This document shows positions 1-39,173 of a stretch of 39,173 nucleotides of DNA, one piece after another. The stretch is taken from the NCBI GenBank assembly GCA_021803215.1, contig JAJZLV010000039.1:1-39173 (forward strand). The letters run 5' to 3'. Position 1 is the first letter of the stretch. Each line of letters opens with the position of its first letter. The notes under the pieces are model-generated. The model saw only the letters and a program-made list of their open reading frames with translations, was not told where the DNA came from and did not search any database. This DNA comes from Actinomycetes bacterium. GTDB taxonomy: Bacteria; Actinomycetota; Acidimicrobiia; Acidimicrobiales; Bog-793. Both the position numbers and the translations under genes were made by a program.

Positions 1-157
1 CCACCTGCTTGCCGGCCGGCTCCAACAGCTTCGCGGGCAGGTCATCACAAAGAAGCACCAAGAGCCACCGGCGGGCCTCGAACTTGAGCGAGATCGCCTT
101 TCCCCGGCCCTCGAGCTCCCGCGGCACCGTGACTTTCACATGCCAGAGCCGGCTCAT
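1..157 (-). mobile_element. TnpB-like transposase fragment (IS200/IS605 type), runs off the left edge
   Basis: Reading leftwards from an ATG at 157, 52 codons stay open to the window edge. The peptide has the pattern VKVTVPRELEGRGKAISLK, then an ARRW..LL..CD segment and PAKLLEPAGKQV. This resembles the stretch of TnpB/OrfB proteins just before the first RuvC aspartate (usually followed by G-I-D-x-G). In that family the segment lies about 150 residues into the protein, and I see no matching N-terminal part upstream in the same frame. The gene is therefore either 5'-truncated or a relic. The catalytic residues would lie outside the window, so activity cannot be judged. The identification is by eye only; an unrelated protein is possible. 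Confidence 0.5.
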
Positions 158-408
158 GCGCCCGCAACATCTCCCGGGCTGGATTGGCCCGTCCGGACGC
201 GCCGGCGGCCTGAGAAGAAGCTGGCGGCTTCAGCCGTGAGAGAGGTCACGGCGATATAGGTAAGCAGATCCATGTCGGCCCACCGCCCGGAGGAGCGTCG
301 ACGAGGTCGGGAGAGCTCCGCCATCGGTCCGGCGGCACCAGGTACCGGAGCGGGACAACGAGGAGGGCGTAGCCTCGGCCCATCCCTGTCGCCGCTCCTG
401 GAGAGAAC

Positions 409-972
409 ATGTTCGAGGCACCCGCTGTTGAGAGCCTTCCGGAAGACCTTCGCTTCCGGATCGAACAGGTCGCCGAGAAGGCGGGCTTTGTCCCGAACAT
501 CTTCTTGGCCCTTGCCCACAGGCCCGCAGAGTGGCGGGCTTTTTTTGCCTACCACGACGCCTTGATGGAGAAGGAGACGCCCGGCCTGACCAGAGCGGAC
601 CGGGAGCTCGTAGTAGTGGCGACGAGCGCCGAGAACCGTTGCCTCTACTGCGTGGTGGCCCATGGGGCGATCGCCCGCATCCGGGCTCGCAACCCGCGTG
701 TGGCCGACCAGGTGGCGACCGACTGGCGGAAGGCGGAGCTGGACGCGCGACAACGAGCCATCCTCGAGGTGGCGGTCCGCATCGCCGTGGAGCCCTGGCT
801 GATCGACCAGGCCCAGCTCGAGGTGCTGCGCCGGCACGGACTGAGCGAGGATGACATCTGGGACGTCGGGGCGATCAGCGCTCTTTTCGCCCTGTCGAAC
901 AGACTCGTCCACCTGGCGGGCACGATGCCGAACGAGGAGTTCTACTTGATGGGAAGAGTCCCCCGGAGCTGA
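409..972 (+). CDS. AhpD-like / carboxymuconolactone decarboxylase-family peroxidase-related protein
   Basis: This 187-residue protein has the AhpD-type redox motif: C78 and C81 in CLYC, followed by H85, with E75 just upstream. In AhpD-like alkylhydroperoxidases these residues form a disulfide-cycling active site that reduces peroxides. The length and the N-terminal ELVVVATSAEN-type helix fit the 'uncharacterised peroxidase-related enzyme' subfamily better than true carboxymuconolactone decarboxylase. The ATG at 409 follows GGAGAG at about 400-405, a good ribosome site. No signal peptide or membrane segment is visible, so it is probably cytosolic. It stands alone: the next gene starts 400 nt downstream. 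The physiological substrate is unknown. Confidence 0.85.
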   Translation: MFEAPAVESLPEDLRFRIEQVAEKAGFVPNIFLALAHRPAEWRAFFAYHDALMEKETPGLTRADRELVVVATSAENRCLYCVVAHGAIARIRARNPRVADQVATDWRKAELDARQRAILEVAVRIAVEPWLIDQAQLEVLRRHGLSEDDIWDVGAISALFALSNRLVHLAGTMPNEEFYLMGRVPRS

Positions 973-1372
973 GCGGACTGCCGGCGCCGGTTCTCGAATG
1001 TCGGCGGGAGCCCGATGCCCCTAGGGGCAGCCTCCGCCAGCGAGTGCGTTGTCGGCTTTACCGCGACCCCGCCACCGCGAGCCCGGGTCCGTCTCGAGTC
1101 CCGGGGCGTTCGGCGATCCGGGAGGCGTCCCCCCTGTGTGTGGCGCCGCAGCGTACGCGAGGAAGCCCCGAGCATCAGCTGGGTCCGAGCCCGCCGTGTC
1201 GAGGACCGCGCGCACCTCGTCGATGACGGCTGCCACATGACTCTTCGCGAGGGCTGCCAACGGTCCACCTCGCTCTGGCGAACTGTTGCTCGCTTGGCGG
1301 GTTGGAAACTGCCCGGTCTCTCGTCGACAGACGAGGGGCGCCTCGACGAATGGAACGTTAGATTCGCTCGAC
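973..1372. other. 400-bp intergenic region without a recognised gene
   Basis: Open frames exist on both strands, as expected at this GC content, but none has recognisable domains, a ribosome site or conserved motifs. A perfect 6-bp hairpin (CTCGTC, loop GACA, GACGAG) lies at 1320-1335. A -10-like box sits at 1359-1364. The minus-strand frame over 1021-1374 encodes a somewhat protein-like middle part but starts inside the next gene's first codon, so I did not call it. Confidence 0.5.
1359..1364 (+). promoter_or_regulatory. Candidate -10 box (TAGATT) for a leaderless transcript
   Basis: TAGATT fits the actinobacterial TANNNT -10 pattern and lies 8 nt before the ATG at 1373, which has no Shine-Dalgarno sequence. 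Transcription would start at or next to the start codon. No convincing -35 element is visible. Confidence 0.4.
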
Positions 1373-2194
1373 ATGGTGCAGGAAGAACCACCGAGAGCGC
1401 TCTTCGCCTCTCTGGTCGACGACGCGGGCCTCTTCCCGCCGACAGCGCTTTCGATGGCCGATGCCCTGGCGCGTCACGCGGCGGACCTCGAGGAGGCAAG
1501 CCCCGTGCTGACGCATCGCCTCGTCTGCCCGGCCGACCGGTTGGGGGAGCTCTCCTCCCTGCTCGATGGAGAGATAGACCTGCTGCTCCTCGGTCCGCTT
1601 GACGACGGCCTGGCCGCCTTTCTCGAGGCAGTCGCGGCCGACGAGAGGCTGAGCCTGCGCGGTATCGAAGGCGTCGTCTCCGAGACGACCGGGACGCTTC
1701 GGACAGAGGTCCCGGTTTACGCCGAGGTCCCGGTTCGCGGCGAGTGGGGAGCCCTCTTGTCGAAGGCAGTCGATCTCGGTTTCTCCGCCAAGGTGCGCTG
1801 CGGCGGGATGAGAGAGGAGCTCTTCCCAACTGCCGACGAGCTCGGCAGGTTCATCCACCGCTGCGCTGCTCAGGCGGTCGCCTTCAAGGCGACGGCCGGT
1901 TTGCATCATGCACTTCCCTACACCGAGGAGTCGACCGGATTTCACCACCACGGCTATCTCAACCTCCTTCTGGCGGCGGTGCGGGCAGTCGACGGTGCCA
2001 CGGCGGCAGAGACGGCGGCTGCCCTCGAGCTGGAAGATGCCGATGCGGTGACCGATGAGCTCGCAAGGGTGGGCGATGACCTGGCGAGCAGGGCGCGGGC
2101 TCTTTTCGTCTCGTACGGCTCTTGCAGTACCCGGGAGCCCCTCTCCGACCTCGCCCGTCTCGGCCTGATCGACGCCGGAGCAGCGGCTCGGTGA
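1373..2194 (+). CDS. Conserved protein of unknown function, coupled to fumarylacetoacetase
   Basis: A 273-residue protein with no signal peptide or membrane segment. The N-terminal region has a LFASLVDDAGLFPP motif, and the C-terminal half has KATAGLHHALPY followed by GFHHHGYLN, a histidine-rich stretch typical of a small family I recall only as hypothetical proteins in actinobacteria. The frame is open further upstream, but the ATG at 1373 fits a leaderless start and the point where conserved-looking sequence begins. Its stop overlaps the GTG of the fahA homologue by 4 nt, so the two are translationally coupled and probably work in the same catabolic step or on the same substrate. The His cluster could bind a metal. 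No function can be assigned from sequence. Confidence 0.8.
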   Translation: MVQEEPPRALFASLVDDAGLFPPTALSMADALARHAADLEEASPVLTHRLVCPADRLGELSSLLDGEIDLLLLGPLDDGLAAFLEAVAADERLSLRGIEGVVSETTGTLRTEVPVYAEVPVRGEWGALLSKAVDLGFSAKVRCGGMREELFPTADELGRFIHRCAAQAVAFKATAGLHHALPYTEESTGFHHHGYLNLLLAAVRAVDGATAAETAAALELEDADAVTDELARVGDDLASRARALFVSYGSCSTREPLSDLARLGLIDAGAAAR

Positions 2195-3384
2195 GCGCTC
2201 TCGAGGTGCCCGAAGGCTCGGACTTTCCTCTCTCGAACCTCCCCTATGGGGTCTTTTCTCCATCGCCCGGCCAGCCGACCCGGGTCGGGGTTGCCGTCGG
2301 CGCGCAGATCATCGACCTCTTTTCGCTCTTTGGCGACGAAGTCTTCTCATCCTCGAGCCTGAACGCCTTCATGGCAGAGGGCCCGGCTCGCTGGAGCGAG
2401 GTGCGCCACGACCTGCAAGAGAGGGTCTCAGACGAACAGGCGGCCGAGCGGCTGGCACCCCATCTCGTTCCGCAGTCCTCCGCCCAGATGCACCTGCCGA
2501 TCGAGGTGGCGGACTACGTCGACTTCTACGCCTCCGAGCATCACGCCAGGAACATGGGTCACCTCTTCCGGCCGGGTTCGGAGCCGCTCACGCCCAACTG
2601 GAAGCACCTGCCGATCGGCTACCACGGCCGGGCAGGGACGGTTGTGGTCTCGGCCACGCCGGTGCGCCGTCCTTGCGGGCAGCGCAAGGAGCCGACGGAG
2701 GCCTTGCCAAGCTATGGCCCGAGCGCCAAGCTCGACATCGAGGCTGAGGTCGGCTTCGTCGTCGGAGTTCCCTCCGAGCGGGGCACGAGAGTGGGCATCG
2801 ACGCCTTCTCCGATCACGTCTTCGGCGTGGTCCTCGTCAACGACTGGTCGGCTCGTGACATCCACTCCTGGGAGTACGTGCCCCTCGGGCCCTTCCTCGG
2901 GAAGTCGTTCGCCACCTCCGTCTCGCCCTGGGTGGTGAGCCTGGCGGCGCTCGACGCTGCCCGGGTGTGGCCGCCCAAGCAGAACCCCGAGCCGCTCGCG
3001 TACCTGCGCTCGGCTGAGCCCTGGGGACTCGAGCTGTCACTCGAGGTGGAGCTGAACGGCACCGTGGTCGCCCGGCCGCCTTTCGCGGAGATGTACTGGA
3101 CTGCAGCTCAGCAGCTCGCCCACATGACCGTAAATGGTGCCTCGCTTCGGACTGGAGACCTCTTCGCCTCCGGCACCGTCTCGGGGAAGGAAGCTGCTGG
3201 CTGGGGCTCGTTCCTCGAGCTCTCCTGGAACGGTGAGCGTCCCGTGCGTCTCGGGGACGGCACGGAGCGGACCTTCCTCGAAGACGGCGATCAGGTGGTG
3301 ATCCGGGCCAGTGCCCGATCGGCCGACGGCGGCCGGCTCGGCTTCGGCAGCGTTTCGGGACGGGTTCTGCCAGCTCTCGAGTAG
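2191..3384 (+). CDS. fahA: Fumarylacetoacetase
   Basis: This 397-residue protein matches FahA, which hydrolyses 4-fumarylacetoacetate to fumarate and acetoacetate in the last step of tyrosine/homogentisate breakdown. Family landmarks include DFYASEHHA (metal ligand Asp and catalytic His region), the DIEAEVGFVVG metal-binding E-x-E, and LVNDWSARDIHSWEYVPLGPF before GKSFATSVSPW. Length is close to the usual 400-430. I chose the GTG at 2191, which overlaps the upstream stop (GTGA), over an earlier in-frame ATG that would add 23 low-complexity residues. No homogentisate dioxygenase or maleylacetoacetate isomerase gene lies within the window, so the rest of the pathway must be elsewhere, or the substrate may be a related acylpyruvate. 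Confidence 0.93.
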   Translation: MSALEVPEGSDFPLSNLPYGVFSPSPGQPTRVGVAVGAQIIDLFSLFGDEVFSSSSLNAFMAEGPARWSEVRHDLQERVSDEQAAERLAPHLVPQSSAQMHLPIEVADYVDFYASEHHARNMGHLFRPGSEPLTPNWKHLPIGYHGRAGTVVVSATPVRRPCGQRKEPTEALPSYGPSAKLDIEAEVGFVVGVPSERGTRVGIDAFSDHVFGVVLVNDWSARDIHSWEYVPLGPFLGKSFATSVSPWVVSLAALDAARVWPPKQNPEPLAYLRSAEPWGLELSLEVELNGTVVARPPFAEMYWTAAQQLAHMTVNGASLRTGDLFASGTVSGKEAAGWGSFLELSWNGERPVRLGDGTERTFLEDGDQVVIRASARSADGGRLGFGSVSGRVLPALE

Positions 3385-3390
3385 TTCTCC

Positions 3391-4899
3391 TTAGCGGTGG
3401 CGCCGCTGGAACGCGAGCGCCCTGTCCCGCACCGGGCCGTAGCGGAGCATCAGCAGGTCGAGGATGTAGTTGTGATAAAGGCGCCACGGCGCATGCTGGC
3501 CCTGGCGCGGGAGCGAGTCGAGCGAGCGCAGCACGTAGCCCGAGGTGAGGTCGAGCCACGGCTGCGTCGGAAGTGACGGATCCGGCGGCTCGGCGCAGGC
3601 GACGGCGTAGCCGTGGCGTTCCATGTAGTTCAAGAGCCGGCAGACGTAGGTGGCGGCCAGGTCGGCCTTGAGAGTCCAAGAGGCGTTGGTATACCCCATC
3701 GTGGATGCGAAGTTGGGGACGCCGCTGAACATGATTCCCCGGTAGCCCACCGTCTTGGAGAGCTCGACCTTCTCTCCGTCGAGGTCAAGCTCCATGCCAC
3801 CGGCCATCTGGAGGCTGAGCCCCGTGGCGGTGACGACGATGTCGGCCAAGAGCTCCCTCCCCGACTCGAGGCGGATCCCCTCTGTGGTGAAGGTCTCGAT
3901 CCGGTCGGTCACCACCTCGACGGTGCCAGCCCGGATGGCGGCGAAGAGGTCCCCGTCGGGCACGAAGCACATCCGCTGGTCCCAGGGCTCGTAGTCGGGC
4001 TTGAAATGGGTGTCTATGTCGTAGCCGGGCGGGAGGGAGGCCTCCAGACCTCTTCGGATCAGCCTCTTCACGATTTCGGGCTTCTTTCGGCTCAGCTGGA
4101 AGAAGACGAGGGCGCCTAGGACGTTCTTCCAGCGCACCAGCGGGTAGACGACCCTCTCCGGCAGGCGCTTGCGCAGCTTCTTTGCCAGGGGGTCGGTCGC
4201 CGGCAGAGAGGCTATGTAGGTCGGCGAGCGCTGCAGCATCGTCACCCTGGCAGCCAGCTTCGCCATGGCCGGCACGAGGGTGACAGCCGTCGCGCCGCTC
4301 CCGATCACGACGACCTCCTTGCCCTCGTAGTCGAGGTCGGGGGGCCAGTGCTGAGGATGGACCACCTGGCCGGTGAACTCGCCGATGCCGGGGAACTCCG
4401 GCGTGTAGCCGCTCTCGTAGCGGTAGTAGCCGCTGTTCGCGAAGAGGAAGGAGCAGCTGAAGATTGCCGTCGACCCGTCGGGTCGCTCGGCCTCGACCTT
4501 CCAGCGAGCCTCTTTCGAGGACCAGGAGGCTTTCGTGACGCGGTGGTGGTAGCAGATGCGGTCCTCGACCTTGTGCTCTGCGGCAGTCTCTCGGATGTAA
4601 GAGAGGATCGAGGGGCCGTCGGCGAGCGCCTTCTCGCCCCTCCAGGGTCGGAAGCGGTACCCGAGCGTGAACATGTCCGAGTCGGAGCGGACGCCGGGAT
4701 ACCTGAACAAGTCCCAGGTTCCGCCGCTCACAGGGCGGGCCTCGAGGATGACGAAGCTCTTGTCCTGACAGTAGCGACTCAGGTGGCAGGCGGCTCCGAC
4801 CCCGGAGAGGCCGGCGCCGACTATGACCACGTCGACCCTCCTGACCGCGGTCTCCTCGCCAGAGGGTGTCTTCTCCGAGAGCAGCTCCTGAGTGCTCAT
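3391..4899 (-). CDS. Flavin-containing monooxygenase, Baeyer-Villiger type
   Basis: A 502-residue flavoprotein. The N-terminal FAD-binding fingerprint GAGLSG is at residues 28-33, the NADPH-site fingerprint GSGATA at about 200-205, and between them FTGQVVHPQHWP (about 175-186). That segment matches the FxGxxxHxxxW(P/D) signature of type I Baeyer-Villiger monooxygenases, which insert oxygen next to a ketone using NADPH and O2. The FRYPGVRSDSD segment is also typical. The ATG at 4899 is preceded by AAAGG at a suitable distance; a GTG at 4905 is an alternative. It converges on fahA with 6 nt between stops and is divergent from the SDR gene. Ketone or steroid-like substrates are plausible, but specificity cannot be read from sequence. 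Confidence 0.9.
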   Translation of the reverse strand: MSTQELLSEKTPSGEETAVRRVDVVIVGAGLSGVGAACHLSRYCQDKSFVILEARPVSGGTWDLFRYPGVRSDSDMFTLGYRFRPWRGEKALADGPSILSYIRETAAEHKVEDRICYHHRVTKASWSSKEARWKVEAERPDGSTAIFSCSFLFANSGYYRYESGYTPEFPGIGEFTGQVVHPQHWPPDLDYEGKEVVVIGSGATAVTLVPAMAKLAARVTMLQRSPTYIASLPATDPLAKKLRKRLPERVVYPLVRWKNVLGALVFFQLSRKKPEIVKRLIRRGLEASLPPGYDIDTHFKPDYEPWDQRMCFVPDGDLFAAIRAGTVEVVTDRIETFTTEGIRLESGRELLADIVVTATGLSLQMAGGMELDLDGEKVELSKTVGYRGIMFSGVPNFASTMGYTNASWTLKADLAATYVCRLLNYMERHGYAVACAEPPDPSLPTQPWLDLTSGYVLRSLDSLPRQGQHAPWRLYHNYILDLLMLRYGPVRDRALAFQRRHR

Positions 4900-4936
4900 C
4901 TGCACCTTTTTACCCGCTTTGAACCGGCAGGCGCCC

Positions 4937-4942
4937 TAGCCT
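4937..4942 (+). promoter_or_regulatory. Candidate -10 box (TAGCCT) for the SDR gene
   Basis: A TANNNT hexamer 7 nt before the GTG at 4950, which has no Shine-Dalgarno sequence. The divergent interval between the monooxygenase and SDR starts is only 50 nt, so both promoters must be packed into or overlap it. Confidence 0.35.
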
Positions 4943-4949
4943 TCGGCTG

Positions 4950-5723
4950 GTGGACCCCTTCTCGCTCGCCGGAAGCCGCGCCGTCGTCACCGGAGCCTCT
5001 CGCGGCATCGGGGCTGCTGTCGCCCGGGCGCTCGACCGGGCCGGCGCCCGCCTTGCCCTCGTAGCCCGGGACCGGCAGGCTTTGGAGGAGGTCGCCGACA
5101 CTCTCGGGAACGACGCCTTCATCCTTCCGGCCGACCTGGGCCGGCCCGAGTCCCCCGGCCTGGTGGCGACCGGCGCCCTCGAGGCCCTCGGGGCGGTGGA
5201 CATCCTCGTGAACAACGCCGCGCTCGCCGCCCGGCTCGACACGATCGAGACCGATGCCGCCCTCATCGACGAGCTCCTGGCCGTCAACGTGCGCGGGCCG
5301 CTTCTCCTGACGGCGGCCCTCCTTCCTTCGATGCTCGCCCAGGGAGGTGGCTCGATAGTCAACCTTTCCTCTGTCTCCGGGCTCGTCGGGACTCCGAGGC
5401 GGGCGGCCTATGCCGCCACCAAGGGAGCCATCGACGCCATGACACGCTCTCTCGCCGCCGAGCTCGGTCCGAAGGGGATACGGGTCAACTCCGTCGCGCC
5501 GGGCGTGGTGGACACCGCCATGTGGGCGAAGAACAAGTCGGTTCCCGGAGTGGTCGAGGACATTGAGGCGAAGACGCCGCTTCGTCGCTTTGGCCAGCCG
5601 GAGGAGGTCGCCGACGTCGTGGTCTTCCTCTGTTCAAGGGCGGCCCGTTTCGTCACGGGAGAGACTGTGGCCGCCGACGGGGGCATGGCTCATACCCTCG
5701 ACCTGTACGGCGGAGCGGTCTGA
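4950..5723 (+). CDS. Short-chain dehydrogenase/reductase (SDR)
   Basis: A 257-residue classical SDR. The cofactor motif TGASRGIG is at residues 14-21, NNA at 88-90, and the catalytic Ser in NLSSVSG (about 140-141) is followed by Y154 and K158 in YAATK. The C-terminus carries RFVTGETVAADGG, typical of the family. The residue after the second beta strand is Arg (ARD), which suggests NADP(H), though this is only a tendency. The start is a GTG without a ribosome site, consistent with a leaderless mRNA. It is divergent from the Baeyer-Villiger monooxygenase; alcohol-to-ketone oxidation followed by Baeyer-Villiger oxidation would be a sensible pairing, but that is inference. The substrate is unknown. 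Confidence 0.9.
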   Translation: MDPFSLAGSRAVVTGASRGIGAAVARALDRAGARLALVARDRQALEEVADTLGNDAFILPADLGRPESPGLVATGALEALGAVDILVNNAALAARLDTIETDAALIDELLAVNVRGPLLLTAALLPSMLAQGGGSIVNLSSVSGLVGTPRRAAYAATKGAIDAMTRSLAAELGPKGIRVNSVAPGVVDTAMWAKNKSVPGVVEDIEAKTPLRRFGQPEEVADVVVFLCSRAARFVTGETVAADGGMAHTLDLYGGAV

Positions 5724-5743
5724 GGAGACGCCGGAGTTCGGGA

Positions 5744-6805
5744 TCAGCTCGACCGGCCGCCCGGCCAGCTCTGGTGGGTCGGCCAGTTGCGGTTGTAGTT
5801 GATCGGTTCTGGCGTCTGCTCGGGCCCCGCTCGAGCAGAGACGAAGCTCTTCTCGTGACTCTCGGGCATCTCGCGGGGAAGCCGGTCGAGCACGGGAATC
5901 AGGTATCCGACGCCGGCGAGGAGCGGACCGACGACCATGAGGCCCATGCCGAGCAGGCGGAGCGAGTGGGAGGAGGTGAGCAGACCGCCGACACCCGCCA
6001 GACCCACGCCTGCGAGACCGACCCAGGCGACCGTCCGTGCCGAGCGCCCGGCTCTCCGGCTGAGCGACAAGAGAACGAGCGCCCCGACCCCGAGCGGGAG
6101 TCCCACGATGGCGTGGGCGAGATAGAGGTCCGTCCCGCTCGGCGGCAGCCAGCCGCTCGGCCGACCGACCTTCACCACGAAAAGCGTGCTGACCCCGAGG
6201 AGGAACTCGATCCCGAGGAGGAGGCCGACGTAGGGCGCGAGCCGCCCGAAGATCGCCGCGACCCGGTCGTCGCCGGAGGCCGGCAGGTCGAGGTCCGCCA
6301 CTTGTGCATCCGGTGGCGTGTCGGCCAGCTCTGGAGTCGCCGGCGCGCGGGCCGGAGCCAGCCGGACCATGGAGTTGTAGACGATGAGCGCCATGGCGAG
6401 GTGCATAGCCATGAGGAACCCGACTTCGTTGATGGGCTCGTGCAGGAGGATCAAAAGCCACATGTCGGGGAGGAAGAGAACGAGCGTCGCAACGACCGCC
6501 AGCCGGAGAAAGAGCCAGCGCGGTGCCGAGCTGACACGGATGACGGCCGGCCAGGCGGCGCAGGCGACGATGGCCCCGAGGAGGGTCAAAGAGACGTAGT
6601 CGGCCACCTTGTAGTGGGAGAATCCCCGCGTCGAGGGAAACAGGCTCGTGGCCAGGTGTACGAGGAGAACGTTCACGACCAGGGAGCCGGCGACCGCGAC
6701 GGCGCTTGCCGTCGCGAGCGCGACAGTCTTCGGCTGGCGGAGACGAGGAGCCGCCTCGATCCTTGCCAGGCGTAGCAGCTTGTCGGCGAGCTTCTCCGCG
6801 GCCAT
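5744..6805 (-). CDS. Polytopic membrane protein of unknown function (about 8 TM)
   Basis: A 353-residue protein with about eight hydrophobic segments in two groups of four (roughly 27-56, 69-89, 97-120, 128-147 and 190-211, 226-248, 259-278, 283-307). They are separated by a polar Ala/Pro/Asp-rich loop (150-182). The N-terminal half, with HYKVADYVSLTLLG, FLPDMWLL and MHLAMALIVYN, resembles small four-helix actinobacterial proteins of the DUF6069 type, but I am not certain of the family. The second half looks like a separate four-helix unit, so this could be a fusion. It converges on the SDR gene with 20 nt between stops. The ATG at 6805 is preceded by a near-consensus -10 box and no ribosome site. 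No function assigned. Confidence 0.8.
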   Translation of the reverse strand: MAAEKLADKLLRLARIEAAPRLRQPKTVALATASAVAVAGSLVVNVLLVHLATSLFPSTRGFSHYKVADYVSLTLLGAIVACAAWPAVIRVSSAPRWLFLRLAVVATLVLFLPDMWLLILLHEPINEVGFLMAMHLAMALIVYNSMVRLAPARAPATPELADTPPDAQVADLDLPASGDDRVAAIFGRLAPYVGLLLGIEFLLGVSTLFVVKVGRPSGWLPPSGTDLYLAHAIVGLPLGVGALVLLSLSRRAGRSARTVAWVGLAGVGLAGVGGLLTSSHSLRLLGMGLMVVGPLLAGVGYLIPVLDRLPREMPESHEKSFVSARAGPEQTPEPINYNRNWPTHQSWPGGRSS

Positions 6806-6812
6806 CGACCCA

Positions 6813-6818
6813 ATTATC
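6813..6818 (-). promoter_or_regulatory. Candidate -10 box (GATAAT) for the 8-TM protein gene
   Basis: Read on the minus strand, GATAAT differs from the TATAAT consensus at one base and lies 7 nt before the ATG at 6805. There is no Shine-Dalgarno sequence, so the mRNA is probably leaderless. No clear -35 element is visible. Confidence 0.45.
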
Positions 6819-7023
6819 CCGGCAGGCGCTCCTCACCGCCCGCGCCCCACCGGGCCACCGCCTCGTCGTAGAGCGAGGAGACTCACTCCAGCAGCTCAGC
6901 GTCCTGCTGGCCGTCTGTCAGCCCCGCCGGGTCGCTCAACAGCTGAAAGCCCCTTCAGAGGCTGGACGAGGGCCAGGATCTCCGGGGCCTGGGAAGCCGG
7001 ATGACAGCTGTCGCCTGCCCCGT

Positions 7024-7041
7024 GGCCGCTCTCGAGCGGCC
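7024..7041. terminator. Perfect 7-bp hairpin downstream of the CBS gene
   Basis: GGCCGCT, loop CTCG, AGCGGCC. It lies about 45 nt beyond the stop of the minus-strand CBS gene, so it could end that transcript. There is no U-tract, so a simple intrinsic terminator is not established. The surrounding 6819-7083 holds nothing else I recognise. Confidence 0.35.
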
Positions 7042-7083
7042 CCTTGCAATGGTGAGCGCTCGCCACAGCGGCGCACCGTAGCG

Positions 7084-7518
7084 CTACCGGGCGTTTATGT
7101 AGTCCACCAGCTCCTTGCGCTCTCTCTCGAGCTCCTCGATCCGGACCCGGACCACGTCGCCGATGCTGACGATCCCGACGAGGTCGTCCGAGTCGACCAC
7201 CGGCACATGGCGAAAGCGGCCGTTTGTCATGGTCGCCATCAGCTGGTCGGTGTCGTCTTGCGGCCCGCAGGTCGACACCGCCGAGGACATGACCGAGGAG
7301 ACCGGCCGCGCCAGGGCCTCGCCGACCGACTCAACCGAAAGAGCCCGGACGATGTCGCGCTCGGAGACGATGCCGCTGATCTTCCGCCCGTCGTCGGATA
7401 CGACGAGAGCCCCGATGCCCCGGGCATTCAGGAGCCGGACGGCCTCGGCCAGCGTGGCGGTAGAGCCGATGGTGAAGACCACGGCGCCCTTGTCCTCGAG
7501 CAGCTTGGCTATGCGCAT
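7084..7518 (-). CDS. Twin CBS-domain protein
   Basis: A 144-residue protein made almost entirely of two CBS domains (about 5-60 and 70-130). Repeated features include ARGIGALVVSDDG..ISGIVSERDIVRAL in the first and GRFRHVPVVDSDD..GIVSIGDVV in the second. Stand-alone CBS pairs bind adenine nucleotides such as AMP, ATP or SAM and act as energy sensors or regulatory subunits. A charged helix, rich in Glu and Arg, closes the protein. The ATG at 7518 is chosen over an in-frame GTG six codons earlier because GGGAGG sits 6-7 nt upstream of it. It lies downstream of, and on the same strand as, the DUF5317 gene (48 nt gap), so the two may be cotranscribed. The target is unknown. Confidence 0.88.
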   Translation of the reverse strand: MRIAKLLEDKGAVVFTIGSTATLAEAVRLLNARGIGALVVSDDGRKISGIVSERDIVRALSVESVGEALARPVSSVMSSAVSTCGPQDDTDQLMATMTNGRFRHVPVVDSDDLVGIVSIGDVVRVRIEELERERKELVDYINAR

Positions 7519-7566
7519 CGCCGCCTCCCGTTTCACAAGCTCACGAGAGCTTACGTCACAGTAAGG

Positions 7567-8478
7567 TCATCGAAAAGAAGGAGATCGAAGCTGCGCGACC
7601 TGCCTGACCTTGCAGGGCCGGTCCGCGAGGTTCCAAGAGATGGCCGCGGTCGTCGACTCCAAGCTGGCGAGACTGGGCGCGGCCAGTCCTCTCCGGACGG
7701 CACGGATCGGCCGCCTCTCAGCTGGCTCCGGCGCCTGATCTGCGGCTCCGCAAAGACTGCCGACGTGAAGACGGCTCCGCCGTCGCCGACTCCGCCAGCC
7801 AGCTTGCCGGCGCGAGCGCTGCACCGCCGGCTGCCCGGCCGGGTGAGCCGGGCGGCTCGAGGAGAGGCTCGGATCCTCATCAGCCGGGCGCCTCCTTTCC
7901 CGCGGCATGTTCGAGCTGGGGCCGGGCTCTAGCCGACCTCTCATGCCGGCCGCCACCAGGAGAAGGAGCCCGAGCGCCATGACGAAGTCGCCCGGGCTTG
8001 CCACGGTGCGCAGCGGCCGGAGAGGGATCCAGTCAGAGAGGAGGCTTAGTCCGCTGCCTCCTCCGGCGAGCAGATGCTTTCCGAGGTGGCCGCGGGAGAC
8101 CCGTAGGCCGGTGAGACCCGCCGCGCGAAGGGCGATGGGAGATACGGGCATCGCTCCGTTCGCGGCCATGACCGCCAAGTTGGCCGCCCAGCCCAGCAGG
8201 AGCAAAAAGAGCGCTCCCTTCTCGGTCGGCCGGGCTGCTCGGAGGCTCCGCCACAGGAAGAGGCCAACCAGCAGCTCTGCCCCCACGACGACGGTGGCCC
8301 GGCCTGCGGCAGGCCACCGGGCGTGAAGGCTGAGCTCACCGAGGACAGCCTCGGCCCCGAGGGCCATGACGAGAGTGCTGGCGCGGGCGAGGGTGAGCTC
8401 GCCGAGACGCAGCAGGCGTCCGCCGCTCAGGTACCCGAGCGCGACGCCGCCCGCAAGAGCGATGATGAGGAGAGACAT
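7567..8478 (-). CDS. DUF5317 membrane protein with an unusual C-terminal tail
   Basis: A 303-residue protein. Residues 1-180 hold about five hydrophobic segments and the ANGAMPVSPIALRAAG motif, followed by SLLSDWIPL..PLRTVASPGDFVMALGL, which I associate with the DUF5317 family, actinobacterial/firmicute membrane proteins of unknown role. Such proteins normally end soon after the last helix. Here the frame continues for about 120 residues rich in Arg, Pro, Ser and Ala without recognisable structure. The tail could be a real disordered extension or readthrough of a frame that lost its stop. A 37-residue hydrophobic peptide is encoded 45 nt upstream on the same strand, and the twin-CBS gene follows. 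Confidence 0.75.
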   Translation of the reverse strand: MSLLIIALAGGVALGYLSGGRLLRLGELTLARASTLVMALGAEAVLGELSLHARWPAAGRATVVVGAELLVGLFLWRSLRAARPTEKGALFLLLLGWAANLAVMAANGAMPVSPIALRAAGLTGLRVSRGHLGKHLLAGGGSGLSLLSDWIPLRPLRTVASPGDFVMALGLLLLVAAGMRGRLEPGPSSNMPRERRRPADEDPSLSSSRPAHPAGQPAVQRSRRQAGWRSRRRRSRLHVGSLCGAADQAPEPAERRPIRAVRRGLAAPSLASLESTTAAISWNLADRPCKVRQVAQLRSPSFR

Positions 8479-8523
8479 TCCGGCGGCCGGGCAGGAGGAT
8501 CGAGCTCCTGCCCGGCTGTACGG

Positions 8524-8637
8524 CTACAGGTGGACGTGGATGCCGAAGCCCTGCCAGACCGGCGCCGCTCCGGCCAGCCAGCAGGCAGCCAGGGTGCCGA
8601 AGCTCGCTGCCACCTTGATCATCTGGCGTGAACGCAT
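8524..8637 (-). CDS. Small hydrophobic peptide (37 aa)
   Basis: A short gene with a strong ribosome site: GGAGG lies 8 nt upstream of the ATG at 8637. The product begins MRSRQMIKVAAS, carries one hydrophobic segment from about residue 7 to 30 (with LAACWLAGAAPVW), and ends in GFGIHVHL. The basic N-terminus and single helix suggest a membrane-inserted or exported peptide; the cleavage-like AGAAP could also make it a signal peptide with a very short product. It is the first gene of the minus-strand unit with DUF5317 and is preceded by promoter-like elements. I know of no named family. Confidence rests on the ribosome site and codon phase rather than homology. Confidence 0.6.
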   Translation of the reverse strand: MRSRQMIKVAASFGTLAACWLAGAAPVWQGFGIHVHL

Positions 8638-8695
8638 GCTGTTCCCTCCATTTCTGAGCGATCTGCCCCAGGAAACAGAGCGCGTTCGAGCCCGG

Positions 8696-8724
8696 CTGAT
8701 ACAAATTCCTCCCCTACTTGCCAA
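8696..8724 (-). promoter_or_regulatory. Candidate promoter for the small peptide / DUF5317 unit
   Basis: On the minus strand TTGGCA (8724-8719) and TATCAG (8701-8696) are separated by 17 nt, a standard housekeeping spacing. The -35 is one base from TTGACA. It overlaps the -35 of the divergent sigma-factor promoter because TTGCCAA is read in both directions. Confidence 0.5.
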
Positions 8725-8745
8725 AAGAGAGCCCGGTCGTACACT
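8718..8745 (+). promoter_or_regulatory. Candidate promoter of the sigma/CHAT operon, leaderless
   Basis: TTGCCA (8718-8723) and TACACT (8740-8745) are 16 nt apart. The GTG start codon at 8753 follows the -10 box by 7 nt, so the mRNA probably begins at the start codon. The -35 is shared, back to back, with the divergent promoter. This is the only good promoter I see ahead of a 22-gene run. Confidence 0.55.
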
Positions 8746-8752
8746 TTGCGCG

Positions 8753-9394
8753 GTGCCGGAGGGGGAAGTGGCCGCCCTGGTAAGGGCCGCCAGTCGGGGG
8801 AGCGACGAGGCCTGGAACCTGCTCTTCGCCCGCTTCGGCGACCTCGTCTGGGGCGTGGCACGGGCTCACGGCCTGTCGCACTGCGACGCCTCCGACGTTG
8901 CCCAGACGGTCTGGTTGCGCCTCTACCAGCGCCTGGGCCGGCTCACCCAGCCCGAGCGGGTAGGCGCCTGGCTCTCGACCACCACTCGCCGCGAGTGTCT
9001 GCGCCTGCTTCGTGAGCAGCAAAGACAGGTGCCTTCGGCTCTCGTCGAACAGCTGGCCCGTGAGATGGCTCCCGCGGTCGACGAGATCGAGCTCGCCGAT
9101 GACCCCCGGGCCGACTCCCGGCGCTTTTGGGCGGCCTACGCCCGGCTGCCGGCCCACTGCCAGCTGATCCTCAGGATGCTCGTCGCCGAGCCGGGCTCGA
9201 GCTACCAAGCCGTGAGCGAGGCGATGGACATGCCGCCGGGCTCGGTCGGCCCGACTCGGGCCCGCTGTCTCGAGCGGTTGCGGGCGAACCTGTTGTACCC
9301 GGACTCCTCCGACGGCGAGAATGGGGGCGAGCAGGCCACGAGGCAAAGAGCCCTTGGTTCGGGCCGACGCCGGGCGGCCGAGGAGGTGTCGTGA
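8753..9394 (+). CDS. ECF-like sigma-70 family factor (CHAT-associated)
   Basis: A 213-residue sigma factor. Region 2 is at about residues 5-85, with LLFARFGDLVWGVARAHGLSHCDASDVAQTVWLRL (region 2.1-2.3) and WLSTTTRRECLRLLR (2.4). Region 4 is at about 125-190, with LPAHCQLILRMLVAEPGSSYQAVSEAMDMPPGSVGPTRARCLERLR, a helix-turn-helix for the -35 element. Region 3 is missing, as in ECF factors. The frame is open far upstream, but GTG 8753 is where region 2 begins and fits the leaderless promoter. A roughly 20-residue polar tail follows region 4. The stop overlaps the next gene's GTG by 4 nt. There is no classical anti-sigma factor beside it; the next gene is the obvious candidate regulator. Confidence 0.88.
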   Translation: MPEGEVAALVRAASRGSDEAWNLLFARFGDLVWGVARAHGLSHCDASDVAQTVWLRLYQRLGRLTQPERVGAWLSTTTRRECLRLLREQQRQVPSALVEQLAREMAPAVDEIELADDPRADSRRFWAAYARLPAHCQLILRMLVAEPGSSYQAVSEAMDMPPGSVGPTRARCLERLRANLLYPDSSDGENGGEQATRQRALGSGRRRAAEEVS

Positions 9395-9921
9395 CGGGCG
9401 AGGCGTCTGAGCAGGACGTAGCTCCGATTATCCCCATCTCGGCTCTCACCAGAGAGGCGGCTTTTCGCCGCTTCAGCGAGATCGTCCGCCGGAGCGATCC
9501 GGTCCCGGCCGAGCTGCGCGAGGCCATCTCGAAGATCCCCGCCAGGCACCGGGCGGGCTCCACCTCCGGGGGGCGGGAGGAACGGGAGGCCGAGCTCGTA
9601 TATGACTCGGACGAGGACGGCGAGGCTCTCGTCGGGGTGCGCTCCATCTCGGGCGGCACGCGGCGGCTCAGTTTCGAGTCCGATGGCATAGCCATCGAGG
9701 TCGAGATCACCTCGGGCGGTAAGCGCTCGCTCGTCTGCCAGGTGGTCCCGGCCCAGCCGGCCGTCCTCGAGGTGCGCGCGGCGGCCGGGGTCAGCCGGCG
9801 TCTCGAGGACGTCAAGGGGACCTTCCACCTGACGGGCTTGCGGAGCGGTCCGCTCAGCCTGAGGTGCCGCCTGGAGGCGTCCGGAGCACCCGTCTTGTCC
9901 ACGACCTGGGTCCGCATCTGA
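9391..9921 (+). CDS. Small beta-rich protein between sigma factor and CHAT protease; unknown function
   Basis: A 176-residue protein starting at GTG 9391, with GAGGAGG just upstream and overlapping the sigma stop. Residues 1-55 are polar and mostly helical. From about 65 on the sequence alternates hydrophobic and polar residues as in a beta-sandwich, with RRLSFESDGIAIEVEI, then LVCQVVPAQPAVLEVRA and FHLTGLRSGPLSLRCR, ending in a TTWVRI-like strand. The second half resembles carboxypeptidase-regulatory-like or transthyretin-like folds, and I recall similar proteins beside CHAT genes in other actinobacteria, without a named function. No membrane segment or zinc motif is present, so it is not a standard anti-sigma factor. 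Being an adaptor, an inhibitor of the sigma factor or a CHAT substrate are all inferences from position. Confidence 0.75.
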   Translation: MTGEASEQDVAPIIPISALTREAAFRRFSEIVRRSDPVPAELREAISKIPARHRAGSTSGGREEREAELVYDSDEDGEALVGVRSISGGTRRLSFESDGIAIEVEITSGGKRSLVCQVVPAQPAVLEVRAAAGVSRRLEDVKGTFHLTGLRSGPLSLRCRLEASGAPVLSTTWVRI

Positions 9922-12500
9922 CCAGCCGGCCTGCCGAGGCCTCGCCCGACTCGGCTGAGCTGGCGGTCCAGCTGGCCCACTCCGATCCGCAACGCGCCCT
10001 CGGCCTGTCGCGAGCGATCGCCAAGGACAGGCGGCAGGGAGCCGAGCTCCGGGCGACGGCCTTGTGGGCGGCGGCGCTCGCCTCGATCCAGCTTGGCGCG
10101 CTGCACGAGGCTCGGACCTTTCTCGACGAAGGCCGGGCGCTCGTCGAGGCGGCCGGCCTGCACGAGCTGCGGGGCGAGATGGCAGCCACGGCCGCCAACC
10201 TTTGGTTCCACGCCCAACGGCTCGACCGGGCGTTCCTCGAGATACAAGAGGGTCTGGCGGCCGCCGAGGCGGCATCGGCTCCGCGGGCTCTGGCGGCGCT
10301 CCACGGGCAGGCCGCCTCCTTCTACTTTCGCCTCGGCCGCTACGAAGCGGGTTGGGCCGAGAGCGAGCGGGCTCTCGGGGAGCTTGCAGAGCTGCCTGCC
10401 GCCGGGGCTGCCACGTTGCGAGCGCGGATCCTCTCAAACCGCGGGCTCGCCCTTTGCTACCGGAGCATCCACGAGGAGGCCCGCCGGGACCTCGCCGAGG
10501 CGCTGGAGCTCAATCGCCAGCAGGGGGCCGCCGTGCTCGCCGCCCAGCTCCTTCACAACCTCGGCTTCGCCGCCACCCAGCGAGGGGACCTGGCCGAGGC
10601 TCTGGCCCGTTTCGAGGAAGCTCACCTCGCCTATCTAGAGCTGGGGCTGCCTGTCCACCGGCTCCTCGCCGATCGCGCCGAGCTCCTCATAAAGGCGAGG
10701 CTGGTGCCCGAGGCCCGCCAGGCGGCTACCGAGGCGGCCGAGGCATTCGAGCAGGCCGGCCTTGCCTTCGAGGCTACCGAGGCCCTTCTCACCTTCGCCG
10801 AGGCCTGTCTCGCAGACGAGGATCTCGATGCGGCCGTCATGGCGAGCGAGCAGGCCGGAGCTGCCTTCTCCCGGCAGGGACGGCCCCATCTGGCAGCCCT
10901 GGCTGTCGAGGTCTCGCGGCGGGCCTTTCGTCTCTCCTTGCCCCCCGAGGCGCTGGAGAGCCGCCTCGTCTCGGCTGCCAGCTCAGCTACCGCCCTCGAG
11001 GCCGCCGGATGGCCTTCGGCCGGTCTGCGGGCTCGAGTCGAGGCAGCCCGCCTCGCTCTTCGTCTCGGCCGCCTGGAGGAGGTGGCGTCGCTCACCGCGC
11101 AACAGGAGCGAACCGAGCCCGCCCCGGCGGAGGAGGCGCTCTGCTTGCACCGGGCGGCCCTGCGTCTCGCGGCCGGCGGAGACCGCGACGGAGCTCTTTC
11201 CAAGCTCGCTGCCGGGATGGAAGCCGCCTTTCACCAGGCCAGCGAGCTCAAGGCGCTGAGCGGCCAGCTGGGCCATGGGGCGGAGCTGGCCGAGCTGGCG
11301 GAGACCGCCTTGGGGCTGCTGCTCGAAGCGGGCGGAGAGCCGGGGGTCGTACTCGAGTGGGTCGAGTGGGCTCGGGCACTCGCCAATGCCGCTCCCGGCC
11401 GAGCCCCTCTTCTCCGCCCGGTGGGACAGCTCCTCTCGGAGCTCGGCGAGGCGACTCTCCTCGAGCTCGTCGCCCACCGAGGGCGCCTGCTGGCGCTGGC
11501 GGCCGGCGGCGCCGGGCTTCTCCTCGAAGAGATCGGTCCTCTGGCTGCGATCGAGAAAGCCTCCGCCTCGATCCATCTCGCACTCGGAGAGCTCGTCCGA
11601 CCGCCGGGCCGGCGGAGCCGGGCCGGTATGGCCGAGCTCTTCCTCCGCTCCCGGGCCGAGCTCGAGAGCCGGCTGTCCAAGCCGCTCCGTGCCCTCCTCG
11701 ATGCGGTCGAGACCGGGGGGGAGGAGCTCTTCTTGGTGCCGGCCGGCTCGTTGCACGACCTCGCCTGGGGTCTGCTGCCGGTCTTCGAGCAGAGGTCCGT
11801 CGTGCTCGGGCACGGCTGTGAGCCAGCGCGGCCCACGGGCGCTTTTGGGGAGGAGATCCTGCTCGTCGCCGGGCCCGGCCTCGAGAAGGCCGCCGACGAG
11901 GTGGCTCGCCTGGCGGCCCTCTACGGCGATGAGCCGGTCCGGCTCTTGCAGGCAGGCAGCGCCACGAGGGAGAACGTGCTCGCCGCTCTCGGCCGGGCGA
12001 AGGTGATCCATCTGGCGGTCCACGGGCGCTTCCGGGCCGACAACCCCTTCCTCTCGAGCTTCGAGCTGTCAGATGGACCGCTCTCCCTTCTGGAGATGTC
12101 CTCCACGAGGCCCGTCCCGAGACCTCTCGTGGTGGTCCTGTCGGCCTGCGACGCAGGAAGAGTGGTCTCTCATGCGTCTGAAGAGCTGGCGGGCCCGGTG
12201 CCGGGCCTGCTCGGCTTCGAGGGAGGACATGTGATCGCACCAGTGGCCCCGGTAGCCGACCGGGCGATGAGTGAGCTCTCCGGCCTGCTGCACGGCAATC
12301 TCGCCGGGGGGAGACCACCTGGTCTCGCTCTGGCCGAGAGCCGCCGGAGAAGCGCCGGCGGGCTCGAGCTGACAGAGCCTGAGCTGGTGAGCGGGTCTTC
12401 GCAGGTGGTCACCGCTCTCTCGGCCGGCGCTCTGGTCTGTCACGGCCCGTCACCCCGCTCTGGAAGTCGGGGCCAGATGTTGGGAGAATCACCTTCGTGA
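9864..12500 (+). CDS. TPR-CHAT caspase-like protease
   Basis: An 878-residue protein. Residues from about 30 to 560 are Ala/Leu/Glu-rich helical repeats of the TPR type (for example LAVQLAHSDPQRALGLSRA and RAFLEIQEGLAAAEAASAPRALA). The C-terminal 260 residues form a CHAT domain: LVPAGSLHDLAWGLLP, the catalytic His in VIHLAVHGRF (H720) and the catalytic Cys in VVVLSACDAG (C762). CHAT proteases are caspase relatives that cut specific partners when a sensor is triggered; the TPR part would sense or bind the partner. Both catalytic residues are intact. No signal peptide is seen, so it is probably cytosolic. The GTG at 9864 overlaps the previous gene by 58 nt; no better start exists before the repeats. 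The stop overlaps the moxR GTG. Confidence 0.9.
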   Translation: MPPGGVRSTRLVHDLGPHLTSRPAEASPDSAELAVQLAHSDPQRALGLSRAIAKDRRQGAELRATALWAAALASIQLGALHEARTFLDEGRALVEAAGLHELRGEMAATAANLWFHAQRLDRAFLEIQEGLAAAEAASAPRALAALHGQAASFYFRLGRYEAGWAESERALGELAELPAAGAATLRARILSNRGLALCYRSIHEEARRDLAEALELNRQQGAAVLAAQLLHNLGFAATQRGDLAEALARFEEAHLAYLELGLPVHRLLADRAELLIKARLVPEARQAATEAAEAFEQAGLAFEATEALLTFAEACLADEDLDAAVMASEQAGAAFSRQGRPHLAALAVEVSRRAFRLSLPPEALESRLVSAASSATALEAAGWPSAGLRARVEAARLALRLGRLEEVASLTAQQERTEPAPAEEALCLHRAALRLAAGGDRDGALSKLAAGMEAAFHQASELKALSGQLGHGAELAELAETALGLLLEAGGEPGVVLEWVEWARALANAAPGRAPLLRPVGQLLSELGEATLLELVAHRGRLLALAAGGAGLLLEEIGPLAAIEKASASIHLALGELVRPPGRRSRAGMAELFLRSRAELESRLSKPLRALLDAVETGGEELFLVPAGSLHDLAWGLLPVFEQRSVVLGHGCEPARPTGAFGEEILLVAGPGLEKAADEVARLAALYGDEPVRLLQAGSATRENVLAALGRAKVIHLAVHGRFRADNPFLSSFELSDGPLSLLEMSSTRPVPRPLVVVLSACDAGRVVSHASEELAGPVPGLLGFEGGHVIAPVAPVADRAMSELSGLLHGNLAGGRPPGLALAESRRRSAGGLELTEPELVSGSSQVVTALSAGALVCHGPSPRSGSRGQMLGESPS

Positions 12501-13504
12501 CGCTCCCCGAGATGTCGGAGCAGTCGGGGAGGCCCCTCGAGTGCAGTGGCGGCCGGACGGCGGCTCAGGTGTTCGAGGACGTCGTCTCGAACATCGAACA
12601 GGTGATCCGCGGCAACGCCCACTCGGTCCGCCTCGCCGTCACCTGCTTCGTCGCGGCCGGCCATCTGCTCATCGAAGACGTCCCAGGTGTCGGCAAGACC
12701 TCGCTCGGACGGGCGCTGGCGGCCTCGGTCGACTGCACCGACCGCCGCATCCAGTTCACCTCAGACCTGCTGCCTTCCGACGTCACCGGCGTCAGCATCT
12801 TCGACCGGCGGACCAGCACCTTCGAATTCCGCCCCGGGCCGATCTTCGCCAACATCGTCCTCGGCGACGAGATCAACCGGACGCCGCCGAAGACCCAGTC
12901 GGCCCTCTTGGAGGCGATGGAGGAGCGTCAGGTGACGGTGGATGGCAACACCTACGAGCTGCCCTCTCCCTTCATGGTGGTCGCCACCCAGAACCCGCAC
13001 GAGCATGACGGCACCTACCCGCTTCCGGTCAGCCAGCTCGACCGATTCCTGATGCGAATCCACCTCGGCTACCCCGACCCGGCCGATGAGATGGGCCTTC
13101 TGCTCACCCACGGGAGCGAGGAGCTGTTGAGGGAGGTCAAGCCGGTGGCGACGCCGGACGACATCACGACGATGATGCTGGCGGCGCGTCACGTCCACTG
13201 CTCCTCCTCGCTCCAGCGCTACCTGGTCGACCTCGCCAACGCCAGCCGGGTGCACCCGGCCATCTCTCTCGGCATGTCGCCCCGGGCCACCCTCGCCCTG
13301 CAGCGGGCCGCCCGGGCCTGGGCCCTCCTGCACGGCCGAGACTTCGTGCTGCCAGACGACGTGAAGGCGCTCGCCTCGAGCGTCATCGGCCACCGGATCG
13401 AGTTGCGCAGCTCACGAAGCAGCTCGCGCGAGCAGATAGCGACCGTTGTCGAGGATCTGCTCGGGAAGGTGTCGGTCATCGGTACCGCCCGGCCGGGAGC
13501 CTGA
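12497..13504 (+). CDS. MoxR-family AAA+ ATPase
   Basis: A 335-residue MoxR ATPase. The Walker A motif GVGKTS is at about residues 64-69, preceded by HLLIEDVP. The Walker B region LGDEINR (about 122-128) is followed by TPPKTQSALLEAMEERQVTVDG, a family hallmark, and ATQNPHEHDGTYPLPVSQLDRF contains sensor 1 and the arginine finger. The winged C-terminal lid contains SLGMSPRATLALQRAARAWAL. MoxR proteins act as chaperones that mature or activate partner complexes, usually with DUF58/VWA proteins, as encoded next. The GTG at 12497 overlaps the CHAT stop (GTGA); an ATG at 12512 is an alternative. The coupling to a CHAT gene is the unusual part. Confidence 0.93.
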   Translation: MTLPEMSEQSGRPLECSGGRTAAQVFEDVVSNIEQVIRGNAHSVRLAVTCFVAAGHLLIEDVPGVGKTSLGRALAASVDCTDRRIQFTSDLLPSDVTGVSIFDRRTSTFEFRPGPIFANIVLGDEINRTPPKTQSALLEAMEERQVTVDGNTYELPSPFMVVATQNPHEHDGTYPLPVSQLDRFLMRIHLGYPDPADEMGLLLTHGSEELLREVKPVATPDDITTMMLAARHVHCSSSLQRYLVDLANASRVHPAISLGMSPRATLALQRAARAWALLHGRDFVLPDDVKALASSVIGHRIELRSSRSSSREQIATVVEDLLGKVSVIGTARPGA

Positions 13505-13513
13505 GGGGCCGGG

Positions 13514-14683
13514 GTGCTCACCCGGCGAGGCAGGCTCGTCCTCGGGCTCGCCGTCGCCCTGCTCGTGGTCGGGCGGATCATCGGAGTGACAGAGCTCTTC
13601 GGCCTGGCGGCCGCCGGCGTCGCCGTCGTCCTCGTCGGTGTCGCCCGCGTGCGGGCGCCGCGGCTCCGCCTCAGCCTCTCGACCAGGGTCATGCCGGCCA
13701 CGATCTCGAAGGGCGAGCTCGCCACGTTGGAGCTCTCGGCCGAGAACACCGGGTCGGTCCCCACCTTGGCGGGCCGGCTCCGGGTCTTCCCGACCGGCCC
13801 GTCGGCCGGCCCGGTGATCGAGGTGCCCCGGCTCGTGCCAGGGGAGAGGGCGGCGGTCTCCCTCCGCCTGCCGACCGAGCGTCGGGGCCGCCACGAGGTG
13901 AGCGGCTTCGAGGCCTACCTCGACGACGGGCTCGGGCTCTGCCGTCGTCGCCTCACGAGCCTTCGCCCCACCCGCTATGGGGTGCGTCCTCTCACCGAGG
14001 CGCTGCCGGCCACGCTGCCGGCGGGCGAGGGGGGTACCGACCTCGAGACGACCCGCTCGGCGGCTGACCGGTTGGCGGGCGGCGCCTCACTCCTGCGCCC
14101 GTACATACCAGGTGACGACCTCCGCCTCGTCCACTGGAAGACGACCGCCCGGGTCGACCAGCTGATGGTCCGCGAGGGCGGCGACAGGGAGCTCGACAAC
14201 AGCTCCGGCGCTGTCGTCGTCCTCTCGGCCTACGCCCCGGCGGGGGAGGAGAGCTTCGAAGATGCCATCAAGGCGGGCGCCAGCCTGCTCATGGCAGCCG
14301 AGCGGGAGGGAAGCTTCCGCCTCGTCGTCCCCGGCCTCGTTGACACCGGCGAGGGAGGCGGTCCCCGCCACCTGGAGACGGTCTTCGAAGCCCTCACCGA
14401 CGTGCAGCCAGGCAGACCGGTGGCCTCGCTGCCGCCCCGGCCGGCCTTCGAGGGCCGGGTGGTCTTCCTCATCGCCGCCGCGGCGGCGGAGGACCTGAGC
14501 GAGCACTTCGGAACCGAGCCGGCCGAGCTCTGCCCGCCGGCGGCGGCCGTCGTCCAGATCACCTGCGGCGCCTCGCCGAGCGAGCTCGTCCCGCTCGCCC
14601 GCCGCCTCCTGGGGGTCCACCTCGAGACCGGCTGCTCGCTCGCCGCCCTCTGGGAGGCGGGAGAGAGCGCCCTCGCAGGCTGA
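13514..14683 (+). CDS. DUF58 domain protein
   Basis: A 389-residue protein beginning with two N-terminal hydrophobic segments (about 8-45), then a beta-rich middle domain, then the DUF58 core PYIPGDDLRLVHWKTTARVDQLMVRE (about 195-220). This VWA-like family regularly follows MoxR ATPases and is thought to be anchored to the inner membrane. The GTG start at 13514 has GGGG just upstream. Its stop shares one base with the ATG of the transglutaminase gene (TGATG), so the pair is translationally coupled. A role in cell-envelope or complex assembly is inferred from the conserved three-gene module, not from this sequence. Confidence 0.9.
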   Translation: MLTRRGRLVLGLAVALLVVGRIIGVTELFGLAAAGVAVVLVGVARVRAPRLRLSLSTRVMPATISKGELATLELSAENTGSVPTLAGRLRVFPTGPSAGPVIEVPRLVPGERAAVSLRLPTERRGRHEVSGFEAYLDDGLGLCRRRLTSLRPTRYGVRPLTEALPATLPAGEGGTDLETTRSAADRLAGGASLLRPYIPGDDLRLVHWKTTARVDQLMVREGGDRELDNSSGAVVVLSAYAPAGEESFEDAIKAGASLLMAAEREGSFRLVVPGLVDTGEGGGPRHLETVFEALTDVQPGRPVASLPPRPAFEGRVVFLIAAAAAEDLSEHFGTEPAELCPPAAAVVQITCGASPSELVPLARRLLGVHLETGCSLAALWEAGESALAG

Positions 14684-17085
14684 TGAGCGCTCTTGTGCCG
14701 AAGGACCGGGCGGCGCCCCGCAGCGGCTTTGGCCCCTTCACCCTCCTCACGCTCACCGACGTGGCGGCGGTGGCGACGCTGGCGAGGTGCTTCACCGGCC
14801 CGGGCGAGCTCGCCATCGCCGTCCCCGCCTGCCTGCTCGCCCACCTCATCTTCGGGGGCGGCCGCCGCCTCGCGGTGCAAAAGGTGCACCGCGGCCTCAT
14901 CGCTGCCGCCTCGCTCGCGCTGGCGGCCGCCGTCACCCTGCTCCTCCCCCTGGCGGTGCTGGACGGCTCCTCGTTGACGGGCTTTCTCCCGCTCGGGGGC
15001 ACCTGGCACCTAGTCCACGGCCAGCTGTCGACCGCCCTGGCGATCTTCTCGAACAAGGTGGCCCCCGTCACCGAGGCTCCCGGGCTCGTCCTCGTCACCG
15101 GCTGGGCGGCCGGGGCGGTGGCCCTCGGCTCCGAGGTGCTCTACGCCGACGGCGGCCTTCCGGCGGTCCTCGCCCTCGTACCCGCCTTCGACGTCGTCGT
15201 CTTCACCGGAACGCTCGGCACCTCGAGCGGCCGGGCGATCGAGGTGGCGCTCATCGCGGCTCTCGCCCTTTCGTTCCTCGCCGTCGCCCAAGGAGACCGG
15301 CGCTCGCCCCAGCGGGTCATCATGGCCCGGACCGAGGCCGGCCAGAGTGGCCCCGCCCGGCTGCGGGGCGGGCTCGTTCTCCCGGGCCTGGCGCTGGTGG
15401 CGGCCGTGGCGGCCGGTGTCGTCGGTCCTCTCATACCGGGAGCTGGCAGTGCCGCCCTCCTCTCCTGGCACGGCGGGCGGGCCGGCTCCCGGAGCGGTCC
15501 GGGAGGCGCCGGCTCCGGGCCGACCACCAAGGCGACCCCGAACAAGATCCAGGTGAGCGATCTCGTCCAGGTCGCCGAGCAGGAGGTCGAGAACCCGGCG
15601 ACCCTCCTGTTCACGGTCCACAGCCGGTTGAGGACCCGGGAGGTCCTCCAGACGCTCGACCGCTTCAACGGCGTCGCCTGGTCCCAGCCCCCCGCCACCA
15701 GCTCGAGCTTCCAGGTCCCAGCGGCCGGCCTGCCGCTTCCCTCGAGCCTTGACTCGCACCTGCCGAAGCTGGTCACCAACCCGGACGGCTCGACGCAGGT
15801 GACCCAGGTGGTCGAGATCTCGGCCCTCGGCGGCTCCTACCTGCCGACCCCGGGGGCCACCTCGGAGATCTCTGGCGAGGGACCGGTCACCGAGGCGACG
15901 AGGAGCGGCCCGCTCAAAGCGCCCGGGCCGCTCACGGCCGGGGTCAGCTACGGTCTCTCGGCGAGCCTTCCTCCCCGCAACGGCTCTCTCATCGAGAGCG
16001 AGGTGCCGTTCGGGCTCCAGACGAGCGGCGCTCCTCCAGGTGAGACGCAGCTCCCGGCACCGGTGCCGGCCCCGCTCTCCCTGCTGGCCCACCGCATCGT
16101 GCGCGGGACGACGAGCGAGTTCTCGGCGGCTCTCGCCCTGCAGGACTACTTCCTTACGGGTCACGGCTTCGTCTATCACCTGCCTACCGTCACCCCGAAG
16201 GGAGCCATCGCCAACACGGGCCAGAGCTACAGGGCGCTCGAGGCCTTCTTGTTCTCGAGCCGGACGGGCTACTGCCAGCAGTATGCGACCGCCTTTGCCG
16301 TCCTCGCCCGCCTCGACGGGATCCCGACCCGGATCGCCCTCGGCTTCTTGCCCGGCAAGGAGATCGGGCCGGACGAGTTCGAGGTGACGGGCCTGCAGGT
16401 GCACGCCTGGCCGCAGGTCTGGTTCCCCCACTATGGCTGGACCAACTTCGACCCGACGCCCGGGGGCTCCTCTCCCTCCTCGAGCCTTTCCGGCCCGGGT
16501 GGCACCGTCCCGACGCCCCCGAGCGGCCCGGTCCACCCGGCGCCGGCGCCGGCGCACAACTTCCGCCACCTCGCCGGATCGAAGGGGGCCAAGGCGCTCG
16601 CTCCGCCAAGGCCTCCTTCCCTCCCGGCGAACCGGATCGGCCAGAGCGGTCTCGGTTACCTCGTCTACGCCCTCTTGGCGCTGGGTGTCGCCTGGGCTCT
16701 TCTGGTCCCGGCGCTGCGCGCCGCCCTCGTCCGGCGGCTGAGGCGCGATCCCGAGCGGGCCATGGCGGGCGCCTGGCGGCAGGCAACAGCTGCCCTGGCC
16801 GCTGCGAGCACCCACCGGCGCCGGACCGAGACGAACTTCGAGTTCGCCGAGCGGGTGCGGCGAAGCGGCATCTTGAGCGACCGAGCCTGCCGCTGCCTCG
16901 CCAGCCTGGCGGCCCGGATGGACCGGGCCGTCTATGGCCGCCCGCTCCCGACGGAGAACAGGAGGGTCGAGGCGGCCACCGCCTGGAGGGAGGCGGCCGA
17001 GGTGAGGCGCTCGGCCCGCCGCCAGGTCTCCCGGGTGCGGCTCTTGCTCAGCATCTTGGACCCGAGGGACCTCGTCTCGCGCTGA
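14683..17085 (+). CDS. Membrane transglutaminase-like protease (TgpA type)
   Basis: An 800-residue protein. The N-terminal half has a bundle of hydrophobic segments within about 15-255 (DUF3488-like region), followed by a large, probably extracytoplasmic region. The transglutaminase core has the catalytic triad C531 (SRTGYCQQYA), H574 (VHAWPQVWF) and D590 (NFDPTPG). A Pro/Ser/Gly-rich linker, one more membrane helix (about 650-680) and a cytoplasmic DUF4129-like tail with an ETNFEFAERVRR motif follow. This architecture matches TgpA proteins, which occur with MoxR and DUF58 and are essential in Pseudomonas, though their substrate is unclear. It ends the CHAT-MoxR section; the next gene begins 38 nt later. 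Confidence 0.93.
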   Translation: MSALVPKDRAAPRSGFGPFTLLTLTDVAAVATLARCFTGPGELAIAVPACLLAHLIFGGGRRLAVQKVHRGLIAAASLALAAAVTLLLPLAVLDGSSLTGFLPLGGTWHLVHGQLSTALAIFSNKVAPVTEAPGLVLVTGWAAGAVALGSEVLYADGGLPAVLALVPAFDVVVFTGTLGTSSGRAIEVALIAALALSFLAVAQGDRRSPQRVIMARTEAGQSGPARLRGGLVLPGLALVAAVAAGVVGPLIPGAGSAALLSWHGGRAGSRSGPGGAGSGPTTKATPNKIQVSDLVQVAEQEVENPATLLFTVHSRLRTREVLQTLDRFNGVAWSQPPATSSSFQVPAAGLPLPSSLDSHLPKLVTNPDGSTQVTQVVEISALGGSYLPTPGATSEISGEGPVTEATRSGPLKAPGPLTAGVSYGLSASLPPRNGSLIESEVPFGLQTSGAPPGETQLPAPVPAPLSLLAHRIVRGTTSEFSAALALQDYFLTGHGFVYHLPTVTPKGAIANTGQSYRALEAFLFSSRTGYCQQYATAFAVLARLDGIPTRIALGFLPGKEIGPDEFEVTGLQVHAWPQVWFPHYGWTNFDPTPGGSSPSSSLSGPGGTVPTPPSGPVHPAPAPAHNFRHLAGSKGAKALAPPRPPSLPANRIGQSGLGYLVYALLALGVAWALLVPALRAALVRRLRRDPERAMAGAWRQATAALAAASTHRRRTETNFEFAERVRRSGILSDRACRCLASLAARMDRAVYGRPLPTENRRVEAATAWREAAEVRRSARRQVSRVRLLLSILDPRDLVSR

Positions 17086-17123
17086 CTCGCTACCACGCCG
17101 GGGCCGAAGACCTATAGGGTGCA

Positions 17124-17696
17124 ATGGTGGCCGATCAAGCGCGCTTTGCTGAAGAGACCGAGCCCTACATGGGCTCGCTCTACTCGGCGGCGCTGAGGAT
17201 GACGAGAAACCGGGCCGATGCCGAGGATCTCGTGCAGGAGACCTACCTGAAGGCCTACCGGGGCTACGGCTCCTTCCAGGCGGGCACCAACTTGAAGGCC
17301 TGGCTCTATCGGATCCTCACGAACACCTACATCAACGCCTACCGCTCGAAGATGCGCCATCCGGAGGAGACCGACCTCGAAGACGTCGAGGAGTTCTACC
17401 TCTTCCGCCACCTCGGGGGCCTCGAGGCGGCCGAGGCAGGCCGGAGCGCCGAGGACGAGGTGCTCGACCGCTTCACCGACGACGAGGTGAAAGACGCCAT
17501 CGAGTCGTTGCCCGAGAATTTCCGCATCGCCGTCCTTCTGGCAGACGTCGAGGGTTTCTCATACAAGGAGATCGCCGAGATCACCGGAGTGCCGATCGGG
17601 ACCGTGATGAGCCGCATCCACCGGGGAAGAAGAGCGTTGCAAAAGGCGTTGCACGACTTCGCCAGGGCGCGTGGACTTGCAGGCGCCCAGTCGTGA
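17124..17696 (+). CDS. sigR: ECF sigma factor, SigR/SigH (thiol-oxidative stress) type
   Basis: A 190-residue ECF sigma factor very close to the SigR/SigH group. Region 2 shows [30 protein letters not shown] and [19 protein letters not shown]; region 4 shows [41 protein letters not shown]. In Streptomyces and mycobacteria such factors turn on thioredoxin, mycothiol and proteolysis genes under disulfide stress. The ATG at 17124 has AGGG a few bases upstream. The stop overlaps the start of the anti-sigma gene, the usual arrangement for a 1:1 switch. Autoregulation from an upstream GGGAAT/GTT promoter is known in the family; I could not find a convincing copy directly upstream here. Confidence 0.95.
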
Positions 17697-17986
17697 CGAG
17701 CCCGGGATCGGAGATGGAACGGCAGACCAGCCCTCACAAAGCTGAGCTCGACTGCAAAGAGGCTCTGCACCGCATCTACCACTTCCTGGACGGCGAGATC
17801 ACGCTCGAGCGCCGTGAGCAGATCGAGTCCCATCTGAACGGCTGCTCTCCTTGCCTCCAGATGTTCGGTTTCGAGGCCGAGCTGCGCCGGGTGGTCGCCT
17901 GCCGCTGCCAAGAGACCCTGCCCGACAGCCTGCGGGCTCGCATAGCGGCGGCCATCGAGCACGAGCACGAAGCGGACGAGGCCTAG
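17693..17986 (+). CDS. rsrA: Zinc-binding anti-sigma factor, RsrA type
   Basis: A 97-residue ZAS-family anti-sigma factor. C21, H47, C51 and C54 (HLNGCSPC) have exactly the C-x25-H-x3-C-x2-C spacing of RsrA, where these residues hold zinc and form a disulfide on oxidation, releasing Sig[18 protein letters not shown] helix is typical. The GTG at 17693 overlaps the sigR stop; an ATG seven codons later (17714) is also possible. The extra C69 and C71 (VACRC) lie close to the position of additional cysteines in RsrA. This pair points to an actinobacterium using mycothiol-based redox control. Confidence 0.94.
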
Positions 17987-19074
17987 TGGCCCCTCAGCCG
18001 ATCGACTGGTCGGTCGCCGAGAAAGTAGCCGTGAAGGTCGCAGAGCGCTCCGCCCCCGAGATCGACAGCCTCACCCGCCAGCGTCTCGAGGAGCTCTTCT
18101 CGGAGTTCACGCCCGAGGCCGAGTCGCTCGTGAGCGAGGCGACCGGCCTCACCTCGCTCGAGGGACCGGCCCGGGCGGAGGTGACCGACCGGGCCGGCTG
18201 GATCCGGGCCAACATCGCGTCGTTCCGCCGGCTCCTCGGGCCGATCCTCGAGAAGAGCGGCGACAAGGGCCTCGCCCGGCTGCTGCCGCCCTCGCTCGCC
18301 GGCGTCAGCCGCGCCGCCGCCGGCGCCGAGCTCGGGGCCGTCCTCGGATGGATGTCGACCCGGGTGCTCGGCCAGTACGACCTCCTCCTCACCGAGGGAG
18401 AGGAGTCGGCCGGCGATGTCGTCTACTACGTGGGGCCGAACGTCGTCTCCCTGGAGCGCCGCCACGGCTTCGCCCCGAACGAGTTCAGGCTCTGGATCGC
18501 CATCCACGAGCTGACCCACCGGGCTCAGTTCACAGGCGTGCCCTGGATGCGCGGTTACTTCTTGGACCTGGTGGACAGGGGCGTCTCGCTGGCCTCACCC
18601 GAGCCCAAGGTGCTGGCGGCCGCTCTGGCGAGAGCTGCGAGGCAGGTGCGTGAGGGGCGCAACCCGCTGGCCGAGTCGGGCCTTGTCGGCATGCTCGCCA
18701 CGCCCGAGCAGGCGGTGGTGCTCCGCCAGATCCAGGCACTCATGAGCATCCTCGAGGGGCACGGCGACATCGTCATGAACCGGGCTGCCAAAGACCTCAT
18801 CCCAGGTGCTCGCCGCTTCGCCGAGACCCTCCAGTCCCGCCGGGACTCCGCCGCCGGCGTCGTCAAGTTCCTGCAGCAGCTGATCGGGATGGAGGCCAAG
18901 CTGCGCCAGTACCGCGAGGGCGAAGAGTTCGTCGCCACGGTCGAGCGGGAAGTCGGGCCCGCCGTCTTCTCGCTCGTATGGCAGGGTCCTGGGTACCTAC
19001 CGACGATGGACGAAGTACGCGACCCCGAAGCCTGGATCGAACGGGTCGGAGGGCGCTCGCGCGAGATCGCCTGA
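17986..19074 (+). CDS. Zinc-dependent metalloprotease (DUF2342 / F420-associated zincin family)
   Basis: A 362-residue protein with the zincin motif HELTH at residues 174-178 (IAIHELTHRAQF), followed by GVPWMRGYFLDLVDRGVSL. Later segments (LMSILEGHGDIVMNRA, then FLQQLIGMEAKLRQYREGEEFV) match the family often labelled 'zinc-dependent metalloprotease' or 'coenzyme F420 biosynthesis-associated protein'. In actinobacteria it lies directly upstream of tilS, as here. The GTG start shares one base with the rsrA stop (TAGTG). The N-terminal PIDWSVAEKVAVKVA begins the conserved part, supporting this start. Its substrate is not known. No signal peptide is visible. Confidence 0.88.
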   Translation: MAPQPIDWSVAEKVAVKVAERSAPEIDSLTRQRLEELFSEFTPEAESLVSEATGLTSLEGPARAEVTDRAGWIRANIASFRRLLGPILEKSGDKGLARLLPPSLAGVSRAAAGAELGAVLGWMSTRVLGQYDLLLTEGEESAGDVVYYVGPNVVSLERRHGFAPNEFRLWIAIHELTHRAQFTGVPWMRGYFLDLVDRGVSLASPEPKVLAAALARAARQVREGRNPLAESGLVGMLATPEQAVVLRQIQALMSILEGHGDIVMNRAAKDLIPGARRFAETLQSRRDSAAGVVKFLQQLIGMEAKLRQYREGEEFVATVEREVGPAVFSLVWQGPGYLPTMDEVRDPEAWIERVGGRSREIA

Positions 19075-19082
19075 GAGCGGCG

Positions 19083-20015
19083 GTGCCCGAGCTCCGCCTC
19101 CTGAGGCCGACAGAGGGCCCGCCAGAGCGGCTCTTTGCTCGCGGCCTGTTGAAGCGTTGCTCGTTCCCGCCAGCCGGCCCGCTCGACTGCGCCGTCTCGG
19201 GCGGGGCGGACTCGCTCGCCCTCCTGGTCCTCGCCACCGAGGCCGGTCTGGAGCCGACCGCGCACCACGTCGACCACGGCCTCAGACCGTTCTCGCAGGC
19301 CGAGGCCGGCCTCGTCGAAGCCGCCGCCCGCCAGCTCGGGGCCGGTTTCGTCTCACTTCGCGTCGAGCTCTCGCCGGGGCCGAACCTCGAGGCCAGGGCG
19401 CGCGCCGCCCGCTTCGCGGTCCTTCCCCCGGGCGTCGCCACCGGGCACACAGCCGACGATCAGGCGGAGACGATCCTCATCAACCTTCTGAGGGGCGCCG
19501 GGGCGGCCGGGCTCGGGGCGATGGCGCCCGGCCGGCGCCATCCCCTCCTCGGGCTGCGGCGATCCGAAACCGAGTCGGTCTGCCGGGAGGCGGGCCTCGA
19601 GTGGTTCTCGGACCCGAGCAACGAGGAGGGCGGGCCGCTCAGAAACCGTATCCGCCACGACCTGCTCCCACGCCTCAGCGCGGCGACCGGCCGTGACCTC
19701 GTGCCGGTGCTCTGCCGCCAGGCGAGTCTCTTGCGAGACGACGAGGAGCTGCTCGAAGAGCTCTCGCGAGCCGTCGACCCCACGCTCTGCCGCCAGCTCG
19801 TGACGGCGCCGCTGCCGCTGGCGCGCCGGGCGGTTCGCCGCCTGTTGCGGGAGGCATCCGGCGGGGAGCATCCGCCCTCGGCGGCCGCCGTGGAGCGGGT
19901 CTTGCAGGTGGCCGGAGGGGGCCCTCTCGCCTGCGACGTCGGGGGCGGGCTGGCGGTCCGGCGAAAAAAGGGCCGCCTGGTGCTGGAGAGGCCCACCCTG
20001 CCGAGCGTCAGATAG
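19083..20015 (+). CDS. tilS: tRNA(Ile)-lysidine synthase
   Basis: TilS modifies C34 of tRNA-Ile2 (CAU anticodon) to lysidine using ATP and lysine, so that AUA is read as isoleucine. This 310-residue protein has the PP-loop ATPase motif SGGADS (39-44), then HHVDHGLRP and TGHTADDQAETILINLLRGAG, all TilS landmarks, plus WFSDPSNE..RNRIRHDLLP. It is on the short side but similar to other actinobacterial TilS proteins that lack part of the C-terminal tRNA-binding domain. The start is GTG at 19083; the open frame extends upstream without family sequence. hpt follows after 12 nt, the common order in bacteria. Confidence 0.93.
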   Translation: MPELRLLRPTEGPPERLFARGLLKRCSFPPAGPLDCAVSGGADSLALLVLATEAGLEPTAHHVDHGLRPFSQAEAGLVEAAARQLGAGFVSLRVELSPGPNLEARARAARFAVLPPGVATGHTADDQAETILINLLRGAGAAGLGAMAPGRRHPLLGLRRSETESVCREAGLEWFSDPSNEEGGPLRNRIRHDLLPRLSAATGRDLVPVLCRQASLLRDDEELLEELSRAVDPTLCRQLVTAPLPLARRAVRRLLREASGGEHPPSAAAVERVLQVAGGGPLACDVGGGLAVRRKKGRLVLERPTLPSVR

Positions 20016-20027
20016 CCTCCAGCGCCA

Positions 20028-20615
20028 GTGAGCGAGCCGGAGCAGGTCGAGGTGGACCAAGAGCCAGCCTGGGTGACGAGCGACCCGATGATCGGCCCGC
20101 GGGTCATCTCGTCCCGGGCGATCGCCGACCGCGTCGCCGAGCTCGGAGCCGCCATCACGAAGGACTACGAAGGGCGCCCGCCCCTTCTGGTCGGGGTGCT
20201 GAAGGGCGCCTTCGTCTTCCTGGCGGACCTCGCCCGGGCGATAAAGCTCCCGATCGAGATGGACTTCATGGCGGTCGCCTCCTACGGCACGGCCACCAAG
20301 ACGAGCGGCGTCGTCCGCATCGTCAAGGACCTCGACCTCGATCTCACCGGCCGCCACGTCATCATCGTCGAGGACATCCTCGACTCTGGGCTCACTCTCT
20401 CGTACCTGAGGAAGAGCCTCCTGTCGCGCGGTCCGGACTCGCTCGCCATCTGCACCCTCTTGCAGAAGACCGGCCAGCAGCGCACCTCCTTCGAGGCGGA
20501 CTACGTCGGCTTCGAGATCGAGCCGAACTTCGTTGTCGGCTACGGCCTCGACGTGGCCGAGCGCTACCGCAACCTGCCCGATCTGAGAATCTTCGTCGGC
20601 GGTGAGCCGGCGTGA
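20028..20615 (+). CDS. hpt: Hypoxanthine phosphoribosyltransferase
   Basis: A 195-residue purine-salvage enzyme that makes IMP/GMP from hypoxanthine/guanine and PRPP. Diagnostic parts are [19 protein letters not shown], the PRPP-binding loop [12 protein letters not shown], the flexible-loop region [11 protein letters not shown], and a C-terminal [18 protein letters not shown]. The N-terminal 20 residues are extra and acidic. The GTG start at 20028 lacks a ribosome site; a TAGCCT box lies 9 nt upstream (20013-20018). In most actinobacteria ftsH separates hpt from folE, but here folE overlaps the hpt stop. Confidence 0.95.
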
Positions 20616-21196
20616 GCCTCGACCGGGCTCGCATCGAGGCGGCCGTGGCCGAGCTGCTGGCCGCCATCGGCGAGGAGCCGGGCCGCGAGGGCCTCCAAGG
20701 AACGCCTGCCCGGGTTGCCAGCATGTACGAGGAGCTGTTCGGAGACGCCGACGAATCGCCCGACCGCTTCCTAACCGTCACCTTCGCGGCCGAGCACGAT
20801 GAGATGGTGATGGTGCGCGACATCCCGTTCGCCTCGCTCTGCGAGCACCACGTGATCCCTTTCCTCGGAAAGGCGCATGTGGCCTACATCCCCTCGGAGG
20901 ACGGGCGGATCACCGGCCTGTCCAAGCTGGCGCGGGTGGTCGACGCCTATGCCCGCCGCCTGCAGGTGCAAGAGCGGATGACCTCCCAGATCGCCGACTC
21001 GATCGAGCGGGTCCTGCACCCCCGCGGCGTCCTCGTCGTCCTCGAGGCCGAGCATCTCTGCATGTCGATGCGAGGAATCCGCAAGCCAGGCAGCCTGACG
21101 GTCACCTCGGCCGTGCGGGGATTGTTCCGCCGCGACCCGAGGACCCGGGCCGAGGGTATGGCCTTTGTCCACGGAAGCCGGTACTTCCCGGCATGA
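20612..21196 (+). CDS. folE: GTP cyclohydrolase I
   Basis: A 194-residue enzyme for the first step of tetrahydrofolate synthesis, GTP to 7,8-dihydroneopterin triphosphate. The zinc ligands C77 and H80 (LCEHHVIPF) and C150 ([11 protein letters not shown]) are all present, as is [21 protein letters not shown]. Length is normal. The GTG start overlaps the hpt stop by 4 nt and the stop overlaps the folP start, so it is embedded in a tightly coupled operon. Confidence 0.96.
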
Positions 21197-22029
21197 CGCC
21201 CTACTCTCAAGGCGTGGCCCGGCCCTTGGTGATGGGCATATTGAACGTCACGCCGGACTCGTTCTTCGACGGCGGGCGCTACCTCCAGACCTCGGCCGCC
21301 CTCGCCCGGGGCCGAGAGATCCTCGAGGAGGGGGCCGACATAGTCGACGTCGGTGGTGAGTCGACCCGTCCCGGAGCCCGGCCGGTCGACGAGCGAGAGG
21401 AGCTCGCCCGGGTGCTCCCGGTGGTCGAGGGGCTGGCCGGAGAGAGCCAAATCGCCTCGGGAAGAGCTCGCATCTCGGTCGACACGACCACGCCGGCCGT
21501 CGCCGAGGCGGCCGTCAAGGCCGGCGCCGCCATCGTGAACGACGTCTCGGCCTCCCTCGCCGAGCTGGCCGCCGACCTCGGGGTCGGCTACATAGCCATG
21601 CACTGCAAGGGAAGTCCGGCCGACATGCAGGACGACCCCCACTACGACGACGTGGTGAGCGAGGTGGCCGAGTTCCTTGCCGAGAGAGCCGGCGCCGCCA
21701 AGGCGGCCGGCGTCGGCGAGCTGTACATCGATCCGGGCATCGGCTTCGGCAAGACCGCCCGTCACAACCTGGAGCTGCTCGCCTCCCTCGAGCGCCTCTG
21801 CGACCTCGGCTGGCCGGTGCTCGTCGGGACGAGCCGGAAGGCCTTCATCGGCCGGGTGGCGGCAGGCGACTTGGAGGCGGCTCCCTTGGAGCTGTCCGCT
21901 CGCTTCGAGGGTTCGCTCACCACAGCCGTCTGGTCTATGGCAAAGGGGGCGGCGGCGGTGCGGGTCCACGACGTGGCTGCCACCGTGGCGGCGGCCAGGC
22001 TGGTGGCGGCGACTGGCTGGGAGAGATGA
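21193..22029 (+). CDS. folP: Dihydropteroate synthase
   Basis: A 278-residue TIM-barrel enzyme that joins p-aminobenzoate to hydroxymethyl-dihydropterin diphosphate, the target of sulfonamides. The N-terminal signature [15 protein letters not shown] is at about 14-28, followed by [22 protein letters not shown]-type [18 protein letters not shown] and the pterin-site GTSRKAFIG. The ATG overlaps the folE stop (ATGA). The stop in turn overlaps the start of the phosphatase-like gene. Confidence 0.96.
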
Positions 22030-22568
22030 GGGGGCGCTGGGCGGCGGGGATCGTCCCGCGCAACTTCGCCTGGATCATGAAGGACCGCCTGGCGGTGAGC
22101 GAGCGGCCGGGCGGCTATGCGGCCAACCACCGCAAGGTCCGCCGCCGCGAGGAGCTGTTGTGGCTGAAGGGCCAGCACTTCGACCGCGTCGTATCCCTCC
22201 TTGCCTCCACTCACAACCTGCACGCCTACGACGAGGCTGGCCTGACCTGGGCTCACTTCCCGCTCCCGAGCGGGCTCGAGGTCGCGCCCGAGCTGGCCGA
22301 GCTGTACCCGGCTTTGCACGAGTGGCTGCGAGCCGGCGAGCGGATCCTCATCCATCAAGACGAGCTGGGCGAGAGGCTGATGGGCGTGGTGGCCGGATAC
22401 CTCAAGTGGAGTGGCCTCATCCCCGACGGGCCGCGGGCGGTCACGGCCACCGAGCAGCTCCTTCGCCGCCAGCTCGGGGCGATCGGGCGCCAGGTCGCCG
22501 CCCTGGCGGACGAGATCGAGCCCCCGAGAGCTGGCAGCCGCCCTGCGGGTCCGGCCGCCACCGGTTAG
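22026..22568 (+). CDS. Dual-specificity phosphatase-like protein lacking the catalytic Cys (pseudophosphatase) in the folate operon
   Basis: A 180-residue protein with the fold cues of a tyrosine/dual-specificity phosphatase: FDRVVSLLASTHNLHAYDEAGL, then WAHFPLPSG, then the would-be P-loop in ERILIHQDELGERLMGVVAGYLKWSGL. The canonical HCx5R signature is replaced by H110-Q111-DELGE-R117, so the nucleophilic Cys is Gln while His and Arg keep their spacing. The N-terminus (IVPRNFAWIMKDRLAVSERPGGYAANHRKVRRREELLWLKG) looks conserved and basic. It could be a binding protein for a phosphorylated pterin or a regulator of neighbouring enzymes. It could also fill the poorly defined phosphatase step between FolE and FolB, but without the Cys that would need other chemistry. 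It overlaps folP by 4 nt and is followed 3 nt later by folB. Confidence 0.72.
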   Translation: MRGRWAAGIVPRNFAWIMKDRLAVSERPGGYAANHRKVRRREELLWLKGQHFDRVVSLLASTHNLHAYDEAGLTWAHFPLPSGLEVAPELAELYPALHEWLRAGERILIHQDELGERLMGVVAGYLKWSGLIPDGPRAVTATEQLLRRQLGAIGRQVAALADEIEPPRAGSRPAGPAATG

Positions 22569-22571
22569 AGC

Positions 22572-22934
22572 GTGGGCGACCGCATCCTCCTCGAGGCGCT
22601 CCGGATTGTCGGGCGCCATGGCGCCCTGCCGGAGGAGAGGGAGCGCTCCCAGCCCTTCGAGGTCGACCTCGAGATCGAGGCCGACCTCGAGGAGGCGGCC
22701 CGGCGCGATGCCATCTCGGCCACCATCGACTACGGAGCCGTCGTGAGAGAGGTCGTCCGGATCGTCGAGGCCGAGAGCTACGAGCTGCTCGAGGCGCTCG
22801 CCGGCCGCATCGCGGCCGCCGTGCTCGAGCAGGAGCGGGCAGCCGGGGTGAGCGTGACGGTGAGAAAGCTCCGTCCTCCGGTTGCGGCCGATCTCTCGTC
22901 GGCCGCCGTGCGGATCACGAGGCGTCGCGCCTAG
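22572..22934 (+). CDS. folB: Dihydroneopterin aldolase
   Basis: A 120-residue FolB enzyme that converts 7,8-dihydroneopterin to 6-hydroxymethyl-dihydropterin and glycolaldehyde. Landmarks are the catalytic-face IVGRHGALPEERERSQPFEVDLEI, TIDYGAVV and SYELLEALAGRIA, and the C-terminal TVRKLRPP with its conserved Lys. The GTG start at 22572 lies 3 nt after the previous stop. The folK start directly follows its stop, so the two are coupled. Confidence 0.95.
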   Translation: MGDRILLEALRIVGRHGALPEERERSQPFEVDLEIEADLEEAARRDAISATIDYGAVVREVVRIVEAESYELLEALAGRIAAAVLEQERAAGVSVTVRKLRPPVAADLSSAAVRITRRRA

Positions 22935-23423
22935 GTGCCCCGGGTCTACCTGGCCCTAGGCTCCAACCTGGGCGACCGCCTGGCGGAGCTCTCGGCGGCG
23001 GTGGCGTCGCTCGGGAGCCTCGGCCAGGAGATCCGGGTCTCGGGGCTCTACGAGACCGCTCCGGTGGGCGGCCCGCCCGGGCAGGGCGCCTATCTCAACT
23101 GCGTCGTCTCCCTCTCGACCTCCGCCGCTCCCCGCCTCCTGCTCGAGCTCGCCCAGCGCCTAGAGCAGGAGGCGGGCCGGGTGCGGACAGTCCGGAACGG
23201 TCCGCGGCCCCTCGACGTGGACATCCTCCTCTACGACGACCTCGTGATGGACGAGCCGGACCTTGTCATCCCCCACCCGAGGATGTACGAACGGGCCTTC
23301 GTGCTCGCCCCTTTGGAGGAGCTGGCGCCCGAGCTCGTACCCGACAACTGGCGTGAACGGCTCGGCAGAGGAGCGGTCGGCGAGGAGGTTCTCCGCCGGG
23401 TGGGTAGAATCGAGAGCAGCTGA
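22935..23423 (+). CDS. folK: HPPK: 2-amino-4-hydroxy-6-hydroxymethyldihydropteridine diphosphokinase
   Basis: A 162-residue HPPK that transfers diphosphate from ATP to hydroxymethyl-dihydropterin for FolP. It has LALGSNLGDR at the N-terminus, LYETAPVG, the substrate/Mg site RPLDVDILLYDD and IPHPRMYERAFVLAPL. The GTG start abuts the folB stop without a gap. The last 30 residues are a slightly longer tail than usual. A 46-nt gap follows, the largest in the long co-directional run. Confidence 0.95.
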   Translation: MPRVYLALGSNLGDRLAELSAAVASLGSLGQEIRVSGLYETAPVGGPPGQGAYLNCVVSLSTSAAPRLLLELAQRLEQEAGRVRTVRNGPRPLDVDILLYDDLVMDEPDLVIPHPRMYERAFVLAPLEELAPELVPDNWRERLGRGAVGEEVLRRVGRIESS

Positions 23424-23469
23424 ACACGACGGGCACCCGGACCGGGGCTCGAACGGAAGCGAGGCGAGA

Positions 23470-24234
23470 ATGAAGGTGCGGATCGTGGGCGCCGGCCGGG
23501 CCGGGCGCTCGTTCGAAGGGGCGCTCGGCGCTGTCGGCGCCGAGGTAGAGCTGCTGAGCGCCCGGCCCTCGCGGGGGACTGAGGCCCTCTTTCGGGCCGC
23601 CGAGGGCGTTGACGCCGTCCTGTTGGCCGTCTCGGATCGCTTCGTCGCGGAGGTGGCGGCCGAGATAGCCTCGGCGGCAGGCGTCGTCATCCTCCACTGC
23701 TCGGGCTCGCTCCCGCTCTCGGTGCTCGAGGTGGGTGCCGGCGGGCCCCACCAGAAGATCGCCTCCCTTCATCCCCTTGCCACCCTGCCCGACCCGGTTG
23801 TCGGGTCGCTTCGATTGAGAAACGGCGCCTTTTTCGCCGTGAGCGGCGATCAGCTCGCCACCGAGCTGGCTCTGTTGTTGCAGGGAAAGCCGATCGTCGT
23901 CGCAGAGAAGGACCGGGCCCGCTACCACGCGGCCGCCAGCGTGGCCGCCAACCACCTGGTAGCCCTCCTCGGACAGGTGGAGCGGATCGCCGGAGCCGCC
24001 GGGCTGCCGCTCGAGGCCTTCCTGCCCCTGGCCCGCGGGGCGCTTGACGACGTCTCCATGCTCGGACCGCAGCGGGCTCTCACCGGCCCGGCCGCCCGCC
24101 AGGACCTGGCCACGCTCGACGCCCACCGAGCCGCCCTCGACGAGAGCGAGCTCGAGGGCTACGAGGCGGGAGTCCGCCTCGCCCGCCGCCTCGCCGCCGA
24201 GCGGAGCAAGACGGCCGCCTCGCCTTGGAGCTGA
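23470..24234 (+). CDS. Rossmann-fold / DUF2520 protein, dehydrogenase-like
   Basis: A 254-residue protein with the N-terminal dinucleotide motif GAGRAGRSF (7-15) and a 6-phosphogluconate-dehydrogenase-like layout. It has VDAVLLAVSDRFVAEVA, ILHCSGSLPLSVLE, SLHPLATLP, and the DUF2520 C-terminal helix bundle including KDRARYHAAASVAANHLVALL and GALDDVSMLGPQRALTGPAARQD. This family sits next to panC in many actinobacteria. The ketopantoate reductase step of pantothenate synthesis (PanE) has no other candidate in this window, so a related NAD(P)H-dependent reduction is a reasonable inference, unproven. The ATG at 23470 follows GAGGCGAG. It overlaps panC by 10 nt. Confidence 0.85.
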   Translation: MKVRIVGAGRAGRSFEGALGAVGAEVELLSARPSRGTEALFRAAEGVDAVLLAVSDRFVAEVAAEIASAAGVVILHCSGSLPLSVLEVGAGGPHQKIASLHPLATLPDPVVGSLRLRNGAFFAVSGDQLATELALLLQGKPIVVAEKDRARYHAAASVAANHLVALLGQVERIAGAAGLPLEAFLPLARGALDDVSMLGPQRALTGPAARQDLATLDAHRAALDESELEGYEAGVRLARRLAAERSKTAASPWS

Positions 24235-25073
24235 TCACCGAGCCGGCCGCTTGGCGCCGGCTGGCGAAAGAGCACCGCCGTCGGGACGAGAGGATCGGGT
24301 TCGTCCCGACGATGGGCGCCCTCCATGCCGGCCACCTCTCGCTCGTGGAGGCTGCCCTTGGGCTGGCCGACTTCGTGGGGCTGTCGGTCTTCGTCAACCC
24401 TCTCCAGTTCGGCGACCGGGCGGACTTGGAGCAGTACCCTCGCGACCTCGAGGCTGACCTGAAGACGGCCGAGGCCGCCGGCGTCGGCGCGGTCTTCGCC
24501 CCGGCGGTCGAGGAGATGTACCCGGCCGGGCAGCCCGCCACGGTGGTCGTGCCCGGCCCGCTCGGCCAGATCCTCGAAGGAGCCTCCCGGCCCGGCCACT
24601 TCGCGGGCGTGGCGACCGTGCTCACGAAGCTCTTCTCGCTCACCGGACCCTGCGCCGCCTTTCTCGGCGAGAAGGACTTCCAGCAGCTGGCCGTTGTCCG
24701 CCAGGTGGTGTTCGACCTCGACCTGCCGGCCGAGGTGATCGGTTGCCCGACCGTGCGCGAGAGAGACGGGCTGGCGCTCTCGAGTCGCAACCGCCGCCTC
24801 TCGCCGGGCGAGCGGTCGGCGGCGAGGTGCCTGCACGCGGCGCTCCTCGCCGGCCGGGCCAGCCTGGCAAGAGGCGAGAGCCCGGAAGAGGCCGAGGCGG
24901 CCATGGCGGCGGTCGTCGAGTCCGAGCCTCTCGCCAGGCTGGACTACGCCGCCGTTGTCGAGCCGGAGAGCCTGCGGAGCCCGGGGCCGGCCCCGGCCGG
25001 GCTGCTCCGCCTGCTCGTGGCGGCCTTCGTCGGGCCGGTCCGGCTCATCGACAACCTGCCGGCGCGCTCCTGA
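24225..25073 (+). CDS. panC: Pantothenate synthetase
   Basis: A 282-residue PanC, which joins pantoate and beta-alanine using ATP. The nucleotidyl-transferase motif HAGH is at residues 34-37 (TMGALHAGHLSL), followed by SVFVNPLQFG, FLGEKDFQQLAVVRQ and the KMSKS-equivalent LALSSRNRRLSPGER. The start is a TTG at 24225 inside the end of the DUF2520 gene. No panD (aspartate decarboxylase) follows; nadB takes that place. Confidence 0.95.
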   Translation: MELITEPAAWRRLAKEHRRRDERIGFVPTMGALHAGHLSLVEAALGLADFVGLSVFVNPLQFGDRADLEQYPRDLEADLKTAEAAGVGAVFAPAVEEMYPAGQPATVVVPGPLGQILEGASRPGHFAGVATVLTKLFSLTGPCAAFLGEKDFQQLAVVRQVVFDLDLPAEVIGCPTVRERDGLALSSRNRRLSPGERSAARCLHAALLAGRASLARGESPEEAEAAMAAVVESEPLARLDYAAVVEPESLRSPGPAPAGLLRLLVAAFVGPVRLIDNLPARS

Positions 25074-25086
25074 GCCCGAAGCCACA

Positions 25087-25092
25087 TACGCT
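25087..25092 (+). promoter_or_regulatory. Candidate internal -10 box (TACGCT) ahead of nadB
   Basis: A TANNNT hexamer 6 nt before the GTG start of nadB, in the 25-nt gap after panC, with no Shine-Dalgarno sequence. It may give nadB-nadC-coaX-lysS their own leaderless transcript. No -35 is evident. Confidence 0.35.
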
Positions 25093-25098
25093 GCGCTT

Positions 25099-26688
25099 GT
25101 GCCAGAGATCAGCCCGCCCCTCTCCGAGCCGTTGGACGTCCTCGTGGTGGGCTCAGGCGTGGCCGGCCTCTCTTGCGCGGTGCGGCTCGCCACACTCGAG
25201 CGGGCGCGGGTGGGCATTCTCACCAAGGGTTCCCTCACCCAGTCGACCACCCGTTTCGCCCAGGGCGGCATTGCGGCGGTCCTGCCGGGGGACGAGGACT
25301 CGACCGACAGCCACCTGGCCGACACCCTGGCGGCGGGCGCCGGTCTTTGCGACGAGGCGGCGGTCCGGGTCCTCGTCGACGAGGGGCCCTCGCGGGTGAC
25401 CGAGCTGATCGCCCTGGGCGCCGTATTCGACCGGCTCCCGAGCGGTGTGCTCGAACGGGCGCTCGAAGGAGGTCACTCGTCGCCTCGCATCCTGCACGCC
25501 GGGGGGACTGCGACGGGCGCAGAGGTCGAGCGGGCGCTCGTGCAGGCGGTCGAGGAGACCGCAGCCAGCCTGCTCGAGCACTGGTTCGCCCTCGACCTGC
25601 TCGTCGAGGAAGGGCGCTGCCGGGGGGTCGTCGCCCTCGATCCCGCCGGGGCGCGGGCCGAGGTGCGGGCCGGCGCGGTCGTGCTCGCCTGCGGCGGGGC
25701 CGGGCAGCTCTACAGCGTCACAACGAACCCGGACGAGGCGACCGGCGACGGCATCGCCATGGCTCTCCGGGCCGGGGTGGCGGTGGCCGACCTCGAGTTC
25801 ATCCAGTTCCACCCGACCGCCCTCCACCACCCGGCGATGCCCCGCCCGCTCATCTCGGAGGCCTTGCGGGGTCACGGCGCCATCCTGCGCACCGCCGAGG
25901 GCGAGCGCTTCGTAGACGAGCTGGCTCCTCGCGACGTGGTGAGCCGGGCGATCGCGAGAGAGCTCACTCGCTCGGGCACGGACCACGTCTACCTCGACTG
26001 CACCGGCATCGAGGCCTTCTCGAGCCGCTTTCCAACCATCGCCGTGGCCCTCGGGACGGCCGGCCTCGACCCGGCGAGGGAGTGGCTCCCCGTCGCGCCA
26101 GCCGCCCACTACCTCTGCGGCGGGGTGCTCACCGACCTCGACGGGCGCACCAGCCTGCCGGGGTTGCTGGCGGCGGGCGAGGTGGCCTGCACCGGCGTGC
26201 ACGGGGCCAACCGCCTTGCCTCCAACTCCCTTCTCGAAGGCCTGGTCTTCGGGGCGCGGGCGAGCGAGGCGGTCTCCTCGGGCCGTCTCGAGCGCGCCGA
26301 GACCGGCGTCTTCGCGCCGGCCGCAGTGCCCCTGAGGGCCTTCGGCGAGCTGGCGCCGGCTCCGGCGCCAGTCCGAGGCGCCCTTCGGGCCGGCGAGGCG
26401 CGTCGGCGGCTCCAAGCCGAGATGAGCGCCGACGCGGGTGTGGTGCGCGACGCCGCGTCGCTCGACGCGGCCGCCAAGGTCGTCGCCGAGATCGAGACCG
26501 GCTTCGGCCGGCCCTCGAGCGTCGAGGAGGCCGAGGTGTCCAATTTGTGTCTCATTGGCCGGGCCCTGCTCGAGGCGGCCGCTGCCCGGCGGGAGAGCCG
26601 GGGAGCCCATACCCGGGCCGACTTCCCCGAGCGATCCGAGACCTACCGGGCCCGCCTCGTCTTCGGACGGCAGCAGTCGGATGGCTGA
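25099..26688 (+). CDS. nadB: L-aspartate oxidase
   Basis: A 529-residue flavoprotein that oxidises aspartate to iminoaspartate, the first step of de novo NAD synthesis. The FAD motif VVGSGVAGLSCA is near residues 17-28, followed by TQSTTRFAQGGIAAVL, EFIQFHPTALHHP, RGHGAILRT and the C-terminal flavin segment GVHGANRLASNSLLEGLVFG. It is distinguished from succinate dehydrogenase flavoprotein by the missing flavin-linking His and by its neighbours. The GTG at 25099 begins 25 nt after panC. nadA, the quinolinate synthase, is not in the window. nadC overlaps its end by 8 nt. Confidence 0.94.
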   Translation: MPEISPPLSEPLDVLVVGSGVAGLSCAVRLATLERARVGILTKGSLTQSTTRFAQGGIAAVLPGDEDSTDSHLADTLAAGAGLCDEAAVRVLVDEGPSRVTELIALGAVFDRLPSGVLERALEGGHSSPRILHAGGTATGAEVERALVQAVEETAASLLEHWFALDLLVEEGRCRGVVALDPAGARAEVRAGAVVLACGGAGQLYSVTTNPDEATGDGIAMALRAGVAVADLEFIQFHPTALHHPAMPRPLISEALRGHGAILRTAEGERFVDELAPRDVVSRAIARELTRSGTDHVYLDCTGIEAFSSRFPTIAVALGTAGLDPAREWLPVAPAAHYLCGGVLTDLDGRTSLPGLLAAGEVACTGVHGANRLASNSLLEGLVFGARASEAVSSGRLERAETGVFAPAAVPLRAFGELAPAPAPVRGALRAGEARRRLQAEMSADAGVVRDAASLDAAAKVVAEIETGFGRPSSVEEAEVSNLCLIGRALLEAAAARRESRGAHTRADFPERSETYRARLVFGRQQSDG

Positions 26689-27586
26689 CAGCACCTGTTC
26701 GGAGTTCGACCCTCCGGCCGCGGCAGTGCGCCGGGCCGTCGCCGTCGCTCTCGCAGAGGATCTCTTGCCCCTTGGCGACCTGACGGCCTCCCTGGTCGCC
26801 GAGGGACTCGAGGGTGAGGCCTTCTTCGTAGCCCGTTCGGCCGGGGTGCTGGCCGGCCGGGCCTGCGTGGAAGAGACCGCCCGGCAGGTGGGCAGCCTCG
26901 AGCTCTCCTTCTTCCTCTCCGACGGCGCCGAGGTCGAACATGGGACCGTCATCGCGAGGGCCCGTGGCAGCTACCGGGCGCTTCTAACCGCAGAGCGGAC
27001 GGCGCTCAACTTCCTCTGCCACCTCTCGGGGGTGGCGAGCCTCACGGCCCGCTACGTGAGCGCCGCCCGGGCCGCCAACCCGAGCTGTCGCATCTGGGAC
27101 ACCCGTAAGACGACGCCCGGTCTGAGGGCGCTCGAGAAGGCGGCCGTCAGGGCAGGTGGAGGCGTCAACCACCGGGGCAGCCTCTCGGAGGGAGTGCTCG
27201 TGAAGGACAACCACCTCGGAGCCGCCACCATCTCAGCGGCGGTCGCCCGCGCCAGGGCGGCCTTCCCGGGCCGGATGCTCGAGGTCGAGTGCGACCGCCT
27301 CGACCAGGTGGCCGAGGCGCTCGAGGCCGGTGCAACTCTCATCCTCTGCGACAACATGAGCCCCGAGGAGCTGGCCGAGGCGGTCGACCTGGTCCGCCGA
27401 CACCCCCGCCGGGAGGCCGGCGGGGTCCTCGTAGAAGCCTCTGGCGGCATCACCCTCGAGACGGTCGCCGGCTACGCCGCCAGCGGGCCGGACCTCATCT
27501 CCGTGGGGGCCCTCACCCACTCGGCCCCGATCCTCGACATCGGTCTCGACCTCGCCCCGCCCTCGGGCCAAGACGAGGTCGGCTAG
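26681..27586 (+). CDS. nadC: Nicotinate-nucleotide pyrophosphorylase (quinolinate phosphoribosyltransferase)
   Basis: A 301-residue enzyme converting quinolinate and PRPP to nicotinate mononucleotide and CO2. Landmarks include AVAVALAEDLLPLGDLT, AERTALNFLCHLSGVASLT, DTRKTTPGLRALEKAAVRAGGGVNHR, VLVKDNHL, EVECD and LVEASGGITLETVAGYA. I chose the ATG at 26681, inside the 3' end of nadB. coaX starts 9 nt after its stop. Confidence 0.95.
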   Translation: MADSTCSEFDPPAAAVRRAVAVALAEDLLPLGDLTASLVAEGLEGEAFFVARSAGVLAGRACVEETARQVGSLELSFFLSDGAEVEHGTVIARARGSYRALLTAERTALNFLCHLSGVASLTARYVSAARAANPSCRIWDTRKTTPGLRALEKAAVRAGGGVNHRGSLSEGVLVKDNHLGAATISAAVARARAAFPGRMLEVECDRLDQVAEALEAGATLILCDNMSPEELAEAVDLVRRHPRREAGGVLVEASGGITLETVAGYAASGPDLISVGALTHSAPILDIGLDLAPPSGQDEVG

Positions 27587-27595
27587 AAACTTCGC

Positions 27596-28453
27596 GTGCT
27601 GCTCGCAATAGACGTCGGCAACACCCAGACCGTCATCGGGCTCTTCGACCCGCCGGTCGCCGCCGGCGCGCCCGCCCGCAAGGAGGGCTCCTACGGCGAG
27701 CTGGCCGACCTGAAGCACCACTGGCGCCTGGCCACCGTGGCCGAGCGGACCTCCGACGAGCATGCTCTTTTGCTCCTCGAGCTGCTCCGCCTCGTCGGTT
27801 ACGAGGTCTCGGCCGGCGCGGACGTCAGCCGGCACCTGAGCGGCATGGTCGTCTCCTCCTCGGTCCCTCGTGTCACCTCGTCGTTGCGGGAGATGGCCGC
27901 GCGCTGGTTCCGGGTCCCCCTCGTCGTCATCGAGCCGGGGGTGCGCACAGGCATGCCGATCCTCTACGACAACCCGAAGGAGGTGGGCGCCGACCGGATC
28001 GCGAACGCCGTCGGCGCCCTCGACCTCGTCGAGCCGCCCCTCATCGTGGTCGACCTCGGAACCGCCACCACCTTCGACGTCGTCTCCGCGGCCGGTGAGT
28101 ACCTCGGAGGGGCGATAAGCCCGGGGATAGAGATCTCGATGGACGCCCTCTTCGCCGAGGCGGCCGCCCTCAGGCGGATCGAGCTCGTCGAGCCCCGGAA
28201 GGTGATCGGGAAGTCGACCGTCGAGTCGATGCAGTCAGGCATCATCTACGGCTACGCCGCCTTGGTGGACGGCCTTTGCCGACGGATCATGGACGAGCTC
28301 GGCCAGGCCCGCGTCCTAGCGACCGGCGGCCTCGCCGGCCTCATCAGGCCGCTCTCCCAGGTGATCGAGCTGCACGAGCCCTGGCTCACCTTGCACGGCC
28401 TGCGCATCATCTACGAGCGGAACACCGCCGGCACCGAGCAGCCCGGCCGATGA
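27596..28453 (+). CDS. coaX: Type III pantothenate kinase
   Basis: A 285-residue ASKHA-fold kinase for the first step of coenzyme A synthesis. The N-terminal phosphate-binding motif AIDVGNTQTVIGLF, VGADRIANAVGA, DLGTATTFDVVS and the GAISPGIEIS loop are all typical. There is a longer insertion near residues 18-45 than in many homologues. It continues the CoA theme set by panC upstream. The stop overlaps the lysS ATG (ATGA). Confidence 0.95.
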   Translation: MLLAIDVGNTQTVIGLFDPPVAAGAPARKEGSYGELADLKHHWRLATVAERTSDEHALLLLELLRLVGYEVSAGADVSRHLSGMVVSSSVPRVTSSLREMAARWFRVPLVVIEPGVRTGMPILYDNPKEVGADRIANAVGALDLVEPPLIVVDLGTATTFDVVSAAGEYLGGAISPGIEISMDALFAEAAALRRIELVEPRKVIGKSTVESMQSGIIYGYAALVDGLCRRIMDELGQARVLATGGLAGLIRPLSQVIELHEPWLTLHGLRIIYERNTAGTEQPGR

Positions 28454-29907
28454 GCGAGAAGCAGGTGCCCTATCGCTACGAGGCGACGACGCCGCTTTCC
28501 GAGGTGGTGGCCCGCTTCTCCCGCCTCGAGGCCGGCGAGGAGTCCGGGGAGGACGTGCGCGTGGCCGGCCGCATCATGCTGCTGCGGGTGCAGGGAAAGC
28601 TCGCCTTCGCCACCTTGCGGGACTGGAGCGGAAAGCTGCAGCTCTTCTGCCTGGCAGCTGTGACCGAGGACTTCGAGGAGCTCACGCGGGCCAACCTCGG
28701 CGACTGGATCGGGGCGGAGGGTGAGGTCGTGAGGACGAAGCGGGGCGAGCTCTCGGTGAAGGTGGCTCGTTGGAGCCTTCTGGCGAGGGCGCTCGGCGGC
28801 TTCGGCGACAAGTGGCGCGGCATCCACGACCCGGAGGTGCGCCTTCGGCAACGAGAGGTCGACCTTTGGGCGAACGAGGGGGTGAGGGAGCGCTTCCTCC
28901 TGCGCTCGAGGGTGGTGGCCTGCCTGCGCAGCCTCCTTGCAGAGCGCGGCTTCGTCGAGGTCGAGACTCCCGTGCTGCACGCCATCCCGGGCGGCGGTCT
29001 CGCCAGGCCCTTCGTCACCCACTACAACTCGATGCATGCCGACTTCTACCTGCGCATCGCCCTCGAGCTCTACCTGAAGCGCTGCGTGATCGGCGGCTTC
29101 GAGCGGGTCTACGAGATCGGCCGGGTCTTTCGCAACGAGGGGATCGGCCCGAAGTACAACCCCGAGTTCACGATGCTCGAGGCCTACCAGGCCTATGGCG
29201 ACTACCTCGACATGGCCGAGCTGCAGGAGCACCTCGTCGCCGGGGCGGCGAAGGCCGTGACAGGCGGGACGAGGCTCTCTTTCGAGGAGAGAGAGCTCGA
29301 CCTCACGCCTCCTTGGCGGAAGGCGACGATGACAGAGGTGATCGCCGAGGTGACCGGTGCCGAGGTGAGCCTCGAGATGGGCCTCGCCGAGCTGCGCCGG
29401 GCGGCGGCGAGGCTCGGCGTCGAGCTGAAGGAGCGCTTCGACGCCGGCCAGGTGATGAGCGAGATCTACGAGAAGACGACCGAGCCCAATCTCTGGGGTC
29501 CGGTGCACGTTATGGACTATCCCGAGTCGGTCTCTCCCCTCACCCGCAAGCATCGCTCCAAGCCCGGCTACGTCGAGCGGATCACGCCGGTAGCGGCTGG
29601 GCGCGAGCTGGGTGAGTGCTACAGCGAGCTCGTCGACCCGGTCGACCAGCGAGCCCGCTTCGCCGCCCAGGCCGCCGAGCGGGAGGCCGGCGACGAGGAG
29701 GCCATGGTGACAGACGACGACTTCCTCAGGGCCCTCGAGCGGGGCATGCCGCCGACGGGGGGCATCGGGCTCGGCGTGGACCGCCTCGTGATGCTGCTGG
29801 CTGACGTCCACCACATCCGGGAGGTGCTCTTGTTCCCGGCTCTGCGGCCGGAGCCCGTCCAATCCGAGGATGGTGGGCGGTTCGAGGGCGAGACCAAGCC
29901 GAGCTAG
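28450..29907 (+). CDS. lysS: Lysyl-tRNA synthetase, class II
   Basis: A 485-residue class II synthetase. An N-terminal OB-fold for the anticodon (about 38-125) is followed by the catalytic domain with motif 2 RVFRNEGIGPKYNPEFTMLEAYQAYGDY and motif 3 GGIGLGVDRLVMLLADVHHIREVLLFP. Some positions differ from E. coli-type enzymes: IPGGGLARPF instead of IPGGA-[ST]-ARPF, and GECYSELVDP where GNGFSELND is usual. The YSELVDP form is, as I recall, seen in a branch of actinobacterial LysRS, so I treat it as lineage variation. It ends the long plus-strand run and overlaps the 3' end of the convergent prenyl synthase gene by 4 nt. Confidence 0.92.
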   Translation: MSEKQVPYRYEATTPLSEVVARFSRLEAGEESGEDVRVAGRIMLLRVQGKLAFATLRDWSGKLQLFCLAAVTEDFEELTRANLGDWIGAEGEVVRTKRGELSVKVARWSLLARALGGFGDKWRGIHDPEVRLRQREVDLWANEGVRERFLLRSRVVACLRSLLAERGFVEVETPVLHAIPGGGLARPFVTHYNSMHADFYLRIALELYLKRCVIGGFERVYEIGRVFRNEGIGPKYNPEFTMLEAYQAYGDYLDMAELQEHLVAGAAKAVTGGTRLSFEERELDLTPPWRKATMTEVIAEVTGAEVSLEMGLAELRRAAARLGVELKERFDAGQVMSEIYEKTTEPNLWGPVHVMDYPESVSPLTRKHRSKPGYVERITPVAAGRELGECYSELVDPVDQRARFAAQAAEREAGDEEAMVTDDDFLRALERGMPPTGGIGLGVDRLVMLLADVHHIREVLLFPALRPEPVQSEDGGRFEGETKPS

Positions 29908-30920
29908 CCGGCCATCTCCTCGAAGCGGGAGCGGGCGCCTTCGGCCGCCTGGCAGAGGTCGCAGGCGACGTCGTTCGCCAGTCGGGCGAGCCGCTCCGAG
30001 ACAGGACCCCCGTCGAGGCGCCGGGCGGCCGCCGTCGCCTCCTCGGCGTACTGGCGGGCCACGAGGGCGGCTTCGGCGATCCCCTCAGAGCCCGCCACGA
30101 GCTGCCTCGCCCGCTCCCGCTCGTCCGGCCCGAGGGGATGGCCGAGCATCCCGCTCAGGTGCTGGCCGACGCGTAGGTCCGAGAGGGCCCTTTGGACCGG
30201 CAGGGTGTAGACGCCCTCTGCCAGGTCCTGGCCGGGCGGCTTGCCGAGCTCCTCTTCGCTCGCTATGACGTCCAAGACGTCGTCGCGGATCTGGAAGAGC
30301 ATCCCGAAGGATTCTCCGAAGGCCGTCAGGTTCTCGACGCCCGGGCGGGAGAGCCGCGAGGTCAGTCCGCCGATGCGGCAGGCCGTCGACATGAGGGCGG
30401 CGGTCTTGTTCGAGATCGCCCCGAGGTAGTCCTTCTCATCGCGGGAGACCTGGTATGCCGAGCGGACCTCTGCCACCTGGCCCTGGCAGAGCCGGGCGAG
30501 CGTCGAGGCGAGCAGGCTGGCGATCTCCGGTCCGAGGGCGGCTGCTATCTCGGCCGAACGGGCGAGGAGGAAGTCCCCGGCCACGATGGCTACCAGGTTG
30601 CCCCAGCGGGCGTTGACCGACTCGACGCTGCGGCGCCGGACGGCCTCGTCCATCACGTCGTCGTGGTAGAGAGAGGCCAGGTGGACGAGCTCGACCGAGA
30701 CCCCGCCGAGGATCGACTCGTCCGAGATGTCGCTGCGGGAGAGCTCGGCCGCGGTGAGGGTGAGGGCCGGGCGAATCCTCTTCCCACCTGCGGATATGAG
30801 GTGGGTGGCGACCTCGTTCAGAAAGGGGTCGTCGCCTCTCACCGACGCTCGCAGGCACTCCTCGAGGCGTGCCAGGTCGGCTTCCGCGACTGGAAGCGCG
30901 AAGAGGTCGGACCCGTTCAC
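29904..30920 (-). CDS. Polyprenyl diphosphate synthase
   Basis: A 338-residue trans-isoprenyl diphosphate synthase. GGKRIRPAL, the first aspartate-rich motif DDVMD (in LYHDDVMDEAVRRR) and the second DDVLD (in QIRDDVLDVIA) are intact. The residues just before the first DDxxD are small to medium (LVHLASLYH), which favours a long-chain product such as a menaquinone side chain; product length is not certain. The start is uncertain: GTG 30920 is chosen because a TAGTGT box lies 8 nt upstream and no ribosome site is visible. GTG 30932 or a TTG at 31070 would lengthen it with low-complexity sequence. The gene is divergent from clpC and occupies the place where lsr2 is found in many relatives. Confidence 0.92.
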   Translation of the reverse strand: MNGSDLFALPVAEADLARLEECLRASVRGDDPFLNEVATHLISAGGKRIRPALTLTAAELSRSDISDESILGGVSVELVHLASLYHDDVMDEAVRRRSVESVNARWGNLVAIVAGDFLLARSAEIAAALGPEIASLLASTLARLCQGQVAEVRSAYQVSRDEKDYLGAISNKTAALMSTACRIGGLTSRLSRPGVENLTAFGESFGMLFQIRDDVLDVIASEEELGKPPGQDLAEGVYTLPVQRALSDLRVGQHLSGMLGHPLGPDERERARQLVAGSEGIAEAALVARQYAEEATAAARRLDGGPVSERLARLANDVACDLCQAAEGARSRFEEMAG

Positions 30921-30928
30921 CGCAAGCG

Positions 30929-30934
30929 ACACTA
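30929..30934 (-). promoter_or_regulatory. Candidate -10 box (TAGTGT) for the prenyl synthase gene
   Basis: Read on the minus strand, TAGTGT lies 8 nt before the GTG at 30920. It fits a leaderless start and is the reason for that start choice. It also overlaps the alternative GTG at 30932, which would argue against that one. Confidence 0.35.
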
Positions 30935-31053
30935 GGACACTTGGGCACCCTCGCCGGACGCTGGGGCGCCGCCGTGGTTGCGATGGCTGCCGGAGGGGAA
31001 GGCGATGGGGGGCGGTGGTGTTGTAACTGACATCGTCGGCCGGCCCGGAGAGA

Positions 31054-31069
31054 TGCCAACCGTTCGGCA
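31054..31069. promoter_or_regulatory. Imperfect palindrome in the prenyl synthase / clpC divergent region
   Basis: TGCCAACC|GTTCGGCA pairs at 6 of 8 positions in each half. It lies in the 231-nt divergent interval about 85 nt upstream of the clpC start and could be an operator for a heat-shock or ClgR-like regulator. It matches no operator I can name with certainty. Confidence 0.25.
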
Positions 31070-31151
31070 AGGGCCCGTCGATAGACTGGCAGAGATAACG
31101 AAGACGAGATCAAGCGATTGAGCCCGTTGCATATCCACCGAGGAGCCGCAG

Positions 31152-33647
<2,496 letters not shown>

Positions 33648-33662
33648 TAGCAAGCTTCGTCG

Positions 33663-33693
33663 AAAAGGTCCCGGGCGGTCCCCGGGACCTTTT
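33663..33693 (+). terminator. Strong intrinsic terminator of clpC
   Basis: AAAAGGTCCCGGG and CCCGGGACCTTTT form a perfect 13-bp stem with a 5-nt loop (CGGTC), 15 nt after the clpC stop. The 3' arm ends in TTTT followed by a pyrimidine run (CTCTTCTC). The A/T ends make it usable in both directions. It is the clearest terminator in the window. Confidence 0.92.
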
Positions 33694-34038
33694 CTCTTCT
33701 CCCAAGCTCACCGGGTGCTCGGGGCCGCCGGGCTGAGGGCCGTCCGCATGGCCTTCGTGACTGCTTTGAGGGCCGGAGCCGACAGCTTCCCAGCGTGGGT
33801 CAGCCGCAGGCTTTCTTCCACCCCGATCCCGGTTGTCTCTCCGGGGCACGGCGCTAGGAGCGGTCCGATCCCAGCCCAGCCCGCGCCGGCGGCACCTTCG
33901 TAGGCGTCGGCGTGACTCCCGCGGGAGAGATCGTTCCGCAGGCCCGAGCCCTGGTCCTGTTGACGGCCGAAGCCTCCAGTCCCCTCGGGGCGGTGGATGG
34001 CGTAGCGTCGGGGCCCGACAGCCGAGAGGAGTCCGTGC
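33694..34038. other. 345-bp intergenic region; possible regulator relic on the minus strand
   Basis: No gene is well supported. A minus-strand frame ending at 33708 codes for ESLRLTHAGKLSAPALK and KAVTKAMRTAL, which faintly resembles the last strand and helix of LysR-type effector domains. It has no N-terminal DNA-binding part and could be chance. A GAGAGGAG ribosome site for the next gene lies at 34024-34031, and a -10-like TAGCGT is near 34001-34006. Confidence 0.4.
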
Positions 34039-35220
34039 ATGCCCCTGAGTGAACTGTTGCAACGGGCTGACCTCTACAGCGCTTCTCGCCTCCACAACCT
34101 GGACGACGCCCGCCGCGTCGCCCGACGGCGGTTGCCCGCCGTCGTGTTCGACTACGTCGACGGCGCCGCCGACGACGAGATCGCAGTCCGGAGGAACCGG
34201 GCTGCCTTCGAAGCGGTGACCTTCCGGCCCCAGATGGGGTCGGGCATGCTCGCTCCGGACCTCTCGGTGAGCGTGCTCGGCAGAGATCTCGCCTTTCCAG
34301 TGGTGCTCGCTCCCTGCGGCCTCGTGCGGCTGCTCCACCCGGACGGCGCGGTCGGGGTGGCGCGGGCGGCCGTCTCGCGAGGGACGATCTCCACCTTGAG
34401 CACCGTGGCCGGAAGCTCCATCGAAGAGGTGGCCGAAGGCGCCGGCGTGCCGATGTGGTTCCAGCTCTACGCCTCGGGCGGCGTCGAGGAGGCTGGGGAG
34501 ATCATAAAAAGGGCTTTCGCGGCCGGGAGCGAGGTGCTGGTCGTCACGATCGACACGCCCACCCTCGGCAACCGCGAGCGCGACGTGCGACACGGGGTGG
34601 CGCCGCCGCTCCGGGTCGACCCGCACAATGCCGTACCTCTCGGGCTGCAGGTTCTGGCAAGGCCGCGCTGGGCGGTGCAGCTGGCCTCGACCGGGCTCCG
34701 TCTCTCGCGGCGGGGGGCCGGGCCGAGCAGTCCCGGCTCGGGCATGTTGCAAGGAGTGGCTTCGCCCTTCTCGTGGTCCGATGTGGCGGCCTTGCGGCAG
34801 CTCTGGCCCGGCCGGCTGGTCGTGAAGGGAGTGCTCACGGCCGAGGACGCCCGGCGAGCTGTTGCCGCCGGGGCGGAGGGGATCGTCGTCTCGAACCACG
34901 GAGGTCGCCAGCTCGACGGCGCTCCGGCCACGCTGCGGGTGCTGCCTGAGGTCGTGGCGGCGGTCGGAGACGAGGCCGAGGTGCTCCTAGACGGCGGCGT
35001 GCGCCGGGGGGCCCACGTGGTGGCGGCCCTCGCCCTCGGAGCGCGGGCGGTGCTGATCGGCCGCCCCTATCTCTATGGGCTGGCAGCCGCAGGGGAGCGG
35101 GGAGTCGTCCGAGTGCTCGAGCTGCTCGAGACCGAGATGCGCCGCACCATGACTCTCATGGGCTGCGGCTCGGTCAAGGATCTCGGTCCCGACTGGCTGG
35201 GCGAACCGCACAGCTGCTGA
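34039..35220 (+). CDS. FMN-dependent alpha-hydroxy-acid oxidase/dehydrogenase (lactate/glycolate/mandelate family)
   Basis: A 393-residue TIM-barrel flavoenzyme. Landmarks: VFDYVDGAADDEIAVRRNRAAFE at the N-terminus, FPVVLAPCGLVRLLHPDGAVGVARAA, WFQLYA, the DTPTLGNRERDVRHG loop, VVKGVLTAEDARRA, the active-site SNHGGRQLDGAPATL (catalytic His and substrate-binding Arg) and VLLDGGVRRGAHVVAALALGA for FMN phosphate. The family oxidises L-2-hydroxy acids such as lactate, glycolate or mandelate, passing electrons to O2, quinone or, in mycofactocin clusters, to other carriers. No membrane-anchoring insert is visible. A clear ribosome site precedes the ATG. It stands alone between clpC and radA; the substrate is not predictable. 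Confidence 0.92.
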   Translation: MPLSELLQRADLYSASRLHNLDDARRVARRRLPAVVFDYVDGAADDEIAVRRNRAAFEAVTFRPQMGSGMLAPDLSVSVLGRDLAFPVVLAPCGLVRLLHPDGAVGVARAAVSRGTISTLSTVAGSSIEEVAEGAGVPMWFQLYASGGVEEAGEIIKRAFAAGSEVLVVTIDTPTLGNRERDVRHGVAPPLRVDPHNAVPLGLQVLARPRWAVQLASTGLRLSRRGAGPSSPGSGMLQGVASPFSWSDVAALRQLWPGRLVVKGVLTAEDARRAVAAGAEGIVVSNHGGRQLDGAPATLRVLPEVVAAVGDEAEVLLDGGVRRGAHVVAALALGARAVLIGRPYLYGLAAAGERGVVRVLELLETEMRRTMTLMGCGSVKDLGPDWLGEPHSC

Positions 35221-35300
35221 GCCGCCGGCCGCTCTCGGGCGGCGGGCACATCCAAAAGAGCCGTGCTGCTGGTGGCGGCGAGCTCGCGTTCGCCTGCGGA

Positions 35301-35327
35301 CCCTGGCCTCCTCAGGCGGGGCCAGGG
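35301..35327. terminator. Perfect 8-bp hairpin between the oxidase gene and radA
   Basis: CCCTGGCC (35301-35308) and GGCCAGGG (35320-35327) with an 11-nt loop. There is no U-tract. It is placed about 80 nt after the oxidase stop and 290 nt before radA, so a role in ending the upstream transcript is possible. Confidence 0.35.
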
Positions 35328-35605
35328 TGAACGGCTTGGTCGCAGGCAGTGTGGACCGGGTGGACAAAGTCACCGGCAGGCACGAGGCGACCGCCGAAGG
35401 TTCGCACAGGGCGCGCTCCGAACGGTGGCAGCCAGGCCACGGCGCCGGTGGGAAACCAGCAGTCCCGGGCGAGCCAAGACCGTTCGGGCTCTCTCTGAGC
35501 GATGTTCGCTGTCGCGCCGGGTCTGGGGACGGTCGCCAGCTTGGATTCGGGCAGTAGGCGCCGCGCCGGCCTGGGTGCTCCGAGCCGGGTGTTACAGCCG
35601 AGCCC

Positions 35606-35611
35606 TAGCTT
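35606..35611 (+). promoter_or_regulatory. Candidate -10 box (TAGCTT) for radA
   Basis: A TANNNT hexamer 6 nt before the radA ATG at 35618, with no ribosome site between. A leaderless start is likely. No clear -35 element is visible. Confidence 0.4.
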
Positions 35612-35617
35612 TCTTCC

Positions 35618-37048
35618 ATGGCCCGCTCCCCTCATGGCTTTTGCTGCAGCTCCTGCGGTGCCCGCTCGCCCCGCTGGGCGGGGAGGTGTGCCGCTTGCGG
35701 AGAGTGGAACGCCTTGGTGGAAGAGCAGGCTGCAGCTCCGCCGCCGGAGAGAGCGGGCCGGCCATCTAGAAAGCCATGGCCCGAGAGGCCCGACGCACCA
35801 TGCTCGCTCCCGAGCGTTCCGACCGCCGCTTTCGCCCCGCGGCCGACTGCCATCGGCGAGCTCGACCGGGTGCTGTCGGGCGGCCTCGTGCCAGGCTCGG
35901 TCAGCCTGGTCGGGGGCGAGCCTGGCATCGGGAAGTCAACCCTCGTGCTGCAGGCCGCCACTGCCTTTTGCTCCCAGGGGAGCCAGCGGGCTCTCGTCGT
36001 GACGGCCGAAGAGTCGGTCGACCAGGTTCGCCGCCGGGCCGACCGGCTGGGCTCGCTCCCAGACGATTGCTACCTCTTTTCGACCGGCGACCTTATGGCT
36101 GCGCTCGAAGCTGCCGACAGCGTCGGTCCGAGCCTGTTGGTGATCGACTCGATCCAGGCCATCTCGGACGGGACGGTCAACTCACCGGCCGGCTCGACCA
36201 CCCAGGTGCGTGAGTGCGCCCAGCTGCTCGCCCAGTACGCCAAGGCGACCGGCACCGCGACCGTGCTCGTCGGTCATGTCACCAAGGACGGGAGCCTGGC
36301 GGGGCCCCGCACCCTCGAGCACCTGGTCGACACGGTGCTCTACTTCGAAGGCGACCGCCACCACGCCCTCCGCAGCCTCGTGGCGGTGAAGCACCGCTAT
36401 GGGGCGGCCGGCGAGATGGGCCTTTTCGAGATGAGAGAGGACGGCCTCTCCTCCCTCGACGACCCGAGTGCCATCCTTCTCGCCGACCGCCAGCCCGGCC
36501 TGGCAGGAAGCGCCACCGTCCCCGCCCTCGAGGGGCGGCGCCCTCTCCTCGTCGAGCTGCAGGCTCTGCTCGCGCCCGGCCACGGTCAGCAGCCGCGCCG
36601 TGTCGTGCAGGGCGTCAGCTCCAACCGGGTCTCTATCATCCTCGCCGTGCTCGAGCGCTGCTGCGAGCTCTCGGTCGGTTCCTTCGACGTCTTCGTCTCG
36701 AGCGTCGGCGGCATAAAGGTCTCCGAACCGGCGGCCGACCTCACCATCGGGCTGGCGATCGCCTCGAGCCTGAGCGGCCGAGCCCTCGCCCCCGAGGTCA
36801 TCTGCTTCGGTGAGGTGGGCCTCGGAGGCGAGCTTCGCCAGGTGAGCCGGCCCGAGCGCCGGCTGGCCGAGGCCGCCCGACTGGGCTTCTCTCGTGCAGT
36901 GGTGCCCCGCAACACTCCGGCCGGCCAGAGCGGGCTGTCGACGGAGGAGGTCGGCTCCGTGGCCGAGGCGATCGAGGTCCTCGGGCTGCTCGGCCCACCG
37001 ACACCCGAAGAGGCCCGAACCACCACCCTCGGCGCGCCGAGCGCCTAG
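35618..37048 (+). CDS. radA: DNA repair protein RadA (RecA-like, branch migration)
   Basis: A 476-residue RadA/Sms. The N-terminal zinc finger has C10, C13, C24 and C27 (CSSCG..CAACGEWN). The RecA-like core carries Walker A GGEPGIGKST (about 98-107), and the Lon-like C-terminal domain has VSSVGGIKVSEPAADL and EVGLGGELRQV. The RadA-specific KNRFG motif reads KHRYG at residues 258-262, two conservative changes at a motif important for DNA handling. RadA processes recombination intermediates. In many actinobacteria disA is adjacent to radA; here a CarD-like gene follows instead. Confidence 0.95.
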   Translation: MARSPHGFCCSSCGARSPRWAGRCAACGEWNALVEEQAAAPPPERAGRPSRKPWPERPDAPCSLPSVPTAAFAPRPTAIGELDRVLSGGLVPGSVSLVGGEPGIGKSTLVLQAATAFCSQGSQRALVVTAEESVDQVRRRADRLGSLPDDCYLFSTGDLMAALEAADSVGPSLLVIDSIQAISDGTVNSPAGSTTQVRECAQLLAQYAKATGTATVLVGHVTKDGSLAGPRTLEHLVDTVLYFEGDRHHALRSLVAVKHRYGAAGEMGLFEMREDGLSSLDDPSAILLADRQPGLAGSATVPALEGRRPLLVELQALLAPGHGQQPRRVVQGVSSNRVSIILAVLERCCELSVGSFDVFVSSVGGIKVSEPAADLTIGLAIASSLSGRALAPEVICFGEVGLGGELRQVSRPERRLAEAARLGFSRAVVPRNTPAGQSGLSTEEVGSVAEAIEVLGLLGPPTPEEARTTTLGAPSA

Positions 37049-37114
37049 GCGCCGCCCGCCGGTGGGGCAGGCCCGGAGGAGCGCGGCGGCGGGCTCCTGG
37101 CCTTTGCAAGGAGG

Positions 37115-37150
37115 GCTTTTGGTCCTCGTGACATGGTGAGGCCAAAAAGC
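37115..37150 (+). other. Imperfect hairpin between radA and the CarD gene
   Basis: GCTTTTGGTCCTC (37115-37127) pairs with GAGGCCAAAAAGC (37138-37150) to give about 12 base pairs with two single-base bulges and a 10-nt loop. It lies about 65 nt past the radA stop and 108 nt before the CarD start. It could terminate radA or fold in a 5' leader; there is no downstream U-tract. A CACAAT box follows at 37154-37159. Confidence 0.4.
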
Positions 37151-37258
37151 TGGCACAATTGGGGCCCGTGCCGTGCGGAGCGGTGAGAGGCGCGCCCAGC
37201 TTCGGAGCAATTGCTGCGCTTTTTGTGACCGGTTGGTCGTCTTTGTTAGGAGTCTGAT

Positions 37259-37735
37259 TTGTTCGACGTCGGCGACAAGGTTGTCTATCCCCACCATGGG
37301 GCCGCGGTCGTGGAGCGTCGGGAGGTCCGCGAGGCTTTCGGAGAAAAGCGCGAGTACCTGGTGCTGCGGCTCGCCTACGGCGACCTCACGTTGATGGTGC
37401 CGGCCGACAACACCTCCGAGGTGGGCCTTCGTGAGGTGATCAACGACGAGGAGGTGGAGGAGGTCTTCGCCGTCCTGCGCAAGAAGGAAGCGCGCATGCC
37501 GACCAACTGGTCGCGGCGCTACAAGAACCACGTCGAGAAGCTCAAGTCGGGCGACATCTACCAGGTGGCAGAGGTGGTGCGGAACCTCTCCATCAGAGAC
37601 AAGGACAAGGGCCTCTCGGCTGGCGAGAAGCGGATGCTGACCCGGGCTCGCCAGATCCTCGTCTCCGAGCTGACGTTCGCCATCGGCGTCAGCGAGCAGG
37701 AGGCCGAAGAGCGCCTCAACGCCGCTCTTCCCTAG
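37259..37735 (+). CDS. carD: CarD-family RNA polymerase-binding transcription regulator
   Basis: A 158-residue CarD-like protein. The N-terminal Tudor-like RNA polymerase interaction domain (FDVGDKVVYPHHGAAVVERREVREAFGEKREYLVLRLAYGDLTLMVPADN) is followed by the helical DNA-binding domain with NWSRRYKNHVEKLKSGDIYQVAEVVRNLSIRDKDKGLSAGEKRML. In mycobacteria CarD stabilises open complexes, notably at rRNA promoters, and is essential. The TTG start at 37259 is fixed by AGGAG (37248-37252) 6 nt upstream. The 210-nt upstream leader is unusually long for this window. ispD follows after 6 nt, as in mycobacteria. Confidence 0.95.
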   Translation: MFDVGDKVVYPHHGAAVVERREVREAFGEKREYLVLRLAYGDLTLMVPADNTSEVGLREVINDEEVEEVFAVLRKKEARMPTNWSRRYKNHVEKLKSGDIYQVAEVVRNLSIRDKDKGLSAGEKRMLTRARQILVSELTFAIGVSEQEAEERLNAALP

Positions 37736-37741
37736 GTCCCC

Positions 37742-38446
37742 TTGCCCCGTCCCGACGGTCCCGTCTACTCGATCGTCGTCGCCGCCGGCGACGGGACGCG
37801 ATTCGGCGGACGCAAGCAGCTGGCCGAGCTCGGCGGGCGGACCATCGTCTCGCTGGCGGTCGAAGCGGTCGCAGGGTTGAGCGAGGGCGTCGTGGTGGTC
37901 GTCCCGCCTGACCTGGCGAAGCGGCCTCGCCTCCTCGAGGAGCTCGAGCTCTCCGCCTTCGCAGCCAAGGTCGTGACCACGCCAGGGGGTGCCACGCGGG
38001 CCGCCTCGGTGCGTGCCGGGCTCGCCTGCGTACCCACCAGATGCCGCTTCGTCCTCGTGCACGACGCCGCCCGGCCTCTTGCCAGCCTCGAGCTGACGGG
38101 AAGGGTCCTGCGGGCCCTCGGAGACGGAGCGGTGGCCGTCGTGCCGGTCCTGCCGGTGACCGACACGATCAAGAGGGTGGAGGACGGCTGCGTCGTCGCC
38201 ACGATCGACAGGAGCCAGATCGTCGCCGTCCAGACGCCCCAGGGCTTTGTCGCCGACCTGCTGCGACGGGCCCACGATGGCGAGCCCGAGGCGACCGACG
38301 ACGCCGGTCTCGTCGAGTCGCTCGGAGAGAGGGTGGCAGTCGTGTCAGGCGAGCAGTCCAATTTGAAGGTGACCTCGCGAGAGGACCTCGCCTTGGCGAC
38401 CCATTGGCTCGAGCGCCGAGGCTCGGGCGTCGGGAGCTCCCCGTGA
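37742..38446 (+). CDS. ispD: 2-C-methyl-D-erythritol 4-phosphate cytidylyltransferase
   Basis: A 234-residue IspD for the third step of the MEP isoprenoid pathway, joining CTP and methylerythritol phosphate. The CTP-binding AAGDGTRFGGRKQ loop is near residues 14-26, followed by TTPGGATRAASVRAGL, the signature VHDAARPL, PVTDTIK and VQTPQGF. The start is a TTG 6 nt after the CarD stop. The stop overlaps the ispF GTG by 4 nt. The products feed the prenyl synthase encoded upstream at 29904-30920. Confidence 0.94.
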   Translation: MPRPDGPVYSIVVAAGDGTRFGGRKQLAELGGRTIVSLAVEAVAGLSEGVVVVVPPDLAKRPRLLEELELSAFAAKVVTTPGGATRAASVRAGLACVPTRCRFVLVHDAARPLASLELTGRVLRALGDGAVAVVPVLPVTDTIKRVEDGCVVATIDRSQIVAVQTPQGFVADLLRRAHDGEPEATDDAGLVESLGERVAVVSGEQSNLKVTSREDLALATHWLERRGSGVGSSP

Positions 38447-38925
38447 GCCAGCGGGTCGGGATCGGCATCGACCTCCACCGCTTCGGCGAGGAGCGCTCTC
38501 GCCCCCTCGTGCTCGGGGGTGTGACCTTCCCCGCTGAAGCCGGGCTCGAGGGGCACAGCGACGCCGACGTCGTCGCTCATGCCGTCTGTGACGCCCTGCT
38601 CGGGGCTGCCGGACTAGGCGACATGGGACTGCACTTCCCCGATTCGGACGAGAGATGGCGCGGAGCCGATAGCCTGGTGCTCCTCTTTGAGGTGGCGGCG
38701 CGGGTGAAAGGAGCCGGCTACCGCCTCGTCAACGCCGACTGCTCGGTCGTCACAGAGCGCCCCCGTCTCGCAAGCGTTCGCGAGGAGATGATGGAGAAGC
38801 TCTCGGCAGCAGCAGGCGGACCCGTGCACGTCAAGGCGACGAGGCCCGAGAGCCTCGGGGCGATCGGACGGGTCGAGGGAATCGCCTGCTTTGCAGTTGC
38901 AACTGTCGAAGAGTCTGGAGACTGA
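38443..38925 (+). CDS. ispF: 2-C-methyl-D-erythritol 2,4-cyclodiphosphate synthase
   Basis: A 160-residue IspF for the fifth MEP-pathway step. The metal site GIGIDLHRF (Asp and His ligands) is followed by LGGVTF, GLEGHSDADVVAHAVCDALLGAAGLGDMGLHFPDSD (third metal ligand and signature), VNADCSVVTERPRL and the C-terminal IGRVEGIA. The usual KATTTE-LGF segment reads KATRPESLGA, a modest variant. It is a separate protein coupled to ispD by a GTGA overlap, not an IspDF fusion. Confidence 0.94.
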   Translation: MSQRVGIGIDLHRFGEERSRPLVLGGVTFPAEAGLEGHSDADVVAHAVCDALLGAAGLGDMGLHFPDSDERWRGADSLVLLFEVAARVKGAGYRLVNADCSVVTERPRLASVREEMMEKLSAAAGGPVHVKATRPESLGAIGRVEGIACFAVATVEESGD

Positions 38926-38927
38926 GG

Positions 38928-39173
38928 ATGAAGAGCGACGAGACGGGCCGAGAGGCCGGAGAGGACCGGCCGAACCGCCCTTCTTCCTCAGGCGCCTCAG
39001 GTGACCGCCGGCGGGGCGCCCCCCCGGGCAACGGCCAACGCTCCGGCGGCTCCGGGGGGCGTTCTTCTCGCCAGGGCCGTCCGGCCGCCAGAGCTGAGCG
39101 CTCCGGCGACGGCGACCCTCGTTCGACCAGGCCCTATCGCGAGCGCTCGGGCGGCGGCTACGGCGAGCGCTCC
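38928..39173 (+). CDS. Partial gene: Arg/Gly/Ser-rich N-terminal region, possibly an rRNA methyltransferase
   Basis: The ATG at 38928 lies 2 nt after the ispF stop with a GAG-type ribosome site in the overlap region, and the frame is open for 82 codons to the window edge. The product begins MKSDETGREAGEDRP and is then disordered, with short Arg-Ser-Gly repeats such as ERSGDGDP, YRERSGGG and YGERS. In many actinobacteria ispF is followed by cysS or by rlmB, the 23S rRNA 2'-O-methyltransferase, which often carries such a basic, disordered N-terminus. No catalytic domain is in view, so the identity is inference from position and composition. Confidence 0.6.
   Translation, partial: MKSDETGREAGEDRPNRPSSSGASGDRRRGAPPGNGQRSGGSGGRSSRQGRPAARAERSGDGDPRSTRPYRERSGGGYGERS

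Follow-up and report, generated by a model that had tools for sequence, protein, structure and literature searches.

A conserved 37-residue micro-protein gene paired with DUF5317 and linked to an ECF sigma/TPR-CHAT cassette in Acidimicrobiales

The locus and its conserved short reading frame

The window, i.e. the whole stretch of 39,173 nt analysed here (contig JAJZLV010000039.1 of an actinomycete from the Acidimicrobiales), contains a short open reading frame on the minus strand, situated between the gene of a DUF5317 membrane protein and a divergent cassette of three genes (Table 1). Its signal-peptide-like product, MRSRQMIKVAASFGTLAACWLAGAAPVWQGFGIHVHL (37 aa), has a basic N-terminus, one hydrophobic stretch, a core of the form W-x-A-x-x-A-P-x-[WY]-x-G-F and a tail bearing His. 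An overlooked gene for a peptide with a single hydrophobic helix, upstream of DUF5317 and divergent from the CHAT cassette, had been proposed from the sequence, and all of this was borne out: the frame lies exactly where it was placed, DUF5317 starts 45 nt downstream and the cassette runs on the plus strand. The Shine-Dalgarno motif named in the same proposal is present as well, with a spacing of 7 nt instead of 8. Domains found by Pfam around the frame are DUF5317, a CBS protein, an ECF sigma factor, a TPR-CHAT protein and a MoxR ATPase, while the peptide itself has no match among Pfam or NCBIfam families.

Table 1. Features of the micro-protein locus in the window
Feature	Position	Strand	Remarks
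Two-CBS-domain protein gene	7084..7536	-	3' of DUF5317; same order in G001, G006, G007 and G010
DUF5317 membrane protein gene	7567..8478	-	PF17248, E 1.1e-16; domain covers the first ~180 codons
Micro-protein gene, 37 aa	8524..8637	-	ATG at 8637, stop 8524-8526
Shine-Dalgarno GGAGG	8645..8649	-	7 nt 5' of micro-protein ATG; read from sequence
ECF-type promoter element	8677..8703	-	TGTATCA (8697-8703), N15, GCTCT (8677-8681); conserved before homologues
Sigma-70-like promoter of the sigma gene	8718..8745	+	TTGCCA-16-TACACT; only match of the sigma-70 scan
ECF sigma factor gene	8753..9394	+	Candidate regulator of the peptide promoter; GTG start by comparison with L076
Middle protein gene, 176 aa	9391..9921	+	Between sigma and TPR-CHAT genes
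TPR-CHAT protease gene	9864..12500	+	Start uncertain; Pfam

In the divergent cassette, the TACACT box ends 7 nt 5' of the GTG start of the sigma gene that matches relatives, and judged from this arrangement the gene is probably leaderless. The TPR-CHAT gene keeps the motifs HLAVHG and LSACDAG, which we take to be the catalytic His and Cys motifs of a CHAT protease. For the middle protein, the best PDB sequence match (E 0.64) is unrelated, and the AlphaFold model from a three-sequence alignment has a pLDDT of 45. A PADLOC defence-system search of five window proteins gave no match.

The DUF5317 frame of the window comprises 303 aa; relatives stop near 200 aa. The extra, Arg-rich part (7567-7940, minus strand) has the appearance of an extension or of a frame error. 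Farther away on the same strand, a 353-aa membrane protein (5744-6805) with a sub-threshold DUF6069 match is kept in G001.

For the identification of homologues, DUF5317 was sought in 60 relatives and the DNA upstream of it was read. This first sweep yielded seven peptides of 36-39 aa, all from one family and located 42-140 nt before DUF5317. A profile of these seven gave strong matches in 7 of the 35 genomes of the family, all adjoining DUF5317, so that the conservation in close relatives expected by the original prediction was found. Profile searches recovered further homologues, confirmed by context, in other families of the order. The homologue from G018, absent from the first sweep, has a GTG start, lies on the opposite strand and scored E 0.03, later 4.5e-12, in the profile searches. 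The window peptide scores E 3.5e-16 against the family profile, which includes the window sequence itself. Most matches from the order and the class with E values of 0.001-1 lie inside long frames and were dropped by context, as were two weak profile matches in transporter-like long frames (L052 and L053).

The resulting set of 14 members (30-39 aa) was compared. In 90 of 91 pairs pN is lower than pS (means 0.42 and 0.63), so conservation of the reading frame exceeds chance. Differences at codon position 3 number 1779 versus 1263 and 1236 at the other positions, and a purine-rich, Shine-Dalgarno-like stretch lies 5' of all 14 homologues. By these comparisons the 37-residue frame is confirmed as a genuine, conserved protein-coding gene. 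When the members are aligned without gaps on the Trp, this residue and one Ala are invariant in 14/14, and a second Ala and the Pro occur in 13/14. The N-termini are variable and the common core is W-x-A-x-x-A-P-x-[WY]. In all 14 homologues the A-P is preceded by small residues at -3 and -1, in line with the (-3,-1) rule; variants of this site are a Val at -3 in G018 and A-V instead of A-P in G006. The tail after A-P or A-V is 4 to 11 residues long. The sequence beyond the predicted cleavage site reads APVWQGFGIHVHL in the window and APIYQGF, APIYGGF, APIYTGF and others in relatives from the order. The suggestion that the product might be a signalling peptide is compatible with this signal-peptidase-like site.

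Promoter element and gene neighbourhood

Own promoter-like elements had also been claimed for the short gene. A sigma-70 scan found none on its strand, but an ECF-type element is present. Comparison of the 190 nt 5' of the 14 homologue start codons revealed a shared TGTATCA-N15-GCTCT motif, after which GTT usually comes. The element is exact (12/12) in nine of the 14 peptide loci, including the window, and reaches 11/12 in three more. Poor scores are restricted to L139 (10/12) and L008 (9/12, the weakest), the latter from the cassette-less genome G021. No exact match and seven matches at 11/12 were found in 110 non-peptide loci (1.32 Mb); the corresponding Fisher value for exact elements (1.4e-10) is only a guide, since the related genomes share ancestry. 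In the window there is one TGTATCA-N15-GCTCT match, compared with none in 100 shuffles of it.

The element stays 5' of the peptide gene when the gene moves (L144, L150 and L154). In G218 and G018 element and peptide precede the sigma operon, whereas in G058 they follow the CHAT gene. Second copies occur in G218 (L150), facing DUF5317, and in G058 (L154), before a 409-aa frame leading into DUF5317 and sigma. A search with the promoter alone in 395 genomes produced 17 matches versus seven for the reversed pattern. Eight of these are at sigma cassettes, namely six known peptide loci, G008 and G061, and nine are at no cassette. Beside the sigma-CHAT cassette of G008, a fifteenth, diverged peptide, MARLRKLHRKIQVAMMTGLGVAFLSIPHPIWQHDAFLRIHG, was found by this search alone. 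It comprises 41 aa and lies on the minus strand just below position 4361 of L332 with an exact promoter; its W-A core is lost and PIWQ is kept. In G061, which has a CHAT cassette without peptide, the element is directly 5' of the sigma gene (L333, near 7431, minus strand), and this position suggests autoregulation. The window's own genome holds one other match to the loose pattern (L299, C131:45952, minus strand), at chance level. In view of the promoter-only matches at the six known loci, G008 and G061, and of the nine without a cassette, we rate recognition of the element by the sigma factor of the divergent cassette itself as likely. The sigma factor probably drives the micro-protein gene, a connection that was missed by the original prediction.

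DUF5317 stands beside the peptide in all 14 loci. An ECF sigma gene adjoins 13 of them, and a TPR-CHAT gene is in view in 12 of these; in the thirteenth sigma-linked locus (G012) the contig edge falls inside the sigma gene. The order of the genes around the peptide varies between loci and the own promoter is kept. Conversely, sigma cassettes contain the peptide in 13/13 cases with DUF5317 but in only 1/13 (G008) without DUF5317 in view, with a Fisher value of 2.7e-6 that, given the shared ancestry of the genomes, again serves as a guide only. The 13 cassettes without DUF5317 in view comprise 11 found via the middle protein, G008, whose 6.5-kb contig carries no DUF5317, and G061. A diverged peptide was sought in these 11 and none was found. 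L149 (G193) was left out of the count because it has no sigma or CHAT match. In the order sample we count 118 DUF5317 places, of which 105 were examined with their surroundings; the 11 weakest were left out, and the places in G000 and G001 were considered on their own. Seven of the 105 have a cassette and all seven have the peptide, versus a strong peptide match in 0 of the 98 without a cassette. The micro-protein thus goes together with both DUF5317 and the sigma/CHAT cassette. That it is a membrane partner of DUF5317, as proposed earlier, gains backing from this co-occurrence and from one genome (G021) with peptide and DUF5317, in which no sigma, middle protein or CHAT match is present on the 9.0-kb contig. 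These observations suggest that micro-protein and DUF5317 form an undescribed bacterial peptide pair. With its sequence core, its promoter and its neighbours, the window gene shows the features that would define a proposed family of DUF5317-paired, ECF-driven micro-proteins.

Similar short frames were found elsewhere. In another family of the class, profile matches with E values of 7e-5 to 0.01 (subthreshold in a further profile search) are ORFs of ~29 aa with the sequence V/MKSRVIKLALTLGTLATALLAGAASFRVG and relatives of it. Where the downstream sequence was read, in four loci, the genes that they head encode membrane proteins with HD-type sequence, assigned by reading of the sequence and, in L208, by Pfam. 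DUF5317 is within the stretch examined in four of the eight loci with such ORFs; in the other four the contig is short or ends nearby. Furthermore, 118 genomes of the order contain 13 MASE9-like genes, eight of them with an upstream, signal-peptide-like ORF of 28-34 aa ending, for example, in ..GAPRKW, ..GADRQW or ..AAPLKWW. DUF5317 is near seven of these eight versus none of the five without such an ORF. Micro-ORFs near DUF5317 head GGDEF-EAL and HD genes, and by shared plan, partner or context and weak profile scores they may be linked to the window peptide. In L187, L190, L191, L194 and L204, DUF5317 continues in frame into an MFS-transporter-like part, which is confirmed by Pfam in L190 only.

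Proposed mechanism and alternatives

The observed basis for an interpretation is the coding conservation, the own promoter and the linkage to DUF5317 and the sigma/CHAT cassette. As the best explanation, to which we assign a probability of roughly 0.4, we propose an ECF-driven micro-protein that is exported, cut, and then handled or sensed by DUF5317. The micro-protein and DUF5317 would be co-transcribed from the dedicated ECF-type promoter, most likely recognised by the cassette's own sigma factor. On the model of Csx29/Csx30/CASP-sigma, the sigma factor would be held back by the middle protein, a candidate sigma inhibitor and CHAT substrate, until the TPR-CHAT protease releases it on a cue. 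The micro-protein would enter the membrane via its basic N-terminus and hydrophobic stretch and would most likely be cut at the conserved AxA/AxG-A-P site. This would leave a short peptide outside, APVWQGFGIHVHL in the window, to be handled or sensed by the predicted outer loop of DUF5317, acting as a putative receptor or processor.

Some features of DUF5317 are consistent with such a role. Most of the residues conserved in 106 DUF5317 sequences fall between predicted helices four and five (from a low-confidence helix model; the AlphaFold model based on a three-sequence alignment has a pLDDT of 53). According to the positive-inside rule, the loop between these helices is predicted to face outside. 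A conserved loop in this predicted location would suit a ligand or substrate in the form of a peptide that is secreted or faces outward. From the conserved D149 and S-x-G-D164, the idea arises that DUF5317 might be a GxGD-like aspartyl protease.

Almost as likely as a secreted signal is an uncut micro-protein that remains in the membrane, where it would serve DUF5317 as a single-helix subunit or regulator, with its core packed against the DUF5317 helices. Small bacterial membrane proteins act in this way with larger partners. The proposed cleavage site lies within the conserved core, which counts against cleavage and for a retained helix, and the hydrophobic stretch reaches close to the C-terminus. 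Moreover, conservation of a Trp within a signal peptide is unusual, and a retained helix would fit equally well. The pairing with DUF5317 in 13/13 DUF5317-holding sigma cassettes and in the cassette-less G021 also agrees with a subunit. On the other hand, an AxA/AxG-A-P type site is kept in 14/14 members despite tails varying from 4 to 11 residues, and G008 retains its diverged peptide with no DUF5317 in view. The latter case, a cassette and a peptide without DUF5317 on the contig, speaks against the exported and processed peptide as well, as do the weak promoters in L139 and L008 and the 9/17 promoter-only matches that are cassette-less.

The product is small and hydrophobic with a basic N-terminus and comes from a dedicated promoter, as would be expected for a small toxin acting on membranes, produced once stress or phage triggers the CHAT/sigma module, with DUF5317 as protective partner. 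CHAT proteases do act in defence systems, Csx29 among them (PMC10028731). We nevertheless consider a toxin unlikely, as the five window proteins lack a PADLOC match, the conservation concerns a sequence motif beyond mere hydrophobicity, and similar micro-ORFs precede c-di-GMP enzyme genes. Far less probable still is a leader peptide that serves, through its translation, solely to adjust the expression of DUF5317. The position shortly 5' of DUF5317 in the window and the own Shine-Dalgarno motif would permit it, but in G218 and G018 the peptide gene comes first in the sigma operon and diverges from DUF5317, and in G058 it follows CHAT, under a promoter of its own and with its amino acids conserved. 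Open frames are abundant in GC-rich DNA; a chance frame is nonetheless refuted by the pN/pS relation, the Shine-Dalgarno motif, the own promoter and the conserved core, and its probability is negligible.

If the exported and processed peptide is extended to the related loci, a new peptide-signalling architecture would emerge, in which TPR-CHAT and ECF sigma switch on a micro-protein whose outside C-terminal peptide is read by DUF5317. The pair, its peptide diverged, would also feed membrane-bound c-di-GMP enzymes (MASE9-GGDEF-EAL and HD), which would make DUF5317 a membrane module for the handling of peptides with a wide distribution. We regard this broad view as speculative and, taken as a whole, rather unlikely.

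Comparison with known systems

Among the open-licence papers searched, DUF5317 is absent, which is no proof of novelty, and nothing relevant was found for MASE9. For an ECF sigma factor with CHAT, only the Csx29 work was found in this literature (PMC10028731). According to that paper, the TPR-CHAT protease Csx29 of type III-E CRISPR cleaves Csx30, an inhibitor of an ECF sigma factor, and sigma motifs are located in the locus. The window resembles this CASP system by a TPR-CHAT gene beside an ECF sigma gene with a small third protein and by sigma motifs within its own locus. It differs in its presumed output, which is a micro-protein with DUF5317, and in a middle protein without a solved relative by sequence. 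Neither a Cas7-11 effector nor a CRISPR array is among the annotated genes of the window.

As in Phr/RRNPP pro-peptides and other signal-peptide-borne pheromones, a tiny gene for a predicted exported pro-peptide adjoins the gene of its presumed partner. The window peptide does not match PhrC_PhrF (PF11131, gathering score 25), and the best homologue is at chance level with 12.3 bits (E 0.13). In contrast to these systems, the partner is a membrane protein, and no cytosolic TPR receptor of that type was identified. The locus resembles AgrD/AgrB in that a small hydrophobic peptide adjoins a multi-pass membrane protein. AgrB (PF04647) is absent from the window's own genome (95.5% complete), and AgrD models do not match the window peptide. 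A charged C-terminal tail is a criterion for AgrD, and the window peptide, unlike AgrD, has none.

PF17248 and PF20972 each match only Thermus composti and Thermotoga maritima among 14 control genomes. The signalling peptide locus of T. maritima is presumably TM0504. Peptide signalling is reported for T. maritima (PMC6022435), and both domains thus occur in an organism with this kind of signalling. Through the present comparison DUF5317 gains its first concrete partner, and a testable promoter can be named for a CHAT-protease-linked sigma factor outside CRISPR. In addition, a class of gene products of 25-41 residues, hidden by length filters, becomes visible beside regulators in Actinomycetota. 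Release of the short C-terminal peptide, should it occur, would provide a peptide signal that is connected with a caspase-like protease and, at related loci, also with c-di-GMP.
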